Below are positions 1 to 64,000 of a stretch of DNA of 64,000 nucleotides, piece by piece. Under the pieces are notes generated by a model. That model had not been told where the DNA came from. It did no database searches and was given only the letters and a program-made list of their open reading frames with translations. Every line of letters starts with the position of its first letter. Position 1 is the stretch's first letter. Source of the stretch: Pandoraea pulmonicola (GTDB taxonomy: Bacteria; Pseudomonadota; Gammaproteobacteria; Burkholderiales; Burkholderiaceae); assembly GCF_000815105.2 (NCBI RefSeq), contig NZ_CP010310.2:1178001-1242000 (forward strand), given 5' to 3'. Made by a program: the position numbers and the translations under genes.

Positions 1-5
1 GACGG

Positions 6-3000
6 ATGGCGTCGCTGTGCGCCGTGTTGATGGGCATGACGGTGTCGCTGGCGGTCGTTGGGGCTGTGCCGTCCGTCGCGAGCGTCGTTGCATCGCCATC
101 CGCCCCGCCCGCGTCATCTCCGTCATCTGCACCATCCGTTGCCTCGGCGCCGGCAGGGCCGCCGGCCCCGGTAGCCGCGCCGACGACGCCTACGTCCGGC
201 GCGAGTGCTGCGTCGGCGTCCAAGCCCGAGGCGCAACCTGCCGCGCCAACGACCGAACCCGTTGCCGCGCCCGCCGCAGCGAGCAGTCCGGCTGTCGCGT
301 CGCAACCCGTGGCCGTCAAAGGTGCGCCGACGCAGCCGGTCGCCGCACCGGCTCAAGCGCTCGCACCGACGATAAAGGCGTCGCGTATGGCGCCGCCCAT
401 AGGCAGCGATGGCAAGCCGATGACGCCCGAGCAGGCGTGGCGAATCGTCAATACCGTTCAGGTCACGCCGGAGCCGACTTCCGGCCCGGGCACCGCGCTG
501 ATTTCCGCGGACGTCGTTCGTCGTCTGGCCCCTGCTATGCGCCGTGCCATCCAGCAGGCGCTCCTCGTCATCTATTCGGAAGATCCGGCTTATCTGCAGG
601 CCTATCGGGAGAGCACCCGGCCGCTGTCGGACAACCTCGTCGGCCCAATCACGCTGTCCTGGCTCAACCGCTTCTGGCTGGATTTCAAGATGCAGCCGGT
701 CGGCAATCTGACCAATGCGTCGGTGCAGGCGCTTCTGAAGTTCGCGTCCATCGTGCGCGCGCATCCGCAATGGAAGGCCGATCTGGTCGGCGCCGATCTG
801 GGCCGCTGGATCGACGGGTTCGAGCCGAAGGAGCAGGCGCGCTATTACCAGATTCGTCTCGCCGGCACGGACGACGAGATCGCCGCCATGCTCTGGCTGT
901 ACCACCTCGATACCGACGGCAATCGCAACGCCGGTCCCGACCCGGACCGTGCGTTGCTCACGATCTACAACTACACGCTCGATGCTGCCGACTTCACGCT
1001 GCTGGCCTCCAAGTCGAAGGTCGTCGACCATCTGTCGGCCTTGCAGGACAAGGTCTACCTGAACCAGCCGCTGTTCGATGCGGCAGTGCTCGATGCGCTC
1101 AAGGATCTCGGCAAGCAGGCCGGGGCTTACTTGCCGGAAGCGCGCGCCGTAGCGATCACGACCACCTATCAACTGACGGACGCTTCGCTCCAGCAACTCC
1201 GCCAGGATGGCCGAGTGCCCACGGACATCGTCGAAGCCGTCTCCGGTATGACGGAGGAGTACGCGAGTCGGGCGGACTTCAACGAGGCGATTCTCGACGC
1301 CACTTCGGCGATCAAGACGCCGGTCGACCCGTACGTGCCCGAGATCGTTCGCGCGGCGCAATCGCAGACCACGTACGTGTTGACCGCGCAGGCGCTCGCT
1401 GAGCTGGCATCGAGCCGAAGGAACGAATCGGTGCCGCCCGTCATTCTCGACATGCTCAAAGGGTTGCAAGGCCTGCAGTACCCGCAATTGTGGCTGTTCG
1501 ACCGTGCCGTGATGGCGCGTTTGCGTGAGGGTGTGGGGGCCTGTCCGACGGGGATTCCCGGTAGCGTGGCCGACGCGCGCAAGGTCTCGGCCAACCAGAT
1601 GCAGCAATTGTCCGCGGTGCTGCGCGACCCGGCGCTGTTCGCGCAGCTCGAAGCGCTGTGGCGCAAAGGCACGTGCAGCAACGTCGAGAGCTTGTCGCTG
1701 CCGCAGTTGATGCAGGTGCTGTATGACCGCTTCCGGCCATCGCTCGTTGCCACCGCGCGCAAGAAGCCGGTGTTCGATCCGGCCAAACAGGTGCGTTGGA
1801 GCGGCGACGGCTGTGGTTGCCTGCTCGACCATCTGCAAGGCACCGTCTACGGCTTTTTCCCGTTCTGGATGGCGGGGCCGAAGCAGAACGTGGATTTCAG
1901 CACGCTCACGCGCATCGGCTATTACGGCGCGACGTTCGACGACACCGGCAGTCTCGTACAGGCCAACTACGGTGGCAGTTTCGTCGAGCAGGCGCAAACG
2001 TCCGCATCGCTTTCCGGCGACTTCGTGTCCGTCGCGCAACGGCATCAGAGTAACGTGCAATGGGTGATTCAGCGCAACGACTGGCGCACCTGGATGCGCC
2101 TCGACAAGGACCGCAAGGTGGCCGTGTTGAATCGCCTCGGCGCGGACATCGTGCGCCTACTCTCGACCGGCTTGCGGAACTGGACAGCGGCCGTCTCGAA
2201 CCATCTGCCGTTCGGTGCACGTTTCGCCCCGACCAATGGCAGCGGCGTCGTGCTGTTTTTCGACGACTATCCGCAGGACCCGGTGTCCGTGGTCGTGTTC
2301 AACCAGTTCGTGGATCAACTGCGCACCCGATTGCGCGAGGCGGGGGCAGGGGATCGCATCGACATCATGGTGCGGCATGACCGGGTGGGGCATGGCATCT
2401 ACGCTTACGGGAACCTGCTGCAACTCGTGACTGACACGGACAGGAACGTCTCGACCGACCTGCTGGCGCGCGTCGACCGGGACAGGCAACGGCGACCGAA
2501 CTTTCTGGTGCTGCTCGACGAACCGACGACCGACTCGAAGAAGGCGTTGCGCGAATCCGTCGAGGAAGGCTTGCACGGGGAGGACCGCATGACGGTGTTG
2601 CGCCAGATCATTCCGGTCATCACGTTCGACAACGACAACTGGCAGCAGCTTCAGGACGACATCGTGTATGCGCAGGACAACTTCGGCGGCATCGGCTTCT
2701 GGCCGATGCCATTGCGTGATGCCGCACCGGATGCTGCGAAGGTCGGTCCGGCGTTGCCCGTCGCGGATACGTTGATTCCAACGCCGATGAAAGGGGTGCA
2801 GGCCTGTTCGTTGACGCGCAGCATCAGCGAATGTCTGGCGGATCATTATCAGATTCCTGCGGGCGTTCAGTCTTCGGCGGTCTGCAAGACCGTGTGCGAG
2901 AACCTGTACGCCTTCCGGCTCGCCACCAAGATCGTGCTGTTGCTGTTGATCGGATGCGGCGTGGCGTATTACGCGTCGTGCCGCTGGCGCGAACTCATGT

Positions 3001-3194
3001 CGCGCTACTACCATGCGCCGGCGCTCGTGGTGGCTGCTGCGTGGATCCTGCTGGGGCTGGCATTGCTCTTTTGCGACCCGTTCCTGAGATGGCTCGCACG
3101 TGGCTACATGATTCCGATCTTCCTCTTTCTGTTCATCATCGCCCTGATCGCGTGGTACCAGTACCAGCTCAAGGAGCGTGACGATCAGCCATGA
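6..3194 (+). CDS. Large exported/membrane protein with a GH18-like segment
   Basis: The reading frame encodes about 1062 residues. The first ATG lies 5 bases from the window edge, so the true start may be outside. The N-terminus has a hydrophobic stretch followed by a low-complexity Ala/Pro/Ser region (about residues 25-120), as in exported proteins with a flexible linker. Around residues 605-640 the pattern GFFPFW followed by a strand ending IGYYGATFDDTG resembles the first strands of GH18 (chitinase/YaaH-like) barrels. A later VVLFFDDY stretch sits where the catalytic DxxDxDxE strand would be, but that motif is not intact. Three hydrophobic segments near residues 970-1055 should anchor the C-terminus in the inner membrane. 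A carbohydrate-binding or degenerate hydrolase role in the periplasm is an inference. I do not recognise the family as a whole. Confidence 0.6.
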   Translation: MASLCAVLMGMTVSLAVVGAVPSVASVVASPSAPPASSPSSAPSVASAPAGPPAPVAAPTTPTSGASAASASKPEAQPAAPTTEPVAAPAAASSPAVASQPVAVKGAPTQPVAAPAQALAPTIKASRMAPPIGSDGKPMTPEQAWRIVNTVQVTPEPTSGPGTALISADVVRRLAPAMRRAIQQALLVIYSEDPAYLQAYRESTRPLSDNLVGPITLSWLNRFWLDFKMQPVGNLTNASVQALLKFASIVRAHPQWKADLVGADLGRWIDGFEPKEQARYYQIRLAGTDDEIAAMLWLYHLDTDGNRNAGPDPDRALLTIYNYTLDAADFTLLASKSKVVDHLSALQDKVYLNQPLFDAAVLDALKDLGKQAGAYLPEARAVAITTTYQLTDASLQQLRQDGRVPTDIVEAVSGMTEEYASRADFNEAILDATSAIKTPVDPYVPEIVRAAQSQTTYVLTAQALAELASSRRNESVPPVILDMLKGLQGLQYPQLWLFDRAVMARLREGVGACPTGIPGSVADARKVSANQMQQLSAVLRDPALFAQLEALWRKGTCSNVESLSLPQLMQVLYDRFRPSLVATARKKPVFDPAKQVRWSGDGCGCLLDHLQGTVYGFFPFWMAGPKQNVDFSTLTRIGYYGATFDDTGSLVQANYGGSFVEQAQTSASLSGDFVSVAQRHQSNVQWVIQRNDWRTWMRLDKDRKVAVLNRLGADIVRLLSTGLRNWTAAVSNHLPFGARFAPTNGSGVVLFFDDYPQDPVSVVVFNQFVDQLRTRLREAGAGDRIDIMVRHDRVGHGIYAYGNLLQLVTDTDRNVSTDLLARVDRDRQRRPNFLVLLDEPTTDSKKALRESVEEGLHGEDRMTVLRQIIPVITFDNDNWQQLQDDIVYAQDNFGGIGFWPMPLRDAAPDAAKVGPALPVADTLIPTPMKGVQACSLTRSISECLADHYQIPAGVQSSAVCKTVCENLYAFRLATKIVLLLLIGCGVAYYASCRWRELMSRYYHAPALVVAAAWILLGLALLFCDPFLRWLARGYMIPIFLFLFIIALIAWYQYQLKERDDQP

Positions 3195-3297
3195 GGGGGC
3201 GGTGCGGTTGGATTGAGGCATCTCCTTGCTCAGGGTATGCTCGGAGACAATGCGCTCAGCAAGAAAGCGAGAGCTGTGTATATGGTCACGAATCAAC

Positions 3298-4476
3298 ATG
3301 AGAAACGTCATTCGTAATCCCTTGCTGATCGGATTCAGAAGTCTGGACGGCAAATCGCACTATGCCGTCGGCGACTGGTTCGAAGGCGATCCTGAATCGA
3401 GAAAACGGGGAATGCCCACGTCGCTCGCGGCCGAATATCGACAGAGCGTTGCCCAACTACCGTCATGTGTCGGTCCATTGCGGACCTATGGTGCATGGTT
3501 ACCCTACGTGGATTTCCCATCGCTCAACGAAGGCGGCACGCCGACTGTAGATCTGCCCGCGCTTGCTGTTTCTTTCGGTCTTCGGAAGCTGGTAGTCAAA
3601 CGTGAATCGGCCAACCCCACCGGTAGTCACAAGGATCGAATGACTCCGTTGGCTCTGGCGAGGGCCATCGAAATCGGAATGAACGGTGTAGTTTGCGTCA
3701 GCTCGGGCAACGCTGCGATCTCGCTGGCAGCCTATGCGGCCGCAGCTGCGGTTCCTTGCAGGGTTCTCGTGACGGCTTCAATACCCGATGGCTATCGGAC
3801 GTTACTTGAGCGCATGGGGGCCGAAATCATAGTATGCAGAACGCATCTCGATCGTTGGACTGCGATGAGTGAGATGGTCGTCAGCGGCTGGTTTCCAATC
3901 ACGAACTATGTGTTGCCCGCAGTGGGAAGCAATCCGTATGGTGTCCAAGGGTACAAGACCATCGCTTACGAGCTGTTTCAACAGGAGGGCCAGATCGATG
4001 CCGTGGTGGTCCCATGCGCGCGCGGTGACCTGATCTGGGGTATCGGCGAAGGCTTCAAGGACCTCAAGCGCGCTGGACTGTTGAAAAGCGTGCCGAGTCT
4101 TCATGCGGTCGAACCGTTTCCCAGATTATCGAAAGTACTGAGTGGCCATGCGAAGTCCACGGATCTTTTTCCCGGCCAGACTCCGCAATTTTCCATTGCA
4201 GGCGACACCACGACTGATCAGGCGGTAAGAGCGGTGGTAGAAAGCTGCGGATCGGCCGTGTGCGTGAATGATACCGCCGCAATCGCCGCGCAGGCCGAGG
4301 CGGCGCGGCACGGCCTCGATCTGGAGTTGAGTGCGGCTTCGGCGCTTGGCGCCGTTCCACTCCTCAAGGCAACTGGCGCCTTGGCTGACGATACCAAAGT
4401 GGTCGTGATAGGAACCGCGAGTTCGGCTCGTGAACCAGTGCCTATTCTGATACCGCTGGTTCCGGCCTCGGCCTGA
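3298..4476 (+). CDS. Threonine-synthase-like PLP-dependent enzyme
   Basis: This is a 392-residue fold-type II PLP enzyme. The motif NPTGSHKDR carries the predicted Schiff-base lysine (K112 from the chosen start). SSGNAAISLAAYA follows, which in threonine synthases contacts the cofactor, and further on comes a GVQGYKTIAYE stretch typical of the same family. The C-terminal part has the usual large domain ending VVIGTASS. An in-frame ATG exists 24 codons upstream (3226), but the family similarity starts near MRNVIRNP, so 3298 is preferred; no strong ribosome binding site decides this. No homoserine or threonine pathway genes are adjacent, so the substrate may not be O-phosphohomoserine. Related enzymes include cysteate synthase, diaminopropionate lyase and other beta-eliminating or beta-replacing enzymes. 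Confidence 0.7.
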   Translation: MRNVIRNPLLIGFRSLDGKSHYAVGDWFEGDPESRKRGMPTSLAAEYRQSVAQLPSCVGPLRTYGAWLPYVDFPSLNEGGTPTVDLPALAVSFGLRKLVVKRESANPTGSHKDRMTPLALARAIEIGMNGVVCVSSGNAAISLAAYAAAAAVPCRVLVTASIPDGYRTLLERMGAEIIVCRTHLDRWTAMSEMVVSGWFPITNYVLPAVGSNPYGVQGYKTIAYELFQQEGQIDAVVVPCARGDLIWGIGEGFKDLKRAGLLKSVPSLHAVEPFPRLSKVLSGHAKSTDLFPGQTPQFSIAGDTTTDQAVRAVVESCGSAVCVNDTAAIAAQAEAARHGLDLELSAASALGAVPLLKATGALADDTKVVVIGTASSAREPVPILIPLVPASA

Positions 4477-4618
4477 CTATTTCACGTGGGCGTAAACCCA
4501 TAGAGAGCGTCACCGGATTGATTGCTAAAATCGGCGCAGCTTTGCCAATTCCACAATCGGGCGTTATGGCTCGACTCTCGCAGGCAGCCAGTTAACATCT
4601 TCGGCAGCTTGTTCAGCA

Positions 4619-5119
4619 TCATTTCACAGCACTGGTGCAGCGTTGAAAACCCTCCCGTAACGCAGCGCCCAACTCTGCATCTGATGCGAGTTCAGGGACA
4701 TGCAAAATCTCGGGACCGTCGTTGGATATGCCGGTGTAAGTATCCAGAGATTTGTGATGCGTCGGCTTAACCTGCACTTCCCCTTCCGATACACTGATCC
4801 AGCAGCAATTCATATTTCTGCGCATGGCGCGCTTTGTTTTATAGCCGTATTCATTCATAGCCCAAGCATCTCGAGAGTCCTCAATTTTCTGGATGTCTCC
4901 CGATTTCCAGAGTCTCTGAAACTCTTCCGAATCGACCGACCTACTTAGCGACAACGCGAGGCGCAAGGTCCGGCCAAGGGTCGCGTCGTCGACATCCGGC
5001 GGAAGAAAGTGTGGATCAGCGCTCGGCTCCGGGTAAGACAACATTCCAATGGACTGTGTCACGACATAAAAGAAATCACCATTAAAAAAGGCAACCGATC
5101 TAGCAGTTATTTTCTTCAT
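4619..5119 (-). CDS. CDI immunity protein-like (CdiI), displaced module
   Basis: The gene encodes 166 residues starting MKKITARSVAFFNGDF. The protein has the layout of contact-dependent growth inhibition immunity proteins found in Burkholderia: a central LGRTLRLALSLSR helix, a Tyr/Lys/Arg-rich middle with NCCWISV, and a C-terminal helix ASDAELGAALREGF. The family assignment is from memory of that pattern. Its ATG overlaps the TGA of an upstream cdiA fragment (ATGA overlap at 5116-5119), so it sits as an immunity gene does behind cdiA, but no toxin domain remains in front of it. This makes it an orphan immunity gene, probably protecting against a toxin carried by related strains. The A+T content is higher than in the flanking housekeeping genes. 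Confidence 0.6.
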   Translation of the reverse strand: MKKITARSVAFFNGDFFYVVTQSIGMLSYPEPSADPHFLPPDVDDATLGRTLRLALSLSRSVDSEEFQRLWKSGDIQKIEDSRDAWAMNEYGYKTKRAMRRNMNCCWISVSEGEVQVKPTHHKSLDTYTGISNDGPEILHVPELASDAELGAALREGFQRCTSAVK

Positions 5120-5298
5120 CTCGTTACTTGATGCTGGATGTCGCTGTCGCGCACCGTCAGTGCGCCGCCACTGATGCTGCTGCGCGTGATGCCCGACGCG
5201 TTTCCCGAAGCCTCCATGACCACTGGCATGTTGATCGACGCGCCACCCGACGAGCGCGGTAACTCAGTACCCGCAATTGGGTTGACGTTAGTTGTCAC
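5116..5298 (-). pseudogene. Fragment of a cdiA gene (region upstream of the toxin)
   Basis: The translation (for example NVNPIAGTELPRSSGGASIN and GGALTVRDSD) repeats a segment of the large CdiA encoded at about 10112-10263, at roughly 90% nucleotide identity by eye. The match begins near 5291 and ends near 5140, after which the frame closes with TGA overlapping the ATG of the next gene. The open frame begins with GTG, but the piece has no TPS domain and is not expected to act alone. It reads as the 3' scar of a former cdiA-CT/cdiI module whose toxin-coding part was lost, leaving the CdiI-like gene behind. Confidence 0.85.
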
Positions 5299-5356
5299 TT
5301 GAATTTGAAATCGTCAACTGCACCGGATATTCGGAGTGCGCCACAGCGATATTGCA

Positions 5357-5870
5357 TTAAACTCGGCGACCGACTTCAACGATAGGGGGCTCGGTGCAAA
5401 TAATGTTCACCACATCATTTTGAGTGAGAACAACGTAATGGCTGAGTTCACTCTCCCGGCGAACCTCATAGCTCTGCGTCACAAACCATGAAATTAGGGC
5501 AGAGTTTTTGACTTGGATGAGCGTACTCCCTAGACACCCATCTCTTCATCTGAGCCAAAAGACGCAAGGAATCGCCCTCGTCCGCCTTGCTATAGAAGAG
5601 GTAACTGTCAAACGAGAGACTAAACTCCCCTCCGTTTGCGGAGAGCAATAGTGTCAAGCATTTGCCCTCATCCGAGAGCCGAAGCAGATCAGGGCACTCT
5701 TCTGCAAACAATCTGTGAGAAACGACGGAAAAATCGCTCGTGTCTAGTACTTACCCCTCGGTCATTGCCGCTTCGACTCGAACCCGATCTTCTTCGTCAA
5801 ACAGCAACAGCAACGAAAGAGTCTCGCCTGGTTTCCGGTCCAGAACAGCATTGCGTAACGCTATCAAGAA
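5357..5870 (-). pseudogene. Decayed immunity-like gene with a stop and a frameshift
   Basis: Reading leftward, one frame gives FLIALRNAVLDRKPGETL and continues through an in-frame TAA at 5751-5753. It then runs on as an acidic, Leu-rich open stretch of about 95 codons (5466-5750). Near 5545 the sense frame shifts by one base: the new frame continues RDGCLGSTLIQVKNSA and ends at TAA 5357-5359. Both pieces look protein-coding (acidic, no low complexity), and together they would make a protein of about 170 residues, the size of an immunity protein. It begins exactly where a cdiA fragment ends (5869), so the 5' part may have been lost by recombination. I do not recognise the family. Confidence 0.55.
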
Positions 5871-5990
5871 TTCCCGGTAATGCTGCTACCCGCCCACGCA
5901 CAACGGCGGCATGCAAACACTTGCTGAGACTTACGCGTTCTACTGCTCCGAGTCGTAGCGGCTCGTGTCCCGCGAGTTCTCGAGGTTCCA
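5869..5990 (-). pseudogene. Degenerate cdiA fragment
   Basis: Read leftward, this stretch gives DTSRYDSEQ, a stop, then VSASVCMPPLCVGG. The big CdiA has DTSRYDSKQQSAG and VSASVCVPPLCAGG at about 10545-10665. Two in-frame stops and a shift break the frame, so it is a remnant. The sequence on its 5' side (about 5985-6040) departs from the resident cdiA but resembles the sequence flanking the other remnant near 8040-8100. The fragment therefore probably came from a different cdiA allele rather than by duplication of the resident one. Confidence 0.8.
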
Positions 5991-6069
5991 ATTCAGAGCT
6001 ATGGGGCCATCCAACGGCAAACCCAGCCGATGCGGGGTTGGTTGAACGGCGATTTTGCTATTGAGCAGA

Positions 6070-6483
6070 CTATTTCTCGTCGAAGCCATACTTCGAGGGA
6101 ATTTTGTAGTCCTCAGGAATCTCTGGCCAATGGAACCTTGGATCAGCACTGGCCTTGCCCAAATCATGGCGTAGTGCATCAAAAAAGCTCGTCAGATCAT
6201 GAGAGTACACGCTTGCTCGCAACAACCCGATCCTTGCTGCAAGGGGATCATTGGCAGCGAGAGCGCTCTTGTATAACTTAATCGCAGCCTCTAAGTTTGC
6301 AATATTCGATTGAAACCTCTCATTCAAATCGGATTTCCAACTGATGTGCCAATCAAAACTCAATTTCTCCTCGTTATAACAGTTGAGGTCCTCCTCCGTA
6401 AGGTTGTTAGATTTAGCTAAATCAACCAAGAGCTTCTTGACGTTTTCATAGTCCACAATCATCTCAATTTTATTCGCCGACAT
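6070..6483 (-). CDS. Hypothetical protein, probable orphan immunity protein
   Basis: This gene encodes 137 residues starting MSANKIEMIVDYENVKKLL. The start is set by a GGAGG at 6491-6495, seven bases upstream of the ATG; another in-frame ATG 8 codons upstream lacks such a site. The protein is soluble, acidic and helical (Leu/Lys/Asp-rich), with conserved-looking SFDWHISWKSD and FFDALRHDLGK stretches. There is no signal peptide or membrane segment. I do not recognise the family. Its size, composition, low GC and position between cdiA scars and an Imm8-like gene suggest an immunity protein left behind by a lost toxin; that role is inferred from context only. Confidence 0.55.
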   Translation of the reverse strand: MSANKIEMIVDYENVKKLLVDLAKSNNLTEEDLNCYNEEKLSFDWHISWKSDLNERFQSNIANLEAAIKLYKSALAANDPLAARIGLLRASVYSHDLTSFFDALRHDLGKASADPRFHWPEIPEDYKIPSKYGFDEK

Positions 6484-6575
6484 CGGGCCGCCTCCGTTCG
6501 TGTTCACCGATCTTCCAACTGTCGCCGCACCGCTTGTGGCAAAAAATCGCCGCTACCAACGTTGCTGAGAAAGTG

Positions 6576-6938
6576 CTAACGGTCCCGATAGTCTTCAAAC
6601 TCCCATGCGCCCATTCGGCTCAACTTGGTCGCGATAGCAGCCCAGTCTTCACCGTGGCAAGTTGCGACGTAGCGCTCAATGGCTGCTTTGATGGTCTTGT
6701 AATCATAGGCTTCAACAATCAGCATGTGCCTTCCCCACATTTGCCCCTCGATGGCGCATTGCGATTTAAGCCAGTCTGGTGTGCAGATCTCGATGTCGAA
6801 CGCTTCCGAACTGGCCTCGCTTTGCGGACCAATGTAGGCTCTAATCCATGTGCTGAAGTTCGATAAATCATCCGGCTGGTAATTGATCAGTCTGTCTTCC
6901 AACTGCAAGGAATGCAGCGATTTGATTTCAGCTTTCAT
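6576..6938 (-). CDS. Immunity protein 8 (Imm8) family
   Basis: This gene encodes 120 residues. The pattern MKAEIKSLHS, NFSTWIRAYIGPQ, FDIEICTPDWL, WGRHMLIVEAYDY and the C-terminal LSRMGAWEFEDY matches Imm8, a family of immunity proteins coded next to polymorphic toxins; I recall the IGP, CTP-WL and WEFEDY elements as its signature. It acts in the cytoplasm by binding a cognate toxin C-terminus. No toxin domain is coded next to it here, so it is an orphan. It lies in the leftward series of small genes behind cdiA. A weak ribosome binding site precedes the ATG. Confidence 0.75.
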   Translation of the reverse strand: MKAEIKSLHSLQLEDRLINYQPDDLSNFSTWIRAYIGPQSEASSEAFDIEICTPDWLKSQCAIEGQMWGRHMLIVEAYDYKTIKAAIERYVATCHGEDWAAIATKLSRMGAWEFEDYRDR

Positions 6939-7531
6939 GACGTAATATTCAAGTGTCCGCTGCTAATGGGCCTACTTCCAGGCGTTAGCTTCAATTCAAA
7001 ATTGGCCTGGACGCCGGTCATGGCATACGAACTGCTTGGCTTCGCTGGTGGCGGGCGATAGATCCGGAGTCCATCGCTACTCACCCACTATAAGCAATGA
7101 CTCGATATACGGGATCCTCTTGGCGACCGACTGCAACTACGGCGGATACAGACCTGAGGTTATCCGCTTCTCCCCTGGGTCTTACCGATCGATTTGGTGA
7201 GCATTAATCTGTGCGTCTTGCGCGTTCTCAAGCGCTATCGGGATGACCTATCTGAGCGTCGAGTGCTGGTGCATCCGAGGAGTGGGATGGCCTACGCAAC
7301 GCTCGCCAACGTCACAAAGGACAAGCCCGACGCGCCGCTGGGCTTGCCTCTCTGTTGGCAGGTTCATTAGTTGTTCCATCTTCCAGGAGACTTGAGTCTC
7401 CCAAAAGCGAGACCAACTCGTCGGACTGTGCTCTCTGATAGGGCTAGAGTAGAACGCGGAAAATATAGGATATCTGGGAAGGGTTCGACGGCTACCTGAT
7501 TGAGTTGTCGGTGACAAAAAATTTCCACAAG
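6939..7531. other. About 590 bases without a convincing gene
   Basis: This part of the cdiA-trailing region has no open frame with family likeness. Leftward, an 89-codon frame (7248-7517) is rich in Arg/Ser/Pro and looks like chance. Rightward, a short open stretch at about 7158-7370 reads plausibly (VLKRYRDDLSERR) but has no start signal or recognisable relatives. The segment may be the eroded remains of one or two further toxin/immunity modules. No terminal inverted repeats or transposase signatures were seen. Confidence 0.5.
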
Positions 7532-7891
7532 TTAAGATCCATGCAGCGTCCCGTCAGGTGCAACCCACAATATTGCTGGCATGTCGTAGAAATAGTCTGT
7601 CAGCGCGACATTTTTCTCAGAAGTGACGTCAAGCGGCCATCGAGCTTTAAAGTACTCTAAGATCGTCTCGGTATCGGCATCCCAAACGTCATACCTCTCA
7701 TGCCAAAATTCGTTGGGTGGGCAAAATTTGACGCTCCCTTGGTCAAGCAGTTGCCCTAGCAAGTCGAAGAACGCTTTCTTTTGCTCCTGAAACGTGATGC
7801 CCGGATTCCAACCGCTTATGGCACTAAAAAACCCTGAGATCCAAAGCCCAAACGAGCAGCGAAGGATATCTTCGACGTGATCGATCTTCAT
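7532..7891 (-). CDS. DUF596-like immunity protein, second copy
   Basis: This gene encodes 119 residues. It is a clear paralogue of the gene at 8185-8583: both share FGLWISG-FSA, GWNPG, a Phe-rich helix with LL..LL, RWP, a Y-FY motif and a final LWV.-DG. The pattern is that of DUF596, a small family found beside polymorphic toxins. A GAGAGG lies about 9 bases before the ATG. The protein is cytosolic, with no signal peptide. It is separated from the first copy by a scrap of cdiA (about 8033-8085), so it was probably the immunity gene of an earlier toxin version related to the present one. Confidence 0.65.
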   Translation of the reverse strand: MKIDHVEDILRCSFGLWISGFFSAISGWNPGITFQEQKKAFFDLLGQLLDQGSVKFCPPNEFWHERYDVWDADTETILEYFKARWPLDVTSEKNVALTDYFYDMPAILWVAPDGTLHGS

Positions 7892-8032
7892 TGCGATGTG
7901 CCTCTCAAGAATCTGACTTCCTTGTTGGCCGACGTTCCGAGAGTTCTGCTCAGGACTTAGATTGTCCGTGCTAGTCCAGGTTGAGTTTGGGATGACGACA
8001 TCGAGGGTGTGAGGCCACCAGACGGAGCGCCG

Positions 8033-8085
8033 ACGTAGCGGCTCGTGTCCTGCAAATTTTCAAGGTTACAACCCGGAGCTATGGC
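8033..8085 (-). pseudogene. Short cdiA scrap between two immunity genes
   Basis: Leftward translation gives CNLENLQDTSRY, matching NLTVESLQDTSRY of the resident CdiA (around 10640-10670) and NLENSRDTSRYDSEQ of the remnant near 5960. Only about 50 bases are recognisable. Its place between two paralogous immunity genes marks an old recombination junction. Confidence 0.65.
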
Positions 8086-8184
8086 GTCGACAAATGATAA
8101 ACTTGGTCGATTCCGGATTTTTTGAACTAGGATCTCAGCTATTAAGCTTAGTTGATGTCACCGTCGTATTTGTGGCACGAACCT

Positions 8185-8583
8185 CTACGAAACGACGAGC
8201 CGTCCGTCCTCCCCGACCCAGATTAATCCAGGTAACTCATAAAAGTAGTACGTCAACTCGATATCCTTTTCGTCACTAGCCTTCTCGGGCCACCGGCCTC
8301 GCACGTAGTCCATGATCTCGGATATTGGGGCATTCCATCGTGCTTCGGGGTCCTCCACTGTGAGCTTCGGCGTAGGATTTGCCGGTGAGACATAGCAATC
8401 AGCTCCGGGCGCAATGAACATCACCTTGCCCTCCCGAAGCAGTGTTTCGAGAAGCGATAAGAAATACTCCTTCTTCTCCAGAAAGGAGGCACCCGGGTTC
8501 CAACCACACACGGCGCTGAACAGTCCGGATATCCAGAGTCCGAAGGCATCGCGAACAATTTCGCGCTGGTGGTTCAGTATCAT
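8185..8583 (-). CDS. cdiI: Cognate CDI immunity protein, DUF596-like
   Basis: This gene encodes 132 residues from ATG 8583, two bases after the cdiA TAA. A GAGG inside the last cdiA codons gives a good ribosome binding site, so it is probably translationally coupled to the toxin. The protein shows FGLWISGLFSAVCGWNPG, a LLETLLREGKVMF helix, RGRWP, TYYFYELP and LIWVGEDG, which I associate with DUF596. Position directly after the toxin makes it the likely cognate immunity protein, binding the CdiA C-terminal toxin in the cytoplasm of the producer and its siblings. It has a paralogue at 7532-7891. Confidence 0.75.
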   Translation of the reverse strand: MILNHQREIVRDAFGLWISGLFSAVCGWNPGASFLEKKEYFLSLLETLLREGKVMFIAPGADCYVSPANPTPKLTVEDPEARWNAPISEIMDYVRGRWPEKASDEKDIELTYYFYELPGLIWVGEDGRLVVS

Positions 8584-8585
8584 AT

Positions 8586-11500
8586 TTACCTCAGGAACTT
8601 GATTTCTGGATTGTAGGTCTTTCCGACAGCGCTGCCTGGAACGTCGATTGTCCATACGGATCCGGTCTGGCTTGATGAACCGGCGAAATCACGGAGAGTA
8701 AAGTTACCTTGGGGTGTCTTTACCACATAGATTGTTCCCTGGCCTGAAATGGTCCGAGCTGCGGGCATTTGAGACGCACCGGACAGTTTCATGAAGTACT
8801 GCTGAACTTGCGCATCGGTTACCCCCGAAAATATGGCTGCATTTCCCGACTTCGGAAGTGTAGTGAAAGTCGATTCGCCGATCTGAATCGTTCCCTGTGC
8901 GTTCGACGAGAACAGATCCTTCACCTGCTGCAAGGCAGACGGTGTGTTTGTGGCGTTCGAATTTCCACCACCCTGCGCCCCCCGATACTTCCCTCCCGCC
9001 TTACTCCCCGCAATACCCGCAGCAACCGCCGCGACAGTCTGCGCCAACTCCTGGCTGATGCCAAACTTTTCCTTGAACTGCTTCGCGAGCTCAGGTTCGT
9101 TGACCGCAGCAACCGCGTCGTTATAGTGCAGCAGGTAGATGCCCAGATCATTCTTGATCGTGCTTGGCAGCTTTTCGCCCACAGCCGCATCCAACGTTTT
9201 TCGGAAATCACTGAGCTCCGCAAGGTAGCTTCCAAATTCTCCCTGACAAGCTTTCGGATCAGCCGCACAGGTAGCAACCAGCTTTTCCTGATTCGCTGCA
9301 CTGAGGGCCCGATATTTGTCCCTTACTTGCTCGCAAGTGTTAGTTCGCTCGCATCCTTTCGCCTCCTGGATCAGTAGCTTGAACTCACTGAGGGTAAGCG
9401 CGTTATTGACGGTTTCTATCGTCGCACCCGCGCTCGCAGATACGACATCGGTGCCCGCCACCCCCGCGATACCCGCGACAATCCCGGTAATCAGATTCGT
9501 GCGGTTCTCTTTCTCTTCGACGCTCAGATCTTCGCCAGACTTCCCATTGGCTCCGTCGAGCAGGTTATTGAGCACCACACTGGCCGACGCACCCAGCGCA
9601 CCAGCACCGCAGTTCCCTCCGGAGGCCGCAGATCCCGCACACCCGACAATCGCTTGCAGAGCAACCCGCGCAGGCTCACTGCCGAGATTGTCCGCAATCC
9701 TCTTGACCTGTTCGGCCCCGAGGCTCTGCAGATAGCTGACCATCGTGTTCGTCGCGACTTCCCCCATGCCACCCGCGACGTTGCCGCCAACTCCAATTGA
9801 GATCGCAGTGACGATCCGGCGATACTCGCCACCCGGTGCCCATTTTTGGGCTTCGGCGATCTGCTGATCCAGTTGTGCCTGCTTTTCCGGATCCGTTTCC
9901 TTTTCTCGTCGCGCCTTGAGATCATCCGCCTCGCGCGCCTTATTCGTCACCAGCGTGTTCACCTGATTGATGAACTGCCCGACGATCTCAAACCCGGCTT
10001 GAATCTTCTCCTTGTCGAATATCTGCTCGACAGAGCCATTCGTATTCGACGTATCGCGATTCACGTTCGCGACGGCTTCGTCGGCTGTCTCACCGGTCAG
10101 CTTCCGCTGCGCGTCGCTGTCGCGCACCGTCAACGCACCGCCGCTGATGCCGCTGCGCGTGGTGCCCGACGCGCTTCCCGACGCCCCCATGACCACCGGC
10201 ATGTTGATCGACGCGCCACCCGACGAGCGAGGCAACTCCGTACCCGCAATCGGGTTGACGTTATCCGCCTTACCCTCGCGGTCCTTGCCGATCGACGTAC
10301 CGAAGCCACCGCCCAGCCCGACCTGCGAGCCTGAGTACGATGCGTGATTCTCGATATCGCTGTGCGTGAGCGTACCCGTCGTCAGACGATTGCTGCCATT
10401 GGCAACAGCCTCGTCATTGCTCGCGATCACGCCGCCCACCAGACCGGTATTGCCCTTCACATCGATCTGGAAGCCACCGCTACCCGCACGAATCCCCGTC
10501 TGCTCGATCACGCTCGCATAGTCGCTATTGAGCTTCTGCTGACCGATATTCCCGGCAATGCTGCTACCACCTGCACACAGCGGCGGCACGCAAACGCTTG
10601 CCGACACCCCCGCGCTCTGCTGCTTCGAGTCGTAGCGGCTGGTGTCCTGCAAACTCTCCACCGTAAGATTGCCGCCCACGTTCGCCACGACTTGCCGCCC
10701 TTCGACGACAGCCCCGCGCAAGGTCGTATCCGCACCGGATTTGATCGTCAGCTTATCGCCCGCCTGCACATGACTGTTACTCCACGCCACGTCGTCGCCA
10801 TCGGCGTTGCCGCGATTGCCGGACACGCCGGCGTTGAACGAAATTCCGGACTTCGAGCCCACCGTGAACGAAACCCCAAGGCTCGCGTTCGTCCCCGAGT
10901 TGTTGCTGTGCTGCGAACTGGTGTTCTGCGCGGCCTGAATGTTGACGTCGCCATCCGCACTCAGCAGCGCATTCTGGCCGGCCTTGATCTGACTGCCGAC
11001 GATGGACAAATCGCTATCGGCACCACCACCCGACGCCGTGATGTTCACGTTCCGGTTGCCCGAAATCCGACTGCCCGCGGCCGTCGACGACTGCGACGTC
11101 GTTTCGCTGTTGCTGCGACTGGCCCCCAACGACACGTTAATGCCGACACTCGTCGCTTCCTTCGGATCCTTGGCGATGGTGTCCGCCGCGTTCGCCACGG
11201 CCAATCCGGCAGTCGCCCCCGCCAGCGCGAGAAGACGCGCATCCCCTTTGGCTCGGCTCGCTGACTTCGCAACGTCGGTCGTCGCCTGCACCGCCGCCAG
11301 AATCGGATTCGTGAACCCGATCGTCAGGCCGGACTGCTGGAACGACTGCTTCTCGTTCATGCCGAACGTGTCATGGGCGGCATCGATGGTGACCGATTTG
11401 CCTGCCAAGTTGACGTCGTTACCCGCATGCAGCGTGCTGCCGGTCACGTGCAGCGTCTCACCCGCCTTGACGGTCAGGTTGCCGTCGACCGATCCCACCA

Positions 11501-14500
11501 GGCTGCCGGTGTGGGTGACTTGCGACGACCGTTGATCGTCCGACTGCGAGCGACTGCCGATCGAAAACGAAAGGCCACCGTTGGACATGAAACCCGATTC
11601 GCGCTGCGAGAACGAACTTGTCGCGTCGGTGCGATCTTCCGACGTCGTGATCGTGACGTTGCGCCCGGCGCTCAACGTCACGTCGTTCGTGCCCACGATA
11701 TTGCTGCCCTGAACCGTCAGGTCGTTCGCGGCCTTCACCGTCACGGTATCGCCCGAAAGCGTGCTCGCAACCCCCGCATCGACATGCTGCTGTTGCGCCG
11801 ACGAAGTCTGCGTGCCGCTGACGAAGCTGCCGCGCTTCGAATCGACAGCCACGTCGCTGTCGTGACGCTCACGCGCCTCCTGCACCACGACGTTGCCCGA
11901 CGCGACCACGGTAATGCCGCCCTTGGTCGTGGCATCGGTCCCCGATGTCACCGTCGAGCCGGTGACGGTGACGTTCCCCTTGGTGGCGTCCGTCTGATTC
12001 GACGCGGCCAGCACGATCGCGCCGCCCGATGAAATCGACGACCCTACGGTGCGCTCGTCGTAGCCGTGACTGACTTCCTGACGCGACGCGGAATCCGCCG
12101 CGACGTTGCTGCGCGTCGCCGTATCCTTCGCCGCGGAGATATTCAGGTCGCCACCCGCCAGGATGCTCGCCCCCTTGCCCGCGGTAATCTGCGCGCCGGA
12201 CAGGGTGGTGTCGTTCACACTGGTCGTCGACAGCGTGCCGCCGGTCGTAATGCTCGACGTCTTGTTCAGCGTCGTCGATTCTTCCCAGTGATGGGCGTCG
12301 TTCTGATGCATCGACTGGTCGACGTTCACCTGCACCGTGTCGACTTTCAGGTCGCGCCCGACGATGATCTGCGCATCGCCACCGGCGGAGATCGCACCGC
12401 CCCTGACCGTCAGATCCCGACCCGCACCGATCGCCAGATCGCCGGTCGACGCGATCGTGCCCGTCTTGCCGAGCAACGACGTGGTGACCTGGGTGTTGCC
12501 GCTTTCGCGATGCATACCCTTCAGGTCGACGTCGGTCGTGTTGACGACATCGCGTCCGGCCAGCACAGCCACGCGATCCCCGGAGATTTCGCCCGACGCG
12601 TTGATGATGTCGTTCGCTGCGACGATTCGGGTGGTGCCCGCGTCACCGCCCGCTCCACCGCTGGTGATCGTGCCGGAACGGTTGATGACGTCGCCTGCCT
12701 CGACGAGCGTATTGGTGCCCGCCTTGATGACGCCGCTGTTGGCCAACGAACCGCTCGCGTGTACCTGAATGTCGTTGCCGGCGATCAACGCGCCTGACGG
12801 CTGGAGATCGCCCGCACGCGGCTTGGCGAGATACACCACCGGCGCCAGCACCTGCGTGGATGTGCCGTCAGGCAGCGTCACGTTCTGCGACACGAGCCAG
12901 ACGATGTCGCTGGTGAGCGCATCCATCTGGGCTGCCGTTAACCCGACGCCTGGCACCAACCCGAACTGCTTGGCGTAGTTCGCGCCGTTGGTCATCAGAT
13001 CGCGATATTCGGCCTCGGCGTTGTTGTACCCCTGAAGGTAGGTGCGGCCCGTCATCTGCGTGATCTGATCGCGCACCTGCTGCTGCTCGTACAACCCATC
13101 GCCCAGGCGTTTCTCGCTCGTCTGCGGATTGAATCCGATCTGCTGGAGCAGGTAATCGCTGGACACGAAGCTGGCGTACTGCGTGAGCCGCGGATCGGTC
13201 ACGATCAGATACGGCTGTCCCGGTGCAGTGCGCAGGCTGTACAGGCCGTTGGTCGGCAGCTTGAGGTTCAGTTGCCCGGTCGGTCCGGCCACGGTCTGCC
13301 ACGTCTTGCCGGTGACCGTCACGCCAGAAGCATTGGCGCCGAGCGTGCTGCCCGCACCCGCTCCCGTGTTGGTGTTCGTGACGTTCTTTGCGTCGATGGT
13401 GACGCTGCCGCCCGCAACGATGGTGCCGCCCGTCGAGCCGATGGCCACCGGTGCGACCACGACCGGCGCCTGCACGATAGTGCCCATGTCGCTGCCGATG
13501 CCCTCGTTCCACGAGTACGTGGAGACGATGTCCTGCGTGGCGCGCCGGTACAGCGTCTGTCCGATATTGGTGACGGTCGTGCCACCGATCGAACCGCTGT
13601 CGACGGCGCCGCTCTGGCTGGTGTTGCCGATGACGATATTGCCGCCCGCGGCGATGGCGCTGTGCTCGTTGGTCAACGATCCCACGTTGCGCATGACCAG
13701 ATTTCCGCCCGCGATCAACGTGGCTTTCGGCGCCGCGCCGCCGCTGATCACGTCCTCGGACGAGTTCGTCGTCACTTCGCGTGAGATCTCCACACGCTGA
13801 TAGCCCTTATGGCCGTCGCTACGTGTCGGAAACTCCGTGCCCGGATCGTAGTTGACGTGCGGGTCGTAGGCGTCCCAGTAGTTCACCGTGACGGTGCCGT
13901 TACCGTTGTCGGTCACGCTGTTGTAGTACAGCGTCCGAGGGCCGCTGCCGCTGTTGACGACAATCACCCGATCGACGGCGTTCGGCCCGTCGGACTTGGA
14001 GACAACGCTGCTGTTGCTGAACGTCACGTTGAGCGGCGTGTTGTACCCTTCGTCCCGAAGCGATTGCGGACACGTTTTCGAGGCGTTCATCGTGGCGCAG
14101 CCGATGTACTTGTCCCGTTTGGTCAGTGTCTGCACCTGTGGACCGCTCGACTGTGTCACGGCGGTAGGCGCCGGCCGGCGGTTCACGATCGAATCGGCCG
14201 CGATCTCGATGCCCGTTCCCGCCTCGATAGACGACTGGTCGTTCAACACCGAAGCGGTGCGGCGCGTCAGATAACCCGACGCATCGCGCGTGTCGCCGCC
14301 GGCGATGTTGATCTTTCCGATACTGAACAGACTCGCCTGCGACTGGTTGGTCAACGTGCCGGCCGCATACAGACTGAGTTCCGACGCCGCGCCGATGACC
14401 GCACTCGCGCCGGTATTGGTGATGCTGTTCGCGCGCAAGGTCACGTTGTTGCCGATGATCGTGCTCACGTTATTCACCGCTCCGGCGGTGATATCCAGCG

Positions 14501-17084
14501 TGTCTCCCTCGAGGCGGCCGGTGTTGGTCAGCGTGTTGATGGCGTTGAGCGTGGTGGTCTTCGCGAACATGCCGCCCGCGGAATCGTTCATGATGCTCGC
14601 GCCGCGCACCCGCAATTGATTGGCGGAGGTGAACGTGCCGGCGTTCGTTACGGCTCCTGTTGCCACCTGCACATTCAGGTCGCGACCCGCGGCGGTTTGG
14701 CCCCCAATGCCATTGGCAAACGTCCCGGCCGTGATCGTGACGTCGCCCTTTCCGCCGATGATCCCTACCTTGGTCGTCCGGGCGGCGTCCTGATTGGTCA
14801 GAGTGCCGGTAGCGCTCACCTGTGTGGCGCCCACGCCCGCGTTGACGATGCGTCCCGAGCTGTTGTCGACGGCGTTGCCCGAGACGTCGAGCGTCGCGTT
14901 CTGATCGTTGGCTTCGATGCGGCCGCCGGTGTTGTTCAGCACGCCGCCTGCCGAAGCCGTCAATGCCGAGACGGCCTGAATCAGGCCGCCGTCGTTGGCG
15001 ATATCGGTGCGCGCGCTCAAGCTCAGACCCTTGCCGCTCACGATCGAGCCGGCATGATTGTCCAGACTGGCGAGCTTGATCGTCGCATCGCCGTTCGACG
15101 CGATCGCACCGCTGCGATTCGAGAGGACTCCCGAGGTGAGCGTCAACACGCCGCCGCCTGACAGTTTGAGGTTGCCGAGATCGTTGGTCAGTGAGCCCGC
15201 GGACACCGTGAAGTCGCGTCCGTTGGACTGAAGCTGCCCGGAGGTGTTGTCGAGCAGGCCGCCCGACGTCAGACGCATTTGCGCCGCCGACTCGATGCGG
15301 CCGCCGCGATTCGAGAGTGTCGTCAGCGCGTTCGCTGTGACGGATTTGCCGCCGGTCAGCGTCCCGGCCGTGTTATCGAGCGAGGTGGTGCCGACGTCGA
15401 TGTCGCCATTGGACGTGATCGTGCCGGAGCGATTGCTCAGGGCGCCCGCTGTCACCGAGAGATTGCCGATCCCGGCGTGAGCGAGCGCACCGTCCTCGTT
15501 CGTCAACGTGGCGGCGGAAACCGTCATATCGCCGCCGTTCGACCGGATTTCTCCCGACGTGTTATCCAGCGTCCCTGCCACCGAAAAGAACGTCTTGCCC
15601 GTCCCGATATGGCGCAGATGGCCACCGGCGTTGTTCAGGCTGCCAACGGTGAACCCAAGTCGATCTGCCGTAAGCGTGGCCCGACGGGTATCCGTGCCGC
15701 CGCTTACGTCGAGCGTCAGTACGTCGGTCGCGGTGATGGTCGCATCGCGCAAATCCGCGGACGCCGCCCTCAACGCAATGTCGCTCCCCGCGGTGGCCAG
15801 CCCCGAAAGACGGGCCTGCGCCAGGGCGTTGACGGCCATCCGTCCGGCATTGGTCACCGCTCCGCGCTCGTCCACGCCAGCACCCAGCGAACCCGACGAC
15901 TGGACATTCCGAGCGTTCAGCGTGACGTCCCCGGCGCCTGCAATCGTCCCGCTGTTGCTCAGCGTCGAATCACTTCCGACCGACACCGTACCCCGGGCAT
16001 AGAGGCTCCCGCGATTGTCGACAGCGCCCTTGGCACTCGCCGCAAGGTCGCCGGACGCCATCAACTTGCCGGACTGCACCAGGTCGCCATTCGTGCGCAA
16101 CGTCAGCTCGCCCGCCTGTGCGGCAATGATCCCGTTGTTGGACACCCCCACGCCGTTCTCGGTACCGACCAGGAAGATGCGATTGGCATACATGCCGCCG
16201 AGCTGACCGACATCGAGGGCAACGCCGGGCGCCGCGCCCGTGGACGTATCCGCCGATGCGTTCAACGTGTCGTGATCGACCCGATTGGCCCCGGTCACGA
16301 CGTTCAGACGATTCCCATAGATCGAGGCATTGACGGAGACGGCCCGCGCGATCAAATCGATCTGATCGACGTTTCCGGCATTCAGCCCTCCGCCCTGGAC
16401 CGCGATGGTGCCTCGCGAGACCTGAAAGCCGTTGAGCGTGCCGTCTGCCCCGAAGATCGGCGCGCCGGTCGTGAGAATGCCGCGCGAGGTGTTGATGAAC
16501 CCGCCGCCGTCGACCACGATCCCGTTGCCATTGGCCACGATCACCTCGGCGCGATTGCCGGCCACTTCGAGATAACCGCGAATCTGACTGGGCAAATTGC
16601 CCGTGACCTGATTGAGGATGATGCGCGCCGACTGACCTTGCGCCAGATTCGGGTTACCGGCGACCAGCCCCGCTTGCTGCGTTTGAGCGATGGTCGCCGA
16701 ATTATTGAGGATCGCGCCTTGCCGGGGAACATCGAACTGGGAGTAGAGATTCTGTGAAACGCCGCCAGCGGAGGGAGCCGTGATATTGACCTGCGGCAAC
16801 CCATTCTGCGTCTGAATCACTCCGGGACGATTGGCGCCCGCGTTCGGGTCCGCCACGATCTGCGCGATCGTCGCCAGCGGCTGCGCAACGATCGCCGCAA
16901 TGACGACATGCGCCACGAGGCGCTTGAACCTTGTGACGTGGGTTGCCGAGTAATTTCCTGTTTGTGTCGGACCGACACCGCCGTTCGACTGAAAGATCCC
17001 CGATGAAACGACTGATGCAGAACCGGAAGCAATCCCCGACGCCTTTCGACGCCCTCCGGACATCGAATGACTGATCTTATGCAT
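8586..17084 (-). CDS. cdiA: CdiA/FhaB-type contact-dependent inhibition exoprotein
   Basis: This gene encodes a 2832-residue two-partner-secretion exoprotein. A hydrophobic signal (about residues 52-76) follows a long N-terminal extension. The TPS/haemagglutination domain (about 85-320) has the NPNL motif at 144-147 and the VVANGNGIVVDGGGFINT-type strand. Then come hundreds of residues of filamentous-haemagglutinin repeats. The pre-toxin helical region is near 2520-2600, ending in TVNN where many relatives have VENN. The last ~110 residues (about 2720-2832) form a variable C-terminal domain ending WTIDVPG and EIKFLR, presumably the toxin; its activity is not recognisable to me. It is secreted through CdiB and delivered to neighbouring cells on contact. 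The start could also be the ATG at 17063; neither has a strong ribosome binding site. Confidence 0.9.
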   Translation of the reverse strand: MHKISHSMSGGRRKASGIASGSASVVSSGIFQSNGGVGPTQTGNYSATHVTRFKRLVAHVVIAAIVAQPLATIAQIVADPNAGANRPGVIQTQNGLPQVNITAPSAGGVSQNLYSQFDVPRQGAILNNSATIAQTQQAGLVAGNPNLAQGQSARIILNQVTGNLPSQIRGYLEVAGNRAEVIVANGNGIVVDGGGFINTSRGILTTGAPIFGADGTLNGFQVSRGTIAVQGGGLNAGNVDQIDLIARAVSVNASIYGNRLNVVTGANRVDHDTLNASADTSTGAAPGVALDVGQLGGMYANRIFLVGTENGVGVSNNGIIAAQAGELTLRTNGDLVQSGKLMASGDLAASAKGAVDNRGSLYARGTVSVGSDSTLSNSGTIAGAGDVTLNARNVQSSGSLGAGVDERGAVTNAGRMAVNALAQARLSGLATAGSDIALRAASADLRDATITATDVLTLDVSGGTDTRRATLTADRLGFTVGSLNNAGGHLRHIGTGKTFFSVAGTLDNTSGEIRSNGGDMTVSAATLTNEDGALAHAGIGNLSVTAGALSNRSGTITSNGDIDVGTTSLDNTAGTLTGGKSVTANALTTLSNRGGRIESAAQMRLTSGGLLDNTSGQLQSNGRDFTVSAGSLTNDLGNLKLSGGGVLTLTSGVLSNRSGAIASNGDATIKLASLDNHAGSIVSGKGLSLSARTDIANDGGLIQAVSALTASAGGVLNNTGGRIEANDQNATLDVSGNAVDNSSGRIVNAGVGATQVSATGTLTNQDAARTTKVGIIGGKGDVTITAGTFANGIGGQTAAGRDLNVQVATGAVTNAGTFTSANQLRVRGASIMNDSAGGMFAKTTTLNAINTLTNTGRLEGDTLDITAGAVNNVSTIIGNNVTLRANSITNTGASAVIGAASELSLYAAGTLTNQSQASLFSIGKINIAGGDTRDASGYLTRRTASVLNDQSSIEAGTGIEIAADSIVNRRPAPTAVTQSSGPQVQTLTKRDKYIGCATMNASKTCPQSLRDEGYNTPLNVTFSNSSVVSKSDGPNAVDRVIVVNSGSGPRTLYYNSVTDNGNGTVTVNYWDAYDPHVNYDPGTEFPTRSDGHKGYQRVEISREVTTNSSEDVISGGAAPKATLIAGGNLVMRNVGSLTNEHSAIAAGGNIVIGNTSQSGAVDSGSIGGTTVTNIGQTLYRRATQDIVSTYSWNEGIGSDMGTIVQAPVVVAPVAIGSTGGTIVAGGSVTIDAKNVTNTNTGAGAGSTLGANASGVTVTGKTWQTVAGPTGQLNLKLPTNGLYSLRTAPGQPYLIVTDPRLTQYASFVSSDYLLQQIGFNPQTSEKRLGDGLYEQQQVRDQITQMTGRTYLQGYNNAEAEYRDLMTNGANYAKQFGLVPGVGLTAAQMDALTSDIVWLVSQNVTLPDGTSTQVLAPVVYLAKPRAGDLQPSGALIAGNDIQVHASGSLANSGVIKAGTNTLVEAGDVINRSGTITSGGAGGDAGTTRIVAANDIINASGEISGDRVAVLAGRDVVNTTDVDLKGMHRESGNTQVTTSLLGKTGTIASTGDLAIGAGRDLTVRGGAISAGGDAQIIVGRDLKVDTVQVNVDQSMHQNDAHHWEESTTLNKTSSITTGGTLSTTSVNDTTLSGAQITAGKGASILAGGDLNISAAKDTATRSNVAADSASRQEVSHGYDERTVGSSISSGGAIVLAASNQTDATKGNVTVTGSTVTSGTDATTKGGITVVASGNVVVQEARERHDSDVAVDSKRGSFVSGTQTSSAQQQHVDAGVASTLSGDTVTVKAANDLTVQGSNIVGTNDVTLSAGRNVTITTSEDRTDATSSFSQRESGFMSNGGLSFSIGSRSQSDDQRSSQVTHTGSLVGSVDGNLTVKAGETLHVTGSTLHAGNDVNLAGKSVTIDAAHDTFGMNEKQSFQQSGLTIGFTNPILAAVQATTDVAKSASRAKGDARLLALAGATAGLAVANAADTIAKDPKEATSVGINVSLGASRSNSETTSQSSTAAGSRISGNRNVNITASGGGADSDLSIVGSQIKAGQNALLSADGDVNIQAAQNTSSQHSNNSGTNASLGVSFTVGSKSGISFNAGVSGNRGNADGDDVAWSNSHVQAGDKLTIKSGADTTLRGAVVEGRQVVANVGGNLTVESLQDTSRYDSKQQSAGVSASVCVPPLCAGGSSIAGNIGQQKLNSDYASVIEQTGIRAGSGGFQIDVKGNTGLVGGVIASNDEAVANGSNRLTTGTLTHSDIENHASYSGSQVGLGGGFGTSIGKDREGKADNVNPIAGTELPRSSGGASINMPVVMGASGSASGTTRSGISGGALTVRDSDAQRKLTGETADEAVANVNRDTSNTNGSVEQIFDKEKIQAGFEIVGQFINQVNTLVTNKAREADDLKARREKETDPEKQAQLDQQIAEAQKWAPGGEYRRIVTAISIGVGGNVAGGMGEVATNTMVSYLQSLGAEQVKRIADNLGSEPARVALQAIVGCAGSAASGGNCGAGALGASASVVLNNLLDGANGKSGEDLSVEEKENRTNLITGIVAGIAGVAGTDVVSASAGATIETVNNALTLSEFKLLIQEAKGCERTNTCEQVRDKYRALSAANQEKLVATCAADPKACQGEFGSYLAELSDFRKTLDAAVGEKLPSTIKNDLGIYLLHYNDAVAAVNEPELAKQFKEKFGISQELAQTVAAVAAGIAGSKAGGKYRGAQGGGNSNATNTPSALQQVKDLFSSNAQGTIQIGESTFTTLPKSGNAAIFSGVTDAQVQQYFMKLSGASQMPAARTISGQGTIYVVKTPQGNFTLRDFAGSSSQTGSVWTIDVPGSAVGKTYNPEIKFLR

Positions 17085-17214
17085 ATACGTATAGTTCGGA
17101 CTTCGTATTTTTTAATATACTTAATATACCAAACTTATCATTAACAACGCCAAGCACACTAAGTCTGCGTATTTTTGTTGCTTTGGCTGAGTGTCTGATT
17201 TCTTACAAAACACA
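17085..17214. promoter_or_regulatory. Divergent cdiA/cdiB promoter region
   Basis: The 130-base gap between the divergent cdiA and cdiB starts is strikingly A+T-rich (ATTTTTTAATATACTTAATA around 17107-17126) in a genome of about 64% GC. Both promoters must lie here, or the genes use far leader sequences. I could not settle on single -35/-10 pairs. Such A+T-rich gaps are typical targets of H-NS-like silencers; that is inference. Confidence 0.55.
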
Positions 17215-18969
17215 ATGAATCGCATCAATCCGGGGGCCATCGGGCGTCTGTTATTTGCTTTCACTTTTTGCATCGGGGTTTCAGCAAACGCGCAACAAGG
17301 CGGACTCAGTCCGACGTTGAACGCGGAGCAGGATCTACGGGCGCGCCAGCAGCAGGAAGCTCAGGAGCGAGCCCGGGAAGTCAATGCGCCGGGCGTGCGC
17401 TCCGCGCTGCCACCGGCCGCGGGGGACGTCGAACTCCCGGAGGAGCAGCCTTGTTTCAGGATCGACACCTTCAGCGTCGTCGTGCCGGAGGCGCTACCGG
17501 ATACGACGCGGCAGCTTGGCGCGTCGGCATTGCCGATGGATCGCTTCGCCTTTCTGCGGGAAAAACTCGACCGATATCGCGGCGCCTGCATTGGGCAAAA
17601 GGGCATCGACCTGCTGGTCCGGTCGTTGTCGGAAGCGGTGCTTCAACGCGGGTACGTGACCACGCGACTTCTGCTGCCGGAGCAGCAGCTGTCCAGCGCA
17701 AAGCTCACGCTGGTGTTGATTCCCGGCGTCATCCACCAGATTCGCTTCGAGGATCCGTCGCTGTGGGGAACCTGGCGCTCGGCGTTCCCGACGCGCGCGG
17801 GCGACCTGTTGGATCTGCGGGATCTGGAGCAGGGGCTCGAACAGATGAAGCGTGTGTCGAGCCAGGACGTCTCCATGCAGATCGTGCCCACCGACCAGCC
17901 GGGCGAGAGCGACATCGTGATCGCGATCACACGAGCCAAGCCGGTCAGCGTCGCGTTATCCGTGGACAACTCGGGGGCGCGCTCGACCGGCAAGTTGCAG
18001 GGGAATGTCAGCATCGGCGTGGACAATCCGCTTGGCTTGAACGACCTGCTGCGAGTGGGCGGCAGCCATGATTTGACGACTGCGGACAAGTCATACGGAT
18101 CGAGCGGATGGAACGCGTTCTATTCCGTGCCATGGGGATACTGGACGGGCACGGTTTCCGCCTATTCGACGAAATACTTTCAGCAGATCGCCGGCATTAA
18201 TCAGACCTTCGTCTCCAGCGGCAACTCGCAGAACATCGACTTCAAATTGCATCGCGTTATCGCGCGAAGTCAAAACGATGTCACCGGCGTTCAGTTTCGT
18301 CTCACGCGTCGATTTGGCAAGAGCTTTATCGAAGATACGGAAATCACGCAGCAACACCGGAATAACACGATTATCGAATTCGGCGTCACTAATCGGCACT
18401 ATTTCGGCAACGCACAGTTCGACGGAAATCTCGCATTTCGGCAGGGCGTGGCGGGATTCGGCGCTTATCCCGATACCCTGGCGGAATTCGGTGGACCCAC
18501 GTACCGGTTCCGCATGCTCGTCGCCGACGCCAATGTCGGTGCGTCATTCAAGGTAGGCGGCATCCCGCTGCAGTACACGGGGACGATCCACGGCCAGTGG
18601 ACTCGCGCGAAGCTGTATTACATCGACGACATCGCCATCGGCAGCCGCTACACGGTGCGCGGCTTCGACGGCGAGTCGATGCTTGCGGCTGAGCAGGGTT
18701 TCTATTGGCGCAACGAACTTCAGACGCCGCTCGGACAAAGCGGTCAGGCCGTTTTCGCCGGGGTGGACTACGGACAGGTGTGGGGGCCGAACACGCAAAC
18801 GCTGGTGGGTACGCGACTGGTCGGTGCGGTTATCGGTTTGCGCGGCAGTTACCGGGCTCGTTTCGTCTCGCTCGCCTACGAACTGTTCGCTGGCACCCCG
18901 ATTCACAAACCCAAGGCGTTCGAGACGGCCAGGGTGACGATCGGGTTTCAGGTGTCCGCGTTGTTCTGA
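17215..18969 (+). CDS. cdiB: CdiB-type two-partner-secretion pore
   Basis: This gene encodes about 584 residues from ATG 17215; a GTG 8 codons upstream is also open, but the signal peptide (residues ~10-30, cut near SANAQQ) starts naturally at MNRINPG. After it come POTRA domains (EEQPCFRIDTFSVV, then KGIDLLVRSLSEAVLQRGYVT) and a ShlB/FhaC beta-barrel ending in FQVSALF with a C-terminal Phe, as outer-membrane barrels do. The VRGF (RYTVRGFDGE) motif of the L6 loop is present. Its job is to pass unfolded CdiA across the outer membrane. It is transcribed away from cdiA, unlike the usual cdiBAI or bcpAIOB order. Confidence 0.9.
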   Translation: MNRINPGAIGRLLFAFTFCIGVSANAQQGGLSPTLNAEQDLRARQQQEAQERAREVNAPGVRSALPPAAGDVELPEEQPCFRIDTFSVVVPEALPDTTRQLGASALPMDRFAFLREKLDRYRGACIGQKGIDLLVRSLSEAVLQRGYVTTRLLLPEQQLSSAKLTLVLIPGVIHQIRFEDPSLWGTWRSAFPTRAGDLLDLRDLEQGLEQMKRVSSQDVSMQIVPTDQPGESDIVIAITRAKPVSVALSVDNSGARSTGKLQGNVSIGVDNPLGLNDLLRVGGSHDLTTADKSYGSSGWNAFYSVPWGYWTGTVSAYSTKYFQQIAGINQTFVSSGNSQNIDFKLHRVIARSQNDVTGVQFRLTRRFGKSFIEDTEITQQHRNNTIIEFGVTNRHYFGNAQFDGNLAFRQGVAGFGAYPDTLAEFGGPTYRFRMLVADANVGASFKVGGIPLQYTGTIHGQWTRAKLYYIDDIAIGSRYTVRGFDGESMLAAEQGFYWRNELQTPLGQSGQAVFAGVDYGQVWGPNTQTLVGTRLVGAVIGLRGSYRARFVSLAYELFAGTPIHKPKAFETARVTIGFQVSALF

Positions 18970-19349
18970 TCGCGCCTAACGAACATCATCGAGAGCGCAA
19001 ACTCGGGGGTGGGGCACTCACATCCACGCAGCAGACGATGGCGTCAACGCCGGAATCGTGCTCGCTCAGCTTGCCGCTTGCAGCGACTCTTGGGGTTGGA
19101 CGAAGCAAAACCTCAGGGACAGCATTGGGCGTCAGCCATTTCTCGAATGCCGTGGATGTATTCGAACGCCAGTGAGCGCCCCAAGCGGGTTTTTGCCATG
19201 ACGGGAACAATGGACTTGATCCCCAATACCGTATCGATAAGAATCGGGAGAATAGCGATCGGCATGGCAATGGCAACCTTGGGTGCGGGATCCGTGCCGA
19301 GTCAGACGATTACCCTCTTCAATAACCGGCCGGAGCAAAGGTCACAGGC
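18970..19349. other. About 380 bases without a recognisable gene
   Basis: The gap between cdiB and the DJ-1/PfpI gene holds short open frames on both strands, none with a good start signal or family likeness. A leftward frame at 18986-19276 contains a plausible stretch (TSTAFEKWLTP) that could be the worn remains of a gene. No hairpin followed by a T run was found directly after cdiB. Confidence 0.4.
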
Positions 19350-19946
19350 ATGTCAACGAAAAGAATCGGGATTGTGTTGTTCGACGGGTTCGAAACCCTG
19401 GACGTTTTTGGACCCGTGGAAATGTGGGGGGATTTGCCTGACTACAAGGTGTTCATGGTGTCCGAGCATGGCGGGCCCGTAAAGTCCGCGCACGGTGTTG
19501 AGATCAATGCCGTCTATTCGTTCGGCAGTGCACCTCAATTCGACATTCTTATGGTGCCCGGCGGCATGGGCACGCGAAGAGAAGTTGCCAATCCGGCCCT
19601 GCTCGCGTTCCTCTGCGAACAGGATAAAGGGACCGAATGGACCACTTCCGTATGCACTGGTTCTGCCCTTCTTGCCAAAGCGGGCCTTCTGACGAATCGC
19701 AAAGCCACGTCCAACAAGCTGGCTTACGCGTTCGCGACAGCCCAAAACGATAAAGTCCTTTGGCAACGAAGCGCACGCTGGGTCATCGACGGCAAGTACG
19801 TGACGTCCTCGGGCGTCTCGGCGGGAATCGACATGGCGCTGGGACTCGTAGAAAAAATCTACAGTCGCCAGATAGCCGAGAACGTTGCCCACGAGACCGA
19901 ATACCTTTGGAACGACGATCCGACCATGGATCCGTTCGCCAACTGA
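19350..19946 (+). CDS. DJ-1/PfpI family protein (isonitrile-hydratase-like)
   Basis: This gene encodes 198 residues of a GATase1-like fold. The nucleophile elbow is TSVCTGSALLAKAGLL with Cys102, preceded by the MVPGGMGTR turn and the acidic residue in FDGFETLDVFGP. These elements match the PfpI/InhA (isonitrile hydratase) branch of the DJ-1 superfamily. Proteins of this branch act on small electrophiles or isonitriles in the cytoplasm, and the true substrate is unknown. The next gene, on the other strand, is an AraC regulator, a common partner of DJ-1 genes, and the two are convergent with only 24 bases between them. Confidence 0.8.
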   Translation: MSTKRIGIVLFDGFETLDVFGPVEMWGDLPDYKVFMVSEHGGPVKSAHGVEINAVYSFGSAPQFDILMVPGGMGTRREVANPALLAFLCEQDKGTEWTTSVCTGSALLAKAGLLTNRKATSNKLAYAFATAQNDKVLWQRSARWVIDGKYVTSSGVSAGIDMALGLVEKIYSRQIAENVAHETEYLWNDDPTMDPFAN

Positions 19947-19970
19947 GCGATGCCTCGATCGTATTGCCGT

Positions 19971-20855
19971 TCAACGAACGTTCCTGGCCGCATGGGTTTC
20001 CTTCCCGGGAGGCAGACCGAACATTCGGCGGTATTCCCGCGTGAATTGCTGGACGCTTTCATAACCTACCGAGAACGCCGCACTGCTGGCTGAGAGATTT
20101 TCCGAAATCATCAGCCTGCGCGCCTCTATCAAGCGCAACTGCTTCTGAAATTGCAGGGGCGATAGCGAGGTCGCCGCACGGAAGTGCTGATAGAACGACG
20201 AGGCACTCATCCCGGCCACCGCCGCCAGGCGCTCGATTGGGAGCGATCGCGCGAAATCCGTGCGCAGCAGGGCGACGGCGCGCGCGACCCGATGCGCATG
20301 ATTTTCCGGCCAGCCAAGCTGCCGGATCGCGGCGCCGTGCTTTCCCGCCAGCAACCAATAGTGCATCTCACGCACCAGTTGGGCTTGCAGAATGGGCAGG
20401 GCTTCAGGACGGTCGATCAGACGCATCAAACGCAGCGCGGCATCGGCAACCTCCGCGTCCGACGGTTCGACCTGCACGGCGGGCGTTTTCCGGACAATCG
20501 GCCGCGACTTCATCTCCGCCACCAGTTCCACAATGACCGCCAGGTCCAGATCCAGCACAAGAGAAAAGTAAGGTTCCGCAACGCTTGCGCGCGTGATCTC
20601 GCTGACGGTCGGCACGTCGGAGGTAATCAATAGCAAATCGCCCGCACCGAATTCGAAGGTGTGCTTGCCCATCGTCACCTTCTTGCTTCCTTGCAGCACG
20701 AGGCAGGCAAGCGGCCGCGAGATGGCGTAGTCAAGGCCTCCCGGCGTGGTTGCCCGGATGGCCCTCAACCCGGGAATGGGCGTTTGGGCAATGTCGTTTC
20801 GGTCAGCGTATGTCTCGGCGTAGCGACGCACCGCGTGAAGCAATGGGTGATTCAT
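19971..20855 (-). CDS. AraC family transcriptional regulator
   Basis: This gene encodes 294 residues. The N-terminal cupin-like AraC_N domain (about 20-180) contains SRPLACLVLQGSKKVTMG and the GDLLLITSDVPTVSEI strand. The C-terminal HTH_18 pair follows (about 185-285), with ERLAAVAGMSASSFYQHFRA as the first helix-turn-helix and SVGYESVQQFTREYRRMFG as the second. It is divergent from the SDR gene at 21021, with a 165-base gap that should carry the operator; AraC regulators of this type often control the adjacent SDR gene and respond to a small aldehyde or alcohol. The inducer cannot be read from sequence. Confidence 0.85.
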   Translation of the reverse strand: MNHPLLHAVRRYAETYADRNDIAQTPIPGLRAIRATTPGGLDYAISRPLACLVLQGSKKVTMGKHTFEFGAGDLLLITSDVPTVSEITRASVAEPYFSLVLDLDLAVIVELVAEMKSRPIVRKTPAVQVEPSDAEVADAALRLMRLIDRPEALPILQAQLVREMHYWLLAGKHGAAIRQLGWPENHAHRVARAVALLRTDFARSLPIERLAAVAGMSASSFYQHFRAATSLSPLQFQKQLRLIEARRLMISENLSASSAAFSVGYESVQQFTREYRRMFGLPPGKETHAARNVR

Positions 20856-21020
20856 GTGCTCGTTTCAGGGCCTTGTTCACACGGCTATCGTATCCGTTTC
20901 GCGCGAGGGTGGATGCTGTCGCCGGAGAAAAAGGCCAAGAAATTGGAGATTCAGGCAAAGGTTGGCGACGATCAACGCATGAGAATGAATGCCTGTTTCC
21001 ATCACTCAGCAGGAGCGACC

Positions 21021-21776
21021 ATGAGCACGATTTCCCTCGTCACGGGTTCCAGCCGCGGACTCGGACGCAATACCGCGCTGTCTATCGCCAAGGGGGGCGG
21101 CGACGTCATCGTGACCTACCACCGAAGCGAGACCGAGGCGGCGGCAGTTGTCGCCGAGATCGGAAAGCTCGGGCGCAAGTCGGTGGCGTTGCCGCTCGAT
21201 GTCGGCAACGTGTCCACTTTCTCGGACTTCGCAGCGCGACTCCAGGGCGCGCTGCGCGACACCTGGCGGCGTGACAGCTTCGACCATCTCGTGAACAACG
21301 CGGGCCACGGGGACGTCGCACCGATCACGGAGATGGCCGAGGAAGCGTTCGACAAACTCGTCAACGTGCACTTCAAGGGCGTGTTTTTCCTCACGCAGAA
21401 ATTACTGCCGCTGCTCTCGGACGGGGGCCGCATCGTGAATCTCTCAACGGGACTGACCCGTGTGTCCGCGCAGGGGTGGTCGGCTTATGCCGCGGTCAAA
21501 GGGGCTGTCGAAGTGCTTACGGTGTACCTGGCGAAGGAGTTGGGGCATCGCGGGATTACCGTCAACGCTGTCGCTCCCGGCGCGATCGAGACGGACTTCT
21601 TCGGCGGTGCGGTACGGGATACGCCGGAGTTCAACCGGTTCTTCGCGGGCATGACCGCGCTGGGCCGCGTCGGCGTGGCGGACGATGTCGGGCCGATGAT
21701 CGCCAGCCTGTTGAGCGAGTCCCATCGCTGGGTCAACGCGCAGCGCATCGAAGTGTCGGGTGGGCAGGGGATCTGA
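21021..21776 (+). CDS. SDR family oxidoreductase
   Basis: This gene encodes 251 residues from ATG 21021, preceded by AGGAG with a six-base spacer; the open frame extends upstream but without coding character. The Rossmann motif TGSSRGLG is near residue 8, NNAG marks the second strand, and the catalytic Ser and YxxxK (YAAVK) are in place; PGAIETDFF closes the core. It is a classical NAD(P)H-dependent reductase of unknown substrate, probably controlled by the divergent AraC protein. The two genes plus the DJ-1 gene could form a reactive-carbonyl detoxification unit, which is inference. Confidence 0.85.
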   Translation: MSTISLVTGSSRGLGRNTALSIAKGGGDVIVTYHRSETEAAAVVAEIGKLGRKSVALPLDVGNVSTFSDFAARLQGALRDTWRRDSFDHLVNNAGHGDVAPITEMAEEAFDKLVNVHFKGVFFLTQKLLPLLSDGGRIVNLSTGLTRVSAQGWSAYAAVKGAVEVLTVYLAKELGHRGITVNAVAPGAIETDFFGGAVRDTPEFNRFFAGMTALGRVGVADDVGPMIASLLSESHRWVNAQRIEVSGGQGI

Positions 21777-21835
21777 GCGCGCCATGCCCGGGATTGCCCG
21801 CCGATTGCCTGCAATGGGCAATGGCGGGCGACATC

Positions 21836-22762
21836 TCACGCGTCGTCGGTGAGCTCGCCGACCAGCAACCGCGCCGCCGCGCTCAGCGACGTACCGCGAC
21901 GCGTCACGATCCCATAGGGTTCCGTTCTCGAACGAACGTCGATATCGAGTCTTGCGGCAAGCTTGTGCTCGATCAGGAAATCGGCCATGTCGCGAGGCAT
22001 GAGCGTGACCAGGTTTGCATCGCGCTGCAAAAGCAACATGGTGGCGGTCAGCGACGCTGTTTCAATCGGATTGGCCGGCAGCGGCAATCCGGCTTCCTTG
22101 AACTCCCGCTCGAGAAGACTGCGTAGCGGCATGATGCTCGGATAGACGATCCAGCCGAAGTCCATGAGGTCGGAAAGCGCCAGATCCGGTGTGTTGACGA
22201 GGGGATGGGCGGGGCCGGCAATGACCGTCAGCGGCTCGTCCCGCAGCAGCGTGTAGACGAAATTCTCCGGCTGTCGGGCGACGCTCAATCGGCAAATCGC
22301 CAACTCCAGCCGGCCGCTCTCGACGAGCGCCAGCAGACGCACGCTCGTGTCTTCCGTGATTTCGATTCTCAGCGACGGTTGCTTGCGCCGAAGTCGGGCA
22401 ATCGCGTCGACGAGCACCCCCGACACGGCGCCCATGATCGCGCCGACCGCCAGCCTGCCCCCGGTGCCGGTGAGCACCCCTTCCATTTCCTCGACGAGGT
22501 GGTCGACGTCCGTCTGGATCAGCTTGGCATACCGAATGACGCACCTGCCGAGCTCGTTCGGCACCATGCCCTGTGGCGTTCTGATAAAGAGTTCGTTGCC
22601 GAAAGTGGATTCGATTTCACGCAGTGCCTTCGTTGCCCCCGGCTGGGTCAGCGCGAGCTCATCGGCAGCCCGATGAAGCGATCCGAAATCGTCGATGGCC
22701 ACCAGCAGCCGCAATTGCCTGAGCTTGAGCCGGGAGGAGAGGGAGTCGGCGCTAGGGAGCAT
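21836..22762 (-). CDS. LysR family transcriptional regulator
   Basis: This gene encodes 308 residues from ATG 22762; a TTG 11 codons upstream is also open. The N-terminal winged helix-turn-helix has LRLLVAIDDFGSLHRAADELALTQPGATKALREIE. The rest is the periplasmic-binding-protein-like effector domain with GRLAVGAIMG at its start. It resembles the GbpR/PcaQ/GalR-type LysR branch that regulates sugar or aromatic catabolism. It faces the FAH-SDR-MFS operon across a 151-base gap and probably regulates it, with the operator in that gap. Confidence 0.85.
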   Translation of the reverse strand: MLPSADSLSSRLKLRQLRLLVAIDDFGSLHRAADELALTQPGATKALREIESTFGNELFIRTPQGMVPNELGRCVIRYAKLIQTDVDHLVEEMEGVLTGTGGRLAVGAIMGAVSGVLVDAIARLRRKQPSLRIEITEDTSVRLLALVESGRLELAICRLSVARQPENFVYTLLRDEPLTVIAGPAHPLVNTPDLALSDLMDFGWIVYPSIMPLRSLLEREFKEAGLPLPANPIETASLTATMLLLQRDANLVTLMPRDMADFLIEHKLAARLDIDVRSRTEPYGIVTRRGTSLSAAARLLVGELTDDA

Positions 22763-22913
22763 ATCGTCAGGTAAGGGAAATCCCCGGATGAACAAAAGTT
22801 ATCGCCCGGGGCGAATCTATCATTATTCAAAACGTCTGCGCTCTTCTACATTTGTGCCCGAGCCGCACCGATTGCGATGCGGCAGCCACATGAAAACTGT
22901 CAGGAGAGAATAG

Positions 22914-23756
22914 ATGAAGTTGCTCAGATTTGGCGAGCGAGGTCAGGAGAAGCCCGGCGTACTCGACGAGCACGGAGAAATACGCGACCTGTCTTCCGTC
23001 ATCGCCGATATCGGCGGCGACGCCCTGCTGCCGACTGGGTTGGAAAAGCTCAGGGCCGTCGATCTGTCGACGTTGCCGCGCGTGGACGGTGCAACGCGCC
23101 TGGGGCCGTGCGTCGGCGGCATCGGCAAGTTCGTCTGCATCGGGCTGAACTATGTCGACCACGCGGAGGAGTCGGGAATGCCGATTCCCGCGGAGCCCGT
23201 CGTGTTCAACAAGTGGCTCTCCGCCGTGTGCGGCCCGAACGACGACGTGATCATCCCGCGCGGCTCCCAACGTACCGACTGGGAAGTCGAGCTCGGTGTG
23301 GTGATCGGAAAACCCGGTAGTTATATCGACGAGGCCAACGCCCTCGATCATGTCGCGGGCTACTGTCTGGTCAACGATGTCTCCGAGCGCGAGTACCAGC
23401 TCGAGCGCGGCGGCACGTGGGACAAGGGCAAAGGCTGCGATACGTTCGGGCCGCTCGGGCCGTGGCTCGTCACCGCCGACGAGATTCCCGATCCGCAGAA
23501 GCTCGGGATGTGGCTGGACGTCGACGGCGTGCGCTATCAGTCGGGGAACACCAGCCGAATGATCTTCTCCGTCGCGCAGATCGTGGCCTATCTGAGCCGC
23601 TTCATGAGCCTGCATCCCGGCGACGTCATTTCGACGGGCACCCCGCCGGGCGTCGGCATGGGGCAGAAGCCGCCCGTCTATCTGCGTGCCGGTCAGGTGA
23701 TGAGCCTCGGTATCGAGGGGCTCGGCCAACAGCGTCAACGTCTCGTGCAAGGGTAG
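22914..23756 (+). CDS. Fumarylacetoacetate hydrolase family protein (diketo-deoxy-sugar-acid hydrolase-like)
   Basis: This gene encodes 280 residues. The FAH core contains CIGLNYVDHAEE, the metal-binding Glu pair in DWEVELGVVIG, YCLVNDVSERE, FGPLGPWLVT and the STGTPPGVGMG loop. The N-terminal domain (about 1-75) is the short YisK/ureidoglycolate-lyase type. This branch includes 2,4-diketo-3-deoxy-L-fuconate and -rhamnonate hydrolases, which yield pyruvate plus L-lactate. The adjacent SDR matches the preceding dehydrogenase step, which supports that reading. AGGAGA precedes the ATG. Other possibilities are acylpyruvate hydrolase or oxaloacetate tautomerase-like activity. Confidence 0.8.
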   Translation: MKLLRFGERGQEKPGVLDEHGEIRDLSSVIADIGGDALLPTGLEKLRAVDLSTLPRVDGATRLGPCVGGIGKFVCIGLNYVDHAEESGMPIPAEPVVFNKWLSAVCGPNDDVIIPRGSQRTDWEVELGVVIGKPGSYIDEANALDHVAGYCLVNDVSEREYQLERGGTWDKGKGCDTFGPLGPWLVTADEIPDPQKLGMWLDVDGVRYQSGNTSRMIFSVAQIVAYLSRFMSLHPGDVISTGTPPGVGMGQKPPVYLRAGQVMSLGIEGLGQQRQRLVQG

Positions 23757-23765
23757 GGGACCGCG

Positions 23766-24518
23766 ATGAACCAATACGACTTTTCCGGCCGTTCGGCCGT
23801 GGTGACCGGCGGCGCTCACGGCATCGGGTTCGCGGTGGCGCAGCGGCTGCTGCAAAGCGGCGCGCGCGTGGCGCTTTGGGATCGCGACGAGGCGGCGCTG
23901 TCGGCCGCGTGCGATTCGCTGACGAGCCATGGCGATGCGCTCGGCATTGCCGTGGACGTCACCGATCCGCATGCCGTGGGCGGCGCCGTGAATGCGACCC
24001 TGAATGCCTTCGGCAAAATCGACGCCCTGGTGCACAGTGCCGGTATCGCTGGCCCGAACGCGCCGCTGGCGGAGTATCCGGACGACGAATGGCATCGTGT
24101 GATCAACGTGGATCTGGACGCCACGTTTCATGTCAACAAGGCCGTGATTCGCACGATGATCGACAAGGGCTATGGCCGCATCGTCAATGTGGCCTCCGTC
24201 GCAGGGAAGGAGGGCAATCCGAACGCTTCGGCATACAGTGCGGCCAAGGCGGGCGTCATTGCGCTCACGAAGAGCCTCGGGAAGGAGACAGCGACGCTCG
24301 ACGTCGCAGTCAATTGCGTGACGCCCGCGGCCGCACGAACGCGCATCTTCGAGCAGATGGCGCAGACGCATATCGACTACATGCTCTCGAAGATTCCGCG
24401 CGGGCGTTTCGTCGAGGTCAGCGAGATTGCCTCGCTGATCGCGTGGTTGGCGTCCGACGAGAATTCATTCACGACAGGTGCCGTATTCGACCTTTCGGGT
24501 GGCCGGGCGACGTACTGA
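23766..24518 (+). CDS. SDR dehydrogenase, probable 2-keto-3-deoxy-sugar-acid dehydrogenase
   Basis: This gene encodes 250 residues of a classical SDR: TGGAHGIG nucleotide-binding turn, NVASVAGKEG with the catalytic Ser, YSAAK active site and the FDLSGGRATY end. The sequence resembles the NAD-dependent 4-dehydrogenases of 2-keto-3-deoxy-L-fuconate/rhamnonate pathways. It starts 9 bases after the FAH gene and is clearly in one operon with it. The product would be the diketo acid cleaved by the FAH enzyme. The assignment rests on similarity plus neighbour, and the exact sugar is open. Confidence 0.8.
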   Translation: MNQYDFSGRSAVVTGGAHGIGFAVAQRLLQSGARVALWDRDEAALSAACDSLTSHGDALGIAVDVTDPHAVGGAVNATLNAFGKIDALVHSAGIAGPNAPLAEYPDDEWHRVINVDLDATFHVNKAVIRTMIDKGYGRIVNVASVAGKEGNPNASAYSAAKAGVIALTKSLGKETATLDVAVNCVTPAAARTRIFEQMAQTHIDYMLSKIPRGRFVEVSEIASLIAWLASDENSFTTGAVFDLSGGRATY

Positions 24519-24553
24519 AACCAAGAAGATCATAAATAACAAAGGAGACGATC

Positions 24554-25891
24554 ATGGAGACTGCCAGCCCCGTCGGGGCGGTGGAGGTCGGCGGCAACGC
24601 CGACGCGCAGACCGCCGTACGAAAAGTATTCTGGCGTTTTGTTCCGCTGTTCGTGATGTGCTTTGTCTGCTCATATCTGGACCGAATCAACATCAGCTTC
24701 GCAAAGCTCCAGATGCAGAGCGAGCTCGGTTTGAGCGATGCCATTTACGGCACCGGGGCGAGCATCTTTTTCATCGGCTACTTCTTGCTGGAAGTCCCGA
24801 GCAACATCATTCTTCATCGCATTGGCGCTCGTAAATGGATCGCGCGCATCATGGTGACGTGGGGTATTGCGTCCGCAGCCATGATGTTCGTGAGAGACGA
24901 GACGTGGTTCTATGTGCTCCGATTCGCCATCGGTGCGCTCGAAGCCGGATTCGTTCCCGGCGTGCTCTACTTCTTTACCACGTGGTTTCCGTCGGAGCGG
25001 CGGGGGCGATGCAATTCGATCTTCATGGCGTCGATTCCGCTTTGCGGGATTATCGGCGGGCCGATTTCCGGAGCGATTCTCAAGTACTTCGACGGCATGC
25101 ACGGCCTGGCGGGCTGGCAATGGCTGTTCCTGCTCGAAGGCATTCCGTCGATCGTGCTGGGCGTGGTCGTTTTCCTGTTCGTCGACGACAGCATCAATGG
25201 GGCGCGCTGGCTGACGGGCCAGGAAAAGCGCGCCCTTCAGGCACAGATCGCCGGCGATCCCAAAGTCCGTGAAGTGCATTCGCTGGGCGCCTCGTTGCGA
25301 GACCCCGTCACGATCATGCTCGCGTTCATCTACATATTCCTTGCGATGGGTATTTACGGCCTGGTCTTCTGGATGCCCCAGTTGATCAAGACGGCGGGAA
25401 CCTCGGACGCTTTTCAGATCGGCGTTATTTCCATGCTGCCGTATATCGTTGCGGGAATCGTGATGGTGCTCGCCGGACGGAGTTCTGACAGAACGGGCGA
25501 ACGGCGCTGGCACCTCGGAATGAGCGCGTTGGCCGGTGCGGTCGGATACTTGCTGTGCGGCTTGTTTCCGACCAATACGCTGATGCTCGTCATCGGTCTT
25601 ACCGTGGCGGCGACCGGTATCATCACTTCGCTCGGGCTGTTCTGGATTCTGCCCTCCCGCTTCCTGACCGGCATTGCCGCCGCGGGTGGTATTGCGCTGA
25701 TCAATGGTCTCGGTCAGTTGGGCGGGATCATCAGCCCGTACATGGTCGGCAAGGTGACGATGGTGACCGGCAGCGCCACGATCGGTCTTTACGCGATTGC
25801 CGGCGCTTGTCTCGTCGCGACGCTGCTCATCCTGTGGGGCGTGCCTCGTCATCTGTATCTGAAGGAGAAACATCAGGCCCACCTGGCCTGA
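24554..25891 (+). CDS. MFS transporter, anion:cation symporter family
   Basis: This gene encodes 445 residues with about 12 membrane helices. The first helix has the YLDRINISFAKLQM signature of the ACS family (phthalate, tartrate, HpaX-type permeases), followed by GYFLLEVPSNIILHRIGARKWIARIM, the loop 2-3 motif region. GPISGAIL lies after helix 5. AAAGGAGA is well placed before the ATG. It closes the operon that begins with the FAH gene, so it most likely imports the sugar acid or related organic anion degraded by that operon. Confidence 0.85.
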   Translation: METASPVGAVEVGGNADAQTAVRKVFWRFVPLFVMCFVCSYLDRINISFAKLQMQSELGLSDAIYGTGASIFFIGYFLLEVPSNIILHRIGARKWIARIMVTWGIASAAMMFVRDETWFYVLRFAIGALEAGFVPGVLYFFTTWFPSERRGRCNSIFMASIPLCGIIGGPISGAILKYFDGMHGLAGWQWLFLLEGIPSIVLGVVVFLFVDDSINGARWLTGQEKRALQAQIAGDPKVREVHSLGASLRDPVTIMLAFIYIFLAMGIYGLVFWMPQLIKTAGTSDAFQIGVISMLPYIVAGIVMVLAGRSSDRTGERRWHLGMSALAGAVGYLLCGLFPTNTLMLVIGLTVAATGIITSLGLFWILPSRFLTGIAAAGGIALINGLGQLGGIISPYMVGKVTMVTGSATIGLYAIAGACLVATLLILWGVPRHLYLKEKHQAHLA

Positions 25892-25915
25892 CGGGCGGGC
25901 GGCGGGGAGGACGGT

Positions 25916-26959
25916 CTAGGGCAGATTTTCGCGAAAGATCACCTGGCTGCGATTCGCCTCGATCCCCGCCGACAGATCGCGCTTCTCTCGCAGGTTCGCG
26001 AAAATGCGCACGCAGTTCATGATGGCGCTTTGCGGGCTCTGGGTGATGACGGCGTCCATCGAGCCGTCGATGAGCAGCGCACGGGTATCGGGCGTGAGCC
26101 CGTGCCCGATGAACACGACCTTGTGCTGCTTGCCCAATTCCTTGAGCGCCTGGCCCACGCCTTCCGAGCCGCCGCCGATGTTGTAGATCGCCGCCAGATC
26201 CGGGTGTTGCTCCAGCAAGGCCTTCGTCTGGCGGTAGTTCACGAGTTCATCGTCATAGCCTTCGCGCAGCCCCACGACCTGCATGTGCGGGTACTGCTCC
26301 GAGAACAGTTGCAGAAAGCCCGCCTCACGCTCCACGTGCGCCTTGTAGCTGAGCGAGCCCGCGATGAGCGCCACCTTGGCGTGCCGTTTGGTACCGACCG
26401 CGCCGACGAAGCGCGCGATCAGATACGCCGCCGTGCGTCCCGCCGAACCGTTGTCGAGTCCCACATACGCGATGCGTCGCGAGTGCGACAGGTCGGACAC
26501 CAGCGTCACGGCCGCCACGCCCTCGTCGGCCAGCGTGTCCACCGCCTCGCGCACCTTCGGATGCTCCAGCGGCATGAAGGCCACACCGTTGCATCCGCGT
26601 CCACGCCGCAGCAGCGCTGACGACAAAGCATCCGGATCGAAGCCCTGAATGAACTGCACCCGACAGTTCACGTTATAGGGCGCCCATTGGCTCTGCGAGC
26701 ATTGCACCCATTCGCCCAGCATGCGAAGAAACTTGCTGCTGCGATCGGGAAGCACGAACAGCACCTGCGTCGGCGGCGTGGCGCCCACGGCCCTGAGTTC
26801 CGGCTCCGGCAGGTATTTCAACTCGCTCGCCGCCTGCAGCACGCGCTGCACAGTCGTTTGCCGCACGCCCTCGCGCCGGTGCAGCACCCGGTCGACCGTC
26901 GCCGTGGACACACCCGCCAGTCGCGCGATGTCGGCCAGATTCGGCATGTGTCGTCTCAT
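25916..26959 (-). CDS. LacI family transcriptional regulator
   Basis: This gene encodes 347 residues. The start at 26959 is supported by GGAG eight bases upstream; longer open frame lies before it. The LacI helix-turn-helix is NLADIARLAGVSTATVDRVLHRREGVRQTT, then a periplasmic-binding-like domain with the GYDDELVNYRQTKALLE and YNIGGGSEGVGQAL elements seen in sugar-binding LacI proteins. It is divergent from the SDR-TRAP-RLP operon and likely represses it. Three 10-base-phased CATCA repeats lie in the gap (27057-27086). Confidence 0.85.
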   Translation of the reverse strand: MRRHMPNLADIARLAGVSTATVDRVLHRREGVRQTTVQRVLQAASELKYLPEPELRAVGATPPTQVLFVLPDRSSKFLRMLGEWVQCSQSQWAPYNVNCRVQFIQGFDPDALSSALLRRGRGCNGVAFMPLEHPKVREAVDTLADEGVAAVTLVSDLSHSRRIAYVGLDNGSAGRTAAYLIARFVGAVGTKRHAKVALIAGSLSYKAHVEREAGFLQLFSEQYPHMQVVGLREGYDDELVNYRQTKALLEQHPDLAAIYNIGGGSEGVGQALKELGKQHKVVFIGHGLTPDTRALLIDGSMDAVITQSPQSAIMNCVRIFANLREKRDLSAGIEANRSQVIFRENLP

Positions 26960-27056
26960 TGCTCTGTCTCCGATGTCCGTGATGGGCGTGCGGTCGTCGC
27001 GCCGTCGCCGCGTGGTTTGCCACAATCTGCGCCATGATTTCCGTCACAGCATACTT

Positions 27057-27086
27057 CATCAAATCACATCAAAACACATCAGAAAA
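27057..27086. promoter_or_regulatory. Three direct repeats phased by 10 bases, possible operator
   Basis: CATCAAATCA, CATCAAAACA and CATCAGAAAA follow each other with an exact 10-base period, putting all three on one face of the helix. They lie in the 216-base gap between the divergent LacI gene and the SDR-led operon. LacI proteins usually bind palindromes, so another regulator may use these. Confidence 0.4.
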
Positions 27087-27175
27087 CTGAGTTGGCCCGC
27101 CGGTGGTTTGCGACCTATCGTACGGCTTCAAGACGCACCGCCATGCCGGTGCGCGACCGGAAAGGAGACACGGCA

Positions 27176-27991
27176 ATGGCAGCAGTGGGTGAGTCGGCGG
27201 CGCGTCGGCTGGAGGGGCGCGTGGCGCTGGTATTCGGCGCGGGGTCGATCGGCGATGGTTGGGGCAACGGCAAGGCCGCCGCGGTGGCGTATGCGCGTCA
27301 TGGCGCCAAGGTGGTGGCCGTCGATCTGCAACAGGAGGCTGCCGACATCACCCGCGCAGTCATCGCCGGCGAAGGCAACGACGCCGTGGCGTGCGCCGCC
27401 GACGTCACCCGCTGGGACCACGTGCAGCGCGCTGTCGCGGCAGCCATCGAAGCCTATGGCCGCGTCGATGTCCTGCACAACAACGTGGGCATCACGTCGC
27501 AAGGCGGCCCCGTCGAGACCACCGAAGAGGTGTGGGATCGCGTGATGACGGTCAACGTCAAGAGCATGTTCCTGACGTGCAAGGCCGTGCTGCCGATCAT
27601 GGAGACGCAGGGCGGCGGGGCGATCGTCAATATCGGTGCGCTGGGCGGTGTGCGCTGGACCGGTTACGCCTACTGTGCCTACGCGGCGTCGAAGGGGGCG
27701 GTCAATTCGCTCACGCAAAGCGTGGCGCTGCAATACGCGTCCAGGGGGATTCGCGCGAACTGCATCCTGCCGGGCGTGATGGATACGCCGCACATCTATC
27801 GTCAGATTTCCGGTTTCTATAACAGCGCGCAGGAAATGATCGAGGCGCGCAACCGCCTTTCCCCGACCGGCCGCATGGGGGACGGCTGGGACGTGGCGAA
27901 TGCGGCCGTGTTCCTCGCCTCGGACGAGGCGCGCTACATCAACGGCGTGGAACTGCTCGTCGATGGCGGTATGCATGTGCGCTGCAACTGA
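27176..27991 (+). CDS. SDR family oxidoreductase of the RLP cluster
   Basis: This gene encodes 271 residues from ATG 27176, preceded by AAAGGAGA. The nucleotide-binding turn is unusual: GAGSIGDGWGNGKA instead of the short TGxxxGIG, a long form seen in some sugar-acid SDRs. HNNVG, then NIGALGG and YAASKGAVN give the second strand and the catalytic Ser/Tyr/Lys area. The C-terminus has the standard NGVELLVDGG. It leads the operon that carries a TRAP transporter and a RuBisCO-like protein, so it probably oxidises the imported carbohydrate or carbohydrate acid. Confidence 0.8.
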   Translation: MAAVGESAARRLEGRVALVFGAGSIGDGWGNGKAAAVAYARHGAKVVAVDLQQEAADITRAVIAGEGNDAVACAADVTRWDHVQRAVAAAIEAYGRVDVLHNNVGITSQGGPVETTEEVWDRVMTVNVKSMFLTCKAVLPIMETQGGGAIVNIGALGGVRWTGYAYCAYAASKGAVNSLTQSVALQYASRGIRANCILPGVMDTPHIYRQISGFYNSAQEMIEARNRLSPTGRMGDGWDVANAAVFLASDEARYINGVELLVDGGMHVRCN

Positions 27992-28065
27992 CGCGCACGC
28001 CTGCGCTTGACCGACGGCGGGAGCATCGTGCGTTTCGCGCCGCCAACACTACAAAATCAGGAGAC

Positions 28066-29124
28066 ATGCGGATGACCAGCTCAACTTCTCGAGGCCGACG
28101 CAACGTACTGCGCGCACTCGGCGCCCTTCCTGCGCTCGGCGTCGCCGGCGTCACGGGTTTCGCGGCCACGTCGTCGCGCATGGCGTGCGCCGCCGCGCCA
28201 CAGTACGTGTTCAAGTACGGCAACAACCTGCCGGTCAGCCATCCGCTGAATGTGCGCGCCCAGGAAGTGGCCGCGCGCATCGCCTCGGAGAGCAAGGGAC
28301 GCATGGAACTGCGGATCTTCCCGAACAACCAGCTCGGCGGCGACACGGACATGCTCGCGCAAGTGCGCAACGGCGGCATCGACATCTTCAACGCCGGCAC
28401 GATGGTGATCGCCACGCTCGCGCCCATCAGCGCCATTACTGCGGTCGGCTTCGCCTTCTCGAGCTACGACCAGGTCTGGCACGCCGTGGACGGCAAGCTC
28501 GGCGACAGCATTCGCGAGGCCTTCGCGAAGACGGGGCTCCATACGTTCGAGAAGATGTGGGACAACGGCTTCCGGCAGATCACGAGCGGCAACAAGCCGA
28601 TCGCCTCGGCATCCGATCTCACCGGCATGAAGATCCGCGTGCCGGTCAGTCCCATGGGCATCTCGCTGTTCAAGTCGTTGCAGGCCTCGCCTACCAGCCT
28701 GCAATTCAGCGAAGTCTATTCCGCGCTGCAGACGCGCGTGGTCGACGCGCAGGAAAACCCGCTCGCCATCGTCCAGACCGCGAAGCTCTACGAAGTGCAG
28801 AAGTTCTGCTCGATCACGAATCACAGCTGGGACGGGTATCACCTCGTCGTGAACGGCCGCGCGTGGCGCGCACTGCCGGACGATCTGAAAGTCATCGTCG
28901 CACGCGCGTTCAACGAAGCGGCGATTCAGCAGCGCGAGGACGTCTACAAGCTCAACACAGGCCTGCAGAGCGAGCTTGCGAGCAAGGGACTGGCGTTCAA
29001 TACGGCGTCGCCGCAGAGCTTCCGCGCTCAGTTGCAGAAATCGGGCTACTACGCCGAGTGGCAGAAGAAGTTCGGCGCCCAGGCGTGGTCCCTGCTCGAA
29101 GCCACGGCCGGCAAGGTGGCCTGA
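28066..29124 (+). CDS. TRAP transporter substrate-binding protein (DctP type)
   Basis: This gene encodes 352 residues. The N-terminus has a twin-arginine-like RRNVLRALG and a hydrophobic signal ending near MACAAAP. The mature part starts FKYGNNLPVSHPLN and has IRVPVSPMG with the conserved Arg that binds the carboxylate of the ligand, followed by ALQTRVVDAQENPLAIV. It captures an organic acid in the periplasm and passes it to the membrane part encoded next. CAGGAGAC is placed directly before the ATG. Confidence 0.9.
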   Translation: MRMTSSTSRGRRNVLRALGALPALGVAGVTGFAATSSRMACAAAPQYVFKYGNNLPVSHPLNVRAQEVAARIASESKGRMELRIFPNNQLGGDTDMLAQVRNGGIDIFNAGTMVIATLAPISAITAVGFAFSSYDQVWHAVDGKLGDSIREAFAKTGLHTFEKMWDNGFRQITSGNKPIASASDLTGMKIRVPVSPMGISLFKSLQASPTSLQFSEVYSALQTRVVDAQENPLAIVQTAKLYEVQKFCSITNHSWDGYHLVVNGRAWRALPDDLKVIVARAFNEAAIQQREDVYKLNTGLQSELASKGLAFNTASPQSFRAQLQKSGYYAEWQKKFGAQAWSLLEATAGKVA

Positions 29125-29125
29125 C

Positions 29126-31045
29126 ATGACGCCGCGCCCGGCCCCTTCCCCCCATGGCCTGTCCGCCGTGGACACGCCGGCAGCCGGCGGCTCGACCGGC
29201 ACGCCCGTGCACGGCTGGCGCGCCGTCGTCGGCTCGCTCGACTACGCCGTCGGCTGGCTCACGGAGATCCCGGCGGCATTGCTCGTGCTCGCCGACATCG
29301 TCGTCATGCTCTCGGGCGTGATCGCTCGCTACGTGTTCCACGCGCCTCTGGTCTGGGGAGACGAACTGGCCGGCATCCTGTTTCTCTGGATGTCGATGCT
29401 CGGCGCCGTGGTGGCGTTGCGGCGCGGCGAGCACATGCGCATGACGGCGCTCGTCGGCAAGGCGTCGCCGTCCACGCGCGCGTTCCTGGATGTGCTCGCG
29501 ATCGCCGCCGCGCTGGCTTTTCTGCTGCTGATCGCGCATCCGGCGGTGGAGTACGCGTCGGAGGAATCGTTCGTCATCACGCCCGCCATGGAGATCAGCA
29601 ACGCCTGGCGCGCGGCCGCGTTGCCCGTGGGCGTGGGCCTGATGGTGATCGTGAGCGTGCTGCGACTGCTGCTCACCGCGTCGGCGACGCGTGTGCTGCA
29701 GGCGGTGGCGGTGGTGGCGCTGGTGTGCGTCGGCTTCTGGCTGCTGGGGCCGGTGCTCGAGCCGCTCGGACGCTGGAATCTCGTCATCTTCTTCGCCGGC
29801 GTGGTCGGGGCGTGTGTCTTCGCAGGTGTGCCCATCGCGTTCTCGTTCGCGCTGGCCACCTTCGGCTTTCTTGCGTTGACGACGACCACACCCACGGTCG
29901 TGCTGGTCGGGCGGATGGACGAGGGCATGTCGCACCTCATTCTGCTGGCCGTGCCGCTCTTCGTTTTCCTCGGCCTGCTCATCGAGATGACGGGCATGGC
30001 GCGCGCGATGGTGCAATTCCTCGCCAGCATGCTCGGCCATGTGCGTGGCGGACTGAGCTACGTGCTCATCGGCGGCATGTACCTCGTCTCGGGCATTTCC
30101 GGCTCCAAGGCCGCCGACATGGCCGCCATCGCGCCGGTGCTCTTTCCGGAGATGAAGCGGCGCGGCGCCGACCAGGGCGATCTCGTGGCGCTTTTGTCCA
30201 CGACGGGTGCGCAGACGGAGACTATTCCACCGTCCATCGTGCTCATCACCATCGGCTCGGTCACCGGCGTTTCGATCGCGGCGCTCTTCACCGGCGGCCT
30301 GCTGCCGGGCGTGGTGCTCGGTATCGCGCTGTGCTGCGTGGTGTGGTGGCGGTACCGCCATGAAGACCTGTCGGGCGTGAGGAAAGCGAGGAAGCGGGAA
30401 GTGCTGCGCGCCTTCGTGTATGCGTTGCCGGCGGTGGCGCTGCCTTTCGTGATTCGTGCGGCGGTCGTCGAGGGTATTGCGACCGCCACGGAGGTCTCGA
30501 CCATCGGCATCGCGTATTCGGCGCTCGCGGGCCTGCTGATCTACCGCAAGTTCGAGGTGCGACGCCTGCTGCCGATGCTCATCGAGACGGCGGCGCTCTC
30601 GGGCGCCATCATTTTCATCATCGGCGCGGCCACGGGCATGGCCTGGGGCCTCACGCAATCGGGCTTCGCGCAGGATCTCGCGGCCGCCATGGAGCGGGTG
30701 CCGGGCGGCGGGGCGGGCTTCATTGTCGTTTCGATGCTCGCGTTCATCGTGCTGGGCAGCGTGCTCGAAGGCATTCCGGCCATCGTGCTGTTCGGCCCGC
30801 TGATGTTCCCGATCGCCCGCGCGCTCGGCGTTCACGAAGTGCATTACGCGATGGTCGTGGTGCTGTCGATGGGCCTGGGCCTGTTCGCACCGCCGTTCGG
30901 CGTGGGGTATTACGCGGCGTGCGCCATCGGCAAGGTCGATCCGGCCCAGGGCATGCGCGCGATCTGGGGCTATCTCGTGGCGCTCGTGATCGGCTTGATC
31001 TGCGTGGCCGCGATTCCGTGGATCTCCATCGGTTTCCTTCAATGA
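29126..31045 (+). CDS. Fused TRAP transporter DctQ-DctM membrane protein
   Basis: This gene encodes 639 residues from ATG 29126, one base after the dctP-type stop. The first ~200 residues are a four-helix DctQ-like small subunit (LVWGDELAGILFLWMSMLGAV). The rest is the DctM large subunit with about 12 helices and motifs such as AVPLFVFLGLLIEMTG, SGISGSKAADMAAIAPVL and APPFGVGYYAAC. Fused QM subunits occur in many TRAP systems. It uses the sodium or proton gradient to import the substrate bound by the neighbouring DctP-type protein, most likely a sugar acid given the genes downstream. Confidence 0.9.
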   Translation: MTPRPAPSPHGLSAVDTPAAGGSTGTPVHGWRAVVGSLDYAVGWLTEIPAALLVLADIVVMLSGVIARYVFHAPLVWGDELAGILFLWMSMLGAVVALRRGEHMRMTALVGKASPSTRAFLDVLAIAAALAFLLLIAHPAVEYASEESFVITPAMEISNAWRAAALPVGVGLMVIVSVLRLLLTASATRVLQAVAVVALVCVGFWLLGPVLEPLGRWNLVIFFAGVVGACVFAGVPIAFSFALATFGFLALTTTTPTVVLVGRMDEGMSHLILLAVPLFVFLGLLIEMTGMARAMVQFLASMLGHVRGGLSYVLIGGMYLVSGISGSKAADMAAIAPVLFPEMKRRGADQGDLVALLSTTGAQTETIPPSIVLITIGSVTGVSIAALFTGGLLPGVVLGIALCCVVWWRYRHEDLSGVRKARKREVLRAFVYALPAVALPFVIRAAVVEGIATATEVSTIGIAYSALAGLLIYRKFEVRRLLPMLIETAALSGAIIFIIGAATGMAWGLTQSGFAQDLAAAMERVPGGGAGFIVVSMLAFIVLGSVLEGIPAIVLFGPLMFPIARALGVHEVHYAMVVVLSMGLGLFAPPFGVGYYAACAIGKVDPAQGMRAIWGYLVALVIGLICVAAIPWISIGFLQ

Positions 31046-31170
31046 ACGGCTTTACCGGCCGCCTGTGCACGGATGCGCCCGCGGCGTGTGGCGCCGCACG
31101 TCCCGCGAGAACGAAACAAACGCCAAACAGACGCCAAACAGGCTAAAACAGACGAAAACAGAGACGACCC

Positions 31171-31725
31171 ATGAGCAGATTCTTCGGCGAAATTCGCCAG
31201 GTGGCATACCTCGTGCCCGACATCGAGGCGGCAATGACCTATTGGTCGGACGTGCTCGGCGTGGGGCCGTGGTACTACAACCCCAAGGTGCCCATTCGCA
31301 ACTACACCTATCGTGGGCAGCGCTTCGAGCCGCATAACGCCGTCGCATTGGCCAATGCCGGCGGCTTGCAGATCGAACTGCTGCAGATCCGCAACGACGT
31401 GCCGTCGATGTATCGCGACTTCCTCGGCGCCGGACGCAGCGGCGCGCAGCACGTGGCGTACTGGACCGAGAATTTCGACGAAGATCTGGCGCGTGCGCGC
31501 GCAGCCGGATTCGAGGTCTGCATGAGCGGCGAGGTCGGCGAGAACGGACGCTTCGTCTATTTCGAAGACCGCGCGGCCGACCCGGGCTGCCATCCGGGCA
31601 CCACGATCGAGCTCTCCGAGGTCGCCGGCCCGAAGGGCAGGCTCTTTCGCATGATTCGCGAGGCCGCCGCCGCATGGGACGGCGCCGATCCCGTGCGCGC
31701 CTTCCCCGACCTGTCCAAACTATGA
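31171..31725 (+). CDS. VOC family protein
   Basis: This gene encodes 184 residues. Its N-terminal half has the first beta-alpha-beta module IRQVAYLVPDIEAAMTYWSDVLGVGPW, and the second half GAQHVAYWTENFDEDLARARAAGF. The putative metal ligands are a Gln in the first strand, the Glu in LQIELLQ, the His in QHVAYW and the Glu of TIELSEV. Enzymes of this fold are glyoxalases, epimerases and dioxygenases. The gene overlaps the next (RuBisCO-like) gene by ATGA, so the two are translationally coupled, and an isomerase or epimerase step in the same pathway is the natural guess. Confidence 0.8.
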   Translation: MSRFFGEIRQVAYLVPDIEAAMTYWSDVLGVGPWYYNPKVPIRNYTYRGQRFEPHNAVALANAGGLQIELLQIRNDVPSMYRDFLGAGRSGAQHVAYWTENFDEDLARARAAGFEVCMSGEVGENGRFVYFEDRAADPGCHPGTTIELSEVAGPKGRLFRMIREAAAAWDGADPVRAFPDLSKL

Positions 31726-33005
31726 GCGCGATCCTTTCGGCGACCTATCTGATCGAGACGCCGCTCGATCCGCGCAAGGTCGCGGAAGTCATGGCCGGCG
31801 AACAGTCCTGCGGCACGTTCGCGCGCGTGGCCGGCGAGACCGAGGCATTGCGCGAGCGCGCCCGCGCCGTCGTCGAGGCGGTGGATATCGTGGGCGAGGC
31901 CGCGCGGCCCGCGCTGCCGAATGCCCATCTGGCGCGCAAGGGCACGGTGCATGGGCCATGGCGTCGCGCGCGGGTGCGCATTGCCTTCCCTTCGGATAAC
32001 GTCGGCGCCAACCTGCCGACGCTGGCTGCCACGCTCGCCGGCAATCTCTACGACCTCGGCGAAGTGACCGGCATGCGGCTCGAATGCATCGCGCTGCCTG
32101 CCGCGTATCGCAGCCAGTTCGAATTCCCGCGCTACGGCATTGCCGGCACACGCCGGGCGACGGGAGTATCGCAAGGCGCGCTGGTCGGCACGATCCTCAA
32201 GCCGAACGTCGGCATGAGTGCGAGCGAGACGGCCGCGCTGGTCGCGCGCCTTTGCGCGGCGGGCGTGGATTTCATCAAGGACGACGAAGTGTGCGCGGAT
32301 CCGGTACATGCGCCGCTTGCGCAACGCGTGCCTGCCGTGATGGCCGCCGTGCGCGAGCATCGGGAACGCACGGGCAAGCAGGTGATGGTGGCATTCAATA
32401 TCACCGACGAGACCGACGCCATGCACCGGCACGCCGACCTCGTCGAGCGTGAAGGCGGCAACTGCGTGATGGTGAGCGTTAACTGGTGCGGCTTCTCCGC
32501 CGTGCAGACGCTGCGCCGGCACACGGGTCTGGCGATCCACGCGCATCGCAACGGCTTCGGTGCGATGTCGCGCGCCCCGCTGCTCGGCATCGGCTTTCAG
32601 GCGTATCAAACGCTCTGGCGGCTCGCAGGCGTCGACCACATGCATGTGCACGGGCTGCAGGGCAAATTCGCGCAGTCGGACGACGAGGTCATCGAGTCGG
32701 CGCACGACTGCTACACGCCGCTCGCCCACGATGCCACGTCGGGCCCGGCCGCAGAGGACTGGGTGATGCCGGCCTTTTCGTCGGGACAGTGGGCGGGCAC
32801 CGTCCCCGCAACGTGGCAAGCCATCGGCCGCGACGATCTGCTGTTCATGGCGGGCGGCGGCATTCTGGCGCACCCGCAAGGTCCCGCCGCCGGCGTGCAA
32901 AGCCTGCGCGACGCGTGGCAGGCGGTGCGGGGCGGACGTTCGCTCGACGACGCCTCGCGCGACGCGCCCGCGCTCGCCTCCGCGCTGCGGTTCTTCGGCG
33001 ATTGA
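31722..33005 (+). CDS. RuBisCO-like protein (RLP), type IV
   Basis: This gene encodes 427 residues. RuBisCO large-subunit motifs are present: GTILKPNVG with Lys160 (Lys175 equivalent), DFIKDDE with Lys186 where RuBisCO carbamylates Lys201, followed by the metal-binding Asp and Glu, IHAHR with the His/Arg pair, MHVHGLQGKF with the His and loop-6 Lys, and GGGILAHPQGPAAG near the end. The second Lys of KPK is Asn. The carbamylation and metal ligands are kept, so it is probably a working lyase/decarboxylase/isomerase, as in 3-oxo-isoapionate-4-phosphate decarboxylase (OiaX). Pairing with a DUF1537 kinase supports a phosphorylated sugar-acid substrate. Confidence 0.85.
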   Translation: MSAILSATYLIETPLDPRKVAEVMAGEQSCGTFARVAGETEALRERARAVVEAVDIVGEAARPALPNAHLARKGTVHGPWRRARVRIAFPSDNVGANLPTLAATLAGNLYDLGEVTGMRLECIALPAAYRSQFEFPRYGIAGTRRATGVSQGALVGTILKPNVGMSASETAALVARLCAAGVDFIKDDEVCADPVHAPLAQRVPAVMAAVREHRERTGKQVMVAFNITDETDAMHRHADLVEREGGNCVMVSVNWCGFSAVQTLRRHTGLAIHAHRNGFGAMSRAPLLGIGFQAYQTLWRLAGVDHMHVHGLQGKFAQSDDEVIESAHDCYTPLAHDATSGPAAEDWVMPAFSSGQWAGTVPATWQAIGRDDLLFMAGGGILAHPQGPAAGVQSLRDAWQAVRGGRSLDDASRDAPALASALRFFGD

Positions 33006-33012
33006 CCGGTGC

Positions 33013-34359
33013 ATGGCCATGCCCATCGACATGCAGGTTGACATCATGCATCGACCGCCGCTGCTGTACTACGGCGACGACTTTACCGGCGCGACGGACA
33101 CCCTCGCCACGGCGGCCCGCGGCGGGTTGCGCAGTGTGCTGCTGTTTGCGCCGCCGGACGCGGCGCGTCTGAGTGCGCTCGGCACGCTCGACTGTCTGGG
33201 TATCGCCGGCGTATCGCGTTCGCTCGCGCCGGCGCAGATGCGCGACGAGCTCGCGCCGATCGCCGAGCTGGCGCGCCGGCTACGCCCGCGAGTGCTTCAC
33301 TATAAGGTCTGTTCGACCTTCGACAGCGCGCCGGAGGTCGGCAGCATCGGGGCGGCGGTGCGCACGCTGGCGCCCTCGATGCCGAGCGCGTGGACGGCCA
33401 TCGTGGGCGGACAGCCCAGCCTCGGACGCTACTGTCTCTTCGGCCATTTGTTCGCCGCCGCGGGGGCCGGTGGCAAGGTGTTTCGCATCGACCGTCATCC
33501 GACGATGAGCCGCCATCCGGTCACACCGATGCACGAAGCGGATCTGCGACGGCACCTGGCAGCACAGGGACTGCAGGATATCGATCTGATGCCATGGACG
33601 CGCTATGCCCCGGACGCCAAGGCATCCCTCGGTGCCAACCTCGATGCGTTGTTGAACGCAGGGGCGTCCAATGTGCTCTGGGATGTGGCGACCACGGAGG
33701 ATCTTGCACAGATCGGCGAGCAGCTATGGCGGCATGCGCAAAGTGCACCACTGCTGGCCGTCGGTGCGAGCAGCGTGACGCAGGCACTGGCGAGCGCGAT
33801 GCCGCGGCACTGCGAGGCGACCACCGACGATGTGGCCCCTGCGCGCGGGGCGGTGCTGGTGCTCGCCGGCAGCCTTTCACCAATCACCGCGATGCAGGTG
33901 CGCGCGGCGAAATCGTTCGACGTTGTCCGTCTCGACGCGGCACGTTTGATCGAGGCGGACGGTCGGTATTGCGCCGAAGCCGCGGCAACCCTCGCCGCGC
34001 GACTTCGTGCCGACCGGCACACGCTGGCGTGTACGGTGCCAGTAGACGACACCTCGTCCGAAACGTCGCCCAGGGCGGTACCCCCACTGGCACTGGCGCA
34101 GGCGGGCGGACGTCTGCTCCGGCAGGTACTGGCGGCTGCCCCCGTCTCGCGCTTGGCGATCGCAGGCGGCGACACGTCGAGCCACGGGGTCCGCGCGCTC
34201 GACGCCTGGGGCCTCACCTATGCCGGCACGCTTGCCGCCGGCGCCCCGCTGTGTCGCTTGCGCAGCGACTCGCCGGCGCTCGATGGCATGGAGATTCTGC
34301 TCAAGGGCGGTCAGATGGGCGGGGAGGATCTGTTTGAACGGCTGGTGCAAGGAACGTAG
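33013..34359 (+). CDS. Four-carbon acid sugar kinase family protein (DUF1537)
   Basis: This gene encodes 448 residues; an internal ATG at 33046 could also start it. The N-terminal substrate domain begins YYGDDFTGATDTLATAARGG, the hallmark of DUF1537 kinases. The C-terminal nucleotide domain has VLVLAGSLSPITAMQ, AIAGGDTSSHGVRALDAWGL and ILLKGGQMGGEDLF. Members phosphorylate four- or five-carbon sugar acids (OtnK, OiaK, ThnK types). It lies 7 bases after the RLP gene, so kinase and RLP probably act in succession on one intermediate, as OiaK and OiaX do in D-apionate degradation. Confidence 0.85.
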   Translation: MAMPIDMQVDIMHRPPLLYYGDDFTGATDTLATAARGGLRSVLLFAPPDAARLSALGTLDCLGIAGVSRSLAPAQMRDELAPIAELARRLRPRVLHYKVCSTFDSAPEVGSIGAAVRTLAPSMPSAWTAIVGGQPSLGRYCLFGHLFAAAGAGGKVFRIDRHPTMSRHPVTPMHEADLRRHLAAQGLQDIDLMPWTRYAPDAKASLGANLDALLNAGASNVLWDVATTEDLAQIGEQLWRHAQSAPLLAVGASSVTQALASAMPRHCEATTDDVAPARGAVLVLAGSLSPITAMQVRAAKSFDVVRLDAARLIEADGRYCAEAAATLAARLRADRHTLACTVPVDDTSSETSPRAVPPLALAQAGGRLLRQVLAAAPVSRLAIAGGDTSSHGVRALDAWGLTYAGTLAAGAPLCRLRSDSPALDGMEILLKGGQMGGEDLFERLVQGT

Positions 34360-34447
34360 ATGATGCACCAACTGCTGCATGTCACCTAGTACAGACTCCC
34401 CCTGTAAGTTGGTCACTATTTGAAACATGCGTGTCGGCTTCACTGAT

Positions 34448-34473
34448 AGTCTGCCCAAACGAATTGGCAGACT
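34448..34473. repeat. Inverted repeat upstream of the effector gene
   Basis: AGTCTGCC and its complement GGCAGACT form a perfect 8-bp stem with a 10-base loop. There is no T run, so it is a poor terminator. It sits about 90 bases before the chosen start of the ShET2-like gene and could be an operator or the edge of transferred DNA. Confidence 0.4.
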
Positions 34474-34564
34474 ACTGAGCCGTGCCACTTGAGTTTTGCG
34501 TGGAGGTCTGTACGGCGAGAGAATTGCCGAGTTGACGAATCTGAAAGCTCATACATCGCATCCA

Positions 34565-36454
34565 ATGAAGTTCTCAATATCCACGCTCGTCTCTCGGACC
34601 ATCCGTCCATGCGACAACCTTGAAGCCATGGTTCAGCCCAGGTTGACGGACGGACGCGAAGACAAGGTATCCGAAAAAACGCTGGTAAAAGTAGTTTCTT
34701 GTGCCCGAAGGAGCCCCGCGTCCGAGACTCGCGCAGCACTCAGTCCCCTGGGCCAGAGCGATGCTCCCCTTGCAATCCAAATGCCCTCGAGAATCGTTGG
34801 AGAGCGCCGTTGGGTAGACTCTTTGGTCGGTTGTACGCAACCCAAAGCGTCGATGCCATGGCGTTCCAACGTCGCCAGCACCGGGGCTGCTCCGCCGAAA
34901 GGGGGAGTGGGGATCGCCAAGACAGGAGAAAAAAGCTACCCGTATTTTTCCGCCAAACGTGACACTTCAATCAACTGGAATGGTTCGGCTACCATGCGAG
35001 ATCCTAAGTCTACGCCTATTGAGTGTCGCCATTTTGCTCTAGTCTGGGCCGAGAATTTCGAGAGTAGGGGCGGACGCACCGAGTACAAGGACTTTGAAAG
35101 TCCAGAGGCAATTCGTCGGAACATTCCGCCGCTAGTTGAGGATCGTTTCGAGACGCGACTCTTGGGGGCGCACTGCTATTTGGCTGAAAATGACGGATGG
35201 GGAGAAGTGCTTGCCAGGAACATTCGTGAAATGGTCGGCAGTGATCAAAAGCGCCGTAGCCTCCTTGTTCTGACAACCGACCATGCAATGGCGGTAGGTA
35301 TCAAGTTTAAGCACGAAGGCGAGCAACGATATTGTGTTCTCCAGTTTTACGACCCTAACAAGACCGTTACACATCTGCGCGCAAAAATACCATTCGAGAC
35401 AATCGACCGGGAGGGCCTCGGCAAGATTATGGCACTGAGCGCTCAGGACTTTCTGTCTCCTTCCAAGATGGAGGAGTACCGCCTCGGTCACAATGGTCCA
35501 GCATTGTTCGCGGGCGAGCCTGCGGCTAATCCCGCCGATCGACTGCGCCTTAAGCCAGAGGGAGTCCTATCTGCTTCTGCGCTGAATATCCTCTTTCGCG
35601 TAAACCTGGCCAATGAACTACGCGCGGCTGTCACTCAGATTCTTGCGTCAGGTTTGTCTTCGGATCAGTGCTTCGAGCAGCTCCGGGCAGCGAGACATGA
35701 CGGTACTAGCGGACTTTACTCGGCGCTCCAAAACGGATATGTCGATGCTGTGCGCGAATACGTGAAGGTGGTATTGGATTCAAGTTTATTGTCGGCAGAG
35801 CAGAAGTTCAAACTGATGGTTGGCGACGAACCCGATGGGGAGCTCGGTCTACAGTGGGCGTTCGAGAACGGCCATGCGGAGACAATTCGTACGTATGCCA
35901 AGCTTGTCTTGGCTTCTGGTTTATCCCCTGAGCAGAAGGTCGAACTGATGGCGGCCCGTAGACCCGATGGCTGGCCGGGAGTGGTGGGGGCGTTCGATCA
36001 TGGGCGTGCCGATGCCATACGCGCGTACGCGGAGGAGATTTCGGCATCGGACCTATCCGTTGAGTGTCAGTACGCGCTACTCGCGGCAAAAGACCCAGAC
36101 GGAGAGTCTGCTGCCATTCAAGCATTTTTTCGCGGTCATGCTGACGCGGTGCGGGCATATGTTGAATCGGTTTTGGCTTCCAAACTATCCGAACAGCAAC
36201 AATTCGAGCTTCTGATGGCGAAGGATTCCACAGGGGTATCAGGCGCGCATCTGGCGCTCAAGGAAGGTCGTGCGGATGTCGTGAGCGCGTTTACGGAGGT
36301 GATTTCGGCCTCGCATTTGCCTGAGCAATACCGTTCGAGATTGCTTGAAGGGCTGGCGCCTCAGAAGCGTGGCACCTGGTTGCGTGCCTTGCGAAATCGT
36401 CTCGATCAAGTTCAAGTGGGCAACTGGAATTTCTCTACCAAGCCCAAGCGCTGA
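34565..36454 (+). CDS. ShET2/EspL-like cysteine protease effector with five 44-residue repeats
   Basis: This gene encodes 629 residues from ATG 34565; a TTG frame opens 23 codons earlier. After a long N-terminal region (about 1-140, no classical signal peptide) comes a domain with PIECRHFALVWAEN (Cys154), LTTDHAMAVGIKF (His240) and LQFYDPNKTVTHLR (Asp263). The Cys/His/Asp order, the 86- and 23-residue spacings and the FYDPN motif match ShET2-domain proteases such as EspL and OspD3 (EspL C47/H131/D153, from memory). Residues 373-592 are five tandem 44-residue helical repeats with a core GHADAIRAY..., ankyrin-like in spirit. Such proteins are type III effectors; no secretion genes are in the window. 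The lower GC than its neighbours suggests transfer. Confidence 0.7.
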   Translation: MKFSISTLVSRTIRPCDNLEAMVQPRLTDGREDKVSEKTLVKVVSCARRSPASETRAALSPLGQSDAPLAIQMPSRIVGERRWVDSLVGCTQPKASMPWRSNVASTGAAPPKGGVGIAKTGEKSYPYFSAKRDTSINWNGSATMRDPKSTPIECRHFALVWAENFESRGGRTEYKDFESPEAIRRNIPPLVEDRFETRLLGAHCYLAENDGWGEVLARNIREMVGSDQKRRSLLVLTTDHAMAVGIKFKHEGEQRYCVLQFYDPNKTVTHLRAKIPFETIDREGLGKIMALSAQDFLSPSKMEEYRLGHNGPALFAGEPAANPADRLRLKPEGVLSASALNILFRVNLANELRAAVTQILASGLSSDQCFEQLRAARHDGTSGLYSALQNGYVDAVREYVKVVLDSSLLSAEQKFKLMVGDEPDGELGLQWAFENGHAETIRTYAKLVLASGLSPEQKVELMAARRPDGWPGVVGAFDHGRADAIRAYAEEISASDLSVECQYALLAAKDPDGESAAIQAFFRGHADAVRAYVESVLASKLSEQQQFELLMAKDSTGVSGAHLALKEGRADVVSAFTEVISASHLPEQYRSRLLEGLAPQKRGTWLRALRNRLDQVQVGNWNFSTKPKR

Positions 36455-36640
36455 ACAAAAGTGGCCTGCCGTGTCCGTCAAGTCCCTGCTTGGGACTGGA
36501 GGCGGCGCCGGGCGGTTGCTCCGCCGGCACCTGCGCCGAAGGACCGGAGGAGTCAAAGCGCAAAGCCCGCGAGGCGCTTTGCAAAGGCGGCCGCCCCGCC
36601 GAGGGCAGGATGAGGGTCCCAACCACGATGGAGGCCCATC

Positions 36641-37084
36641 ATGATCTCTGTACAAGGCATGCCGGACAATGCAGCAGGCACGGCGTTCGACGCGGTGCGC
36701 GATCCCGTCCGCCCGCCCGGGGCGCTGGTGCCGAACAACGACACGTTCCGGAATCGCATCGTCGACGCCGTGTTCATCGAACAATGGCGCGCCGCCGTGA
36801 AAGCCGGCGACGCGTCCGCGCAATGGGCACGCTTCGTCGACGATCTGCACGGCACCGTTTTCAGAGGCGCCCGAAAGCAACAGGTGCTGGACGCGCTTGC
36901 CGCAAGCGTCGACCTGTTGCCGGTGGACTGCCAGGTCGATGCCATTGCGCGTCTGCTCGAAGGCGGCGTCGAAGGCGAAGCCGCGGTCCGGGAGTTTGTC
37001 GATGTGCGGGTGCTTGGGCCACTGCCGCGATCAGGGCTGTGCCGTCTCTACGAACTCTTCCGCAAGCACGACATCGACGTCTGA
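36641..37084 (+). CDS. Hypothetical protein
   Basis: This gene encodes 147 residues with a clear GGAGG six bases before the ATG. It is soluble with no signal peptide: FRNRIVDAVFIEQWRAAVKAGD, a run of Ala/Leu helices and a C-terminal LCRLYELFRKHDIDV. It is helical, rich in Arg, Asp and Val, and of ordinary genome GC. It follows the ShET2-like gene by 186 bases on the same strand. A link as chaperone or second effector is possible but unsupported. I do not recognise the family. Confidence 0.6.
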   Translation: MISVQGMPDNAAGTAFDAVRDPVRPPGALVPNNDTFRNRIVDAVFIEQWRAAVKAGDASAQWARFVDDLHGTVFRGARKQQVLDALAASVDLLPVDCQVDAIARLLEGGVEGEAAVREFVDVRVLGPLPRSGLCRLYELFRKHDIDV

Positions 37085-37168
37085 GGACGCCACGCCCACC
37101 GTTCCGGCACGATCGGCGACGAATGGCCTGCCGTAAAGTGTGGCGACGGTGCGGGATGTGCCGCAAGT

Positions 37169-37450
37169 TCAGGCTTGCGGCACGTCCGGCTTCTTGTCTT
37201 CCCGCGACGTCTGCGCCACCGGGCCCGGCAGGCCGGTAATCTTCGGCACGCACTCGCGATGGAACCACACGAGATTCACCGGCTCGCCCGCGAGCATGCG
37301 CTTGACCGGCGGCACCACCTGTTCGCCGATCAGCATGCCGAGCAGGCCGATGAGCGCGACGGCCGGCGGCGCCGGCGAACGCACGCCGAGCCCGCCATAG
37401 ATGATGCCGACGAGAATGCCGACACCGAGAGAAACGAGATAGAGCTTCAT
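37169..37450 (-). CDS. XapX domain-containing small membrane protein
   Basis: This gene encodes 93 residues with two hydrophobic helices: LVSLGVGILVGIIYGGLGV and PAVALIGLLGMLIGEQVVP. The GVRSPAPPAVALIGLLGMLIGEQ core is the XapX (DUF1427) signature. A conserved C-terminal FHRECVPKITG stretch follows. Its ATG overlaps the end of the upstream DoxX-like gene, so it belongs to the same leftward operon. Function of the family is not established; it often accompanies amidohydrolase or isochorismatase genes. Confidence 0.8.
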   Translation of the reverse strand: MKLYLVSLGVGILVGIIYGGLGVRSPAPPAVALIGLLGMLIGEQVVPPVKRMLAGEPVNLVWFHRECVPKITGLPGPVAQTSREDKKPDVPQA

Positions 37451-37887
37451 GAAGGTCTCCGCGATGCGCGCGAAACGAGGTCATACCAGGCGACGGCGAT
37501 GAAGCCGCCCACGAGCCCCAGATGCTCGAAAAATCCGTTGGCCATCATGACTCGCTCACCGGGCGGCGCGGCCCAGAACCGGTTCGCCATGAAGGAGGCG
37601 GCCAGCGTGAAAGCCGCCAGTGCCAGTGCGCCGAGCCATCGCCAGCGCCCCGTGAGAATCAGCAGCGACGCACCCAGCTCCAGCACGATGACCGCCGTCG
37701 CGAACGGCGCCGCAGGCGCGAGGCCGAAGTGCCGCATCTCGGCGGTTGCCGCCGCAAAGTCCAGCGCCTTGTCGATGCCGCCCTGCAAATACGCGCTGCA
37801 CAGCAACAGCAGCGCCAACCAATACACCCAGCCCGGCAGCGCAAGGCCCTCGCGGGCCGCGCGGGACGGCGGCAAGACCGTAGCCAT
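37447..37887 (-). CDS. DoxX family membrane protein
   Basis: This gene encodes 146 residues from ATG 37887, preceded by AGGGGG. It has four membrane helices, with YLQGGIDKALDFAAA after the first, VLELGASLLILTGRWRWLGALALAAFTLAASF in the middle and an HLGLVGGFIAVAW end. This is the DoxX layout, linked to thiosulfate:quinone oxidoreductase subunits and to many uncharacterised redox or detoxification operons. It is third in the operon that begins with the isochorismatase-like gene at 40494. Confidence 0.8.
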   Translation of the reverse strand: MATVLPPSRAAREGLALPGWVYWLALLLLCSAYLQGGIDKALDFAAATAEMRHFGLAPAAPFATAVIVLELGASLLILTGRWRWLGALALAAFTLAASFMANRFWAAPPGERVMMANGFFEHLGLVGGFIAVAWYDLVSRASRRPS

Positions 37888-37934
37888 GACACACCCCCTG
37901 CGACGCAATCGCTCTCAACAACGCTAAAAAGTGC

Positions 37935-39794
37935 TCAAAACGCCCAGCACGAACAGCCGAGCGCCCCCCAGAAACCGCTTTCGTCCGACGCCGGAACGCC
38001 TGCCGACCACGCCTTCGCATGCGCATGGCCATGCACGCCGCACGACGTCGCGCAGGCGCAGCTCACGCTGACGTTAAGGACCTGCGGCTGGCGCGGCTTG
38101 TAACCGACGCCATGGCGCGCTGGCGACCAGTCCGGCATCGCTGGCGGTATCTCGGGCGCGTACTTGCCGAAGTCGCCGTCGCCGTAGACGACCTTGCCGC
38201 CAAGCAGGGTGAGCACCGACGTGATGTCCTGGATCTCGTCTTCCGGCACGCTGAAATAGTCGTCCGAGAGCACCGCGAGATCGGCGAGCTGTCCGACCTT
38301 GATCTGTCCCTTCTTGCCGACCTCCGACGAGAACCACGTATTCGCTTCGGTCCACAGTCGCAGCGCGTCGTCGCGATCGAGCAGGTTGCCCGGCGCATAC
38401 ATGCGCAGCCCGCCCACGGTCTTGCCGGTCACCAGCCAATAGAGCGACACCCACGGGTTGTACGAGGCGACGCGCGTCGCATCCGTGCCCGCGCCGACCT
38501 TCACGCCGCGCTCGAGCATGCGGCGAATCGGCGGCGTCGCTTCGGCCGCACGCGTTCCGTAGCGCTCGACGAAGTACTCGCCCTGGTACGCCATGCGGTG
38601 CTGAACCGCAATGCCGCCGCCCAGCGCCGCGATGCGGTCGATGTTGCGATCGCTGATCGTCTCGGCGTGATCGAAGAACCAGTGCAGGCCCTCGAATGGC
38701 ACGTCCTTCGCGACCTTCTCGTACACGTCGAGCGCGCGCGAGATGGTTTCGTCATAGGTGGCATGCAGACGCCACGGCCAGAGGTTCTCCGCGAGCAGTC
38801 GCACGACCGGTTCGAGATCGCCCTCCATCGATGGCGGCATTTCGGGACGCTCGACGCGGAAGTCCTCGAAATCCGCCGCCGTGTACACCAGCATTTCGCC
38901 CGCGCCGTTGTGACGATAGAGATCGTCGCCCTGGCCGGGGCTGACCTGCTTGACCCACTGGCTGAAGTCGGCGAGTTCGGCCTTGGGTTTCTGGGTGAAT
39001 AGGTTGTACGCGAGCCGCACCGTGAGCTGGCCCTCGCGGTGCAGCGCCTCGATGATGTCGTAGTCCTCGGGGTAGTTCTGAAAGCCGCCACCCGCGTCGA
39101 TCACGCCCGTGACGCCCAGCCGGTTGACCTCGCGCATGAAGTGGCGCGTGGAGTTCTTCTGATACTCCGGGGGCAGCTTCGGCCCTTTGGCGAGCGTGGC
39201 GTAGAGAATGGTCGCATTCGGCTTGGCGAGCAGCAGCCCGGTCGGATTGCCGGCGCCGTCGCGCACGATCTCGCCGCCCGGCGGGTTCGGCGTGTCCTTG
39301 CCGTAACCCACGGCGCGCAACGCCGCACCGTTGAGGATGGCGCGGTCGTACAGATGCAGAATGAATACCGGCGTATCGGGCGCCACCGCGTTCAGTTCGT
39401 CGATGGTCGGCAGGCGCTTCTCGGCGAACTGATGTTCGGTGAAACCGCCCACCACGCGAACCCACTGCGGCGCCGGCGTGCGTGCGACCTGGTCCTTCAA
39501 CATGCGCATGGCGTCGGCGAGCGAGCGAACGCCGTCCCAACGCAGTTCCATGTTGTAGTTCAGGCCGCCCCGGATGATGTGCATGTGACTGTCGATCAGT
39601 CCGGGGATCACGCGCCGGCCCTGCAGGTCGATGACCTGCGTCCGGTTGTCGGCCAGACGCATCACGTCGTCGCGCGTGCCTACGGCGGAGAACTTCCCGT
39701 CGGTGAGTGCGACTGCGTCCGCCTGCGGATTGGCGCGGTCGAGCGTGGCGAACTTGCCGTTGACCAGAATGAGATCGGGCGTGGGGGCGGTCAT
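37935..39794 (-). CDS. Amidohydrolase family protein (YtcJ-like) with a Cys/His-rich tail
   Basis: This gene encodes 619 residues from ATG 39794 with AGGAGG six bases upstream. The N-terminal DLILVNGKFATLDRANPQADAVALTDGK beta domain leads into VIPGLIDSHMHI, with the first metal-binding HxH. Later elements are GLHWFFDHAETIS, AVQHRMAYQGEYF and the GAGTDATRVASYNPW Asp region, ending in the composite domain VGQLADLAVLSDDYF. The final residues add VSVSCACATSCGVHGHAHAK, unusual for the family and maybe a metal-binding extension. The substrate is unknown; relatives hydrolyse N-substituted or cyclic amides. The gene starts 14 bases after the isochorismatase-like gene. Confidence 0.8.
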   Translation of the reverse strand: MTAPTPDLILVNGKFATLDRANPQADAVALTDGKFSAVGTRDDVMRLADNRTQVIDLQGRRVIPGLIDSHMHIIRGGLNYNMELRWDGVRSLADAMRMLKDQVARTPAPQWVRVVGGFTEHQFAEKRLPTIDELNAVAPDTPVFILHLYDRAILNGAALRAVGYGKDTPNPPGGEIVRDGAGNPTGLLLAKPNATILYATLAKGPKLPPEYQKNSTRHFMREVNRLGVTGVIDAGGGFQNYPEDYDIIEALHREGQLTVRLAYNLFTQKPKAELADFSQWVKQVSPGQGDDLYRHNGAGEMLVYTAADFEDFRVERPEMPPSMEGDLEPVVRLLAENLWPWRLHATYDETISRALDVYEKVAKDVPFEGLHWFFDHAETISDRNIDRIAALGGGIAVQHRMAYQGEYFVERYGTRAAEATPPIRRMLERGVKVGAGTDATRVASYNPWVSLYWLVTGKTVGGLRMYAPGNLLDRDDALRLWTEANTWFSSEVGKKGQIKVGQLADLAVLSDDYFSVPEDEIQDITSVLTLLGGKVVYGDGDFGKYAPEIPPAMPDWSPARHGVGYKPRQPQVLNVSVSCACATSCGVHGHAHAKAWSAGVPASDESGFWGALGCSCWAF

Positions 39795-39807
39795 GAGGAA
39801 CCTCCTG

Positions 39808-40494
39808 TCAGCGGGCCGGGACGGCAGGCAGCGCTTCGTGCGGCGTGGCCGTGCGCTGCGTCGCCTTGTGAACCATGGTGTAAGCGTAATCCACGCCCAT
39901 GCCATACGCGCCCGAGTGTTCCTTGACGAGCTTCATCACGGCGTCATACGTGTCGCGATGCGCCCAGTCGCGCTGCCATTCGAGCAACACCTGCTGCCAG
40001 GTGACGGGGACCACGCCCGCCTGGATCATGCGCTGCATGGCGTAGTCGTGCGCTTCCTTCGAGGTGCCGCCCGAGGCGTCGGCCACCATGTAGATCTCGT
40101 AGCCGCCCTCGAGCATGGCGCACAGGGCGAAGGTGGTGTTGCAGACTTCCGTCCACAGGCCCGAGACGATCACCTTCTTGCGGCCATTGGCGGCCAGCGC
40201 GTCGCGGACTTTCTGGTCGTCCCACGAGTTCATCGACGTGCGCTCGAGCAGCTTCTGGTCGGGGAAGACGTCGAGCAGCTCGGGATACGTGAAACCCGAA
40301 AACGATTCGGTTTCCACCGTCGTGATCGTCGTCGGGATATTGAAAATGCGTGCGGCCTTGGCGAGCCCCACGGTATTGTTCTTGAGCACCTGCCGATCGA
40401 TCGACTGCACGCCGAATGCCATCTGCGGTTGATGGTCGATAAAGATGAGCTGGCTGTTCTGGGGGGTGAGGACTTCAAGCTTGGGCTGGGACAT
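39808..40494 (-). CDS. Isochorismatase family hydrolase (YcaC-like)
   Basis: This gene encodes 228 residues from ATG 40494 with GGAG nearby upstream. The catalytic triad can be placed: Asp in LIFIDHQPQMAFGV, a Lys in the KVIVSGLWTEVC region, and the nucleophile Cys in TEVCN. The rest (SMNSWDDQKVRDAL, VADASGGTSKEAHDYAMQRM) is typical of YcaC-like octameric hydrolases. It is the first gene of a leftward operon with the amidohydrolase, DoxX and XapX genes, and stands divergent from a response regulator gene with a 244-base gap. Confidence 0.85.
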   Translation of the reverse strand: MSQPKLEVLTPQNSQLIFIDHQPQMAFGVQSIDRQVLKNNTVGLAKAARIFNIPTTITTVETESFSGFTYPELLDVFPDQKLLERTSMNSWDDQKVRDALAANGRKKVIVSGLWTEVCNTTFALCAMLEGGYEIYMVADASGGTSKEAHDYAMQRMIQAGVVPVTWQQVLLEWQRDWAHRDTYDAVMKLVKEHSGAYGMGVDYAYTMVHKATQRTATPHEALPAVPAR

Positions 40495-40738
40495 GAGAGG
40501 CTCCGGATGAGGATCTGATACAGGTCGCAGGGGCACCGCAGCGACCATCTAGAAGCGTAGGCGGTTCAATCTCCGGCGGCCATCGTCTCTTCGTATTACC
40601 TCCCGCAAACCCTTGCCTGGCGGGGGCTGGCACGAAATTGCCGGGAGAAATGCGGCGCACGTTCGTGCTTTTTTGTCATATCGAACGCCACACGGCTGAC
40701 GTATACTCGGCTCACCGATCACCTTACCGCCAACCTGC

Positions 40739-41419
40739 ATGAACGGGCTTCCGGACAGCGACACCGCGACGGTCTACGTCGTCGACAGCGACCCCGCCGA
40801 CAACGACGCCCTTTGCCGGCAAATCCGGGGGGCGGGATGGCGCGCGCTTGGCTTCGCCTGCGGCGCCGACTTTCTCGCCGGCGAACGTGCGCCCGGTCCG
40901 GCCTGCCTCGTCCTGGACGCCGATTCGGGTACGCCCGACGCCGGCTTGGCGCTGCAGGAGACCCTGGCGGTGCGCCGGGACCCCATTCCCGTGGTTTTCA
41001 TCTCCGATCGACCCGACGTGCAAACGAGCGTGCGCGGCATGAAAGCCGGCGCGGTGGATTTCCTGGCCCGGCCGTTCGAGACCGGTGTTCTGCTCGCGGC
41101 CGTCGGGGCGGCGCTCGCCTGCGACCGTCAGCGGATCGCGCGCGAAAAGGCGAACACCAGCGTTGCCGATCGCGCCCAGCGGCTCTCGCAGCGCGAGCGC
41201 GAAGTCATGGCGCTCGTCGCGGCGGGGCGCATGAACAAGCACATTGCCGACGAACTCGGCATCAGCGAAGTCACCGTCAAGATCCACCGCGGCAACGCCA
41301 TGCGCAAGATGGAAGCGCGCTCGTTCGCCGATCTGGTCATCATGGCACACAAGCTCGGCATGACGTCACCGGCGCTCTATCACGGCGGCATCGGCCGTAA
41401 CAAGCGCGAAGTGGCGTGA
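40739..41419 (+). CDS. LuxR/FixJ-type response regulator
   Basis: This gene encodes 226 residues. The receiver domain has the acidic pair VVDSDP, the phospho-acceptor Asp in CLVLDADSG, and the conserved Lys region as LARPFE (Arg where Lys-Pro-Phe is usual, which is notable because this Lys is normally invariant). The C-terminal LuxR helix-turn-helix is LSQREREVMALVAAGRMNKHIADELGISEVTVKIHR. No histidine kinase is adjacent. With the altered KPF motif it may act without normal phosphorylation. It is divergent from the isochorismatase operon and probably controls it. Confidence 0.8.
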   Translation: MNGLPDSDTATVYVVDSDPADNDALCRQIRGAGWRALGFACGADFLAGERAPGPACLVLDADSGTPDAGLALQETLAVRRDPIPVVFISDRPDVQTSVRGMKAGAVDFLARPFETGVLLAAVGAALACDRQRIAREKANTSVADRAQRLSQREREVMALVAAGRMNKHIADELGISEVTVKIHRGNAMRKMEARSFADLVIMAHKLGMTSPALYHGGIGRNKREVA

Positions 41420-41559
41420 ATCGTCCCGCGCCTGCCTCCCACCTCCTTTTTTCGAATTTTCGAAGCACGACATCGGATTGACACAAACCTGTCAGCACCG
41501 GATGGCATAGTGCGCGGATGTCGATAGCAATCGCCGCCGCGAGCGGTGTTGGAGGAAAA

Positions 41560-42465
41560 GTGAAAACGATGTGTCGAGAACTCCTGAAGATCGGAGTGGG
41601 GGTGTGCGTCATGTTGAGCATGGGCGTGGCGTTCGCGCAGGACGAGGTCGTCGCCCGCGCGGGTGATGTGTCGGTGACGTCGACGGAGGCTGCCGGCCTC
41701 TTCCAGTCGCTCAGTCCCGAGAGCCGCGCGCGTCTGAGCGCCGACAGCGCCACGCGCGATCAGCTCGTACGTTCGCTGCTCGCACGCAAGGCGGCGCTCG
41801 CGCAAGCCGAGTCGAAGGGCTGGGACAAGCAACCGCAGGTACAGGCCGCCATCGAGCAGGCGAAGCAGGACATCGTGCTGCAATCGTTCCTCACGTCGAT
41901 GAGCGTGCCGCCGGCCGATTTCCCGTCGGAGGCCGACGTGCTTGCCGTCTACGAGCGCAACCGCCCGGCGTTCATGCAGCCGCGCGCGCTGCATCTGGCG
42001 CAGATCTACATCGCCGTGCCGCAGGACGCCGGCGAGAAGGTCGTGGAGGCCGCCCGCAAGCGCGCTGCCGATCTGGCGAAGCAGGCGCAGGCCAGGCCGG
42101 CAAGCTTTGAAACGCTGGCGAGGAAGTCCTCGGACGACAAGGCGAGCGCCGAGCGCGGCGGCGACGTGGGTTTCGTTCCGGAACCGATGGTGCAGCCGCA
42201 AGTGTTGTCGGCCGCCGCGTCGCTCAAGCCGGGCGAGGTCGCCGGGCCGGTGCGCACCGCCACGGGCTTTCACGTGATTCGGTTGATCGAGGTCCGCGAC
42301 GCGGCCGCGCGCCCGCTCGAGCAGGTCGCCCCGCAGATTCGCGCCTCGCTGCGCGAGCAACGCGCCCGCCAGATCGCACAGGCGTATCTGGATCAGCTCA
42401 TCGCCTCGGGTACCGTTTCCATCGACGAGAAGGCGCTGTCGTCGATGCTGACGAAGACGCAATAA
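41560..42465 (+). CDS. Periplasmic parvulin-type peptidyl-prolyl isomerase
   Basis: This gene encodes about 301 residues if GTG 41560 is used; ATG 41569 is an alternative. GGAGG at 41551-41555 fits GTG better (four-base gap against thirteen). A signal peptide (IGVGVCVMLSMGVAFAQ) precedes a SurA/PrsA-like N-terminal helical domain and a rotamase domain with ALHLAQIYIAV, SDDKASAERGGDVGFV and GPVRTATGFHVIRLIE. It should fold or chaperone outer-membrane or secreted proteins. No partner is adjacent, although an outer-membrane TPS pore gene follows downstream. Confidence 0.8.
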   Translation: MKTMCRELLKIGVGVCVMLSMGVAFAQDEVVARAGDVSVTSTEAAGLFQSLSPESRARLSADSATRDQLVRSLLARKAALAQAESKGWDKQPQVQAAIEQAKQDIVLQSFLTSMSVPPADFPSEADVLAVYERNRPAFMQPRALHLAQIYIAVPQDAGEKVVEAARKRAADLAKQAQARPASFETLARKSSDDKASAERGGDVGFVPEPMVQPQVLSAAASLKPGEVAGPVRTATGFHVIRLIEVRDAAARPLEQVAPQIRASLREQRARQIAQAYLDQLIASGTVSIDEKALSSMLTKTQ

Positions 42466-42468
42466 GCC

Positions 42469-42500
42469 GCTCGAGTCGCTCAAGTCGCTCAAGTCGATCA
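42469..42500. repeat. Short tandem repeat behind the parvulin gene
   Basis: A nine-base unit TCGCTCAAG and close variants occurs about three times in a row directly after the parvulin stop. No stable terminator hairpin is evident; the repeat is probably simple replication slippage. Confidence 0.4.
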
Positions 42501-42647
42501 GGCAGCCCAAGCCGCTTCGACTCCCGCGCGTTGGCAGGTCGCCGCCCGGTCGGTGCGGCGACCGCCTCGTGCATTGCGCGGTGCGCGGGACGTTGCCGAC
42601 GGCGCTGCGTGGCCGTCGGGTAATCCGGCAGTCAGGCAGTCCGCGGA

Positions 42648-43076
42648 TCAGCGTCCCGGAATGAGAGGCGCCGGCGGTGGCGTCGCGGGACGCTGCGGCG
42701 TGGCCGAATTCCCGAAGTTGTTTCCCATTCGCTGAGACGTCGCGCTCCAGTTGAACTGGCCGCCGATCTGGTTGCTCGGTCGGTTCGCGATGTCCTCGGA
42801 TTCCAGGCCCGGTGCGCGTCCGCCCGCGAGTGGGGCGGATGCCGGCTGCAGCTGATTCGTCAGACAGTCGTACGACGGCGAGCGCTGGCCGTTCACTTCG
42901 ACGTCGACACATCCGGCCCGCGACGCGTTCGCACGCGCGCCGCCGACTTGCGGTGCGGCGTCGGCCGCCATGGCCGCGTGGGCGAACGTGCCGAGCACCA
43001 GCGCGATGGCGCCGGCGAGCGCGGCGTGTCTTGCGCTTCCGTATCCCCGATCTCCCCGCGTGCTGTGTATTTGCAT
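42648..43076 (-). CDS. Small secreted protein with paired cysteines
   Basis: This gene encodes 142 residues from ATG 43076, with GGGGAG seven bases upstream; longer frames exist but lack that site. A signal peptide (AALAGAIALVLGTFAHAAMAADA) is followed by GCVDVEVNGQRSPSYDC, whose two Cys could form a disulfide, then a Pro-rich end (PATPPPAPLIPGR). Small proteins with this CVDV-NG-YDC pattern occur next to two-partner-secretion genes in Burkholderiales, as I remember it. It is divergent from the TPS pore gene at 43350 and may accompany an exoprotein. Confidence 0.65.
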   Translation of the reverse strand: MQIHSTRGDRGYGSARHAALAGAIALVLGTFAHAAMAADAAPQVGGARANASRAGCVDVEVNGQRSPSYDCLTNQLQPASAPLAGGRAPGLESEDIANRPSNQIGGQFNWSATSQRMGNNFGNSATPQRPATPPPAPLIPGR

Positions 43077-43349
43077 GGCAAGTCTCCCCGTCGAAAGTAT
43101 CAGGTCGTCCATCAGGACTCCGATCAGACAAGCATACGTCAGTCCGCGCGTTTTTCGAGAAAGATGAATTTCTCGTGACAAACGTCAGTCCTGCCCGGGC
43201 TGCCACGTCTAGGTATCCGTATTCGTGAGAAATGTCGACACGGATTGCGTGCGGCGCGGCGATGCCACCAGTTGACGGGCACTTCGCTGGCCACCGGGGG
43301 CACTGCATCGGGCAGGGCCGCGTCGACCTAACAAGTCAGAGTCTTCTAT

Positions 43350-45014
43350 ATGCGTTTGATGAAAACGAACCGGCCGTGGCTGCGCTGGGCGGCAGTGTGC
43401 GCCGTCACGTTGGGGGGAACCGTTCACGGCGTGGCGATGGCCGAGGAGGCCAGGACGGACGCCCCCGCGAAGCCTGCAGCGGTGGACTCGCCGGCCGGCG
43501 GCGCGGCGAGCGAGGCGGCGGGCAAGCGGGTGAACATCAACGAGTACGTCGTGCGCGGCAATACCGTGCTCGACGTTCGGACCATCGAAAAGGCCGTCAC
43601 GCCGTATCTCGGCCCGGACCGCACGCTCGCCGACATCGAAGCGGCACGCGACGCGCTGCTCGCCGCCTACCAGGCGAAGGGCTACCAGTCGGTGTACGTC
43701 GATCTGCCGGAGCAGCAGGTCACCGGCGGGATCGTCTATCTGAAAGTGAGCGAGACCAAGCTGGGTCGTCTGCGTGTGGTCGGCTCGGAATACCACTCGC
43801 CGCGTGAAGTGCGCGAACGCGTGCCGTCGCTGGCCGAAGGCAAGGTGCCCGACTTCAATGCCGCGCAGGCCGAACTCACCGCCCTCAACCGCACCGGCGA
43901 CCAGCAGGTGGTGCCGCTCGTGAAGCAGGGCGCCGTGCCGGGCACGATGGACGTCGATCTCAAGGTCGAGGACACGAACCCGTGGCGGGCGAGCCTGAGC
44001 GTGAACAACGATCGCAGCGCGGACACGAAGCCGCTGCGCATGCTCGCCTCGCTGGGCTACGACAACCTGTGGCAACTCGGCCACCGCGTGTCGATGAGCT
44101 TCTTCGGCGCGCCGCAGGACTTCAAGCAGAGCAAGGTGTGGTCGGGGTCGTACGTGGCGCCGCTCGGCTCGTCGCCGTGGACGCTCGAACTCAACGGCTA
44201 TCAGTCGGACAGCAACGTGGCGACGACCGGCGGCACCACGGTGCTCGGCAAGGGCCACGCGATCGGCTTCAAGACCACTTACACCGTGCCCGACACGGGC
44301 AACTGGTACCACGCCTTCAGCCTCGGCGTGGACTTCAAGGACAACACGGAAACCACGCGCTTCGGTACCGCCGGCGACGTGGTGCCGCTCAAGTACGCGC
44401 CGGTCACGCTCGGCTACTCCGGCTTCTATCAAAGCGAGCAGTGGCAGCTTGGCCTGAACACGTCGATCGTGACGGGCACGTCGAGCCTGTTCGGCTATGG
44501 CAGCAGCCCCGCGCAGTTCGACGCCAAGCGCTACAAGGCGTCGCCGAGCTTCACGCTGCTGCGTGCCGACGCCAACGGCGCCTACACCTTCAGTGGCGGC
44601 TGGCAGCTCGCCGCGCGCATCGCCACGCAGATGACCGACTCGCCGCTCGTCTCGAACGAACAGCTCGCCGGCGGCGGCATGAATTCGGTGCGCGGCTACC
44701 TCTCGGCCGAAGCGACCGGCGACTACGGCGTGGTCGGCTCGGTCGAGTGGCGCACGCCGCCAATCCCGCTGCTCGGCCCCGTGGTCTCCAACTGGCGCGC
44801 CTATGCGTTCTTCGACGGCGCACGCCTGGGGCTGCGCGACGCGTTACCCGAACAGACTTCCCGTTTCTCGCTCGCGTCGGTTGGCGTGGGCACGTCGCTG
44901 CGTCTGACGTCGCACGTGACGGGACGCTTCGATGCGGCCTATCCGCTCACGAACGGTCCGCGCACCGAGCGCTACAAACCGCGCCTGAATTTCAGCGTGA
45001 CGGCGACCTACTGA
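43350..45014 (+). CDS. ShlB/FhaC/HecB-type two-partner-secretion pore
   Basis: This gene encodes 554 residues. A signal peptide ending near VAMAEEA is followed by POTRA domains (INEYVVRGNTVLD, then KLGRLRVVGSEYHSPREVRERVPSL) and a beta-barrel. The L6 motif is VRGY in GMNSVRGYLSAE, and the protein ends LNFSVTATY with an aromatic C-terminal residue. It belongs to the TPS pore family but is distinct from the CdiB protein at 17215. No exoprotein gene of the TpsA type is near. It is the first of a same-strand run with the DUF2341-ExbB, ExbD, TonB and porin genes. Confidence 0.85.
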   Translation: MRLMKTNRPWLRWAAVCAVTLGGTVHGVAMAEEARTDAPAKPAAVDSPAGGAASEAAGKRVNINEYVVRGNTVLDVRTIEKAVTPYLGPDRTLADIEAARDALLAAYQAKGYQSVYVDLPEQQVTGGIVYLKVSETKLGRLRVVGSEYHSPREVRERVPSLAEGKVPDFNAAQAELTALNRTGDQQVVPLVKQGAVPGTMDVDLKVEDTNPWRASLSVNNDRSADTKPLRMLASLGYDNLWQLGHRVSMSFFGAPQDFKQSKVWSGSYVAPLGSSPWTLELNGYQSDSNVATTGGTTVLGKGHAIGFKTTYTVPDTGNWYHAFSLGVDFKDNTETTRFGTAGDVVPLKYAPVTLGYSGFYQSEQWQLGLNTSIVTGTSSLFGYGSSPAQFDAKRYKASPSFTLLRADANGAYTFSGGWQLAARIATQMTDSPLVSNEQLAGGGMNSVRGYLSAEATGDYGVVGSVEWRTPPIPLLGPVVSNWRAYAFFDGARLGLRDALPEQTSRFSLASVGVGTSLRLTSHVTGRFDAAYPLTNGPRTERYKPRLNFSVTATY

Positions 45015-45100
45015 GCGGCAAGACAACACGACACATTCATGACCTGATGCCTGGTGCGCCAATTCAACGCGTCGGGCGGCATACACGGAGAACCAAAGCC

Positions 45101-46873
45101 ATGCGACGCATTCTTCCATTCCTGCTTGCGCTCATCGGCACGCTGATGCCGGTGCTCGCGCACGCCTGGTGGCAACCGGACTGGGCGTACCGCAAACCCA
45201 TCACCATCGACGCCGGGCCGCAAGGCGGCAACATCACCGGCGACGCCGGTCGTGTGCCGATGCTGCTGCGTCTGCACACCGGCAACTTCAGCTTCGAAGG
45301 CGTGAACGAGACCGGCGCCGACTTGCGCTTCGTCGCCGCCGACGACAAGACGGTTCTGAACCACCAGATCGAACAGTTCGATCCGGTGCTCGGCATCGCC
45401 CTCGTGTGGGTCGACGTGCCGGCCGTCACCGCCGCCAACAAGCAGCAGATCTGGATGTACTACGGCAACCGCAAGGCGCCTGCCGCCGGCAGCGGCCAAC
45501 GCGTGTTCGATCCGGACTACACCGCCGTCTATCACTTCGGCGAGCCGAACGCTCCCGCCCGCGACACCACGGCCTACGGCAACAACAGCCAGAACGCCGT
45601 GGTCACGCTCGACGGCGCGATCATCGGCCGCGGTGCGCAGGCCGGCGCTTCGCCGATCGTGCTGCCCGCCTCGCCGTCGCTGGCCATCGCAGCCGGCGGC
45701 AACTTCACGTTCTCGGCATGGGTGCGTCCGGAGAAGCTCGGCGCGAATGAAGCGGTCTACGTGCGCCGCGACGGCGGCAGCGCTCTGGCGATCGGTATCG
45801 ACCAGGGCGTGCCGTTCGTACAGGTGGGCACACAGCGCAGCCAGCCGGGCCAGCCGATTCAGGCCGGTCAATGGTCGCACCTGGCGGTGACCTCCGACGG
45901 CAAATCGATCACGCTGTTCGTTGGGGGGTACGCCGCCAGCACGCTGGCCGCCGCACTGCCCGCGCTGAACTCGCCGTCGATCATCGGCGGCGACGCCGAC
46001 GGCGTGGCCGGTGGCTTTGCCCACTTCTCGGGCGCCGTGGACGAAGTGCGTCTGTCGAAGGTGGCGCGCAGCGCCGCGCTGCTCCAGACGGATGCCGTCT
46101 CGCAGGGCGCCGAGTCGCGCCTGATTGCCTTCGGTCCGGACGAGCAGCAGGCCGGCAAGAGCCACTTCGCGTTCATCCTTGCCGCCATGCCGGTCGACGC
46201 CTGGGTGGTGGTCTGCGTGCTCGGTCTGATGGCGCTGGTGTCGTGGGTCATCATGATCACCAAGAGCCGCAGCTATAGCGCCAAGGCTCAGGCCAACGCG
46301 GTGTTCATGGAGCATTTTCGCGAGGCGTCGGGCGCGCCGCTCGATCAGATCGCGCGCACGAATCGCGTGCCTGAAGGGGTGCGCGACCAGTCGCCGCTGT
46401 GGCGCCTGTACGAGGTTGCGCTCGACGAACTGCATCGCCGCCACGAGCTCGGCTACGACACCAGTGCCGTCTCCGACGCGACCATCAGCGCCATTCGCGC
46501 GTCGATGGACGGTGCGATGGTGCGCGAAGTCGAAAGCATGAGCCGTCGCATGAACTGGCTGTCGACGTCGATCGAAGGCGCACCGTACGTGGGGCTGTTC
46601 GGCACCGTGATCGGGATCATGCTGGTGTTCGTCGTGGCCGCGATGGCCGGGGCGGTGGACATCAATTCGGTGGCACCGGGCATGGCCGCCGCACTGCTGT
46701 GTACGGCAGCCGGTCTGGGCGTGGCCATTCCGGCCCTGTTCGGCTACAACTGGCTGGTCTCGCGCTCGGACGCCATCGCGGCCGACATGGCGGTGTTCGT
46801 CGACGAGTTCACGACCCGCCTTGCGGAAGAGCAGGGCGAAGGCCGCCGTCAGCCCGTGCTGCAGCGCGCGTGA
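45101..46873 (+). CDS. DUF2341-LamG-ExbB/MotA fusion protein
   Basis: This gene encodes 590 residues from ATG 45101, with GGAG about 10 bases upstream. A signal peptide (LPFLLALIGTLMPVLAHAWW) is followed by DUF2341 (WAYRKPITIDAG to VWVDVPAVTAANKQQIWMYYGN, about 25-130), then a concanavalin/LamG-like domain with FTFSAWVRPEKLG and GAVDEVRLSKVARS (about 190-335), a transmembrane helix near 365-385, and a MotA/TolQ/ExbB domain with GLFGTVIGIMLVFVV and GMAAALLCTAAGLGVAIPALFGYNW. The periplasmic N-terminal part would sense or bind carbohydrate or protein, and the channel part uses the proton gradient with ExbD next door. Confidence 0.85.
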   Translation: MRRILPFLLALIGTLMPVLAHAWWQPDWAYRKPITIDAGPQGGNITGDAGRVPMLLRLHTGNFSFEGVNETGADLRFVAADDKTVLNHQIEQFDPVLGIALVWVDVPAVTAANKQQIWMYYGNRKAPAAGSGQRVFDPDYTAVYHFGEPNAPARDTTAYGNNSQNAVVTLDGAIIGRGAQAGASPIVLPASPSLAIAAGGNFTFSAWVRPEKLGANEAVYVRRDGGSALAIGIDQGVPFVQVGTQRSQPGQPIQAGQWSHLAVTSDGKSITLFVGGYAASTLAAALPALNSPSIIGGDADGVAGGFAHFSGAVDEVRLSKVARSAALLQTDAVSQGAESRLIAFGPDEQQAGKSHFAFILAAMPVDAWVVVCVLGLMALVSWVIMITKSRSYSAKAQANAVFMEHFREASGAPLDQIARTNRVPEGVRDQSPLWRLYEVALDELHRRHELGYDTSAVSDATISAIRASMDGAMVREVESMSRRMNWLSTSIEGAPYVGLFGTVIGIMLVFVVAAMAGAVDINSVAPGMAAALLCTAAGLGVAIPALFGYNWLVSRSDAIAADMAVFVDEFTTRLAEEQGEGRRQPVLQRA

Positions 46874-46885
46874 CGGGGACGAACC

Positions 46886-47296
46886 ATGGCTAACGCAACC
46901 CGATTCGCGGCGAAGAAGCGCGCGGGCGGCATCAACATCACGCCGTTCGTCGACGTGCTGCTGGTGGTGCTGGTGATCTTCATCCTCACGAGCAACGCCA
47001 GCATTCCCGGCATCAAGGTCGACCTGCCGAAGGCCAGCGCTTCGGTGGCGTTGGAAAAGCCGAAGACCAAGGCGATCACCGTGGACAACGCGGGCCAGGT
47101 ATTCCTCGACGCCTATCCGGTGAGCCTCACCGAGCTCGAGGATCGCCTGCGCACGGAAAAGGCGGTCACGCCCGATTTTCCGGTGATCGTGCGCGGCGAC
47201 GCGCAGGTGCAGTACGCCAAGGTCGTGGAAGTGCTCGACCTGTTGCGCCGGATCGATCTGAACCAGGTCGGCCTCGTGACCGGCAAGCCGCAGTGA
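46886..47296 (+). CDS. ExbD/TolR family biopolymer transport protein
   Basis: This gene encodes 136 residues. The single N-terminal helix NITPFVDVLLVVLVIFIL contains the conserved proton-carrying Asp (FVD), followed by the periplasmic domain with KAITVDNAGQVFLD and FPVIVRGDAQVQY. It works with the ExbB domain of the preceding fusion protein as the stator of a proton-driven channel. The gene starts 12 bases after it, in the same operon. Confidence 0.9.
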   Translation: MANATRFAAKKRAGGINITPFVDVLLVVLVIFILTSNASIPGIKVDLPKASASVALEKPKTKAITVDNAGQVFLDAYPVSLTELEDRLRTEKAVTPDFPVIVRGDAQVQYAKVVEVLDLLRRIDLNQVGLVTGKPQ

Positions 47297-47306
47297 GGAG
47301 CGCAGC

Positions 47307-48023
47307 GTGAAACCTCGCGATTTCGCGTCTCGCCCGGCGGCCAGAACGGTCAGCCCCGCGATCGGGCTGCTGCGCCGCCGCGGCGGGCTGATCGTCGGCG
47401 GCATCGTGGTGCTCGGGCTGATCGCGCTCTTCTGGCATCTGCTCACGGACAAGGCCAGCACGCGTCGCGAGGTGAACGCCCCGCCGATGCTCATGCTGCC
47501 GCCACCCCCGCCACCGCCTCCGCCGCAGGAAACGCCGCCGGAGCCGCAACCCGAGAAGGTCAAGCCTGAAGTGGTCGAGCCGAAACCGGCCGACCCGGTC
47601 GAGCCGCCCAAGGACGACTCGCCGCCCAGCCCGACGAAGGATCTCGGCGACGCCGTGACCATCAACGGCGACGCTCAGGCGGGCACCGACGCATTCGGCA
47701 TCGGCGCCGGCCGCGGCGGCGGCATGACCGGTGGTGGCGGCGGACTGGGCAGCCGCTCTTACAGCGCCTGGCTGGCGAGTTCGTTGCAGCAGGCGTTCGG
47801 CCGCGATCAACGTACCCGCACGCTGGCGTTCGACGACGTTCGTGTCGACCTCTGGCTCGATGCCGACGGACGCACCACGCGCGCTCAACTGGTTCGGGGC
47901 ACGGGCAATCCGAGCATCGACGAAGCGGTGCTCGCCATGTTGCGCGACTTCCGCGCGGAAGAGAAACCGCCCGCATCGCTGCGCTATCCGCTGTCGATGA
48001 GCATCCGGGGGCGCAGGCCATGA
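47307..48023 (+). CDS. TonB-like energy transducer
   Basis: This gene encodes 238 residues from GTG 47307, preceded by GGAG. A short cytoplasmic start, one helix (GGLIVGGIVVLGLIALFW), a long proline-rich spacer (PPPPPPPPP, then EPQPEKVKPEVVEPKPADPV) and a C-terminal TonB fold with SRSYSAWLASSLQQAF, VRVDLWLDADGRTTRAQLVRGTG and ASLRYPLSM. This is the TonB layout. It would transmit the energy of the ExbBD complex to an outer-membrane partner, most likely the putative porin or TPS pore in the same operon. Confidence 0.85.
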   Translation: MKPRDFASRPAARTVSPAIGLLRRRGGLIVGGIVVLGLIALFWHLLTDKASTRREVNAPPMLMLPPPPPPPPPQETPPEPQPEKVKPEVVEPKPADPVEPPKDDSPPSPTKDLGDAVTINGDAQAGTDAFGIGAGRGGGMTGGGGGLGSRSYSAWLASSLQQAFGRDQRTRTLAFDDVRVDLWLDADGRTTRAQLVRGTGNPSIDEAVLAMLRDFRAEEKPPASLRYPLSMSIRGRRP

Positions 48024-49876
48024 CACACGACAAGACGCACACGGCCGACGCCGGATTCCCTATTTACGCAAAAGTCACACACAAAATGAAAGCACTGGAA
48101 CGTATGACCGGCGCGCTGGCTCAGCGGCGCGCCCCTCGCATGGCGGGGACGGCGGGCGCCGTCGCCCTGGCGCTCGCGCTTATGGGCACGGCGGGTCTCG
48201 CCCACGCGCAGGCACAGCCCGCCCCGAAAGAGACCGCGATGGTCAAGCTCATTCGCGGCCTGATCAAGAGCGGGGCCATCGACAAGGCGACCGGTGAGGC
48301 GCTGCTGGCGCAGGCCGAGACCGAAGCCTACGCGGCGTCGCAGGCGGCACAGAAGCAGGCGGCGGCACCGGCAGCCGCGGCAGCGGGCGCCGCCGGTTTT
48401 GCCGCCGAGCCGGGCGAGGTGCGCATCCCGTACATCTCACAGACCACGCGCGATCAGATTCGCGACGAGGTCAAGAACGAAGTGATGGCGCAGGCCAAGT
48501 CGGAAGGCTGGGCCGCGCCGAACGAAATGCCGGAGTGGACCAAGCGCATTCACATCGAAGGCGACTTCCGCCTGCGCAACGAGTCGCGCTTCTACTCGAG
48601 CAGCAACGCGAACACGCAGATCGACTGGGGGCAGATCAACCGCGGCAACGGCTTCGACGTCAACACGAACACGAGTCTGGCGCTGCCGCCGCTGCTCAAC
48701 ACCAACCAGAACCGTACGAACCAGTTCCGTGCGCGCGCCCGTTTCGGCATCTTTGCCGACGTGTCCGAGCAGGTCAAAGCCGGCGTGCGTTTGGCCAGCA
48801 GCAACGACGACAGCCCCGTGTCGACCAACACCACGCTCGGCGGCGGTCTGAACAAGAAGAACGTCTGGCTCGACCAGATGTGGATGTCGTACCAGCCGTT
48901 CAGCTGGGTGAAGTTCACGGGCGGGCGCTTTGCACCGCCGTACGTCACGAGCGACATGCTGTTTTCCAACGACCTGAACCTCGACGGCATTGCGGCACAG
49001 TTCAACAAGACGCTGCCGCAGGCGCCGAACGTGGAACTGTTCGGTTCGCTCGGCTTCATTCCGCTGGAATACTCGGGCGACAACTCGCCGTCGAACAGCC
49101 AGAGCAAGATGTCGAGCCAGACCAAGTGGCTGCTTGGCGGGCAGTTCGGGGCGAACTGGAAGCTCGACTCGAAGAACTCGTTCCGCGGCACGCTCGGGTA
49201 CTTCGACTTCCGCAACATCACCGGTCGGCTTTCGTCGCCGTGCGCGCTCTACGCCGGCCAGACGAGCTGCGACAGCGACTGGTCGCGCCCGGCGTTCATG
49301 CAGAAGGGCAACACGCTCATGCTGCTGCGTAACATCGCGCTCAACCCGATCGACCCGGCCAATACGTCGCAGCCGCAGTATGTCGGCTACGCGTCGAAGT
49401 TCCAGTTGCTCGATCTGTCCGCGCGCTGGGACACGATGCTCGCCGGCCGCTACCCCCTGCGTCTGGACGTGAACTACATCCGCAACCTGGCCTACAACGA
49501 AGGCGAGATGTGGGCGCGTTCGAACGGCGGCATCGTGAACAACTTCGGCTCGGGCGCGGCGACGCGCGAGAACTTCAAGAGCGGCCCGAACGCTTACATG
49601 TTCCAGGCGACCTTCGGCAAGCCGATCATGGCGTCGCGCGGCGACTGGAACATCCTGTTCGGCTACAAGCGCATCGAACCGGATGCGGTGCCCGACGCCT
49701 ACAACGATTCGACGTTCCACGGCGGCGGCACGAATGCGAAGGGCTACTACTTCGGCGGCTCGTACGCCTTCGACAAGAACGCCTGGATCACGGGCCGCTG
49801 GTTGTCGACGAAGGAAGTCTATGGCGCGCCGCAGTCGATCGACACGCTGCAGATCGAAGTCAACGCGCGTTTCTAA
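48020..49876 (+). CDS. Putative porin (Porin_5-like outer-membrane protein)
   Basis: This gene encodes 618 residues; the start overlaps the TonB gene by ATGA. The N-terminus has a signal peptide (VALALALMGTAGLAHAQA), a short helical coiled part (KLIRGLIKSGAIDKATGEALLAQAETEA) and a Gln/Ala-rich linker. From about residue 165 a beta-barrel begins (RIHIEGDFRLRNESRFYSS), with regularly spaced aromatic strand ends to the final VNARF. The family is the putative porin group seen beside TonB/ExbD genes in Burkholderiales. It probably lets a TonB-energised substrate cross the outer membrane; which one is unknown. Confidence 0.8.
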   Translation: MTHDKTHTADAGFPIYAKVTHKMKALERMTGALAQRRAPRMAGTAGAVALALALMGTAGLAHAQAQPAPKETAMVKLIRGLIKSGAIDKATGEALLAQAETEAYAASQAAQKQAAAPAAAAAGAAGFAAEPGEVRIPYISQTTRDQIRDEVKNEVMAQAKSEGWAAPNEMPEWTKRIHIEGDFRLRNESRFYSSSNANTQIDWGQINRGNGFDVNTNTSLALPPLLNTNQNRTNQFRARARFGIFADVSEQVKAGVRLASSNDDSPVSTNTTLGGGLNKKNVWLDQMWMSYQPFSWVKFTGGRFAPPYVTSDMLFSNDLNLDGIAAQFNKTLPQAPNVELFGSLGFIPLEYSGDNSPSNSQSKMSSQTKWLLGGQFGANWKLDSKNSFRGTLGYFDFRNITGRLSSPCALYAGQTSCDSDWSRPAFMQKGNTLMLLRNIALNPIDPANTSQPQYVGYASKFQLLDLSARWDTMLAGRYPLRLDVNYIRNLAYNEGEMWARSNGGIVNNFGSGAATRENFKSGPNAYMFQATFGKPIMASRGDWNILFGYKRIEPDAVPDAYNDSTFHGGGTNAKGYYFGGSYAFDKNAWITGRWLSTKEVYGAPQSIDTLQIEVNARF

Positions 49877-49885
49877 GGAGGTGTC

Positions 49886-50683
49886 ATGAGCCAACAGCCC
49901 CCGCGCGCATCGAACCGATCGCACCCGATGCACCTGCCGAACGTATCGCGACTGGCGCAAAGTCTGGCCGCGGCGGCGATGTTCGCCGTCTGCGCGGCCG
50001 CCTCGGCGCAGTCGCCGCAGGGCACGCCGAGCATGGAAGAACGCTTGCGCGCCCAGTTGCGTCAGACGACGGAGCAACTGCAACAGGCTAAGAACGAACT
50101 GGCCGCGCTCAAGGCCGGCGGTACCGCGGCCGCCGCGCCGGGCAAGGATTCGCCTGACGCGCTGCGCAAGCAACTCGAAGAAGCCAGGCAACAGCTCGCG
50201 GCCGAACGTCAGTCGCGCGAGCGTCTGGCGCAGGACGCTCGCTCGTCGCAGTCGGAAGTCAAGGCGATGGCGGACAAGGCCAACACGCAGATCGCGCAGT
50301 ACCGCAACGCCTACGACGAACTGCTCAAGCTCGCCCGTCAGGCCGATGCGCAGCGCAAGCATCTGGCCGACGAGACGGCGGCCCAGCGTGTGGCGCTCGC
50401 GATGTGCAAGGAGAAGAACGATCGCCTGTACGCCGTCGGCCAGGAAATCCTGACGGCGTACGAGACGATGGACGTGGCGACGATCGTGGCGGCACGTCAG
50501 CCGTTCGCCTCGCAAGCCCGCGTGAAGTATGAGCAGATCGCACAGCAGTATGGCGACAAGCTCTATGAGGGCAAGTTCGACGAGCAGCAGGCTGCGGCGG
50601 CCATCGCCAACAGGTCGGCCGCTGTGGAGCCCGGTGCCGCATCGGCACCTGCGTCGGCGTCCGCGCCGGCCGCGACCCAATAA
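49886..50683 (+). CDS. Periplasmic coiled-coil protein
   Basis: This gene encodes 265 residues with AGGAGG seven bases before the ATG. After a signal peptide (LAAAAMFAVCAAASAQ) comes a long coiled coil, QLRQTTEQLQQAKNELAALK and LRKQLEEARQQLAAERQSRERLA, about residues 50-180. There is a helical end containing CKEKNDRLYAVGQEILTAYE, then an Ala/Pro tail. It follows the putative porin by 9 bases in the same operon and may bridge membrane and cell wall. Similar sequences are labelled DNA repair protein in some databases, which I would not trust. Confidence 0.75.
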   Translation: MSQQPPRASNRSHPMHLPNVSRLAQSLAAAAMFAVCAAASAQSPQGTPSMEERLRAQLRQTTEQLQQAKNELAALKAGGTAAAAPGKDSPDALRKQLEEARQQLAAERQSRERLAQDARSSQSEVKAMADKANTQIAQYRNAYDELLKLARQADAQRKHLADETAAQRVALAMCKEKNDRLYAVGQEILTAYETMDVATIVAARQPFASQARVKYEQIAQQYGDKLYEGKFDEQQAAAAIANRSAAVEPGAASAPASASAPAATQ

Positions 50684-50725
50684 TCACGCAGCAATTCAGT
50701 AACCGTAAGTTCGAGGATGACTGGC

Positions 50726-51322
50726 ATGAACCAAGAGAACACGACGCAACACGACAACGAGGACGCCGCGCTCGCCAGCGCGTCAGCCGCCGGCACCGTG
50801 CCGGCCAAGGTCGTGACGTTTGTCACGTCGGAGCAGGTCGCCGACGCCATTCGTGCCGCCGGCTGCGCGGTGTCCGTGCAGCAGGACGATCTCGTCACGC
50901 GTTTGCACAGCGCGAGCCACGGCATTGGCTACCAGGTGCACTGGGGCAACCAGACTGGTGTGGACCAGTATCTGGATTTCACGTTGAGCTGCCCGCTGCG
51001 CGTGCAGGGCGGTGAGTTGCCCGACGGCCTCATCAACGAATGGCATCGCTCGCGCCGCTTCGCTCGCGTCGCGGCCCACGGCGAATTCCTGGTGCTGGAA
51101 ATGGATGTCTTCGTAGCCGGTGGCGTGTCGTCGGAGTTCCTGCGCTTCTCGTTGCGCTTGTGGGTCGAGATGATGGGGCAATTCTTCCTCCATCTGCGCA
51201 ACTTCACGCAGCAGGCCGCCGGGCAGGGCGACGCCACCGCGGTGGGTGCCGACACCTCGGTCGCTGCGGCCGATCCGAACGTCCTCGCCGACGAGCGGCA
51301 AGCACCGAAGACGCTCAACTGA
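50726..51322 (+). CDS. YbjN domain-containing protein
   Basis: This gene encodes 198 residues if ATG 50726 is used (GAGG nine bases upstream); ATG 50717 is 3 codons earlier. The YbjN fold spans about 30-165: VVTFVTSEQVADAIRAAG, YQVHWGNQTGVDQYLDFTLSCPLRV, FARVAAHGEFLVLEMDVFVAGGV and WVEMMGQFFLHLRNF. Such small cytosolic proteins (sensory transduction regulator-like) turn up in many envelope operons. It is the last gene of the DUF2341-to-YbjN operon; a hairpin with a T run lies at 51462-51506. Confidence 0.75.
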   Translation: MNQENTTQHDNEDAALASASAAGTVPAKVVTFVTSEQVADAIRAAGCAVSVQQDDLVTRLHSASHGIGYQVHWGNQTGVDQYLDFTLSCPLRVQGGELPDGLINEWHRSRRFARVAAHGEFLVLEMDVFVAGGVSSEFLRFSLRLWVEMMGQFFLHLRNFTQQAAGQGDATAVGADTSVAAADPNVLADERQAPKTLN

Positions 51323-51461
51323 CGCTCGCGCAGCAACCATTTGCGTCAGGAGAGTCGAGGCTATTGAACGCGTAGGCACGTGGCGCGCTCCCCCGGGCGC
51401 GCCATCGAGTTTCTTCGGACCTCCCCCGTAGGTCCACATCGCGCCGGCCGCAGGCCGGTTA

Positions 51462-51506
51462 GCCCGCCGTGTACCTGCTCAGGCAAGTGCGCCGCGGGCG
51501 TTTTTT
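51462..51506 (+). terminator. Rho-independent terminator behind the envelope operon
   Basis: GCCCGC at 51462-51467 pairs with GCGGGC at 51494-51499 around an inner CCTG/CAGG hairpin, followed directly by TTTTTT at 51501-51506. It ends the run that began with the TPS pore. Confidence 0.7.
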
Positions 51507-51819
51507 GTTAGGGCGATGCGGTGATATGTTTGGTAGGCCGTGGCCCACCACGCACCTTTTTCTTCTTTGGTGACCGCTCGCGTTGCCATCCCCGCTGCTC
51601 CCCCCCTGTCCCGTTAGGACGATGGAGACGAGCGACGATCTTTTCGTCGTCTTCAAAATTGTTTCACAAAGGGGTTGCGCAGTTGGATGAAGGTGACTAA
51701 TATCTCGTCTCTCGCAACGACGGCGGCGCAGCGCAAGCGGTGGGGCGGTCGAGGTGAGTGGGCTGAAAAGCCCGGTGGTTACAGGATTTTGAGCGAGTGA
51801 GTGGCTAGGGCGACGAACG

Positions 51820-51867
51820 GAAAGCGCGAAAAAAACTGTTGACGACGACGAGGATGTGCGACATAAT
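51820..51867 (+). promoter_or_regulatory. rRNA operon promoter
   Basis: TTGACG at 51839-51844 and CATAAT at 51862-51867 are separated by exactly 17 bases, a near-consensus sigma-70 promoter. An A-rich stretch directly upstream (about 51820-51837) looks like an UP element. Position about 275 bases before the 16S gene fits a rrn P site. Confidence 0.8.
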
Positions 51868-51949
51868 CTCACTTCTCTGCTGCTGATGCAGCGACGCAGA
51901 AAACGAAGCGATGGCGCGGTAAGTTGGCGACTCGCAAAGTGACTGCGAT

Positions 51950-51965
51950 TGATCTTTAAAAATTG
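51950..51965 (+). promoter_or_regulatory. BoxA-like antitermination site in the rRNA leader
   Basis: TGATCTTTAAAAATTG resembles the boxA consensus (TGCTCTTTAACA) that recruits the Nus/SuhB antitermination complex in rRNA leaders. A better copy lies in the 16S-23S spacer at 54051-54061. Confidence 0.5.
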
Positions 51966-52140
51966 AACAACCGATAAGTGTGGGCACTCGATGAATGGTG
52001 CGTCTGCTTCGGCAGATTGGCTTTAAATTTATTGAGGCTCACATAGTAAAAGGTAAGTTAAGCAATTAACTTGTCAGCATACTTTGAGAGCGACCGGTTC
52101 TAGCGATTTATCGCGAAAACCGAAAACAGTAACAGGTTTG

Positions 52141-53675
<1,535 letters not shown>

Positions 53676-53736
53676 GAGCATGCACTGGAAGTTGAGTGTT
53701 CACGCTTATCGGTTGTTGACTGCGTAGATCTAAGTC

Positions 53737-53813
53737 GGGTCTGTAGCTCAGGTGGTTAGAGCACCGTCTTGATAAGGCGGGGGTCGAAGGTTCAAGTCCT
53801 TCCAGACCCACCA
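53737..53813 (+). tRNA. tRNA-Ile (GAT anticodon)
   Basis: The 77-base sequence starts GGGTCTGTAGCTCAGG and ends with CAGACCC-A-CCA. The seven-base acceptor pairs perfectly, the anticodon loop is CTTGATAAG, and the T loop is TTCAAGTC. The CCA is encoded. It is the usual first tRNA of the 16S-23S spacer. Confidence 0.97.
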
Positions 53814-53863
53814 AGCTTTACACCACCGCCTGACCAAGTCGAGTAGTGGTAATCGGCTTGATT

Positions 53864-53939
53864 GGGGGATTAGCTCAGCTGGGAGAGCACCTGCTTTGCA
53901 AGCAGGGGGTCGTCGGTTCGATCCCGTCATCCTCCACCA
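53864..53939 (+). tRNA. tRNA-Ala (TGC anticodon)
   Basis: The 76-base sequence starts GGGGGATTAGCTCAG and ends ATCCTCC-A-CCA. The acceptor has one G-T pair, the anticodon loop is CTTTGCAAG, and the T loop is TTCGATCC. It follows tRNA-Ile in the spacer, as in most betaproteobacterial rrn operons. Confidence 0.97.
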
Positions 53940-54050
53940 AAATCTTGGATCGCATCGATGTCAGTCAAAAGCAAGTTATCTCAGTGGTACTTCTGAAGTA
54001 AATCCCTGAATGTGAATGCTTTTGAATGACAGTCATGTCATGCAGTATTT

Positions 54051-54061
54051 GTTCTTTAACA
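54051..54061 (+). promoter_or_regulatory. BoxA antitermination site in the 16S-23S spacer
   Basis: GTTCTTTAACA matches the boxA consensus closely. It lies about 110 bases after tRNA-Ala and 210 before 23S, its normal place. Confidence 0.75.
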
Positions 54062-54271
54062 ATTTGGAAGAAGAAGTACAACGGAAGCGCGTTAGAGATG
54101 GCGCGTGGAAATTGTACGGGTTGTGATTGTATCAACCAGTATTTAAGTGATCGAAAGATGACTTGGAATACGGCACACACGCGATGTGTGGGCTCCACGT
54201 AAGTGCTAAAGCACTAACGTGGACCGACACGCGAAAACTCAACCTGTAACGGGGAGACATTCTCGTTATAG

Positions 54272-57150
<2,879 letters not shown>

Positions 57151-57270
57151 TAACCAGTGTGTTTTCCTGGTGTGAGTATCGCTGTGCCGATACCAGTCAC
57201 AACCCAATACGTTGTACTACGCTTCTTCCGAATTGGTTTCGCTGAGCGCCTCAGCGGAACATACAAGTTA

Positions 57271-57386
57271 TGCCTGATGACCATAGCGAGTTGGAACCAC
57301 CCCTTCCCATCCCGAACAGGACCGTGAAACGACTCCACGCCGATGATAGTGCGGATTCCCGTGTGAAAGTAGGTAATCGTCAGGCT
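57271..57386 (+). rRNA. rrf: 5S ribosomal RNA
   Basis: TGCCTGATGACCATAGCGAG at the start pairs with ATCGTCAGGC at the end, closing the molecule. The CCCATCCCGAACAG loop is the universal 5S element. It lies about 120 bases behind 23S and just before the operon terminator. Confidence 0.93.
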
Positions 57387-57392
57387 CCCCTT

Positions 57393-57428
57393 AAAAACCC
57401 CTTGCTACGCTCGTAGCAAGGGGTTTTT
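57393..57428 (+). terminator. rRNA operon terminator
   Basis: CCCCTTGCTAC and GTAGCAAGGGG form an 11-bp perfect stem with a four-base loop, followed by TTTTT. It directly follows 5S and ends the rrn operon. Confidence 0.95.
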
Positions 57429-57545
57429 GCTTTGCCGAGCTCACCAGTAGTACGACTTACGTCGCTTTCGTCGTGCGACAAACCCACACGCCGGCCGAAG
57501 TTCTCTGATTCACCAGATCGATGCACCCTCGCAGTGGAGTCTGGA

Positions 57546-57917
57546 TCAGTCCTCGTACTCAAGCGGCGTATCGCCGCAGTCCAGCACGATTGAGTGAATG
57601 CGAATATCGCACCATTCCCGGAACATCTTGATAGTCAGGTTGCGCGGCCATAGCGCTGGATCGGTATACCAGTCCTCAAGCATTTGCTCGAAAAGCACCT
57701 TCCAGCAACGCTGAATCCAACGCTTGCCAGGCTGGTCCACATCGTCGGCTTCGTTCGTCGGGATCAGAAAGGCCGATGGCTCTGCCTGCGCATTCGCCAG
57801 TGTGACGGCGGGGGTCGTCGGGACAGGATCCGCTGCGTTGATCCACGCGACGAATGGCGCTTTCGGAACAATGATGGCGACAACCCGGTTAGAGACGAAT
57901 AGTGGTTCAAGCGACAT
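57546..57917 (-). CDS. Conserved hypothetical protein
   Basis: This gene encodes 123 residues from ATG 57917, preceded by GAGG eight bases upstream; an ATG 12 codons earlier lacks such a site. The sequence MSLEPLFVSNRVVAIIVPKAPFVAWIN, the DQPGKRWIQRCWKVLFEQMLEDWYTDP middle and RNLTIKMFREWCDIRIHSIVLD end look like a compact cytosolic protein with many Trp. It occurs behind rRNA operons in other Burkholderiales, as I recall. It converges on the rrn terminator. The function is unknown to me. Confidence 0.7.
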   Translation of the reverse strand: MSLEPLFVSNRVVAIIVPKAPFVAWINAADPVPTTPAVTLANAQAEPSAFLIPTNEADDVDQPGKRWIQRCWKVLFEQMLEDWYTDPALWPRNLTIKMFREWCDIRIHSIVLDCGDTPLEYED

Positions 57918-58147
57918 CTGGTGGACCTCATGCTCGAAGGGGGCGAAGAACAAATGCTAAAGCAAGGTGACGGTCACGGCACGAGTACTTTGCCAGCGAA
58001 TCTCTTCCGTAGTACTTCCGATTTCATAGACGCTCGAGGCGAGCATCCCCATGCGCCACTACTGACTAGGACCCGTTGAACTCGTCAGTGAAACAGATTT
58101 CGCTCATGCTCGTGCGCATTGAATTCTGTTCGGCGCTGAATGAAGGC

Positions 58148-58175
58148 AAAAAAAGTGCCGTGATCACGGCACCTT
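58148..58175 (-). terminator. Terminator of the OPT transporter gene
   Basis: GTGCCGTGATCACGGCAC (58155-58172) is a perfect 18-base palindrome. On the minus strand it is followed by TTTTTTT (58148-58154), about 80 bases past the OPT gene stop. Confidence 0.8.
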
Positions 58176-58252
58176 CGATATGAGCCCAACCTCCCGGCAG
58201 CAGCGACGCTCCCGCCGCCGCTGCCCGGCGCGCCTGGAAACGTTGGCGAGAC

Positions 58253-60322
58253 TTACCGCGCTGTCGCCAACACCCGCCGGACCACCGCCGCGCAAATGCC
58301 TGCAAAGACGATCAGCGCGAGCCATTCCGACGTGGTGGCAAAGTCCTTGCCGACAATTGCCAGCGGCGCATCCGATCCGGCAATGCCGACGACCATTGCC
58401 ATCGCAACGCCGACCAGACTCTCGCCCACGATCAACCCGGATGCTAGCAACACGCCGCGCCGTTCCGCCGCTTCGGCGAACGGCCCGAAGTCCTTGCCCT
58501 GCGACTTGGCGCGGGCTTTGAGAACACGCTGCGCAATCCACCCGAGCAACGCACCGATGACCAGCACCGAGCCCACCGTCGGCGGAAGATAGATGCCGAT
58601 ACCTACGGCAATCACCGGTACGCGCGCGACACCACCGCGCCTGGCCAACATCGCGTCGATAGCGATCAACGCGAGACCGAGCACCGCCCCGATACCAAGC
58701 ATCGACCAGTCGAGCCGATGCGTGAAGATGCCCTTGGCGATGGCCGTCATCAGGATGGCCTGCGGTGCGGACAGCGCTTGCGACGGATCCATCCCAGCAC
58801 GCGGCAGCGCGTCGGTGAAGCCATAGGCGTTGTACAGCAGATTCAAGACCGGTGGGATCACCGCCGCGCCCACCACGCAGCCGACGAGCAGCGCCACCTG
58901 CTGACGCCACGGCGTCGCGCCCACGAGCCAGCCGGTCTTCAGATCCTGCAGGTTGTCGTTCGAGATGGTGGCGATCGCGATCACTGCAGCCGTCGTGAAC
59001 AATGCCAGCGCAATGGCGAGCTTGCTGCCGCTGCCCGTGTCGACCAGTCCGCTTGCCTGACTGACGCTGAGAATCAGCAACGACACCAGCACCACCGCAA
59101 CGATACCGATGCCCGAAATCGGACTGGCCGAGGAACCCACCAGCCCGGCCATATACCCGCATGCCGCCGCCACCAGGAACCCGAACACGACGGCGAATAC
59201 CACGCTGCAGGCGACCAGTGTCGCGATGCCGCCGAACGACAGCGGCGCGTCCGCGAGAAACACGCCGAACGTCACGACCCAAACCGCCACGCACACCAGC
59301 GTCAAGCCGATCACCCAATACGGAGAGAGATCCTGTTCCGTACGTCCCAGCGCAACACTTCCGGCGCGTCCACCACGCGACTGCCCCAGCGCGGCGAACG
59401 ACGTCTTCACGCCCTCGACCATGGGCTTGGCCAGCGTGATGAGCGTCCAGACGGCGGCTACACCGATCGTACCCGCACCGATGAAGCGCACCTTTTGCTG
59501 CCACAATCCATTCGCGAACGCCGCAATCGCCTGACCGTCCGTATTAGGCGTGATCGACGTCAACACCGGCACGGCGATGCCCCAGCTCAACACGATGCCG
59601 AGCAGAATCGCGAGCCCGGACACGATCCCGATGAGATAGCCTGCCCCGATCAGCGCGAGCGAGAAACCCGTTGTCAGGCGGAAGACGGCCGTGCCGGCGG
59701 GAATCCATGCCGTGATGCTCTCGCCAAGCACTTTGAGCCCCGTCGTCGCAAAGGCGAACAGCGCGGACACCACGCCACCGAACGCGATTTCGCGCACGCC
59801 GCTCGATTCTGTGCCACGTGCGTTATCCGACTTGGCGCCGCCCGGCGACGTCTCGTCCCCCTCGCTGCCCACGCGCAGAATTTCCGCCGCGGCCAAGCCT
59901 TCGGGGTAAGGCAGATCGCTGTCGACGACCATCGCGCGACGCAGCGGAATCGTGAACAGCACGCCGAGAATGCCGCCCGACGCGCAGATCGCCAGCGTCA
60001 GGCCGAATGGAAAGCCTTGCCAATGCCCGATCATCAGCAGGCCAGGAAGCACGAAGATGATCGACGAGAGCGTGCCGGCCGCGGACGCCTGCGTCTGCAC
60101 CATGTTGTTCTCGAGGATGTTGCCGCCGCGAAACGCGCGCAGCACGGCCATCGAGATCACAGCCGCGGGAATGGATGACGAGAAGGTCAGCCCGACTTTC
60201 AGGCCGAGATAAACGTTGGAGGCGGTGAACACCACGGTGATCAGTGCGCCGAGAATCATGCCGCGCAACGTCAACTCGGGGAGCGACACTGCGTCGGGAA
60301 TACGAGTCGGATGAGATGCCAT
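58253..60322 (-). CDS. OPT family oligopeptide transporter
   Basis: This gene encodes 689 residues from ATG 60322; the open frame continues upstream but without coding look. It has 14-16 membrane helices. The start has LTLRGMILGALITVVFTASNVYLGLKVGLTFSSSIPAAVISM, the OPT signature, and ENNMVQTQASAAGTLSSIIFVLPGLLMIG follows. YPEGLAAAEIL is a typical loop motif. The family carries peptides or metal-siderophore complexes using the proton gradient; this bacterial branch (YES/EspB-type) is poorly defined. It stands alone, flanked by a terminator at its end and a divergent drug exporter gene. Confidence 0.85.
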   Translation of the reverse strand: MASHPTRIPDAVSLPELTLRGMILGALITVVFTASNVYLGLKVGLTFSSSIPAAVISMAVLRAFRGGNILENNMVQTQASAAGTLSSIIFVLPGLLMIGHWQGFPFGLTLAICASGGILGVLFTIPLRRAMVVDSDLPYPEGLAAAEILRVGSEGDETSPGGAKSDNARGTESSGVREIAFGGVVSALFAFATTGLKVLGESITAWIPAGTAVFRLTTGFSLALIGAGYLIGIVSGLAILLGIVLSWGIAVPVLTSITPNTDGQAIAAFANGLWQQKVRFIGAGTIGVAAVWTLITLAKPMVEGVKTSFAALGQSRGGRAGSVALGRTEQDLSPYWVIGLTLVCVAVWVVTFGVFLADAPLSFGGIATLVACSVVFAVVFGFLVAAACGYMAGLVGSSASPISGIGIVAVVLVSLLILSVSQASGLVDTGSGSKLAIALALFTTAAVIAIATISNDNLQDLKTGWLVGATPWRQQVALLVGCVVGAAVIPPVLNLLYNAYGFTDALPRAGMDPSQALSAPQAILMTAIAKGIFTHRLDWSMLGIGAVLGLALIAIDAMLARRGGVARVPVIAVGIGIYLPPTVGSVLVIGALLGWIAQRVLKARAKSQGKDFGPFAEAAERRGVLLASGLIVGESLVGVAMAMVVGIAGSDAPLAIVGKDFATTSEWLALIVFAGICAAVVRRVLATAR

Positions 60323-60645
60323 GTGCGAATAGGGGGGATTTCCGCCCAATGAGAACGTGGCGCAAATTGTATGCGCCTCGCTGGTGCACCGCCAGTCTTG
60401 ACGACCGACATAGAACGACCGTTCGAATCTGCCCCTCTCGCCGCAGTGTCCGCACGAATTTCCGCGCTGCCGCCGCATATTGATGCGAAAGTTCCGCATT
60501 GCCAGCAAATCCATCTATTTCCCGGATAGATTCCAACTTTTCCCAATACCAATATTGATGGATCATGCGGGTTTTCCCCTAACGAAGAACCCTCGCGCGC
60601 AGGTTCATCGAATTCTGGGATCTGCGCCCATCAAGGAGCTTTCCG

Positions 60646-62160
60646 ATGTCCAGTCTGCATACCCCCTCGCATCCGGCAACCCGGGCACGCGGCGCTCGCC
60701 GCTGGCTGGTGCTCGCCGTCGTGTCGGTGGCGCTGCTGCTCATCGTGATCGACATGACGGTGCTGTACACGGCATTGCCTCGTCTGACCCACGATCTCGC
60801 AGCGACGGCCTCCGCCAAGCTGTGGATCGTCAACGCCTATGCGCTCGTCGTCTCCGGTCTGCTGCTCGGCATGGGCACATTGGGCGATCGCCTTGGCCAC
60901 AAGCAACTCTTCCTTGCCGGTCTTGTCGTGTTTGGCGTGGCGTCGCTGGCGGCCGCATTTGCGCCGAGCGCCAACGTGCTGATCGTGGCGCGAGGTTTCC
61001 TTGGCGTGGGCGCGGCCATGATGATGCCTGCAACGCTCTCGCTGATCCGTCTGACGTTTACCGATCCGCACGAGCAAGCGCTCGCCATCGGCATCTGGGC
61101 GTCGGTGGCATCGGGTGGCGCCGCGTTCGGCCCGATCCTCGGCGGCGCGTTGCTCGAACACTTCTGGTGGGGTTCGGTCTTCCTGATCAACGTGCCGATC
61201 GTGCTGATCGCGTTGCCGGTCGCCTGGTGGCTGATCCCGAAGGGAGCGGCGACGTCGAAGCAACCGTGGGACTGGCTCGGTTCGCTGCTCTTCATGATCG
61301 GCCTGATCGGCGTGACATACGCGATCAAGAGCGCGGGCAAGACGTCGCCCGACTGGATGACGGTCGGCATTGCCGCTCTCGTCGGCGTCATCTTCCTGTG
61401 GGCGTTCGTCAAGCGTCAGCAGCGCAGCGCGCATCCGTTGCTCGACTTCACGCTGTTCCGCAACCCGTTGTTCGCCGGCGCCGTGGCCGCCGCGCTCATG
61501 GCGGCCGCCGCCCTTATCGGCATGCAGTTGGTGTTCAGCCAGCGCCTGCAACTGGTGATGGGCTACTCGCCGCTGGAAGCTGGATTGGCCGGTATGCCGT
61601 TGTCGCTGGCGGCGTTCGTTGCCGGCCCGATTGCGGGACGAATGCTGCCGCGCATGGGGAGTACGCGTTTGCTGTCGATTGCATTGACGATGTCGGCAGC
61701 CGGCATGGCAGGCTATCTCTTCCTTCGCGACTCGGACTTCGTGCTGTGGGCGCTGGCGCTTGCCGTGCTCGGTCTCGGCGTCGGTGCGACGATGACGGCG
61801 GCGTCGAGCACGATCATGCAGAGCGCGCCGCCCGAGCGGGCAGGCATGGCGGCGTCGGTCGAGGAAGTCTCGTACGAACTCGGCGGGGCGCTGGGCGTGA
61901 CGTTCATGGGCAGCCTGCTGACGTTCGTCTACGGCCGCGCGATGGATGTGCCGCAAGTGACGACGCTGCCGGACACCGTACGTGACAGTCTCGACGAAGC
62001 GCAACTGGTCGCCGAGCATCTGTCTGCACCGATGGCCGAGTCGCTGACGGCGCTGGCCAACGCGGCCTTCAATCAAGGTTTCGATGCCGTGATTGGCGCG
62101 GGTGCGCTGCTGCTTTTCGCCACGGCCGTATGGGGGCGCTGGCACGCCCGTACGCGCTGA
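60646..62160 (+). CDS. MFS transporter, DHA2 family (SmvA/QacA-like)
   Basis: This gene encodes 504 residues with 14 membrane helices. The first helices contain LLLIVIDMTVLYTALPRLTHDL, the DHA2 motif D1, and LGDRLGHKQLFLAGL. GPILGGALLEHFWWGSVFLINVP is the antiporter motif C region of drug/proton exporters. It resembles SmvA and QacA, exporters of quaternary ammonium compounds and dyes. No TetR repressor is adjacent in the window. AAGGAGC lies before the ATG. Confidence 0.85.
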   Translation: MSSLHTPSHPATRARGARRWLVLAVVSVALLLIVIDMTVLYTALPRLTHDLAATASAKLWIVNAYALVVSGLLLGMGTLGDRLGHKQLFLAGLVVFGVASLAAAFAPSANVLIVARGFLGVGAAMMMPATLSLIRLTFTDPHEQALAIGIWASVASGGAAFGPILGGALLEHFWWGSVFLINVPIVLIALPVAWWLIPKGAATSKQPWDWLGSLLFMIGLIGVTYAIKSAGKTSPDWMTVGIAALVGVIFLWAFVKRQQRSAHPLLDFTLFRNPLFAGAVAAALMAAAALIGMQLVFSQRLQLVMGYSPLEAGLAGMPLSLAAFVAGPIAGRMLPRMGSTRLLSIALTMSAAGMAGYLFLRDSDFVLWALALAVLGLGVGATMTAASSTIMQSAPPERAGMAASVEEVSYELGGALGVTFMGSLLTFVYGRAMDVPQVTTLPDTVRDSLDEAQLVAEHLSAPMAESLTALANAAFNQGFDAVIGAGALLLFATAVWGRWHARTR

Positions 62161-62204
62161 TTGTTTCGGAGCCGGCCTGCTCAGGGGGCCTGTTGCTCTC
62201 CGCT

Positions 62205-62234
62205 AAGCGCGCCCGCCACCTCGCGGGCGCGCTT
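62205..62234. terminator. Bidirectional terminator
   Basis: AAGCGCGCCCGC and GCGGGCGCGCTT form a 12-bp perfect stem with a six-base loop between two convergent genes (ends at 62160 and 62240). The downstream T run on the plus strand is imperfect (TCGTTTCATTTC). Confidence 0.75.
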
Positions 62235-62239
62235 TCGTT

Positions 62240-63589
62240 TCATTTCAACGAACAAGACAGCCAATGCGCAATGCGCACGCCGTCGAGGCGCGAGCCTTCC
62301 GGTGTGTCGCTGCCGAGCATCGTCACGATGACGGGGCGTCGCTTGTGCACCATCACACGCATGACCATGTTGTGCCCGGACTCGTTGATGAAGCCGGTCT
62401 TCTGCACGCTCGCGTGCACCTTCCCGTAGCGCACCAGCCGGTTCGTATTGACGTACTGCAACTGGCCTTTGCCCGTGTGCACCTTTTGTTGATGATCGAT
62501 GGAATAGCGCCGGATCAACGGATAATCGTTCGACGCGCGCACCAGACGTGCGAGCTCACGCGCCGTCGAAACGTTGCGAGGCGACAGCCCCGTCGAATTC
62601 TCGAAGCGGGTATTCGGCATGTTCAGCGCGCGCGCCTTGGCGTTCATGGCGTTGACGAACGCGGTGCGTCCGCCCGGATAGTCGCGGCTCAGCGCGGCCG
62701 CGGCTCGATTCTCCGAGGCCATCAGCGAGATATGCAGCATGTCAGCGCGCGAGAGCGTCGAGCCGACGGCCAGACGAGAATGCGTGAACTTGAGCGTGTC
62801 GAGATCGGCGTTGGTCACACGCAGCGGCGTGCGCATGGCCGGAGCGCTGTCGAGCCAGACGACGGCCGTCATCAACTTGGTGAGCGAAGCGATCGGACGC
62901 ACCTGGTCCGCGTTCCTGGCGAAGAGTGGGGTACCGGTCTTCTCGTCGATGATATAGACCGCGCGCGAGAACAGGCGCTTGCGCGACGTCGCGGTGAAGC
63001 CGCAGCGCGCGAGCAGACGCGGCTTGGCGTCGGTGCTGAGCTGTGCGGAGGGCGCCTTGGCTACTGCGGCCTTCGGCGTGGGATGACGCTGCGCGGTCCG
63101 GGCCGCGGTGGACTTCGGTGCGTTGCGTCGTTGCACCGCCCTTGCATGGCGCGATGCCTGCTTGCTCTTCGCTGCCTTCGCTGCCTTCGCTGCTTTCGCC
63201 GCCTTTGTTGCCGGCTTGCCTTTGGCTGTCGCGTGACGCGAAGCCGCACCGTGGCTCGCGGTGCGCTTTTTCGACGTACTCGCCGCAGTCGCTTTGCGAT
63301 GCGTCGCTTTCGACGATTTTTTTGCGACGGCTTTCTTCTTGGACGCATCCAGGCGCCGCTTGCCAGTGCTCGTCTGATGCGCGTTGGCTGCCAGCGCATC
63401 GCTGATGGGAAGTCCCGCGATGAGCAGGATCACGCCGAAGAGCATCAGACGCGCCAGCGCAATCGCGCGCGGCGACACGCCATGGAGTGTGGGCAACTGT
63501 CGCAGCAATGACGGACGGGACAGCAGGCGAGGAGACCCCGATGGGGACGGCAGGTGCGGGCTTGGCGGCGGGTACCACTGGGCAGACAT
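62240..63589 (-). CDS. D-alanyl-D-alanine endopeptidase (PBP7/S11 family) with Lys/Ala-rich linker
   Basis: This gene encodes 449 residues from ATG 63589; the frame opens 53 codons further upstream but the sequence there looks non-coding. A membrane helix (RLMLFGVILLIAGLPISDALA, about 45-68) precedes a long Lys/Ala/Arg-rich linker (about 75-170). The S11 penicillin-binding domain has SLTK (the SxxK nucleophile), SEN (SxN) and KTG in VQKTGFINESG. It cuts D,D-crosslinks in murein in the periplasm. PbpG-type proteins usually lack such a histone-like linker, which may bind the cell wall. Confidence 0.85.
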   Translation of the reverse strand: MSAQWYPPPSPHLPSPSGSPRLLSRPSLLRQLPTLHGVSPRAIALARLMLFGVILLIAGLPISDALAANAHQTSTGKRRLDASKKKAVAKKSSKATHRKATAASTSKKRTASHGAASRHATAKGKPATKAAKAAKAAKAAKSKQASRHARAVQRRNAPKSTAARTAQRHPTPKAAVAKAPSAQLSTDAKPRLLARCGFTATSRKRLFSRAVYIIDEKTGTPLFARNADQVRPIASLTKLMTAVVWLDSAPAMRTPLRVTNADLDTLKFTHSRLAVGSTLSRADMLHISLMASENRAAAALSRDYPGGRTAFVNAMNAKARALNMPNTRFENSTGLSPRNVSTARELARLVRASNDYPLIRRYSIDHQQKVHTGKGQLQYVNTNRLVRYGKVHASVQKTGFINESGHNMVMRVMVHKRRPVIVTMLGSDTPEGSRLDGVRIAHWLSCSLK

Positions 63590-63841
63590 CTTCGCGGTTC
63601 CGTAGAGGTGCAATACACGGGCAAACTCGTTGGACGAAGCTCCCGCGAGGAGTTCCTGAATTTTCAGCGCCCGTATCACAAATAATGACAAGTGGCGGTC
63701 ATGAGGCGCACGAAAGCATCTGCGATGCACGGCGTATTTGCTTTGCAAAATTGGTTATTGGACGGTGCGCGGCACGTCTTTCTAGACTGAGCGTTCGCCT
63801 CAAACGGCGCCGTTCACACCAACTGATAAGGGGAATACCTC

Positions 63842-64000
63842 ATGCAACGCCGTCAATTGTTTCGCCTGCTCGGCAGCCTCTCGGTCGCACTGGCCTTCGG
63901 CGCGCTTGGGACGATGGGCGCACACGCGGCCGACAAGCCGCTCAAGGTCGGCGTTCGCGGCGGCGTCGACGAGGAAATCTGGGAGGTGGTCACGAAGGTC
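63842..64000 (+). CDS. MetQ/NlpA-like substrate-binding protein, cut by the window end
   Basis: The first 53 codons are present. The signal peptide MQRRQLFRLLGSLSVALAFG ends near AHAADKP, followed by the mature start LKVGVRGGVDEEIWEVVTKV, which matches the MetQ/NlpA family strand (KVGV.....EI.E.V). There is no lipobox Cys in the first part, so it may be a soluble periplasmic protein. It probably binds methionine or another small molecule for an ABC importer. AAGGGG lies before the ATG. The rest lies outside the window. Confidence 0.7.
   Translation, partial: MQRRQLFRLLGSLSVALAFGALGTMGAHAADKPLKVGVRGGVDEEIWEVVTKV

Follow-up and report, generated by a model that had tools for sequence, protein, structure and literature searches.

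Directly behind an intact cdiA of Pandoraea lies an array of small immunity-like genes. Where do these genes come from, what became of the toxins that they once accompanied, and why are most of them still open?

Gene content of the locus

The array occupies 4.6-8.6 kb of the window (the whole stretch of DNA that was analysed, 64,000 nucleotides) and adjoins the 3′ end of cdiA on the same strand. The genes of the locus are the following.

17191..18969, plus strand: cdiB-type transporter (ShlB, POTRA_2, POTRA_3; ShlB E 2e-98)
8586..17084, minus strand: resident cdiA, intact, encoding 2832 aa with a TPS domain, haemagglutinin repeats and a C-terminal toxin
8589..8942, minus strand: resident toxin domain ToxA (last 118 aa), of a family found in other CdiA-like proteins
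8185..8583, minus strand: ImmA, DUF596-like, the immunity gene cognate to the resident toxin
7532..7891, minus strand: ImmB, displaced immunity gene of the ImmA family, by homology to ImmA
7357..7476, minus strand: broken remnant of a 79-aa immunity gene resident in genome G021 (55% over 42 aa, E 4e-8)
6576..6938, minus strand: Imm8 (PF15586, Pfam E 1.4e-43), displaced immunity gene
6070..6507, minus strand: DUF6853-like displaced immunity gene (PF21593, 27.3 bits, cut-off 27)
5378..5744, minus strand: broken displaced immunity gene, with homologues in loci L109 and L110
4619..5119, minus strand: CdiI (PF07262, Pfam E 1.5e-41), displaced immunity gene

The complete cdiA that a first-pass annotation of this DNA had placed before the array is indeed intact. 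Its product matches PF05860 (E 1.6e-51) and PF13332 (E 3e-57), and combines the TPS domain, haemagglutinin repeats and polymorphic C-terminus of a CdiA protein. The CdiB transporter gene stands beside it in divergent orientation, and not 3′ of cdiA on the same strand as in the Burkholderia-type cdiAI(O)B order. By its gene content, the locus is of the CDI type, with two partners (CdiB/CdiA). The ToxA family is also found on CdiA-like proteins of Burkholderia, Paraburkholderia, Rhizobium and Ralstonia; the AlphaFold2 model of ToxA has a pLDDT of 90, and Foldseek retrieves nothing for it from the PDB at E≤0.001. The lower GC content reported for the array was confirmed: GC reaches its minimum for the window there, with 0.513 (51%) compared with 0.627 (63%) outside the array. 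In a scan in steps of 200, the 3965-bp stretch of lowest GC (0.512) starts at 5001.

All five leftward immunity-like genes proposed earlier (4619, 6070, 6576, 7532 and 8185) are intact and correctly placed. Their description as an archive of displaced modules holds for four of them: the gene at 8185 lies directly 3′ of the cdiA stop and is the resident's own cognate immunity gene, so that the displaced set consists of four intact and two broken genes. Homologues of ImmA follow toxins of the same family in P. capi and in G165. A decayed gene had been placed at 5357-5870; a broken gene is present there, with a true extent of about 5744-5378. It is a frame-broken homologue of an immunity gene from another genus; homologues lie at 9473-9880 of L109, directly 3′ of a 3076-aa cdiA frame, and at 9205-9783 of L110. 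The remnant at 7357-7476 was absent from the first-pass annotation, as were the toxin stubs before ImmB, Imm8 and scrap 1 (see below).

ImmA and ImmB are homologous (about 40-44% identity). Neither matches any Pfam family singly; ImmA alone has no match to DUF596 (PF04591), which 9 of 37 members of the family do match (best E 5e-5), and the ImmA fold resembles that of 2o5h (E 1.6e-3, TM 0.62). The cognate copy of Imm8 lies 3′ of a toxin in P. terrae (L022), and that of the DUF6853-like gene, whose likely start is an ATG at 6483 preceded by GGAGG, lies 3′ of a cdiA-CT in P. terrae (L084). CdiI is related to CdiI-o11 of EC869, and has a homologue 3′ of a 3575-aa cdiA frame in G200. Counting ImmA and ImmB as one family, each of the six immunity families has, in another genome, a homologue directly 3′ of a cdiA or toxin frame; homologues fused to cdiA or following it elsewhere are a feature of orphan arrays.

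cdiA scraps and toxin stubs between the genes

The immunity genes are interspersed with pieces of cdiA and of toxins, and with two copies of a repeated element.

8034..8147, minus strand: 114-nt repeated element, copy 1; its last 23-39 nt are cdiA scrap 3
7889..8033, minus strand: stub of the toxin lost from beside ImmB (final ~45 aa, one stop), by ToxA-family score
6942..7118, minus strand: stub (about 48-59 aa) of the toxin lost from beside Imm8, by homology to a P. terrae toxin
5954..6066, minus strand: 114-nt repeated element, copy 2; overlaps scrap 2
5870..5981, minus strand: cdiA scrap 2, frame broken, from CdiA residues about 2143-2179, by blastn to the resident cdiA
5295..5327, minus strand: 10-aa toxin 3′ end, as in the resident toxin of G024
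5122..5298, minus strand: cdiA scrap 1 (CdiA residues about 2274-2324), by blastn to the resident cdiA

The three scraps had been recognised in the first-pass annotation, and all of them align to the resident cdiA by blastn: scrap 1 at 5140-5290 (90.7% over 151 nt), scrap 2 at 5870-5981 (80.4% over 112 nt) and scrap 3 at 8034-8056 (95.7% over 23 nt). The 38.3 bits of the latter were reached by none of 300 dinucleotide shuffles of the array (maximum 33.7). Scraps 1 and 2 are of local origin. Upon alignment to the resident and to related cdiA genes, a check proposed with the annotation, they were far closer to the resident: for scrap 1, protein identity to the resident is 86%, and no other cdiA in 53 stretches exceeds 46%; for scrap 2, the corresponding values are 66% and 44%. 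A DNA search of 32 Pandoraea genomes matched only their own cdiA among that part of the candidates which was scored. They do not stem from just upstream of the toxin, as had been thought, but from roughly 390-570 residues before the toxin domain, which spans residues about 2715-2832 of 2832.

The 114-nt element is common to scraps 2 and 3, which therefore have a common origin and do not represent two independent scars. About 75 nt of it are not recognisably cdiA, and it is positioned behind ImmA and behind the DUF6853-like gene. No full element was found outside its own genome by blastn with copy 2 in 249 family genomes, where weak matches were obtained in G071 (30 nt of the non-cdiA part, E 0.001) and, for the cdiA part, in G233 and G161; with a two-copy profile, full copies were likewise detected only in the own genome among the loci examined.

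No displaced toxin is complete within the window. The claim that there is no second complete toxin is thus correct, remnants of about 10-59 aa being all that is left. The stub before ImmB scores 75 against the ToxA family (maximum of 1000 shuffles: 54), is in frame with scrap 3 and overlaps the ImmB start, and the stub before Imm8 is 80% identical, at the amino-acid level, to the final 59 aa of a P. terrae toxin. The 10-aa toxin end meets scrap 1 without an intervening immunity gene, and the stop of scrap 1 overlaps the start of CdiI, which has no recognised toxin stub. Three places gave nothing better than shuffles when searched for stubs, namely the sequence preceding the DUF6853-like gene, that preceding the decayed gene, and the gap 7119-7360; the DUF6853-like gene has neither a scrap nor a recognised stub directly before it. 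The window therefore holds stubs only, and not the toxin fragment that orphan arrays retain with each immunity gene. Truncated effectors next to a conserved immunity gene, as in sequential displacement, are seen with the Imm8 and ImmB stubs and in G021. In that genome, of another Pandoraea, the module resident here is reduced to a toxin end of about 66 aa followed by ImmA (82% DNA identity over 602 nt): what is the resident module in one genome is a truncated one in the other.

Probable displacement of modules and loss of toxins

Based on these comparisons, there is good support for a serial displacement of cdiA-CT/cdiI modules in which the toxins were lost, and the array is very probably the 3′ archive of a CDI locus, produced by repeated module replacement, toxin loss and immunity retention. 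The cdiA 3′ end would have been replaced several times by imported toxin/immunity modules, and older modules pushed downstream of cdiA. Toxin parts would have been lost, mostly via deletions that left a cdiA scrap joined either to the immunity gene or to the last residues of the toxin; most immunity genes would have remained open, scraps and stubs being the scars of this process. The order of the displacement events is one that we infer. Repeated replacement of the cdiA 3′ end, already proposed in the first-pass annotation, is supported by the scraps, the stubs and the families lying 3′ of cdiA elsewhere; small genes without relatives beside cdiA, or scraps that could not be aligned, would speak against it, and neither was found, for six of six families and three scraps. 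The model is further supported by the existence of its expected precursor state, as intact displaced modules occur in the same genome (L010, 14438-16690 plus 16701-16997) and in other Pandoraea.

Toxins may also have been cut at the moment of displacement, by a recombination using a homology anchor in cdiA on one side and an illegitimate join inside the old toxin on the other, leaving no cdiA scrap. This follows the homology-facilitated illegitimate recombination model for T6SS (Kirchberger et al. 2017, PMC5361080), and we entertain it tentatively. It is favoured by stubs with no cdiA piece recognised within 1.5 kb before the immunity gene (the main cdiA frame being set aside in this count), observed for Imm8 in the window and in L012, L021, L068 (at 11815) and L108; in the last of these (G165), the Imm8-toxin stub starts about 20 bp behind ImmA. 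However, scrap 3 joins the ImmB toxin stub in frame and scrap 1 joins CdiI directly, arrangements that require a cdiA fragment to have been displaced first and an internal deletion to have come afterwards. L023 (G027), L091 (G031) and L110 (G191) show the same succession of cdiA scrap, toxin stub and immunity gene, and intact displaced modules with cdiA fragments exist, which also argues against truncation in a single step. Both processes, direct truncation and displacement followed by deletion, may operate.

Two further origins are less compatible with the data. We consider it improbable that the immunity genes were acquired one by one through horizontal transfer, as defence cargo and not as displaced parts of the resident cdiA: the lack of a recognised toxin stub for the DUF6853-like gene and CdiI, and the scattered distribution of the families (of 249 genomes sampled from the family, including the own one, 2 have CdiI, 4 the ImmB family and 3 the decayed type) are in its favour, but scraps closest to the own cdiA and toxin stubs are interspersed among the genes. 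As the flanking genes are scarce in the genus (2/32 and 3/32 genomes, own counted, at the cut-offs used), no empty insertion site can be demonstrated. That one immunity gene was duplicated in place and its copies then diverged, as the homology of ImmA and ImmB might suggest, is most unlikely, since ImmB is as distant from ImmA (44%) as from its homologues in P. capi (47%), G021 (44%) and G165 (44%), and the remaining genes belong to different families. From the comparison of the ImmA/ImmB pair and the different families of the others, the immunity genes are not within-genome duplicates.

Retention of immunity genes and relation to known arrays

It is plausible that the intact displaced immunity genes are expressed and would protect against neighbours still deploying these toxins. 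To be set against this, they may be neutral relics, merely undecayed as yet and of no benefit, a possibility that we take seriously while doubting it. Two of the six displaced immunity genes are broken, and a promoter consensus scan gave no site on the strand of the genes (one in all, on the opposite strand; shuffles, mean 3.5), a result that says little about expression. The dN/dS ratio of Imm8 between orphans is 0.09-0.20, but that of the toxin stub used as a control is 0.09; the constraint may therefore predate displacement, and dN/dS, which is as low for a dead toxin stub as for immunity genes, was rejected as proof of selective retention. Against neutral relics, 4 of the 6 displaced immunity genes are open whereas none of the displaced toxins is complete in the window, and a similar asymmetry was found more widely: in 53 stretches, displaced immunity genes were without a full toxin at 27 of 53 places, and displaced full toxins without a full immunity gene at 7 of 33 (Fisher p 0.007, or 0.02 excluding the window, the places not being independent). 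Excluding the 14 pairs counted by construction, p was 0.025, and 0.05 when the window was excluded too, so that after the strictest exclusion the asymmetry is marginal.

The census used a hand-cleaned library restricted to families observed in pairs; of 71 pairs, 59 toxins and 61 immunity proteins were retained after doubtful ones had been dropped. A first version was discarded, as three of its 'toxins' were the cdiA core or an immunity gene. The truncated ToxA of G021 barely passes the 80% rule and was scored as a full toxin, ImmB was scored as having no toxin despite its stub (7889..8033), and of the 26 complete displaced pairs, 14 come from the library itself and are hence paired by construction. 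G026:C205, G008:C1 and G028:C4 (all matched) were left out, as well as L011 and L095. An age gradient, with toxin loss rising with the distance from cdiA, was also looked for (2 of the 53 places were without a reference point). Toxin-less immunity genes were nearer to cdiA (p 0.02), and no gradient can be claimed because complete modules carry their own cdiA fragment and lie farther by construction.

Finally, the remnants might be working parts, a joint reading that we regard as unlikely. The cdiA scraps behind immunity genes would serve as right-hand homology arms for module exchange, and the frames linking scrap 1 to CdiI, and scrap 3 and the stub to ImmB, would be leaders coupling the translation of immunity. 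Toxin loss would then be steered towards scars that keep immunity expressed.

Loci of this kind are already known, as orphan cdiA-CT/cdiI arrays and as T6SS immunity arrays, and the present one, whose remnants are unusually legible, is a toxin-stripped member. In the arrays of Poole et al. 2011 (PMC3150448), the immunity genes are as a rule accompanied by orphan toxin fragments, and the Discussion of that paper poses as a question why these fragments are retained if immunity genes are what the cells collect. Like the orphan arrays described there, our array lies 3′ of cdiA on the same strand, its families are found behind full-length cdiA elsewhere, and one of its genes belongs to the EC869 CdiI-o11 family; unlike them, its displaced toxins are never complete, stubs and scraps only being present. 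It is therefore a clear case of toxin fragments that were not kept, and bears on this question: the scars record how several toxins went, and the related genome G021 shows the resident module reduced to a stub. It also points to toxin/immunity pairs of related genomes with which the 'immunity bank' idea could be tested directly. A review (PMC9086364) cites up to 15 orphan immunity genes of CDI in P. aeruginosa and, for Burkholderia, orphan modules, cases that, as cited there, resemble ours in that immunity genes outnumber toxins at the cdi locus. As in the T6SS arrays of Kirchberger et al. 2017, one live effector-immunity pair is followed by the immunity genes of displaced modules, and an effector 3′ remnant is present. 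The toxin here is of the two-partner (CDI) type, unlike theirs, and its cdiA scraps indicate that at least some modules were displaced together with delivery-gene sequence, the deletion coming later.

Resident cdiA locus and the genes behind it

The window (G000:C1:1178001-1242000) belongs to a 5.87-Mb genome in one contig, which carries three further cdiA loci (L009, L010 and L012). Features of the locus are as follows.

17191-18969, ShlB/POTRA transporter gene, divergent from cdiA
8586-17084, minus strand, resident cdiA, 2832 aa, with TPS domain and haemagglutinin repeats
8185-8583, ImmA, starting two bases past the cdiA stop
8034-8056, scrap 3 of cdiA
7532-7891, ImmB, displaced homologue of ImmA
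7357-7476, remnant of a 79-aa gene
6576-6938, Imm8
6070-6507, DUF6853-like gene
5870-5981, scrap 2
5378-5744, decayed gene
5122-5298, scrap 1
4619-5119, CdiI

The small genes and scraps lie where the first-pass annotation had put them. The gene at 8185, which it listed in the archive of displaced modules, does exist, but its position shows that it is the resident's own immunity gene. The GC drop it described was also found: 51.3% in 4619-8583 versus 62.7% in the rest of the window, the lowest stretch of archive length starting at 5001 (51.2%, scanned in steps of 200). No promoter-like site was detected by consensus scan on the strand of the archive genes. The divergent cdiB/cdiA layout (8586-18969) is unlike cdiBAI and cdiAI(O)B; it recurs at L012 2787-13173, where the CdiB-like frame was assigned by eye, from sequence only.

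The ImmA structural model is confident (pLDDT 94) and resembles the meningococcal COG3792 protein 2o5h (E 1.6e-3, TM 0.62), and DUF596 was weakly matched by 9 of the 37 ImmA family members. For the model of ToxA, the resident CdiA C-terminal toxin domain (pLDDT 90), Foldseek against the PDB (E≤0.001) gave no convincing relative among solved structures.

Six immunity families and their counterparts

The reading of these 4 kb as an archive of displaced CDI modules would have been refuted had the small genes lacked relatives beside cdiA or other polymorphic toxins. For 6 families out of 6, a homologue was found directly behind a cdiA or toxin frame in another genome, so this objection does not apply.

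Counterparts of the immunity families in other genomes
ImmA/ImmB: P. capi (L107) and a genome of another genus (G165, L108), in both behind toxins of the same family
Imm8: P. terrae (L022), where it and the toxin frame (3-1223) overlap at 1220
DUF6853-like: P. terrae (L084)
Decayed gene: L109, homologue beginning two bases past a 3076-aa cdiA frame
7357-7476 remnant: 79-aa gene behind the resident cdiA of genome G021
CdiI: genome G200, behind a 3575-aa cdiA frame

CdiI is in addition sequence-related to the solved EC869 CdiI-o11 (E 4.5e-19). At L108 (10504-12640), ToxA-ImmA precedes two Imm8 genes, the first broken and with a toxin stub, the second intact; two families of the window thus occur in the same order, and a cdiB-like frame lies further downstream on the same strand. 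At L110 8095-9783 (genome G191), adjacent immunity genes are of the DUF6853-like, ImmA/B-like (an assignment by eye) and decayed types, which suggests a pool common to several genera. In the window's own genome, L010 17693-18814 encodes an RNase A domain of the CdiA-CT type (PF18431, E 5.8e-28) in a frame that no cdiA frame adjoins. Next comes an immunity-like gene; for the homologue of this gene in L012 (15626-16060), no toxin was recognised.

Remnants of toxins and of cdiA

The archive contains modules of six immunity families, truncated toxins, and scraps that are nearest to the resident cdiA. Alignment to the latter, as the first-pass annotation had proposed, gave 90.7% identity over 151 nt for scrap 1, 80.4% over 112 nt for scrap 2, and 95.7% for scrap 3, which is short (23 nt; no dinucleotide shuffle of the archive, out of 300, matched its score). 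At the protein level, scraps 1 and 2 are 86% and 66% identical to resident CdiA, and at most 46% and 44% to any other cdiA among 53 stretches. At the DNA level, both matched their own genome only when 32 Pandoraea genomes were searched and part of the first-look candidates scored. The scraps had been placed just upstream of the toxin; they map instead well before the toxin domain: to CdiA residues about 2143-2179 for scraps 2 and 3, and about 2274-2324 for scrap 1. Scraps 2 and 3 are parts of a 114-nt element with two copies (71% identical), at 8034-8147 behind ImmA and at 5954-6066 behind the DUF6853-like gene, and therefore most likely descend from a single junction. The first 75 nt of this element are not recognisable as cdiA. 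A search of 249 family genomes found full copies only in the window's own, and one weak 30-nt match in genome G071.

Toxin ends precede several immunity genes. About 48-59 residues of one lie before Imm8, with 80% identity to the end of a toxin that is present whole in P. terrae. Before ImmB, ∼45 residues align to the end of the ToxA family (score 75; the best of 1000 shuffles reached 54); they share the reading frame of scrap 3 and contain one stop. Directly before scrap 1, 5295-5327 encodes the last 10 residues of genome G024's resident toxin (score 52 versus a maximum of 44 in 100 shuffles), its own immunity gene being absent. A module resident in one genome is truncated in another: G021 keeps about the last 66 ToxA residues and an ImmA gene, 85% identical to that of the window, behind a different resident module. 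Between the 79-aa-gene remnant and the Imm8 toxin stub, a 49-nt segment (7294-7342) matches the G024 array (L024 8309-8261; 80%, E 9.5e-4). Some 35 open codons (5755-5857, minus strand) lie between scrap 2 and the decayed gene; this tail matches none of the toxins of this analysis and may be another remnant.

Census, possible routes and known arrays

The cdiA 3′ region is matched in 23 of 32 Pandoraea genomes, own included (E≤1e-10). Recognised places were counted in 53 oriented stretches (49 from Pandoraea, window included, and 4 from other genera), using a hand-cleaned library of the toxin/immunity pairs of these stretches. Among 53 displaced immunity genes at least 80% complete, 26 had a toxin at least 80% complete, 8 a stub and 19 none; in 11 more places the immunity gene was partial. 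Of the 33 displaced toxins that reached the same 80%, 26 were paired with a full immunity gene and 1 with a partial one, and 6 lacked any; an immunity gene was likewise missing for 5 toxin stubs. An immunity gene lacking its full toxin (27/53) was commoner than a toxin lacking its full immunity gene (7/33; Fisher p 0.007), related loci not being independent and partners possibly existing unrecognised. The p value becomes 0.02 if the window is omitted, 0.025 if the 14 pairs that arise by construction are, and 0.05 if both are.

We propose that incoming modules are inserted at the 3′ end of cdiA and that older ones would shift downstream, their toxins being lost at displacement or afterwards, while open immunity genes would be putatively protective. 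Two types of scars are seen. In one (ImmB in the window, L023, L091 and L110), a cdiA piece, a toxin stub and an immunity gene stand in that order; in L023, these are 28 residues of cdiA (at 96%), a stub of 25 residues and Imm8. Such scars could arise by displacement of a whole module followed by internal deletion. In the other (Imm8 in the window, L012, L021, L068 and L108), there is a stub only: over 1.5 kb upstream of the immunity gene no cdiA piece was recognised, main frame excepted; here the new module might have been joined inside the old toxin. Both routes are compatible with the scars. Between orphan Imm8 genes, dN/dS is 0.09-0.20; since a toxin stub also shows 0.09, this constraint may predate displacement.

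Of the papers listed for Pandoraea and contact-dependent growth inhibition, none names CDI in this genus in its title. Elsewhere, Poole et al. 2011 (PMC3150448) describe arrays of orphan cdiA-CT/cdiI modules, and Kirchberger et al. 2017 (PMC5361080) T6SS immunity arrays built by sequential displacement. In a CDI review (PMC9086364), orphan immunity genes are cited for P. aeruginosa, up to 15 at its cdi loci, as are orphan modules for Burkholderia; A. baumannii DSM30011 carries three cdiI genes that are potential orphans. The array of the window therefore belongs to a kind already known, and its merit lies in the legibility of its remnants.
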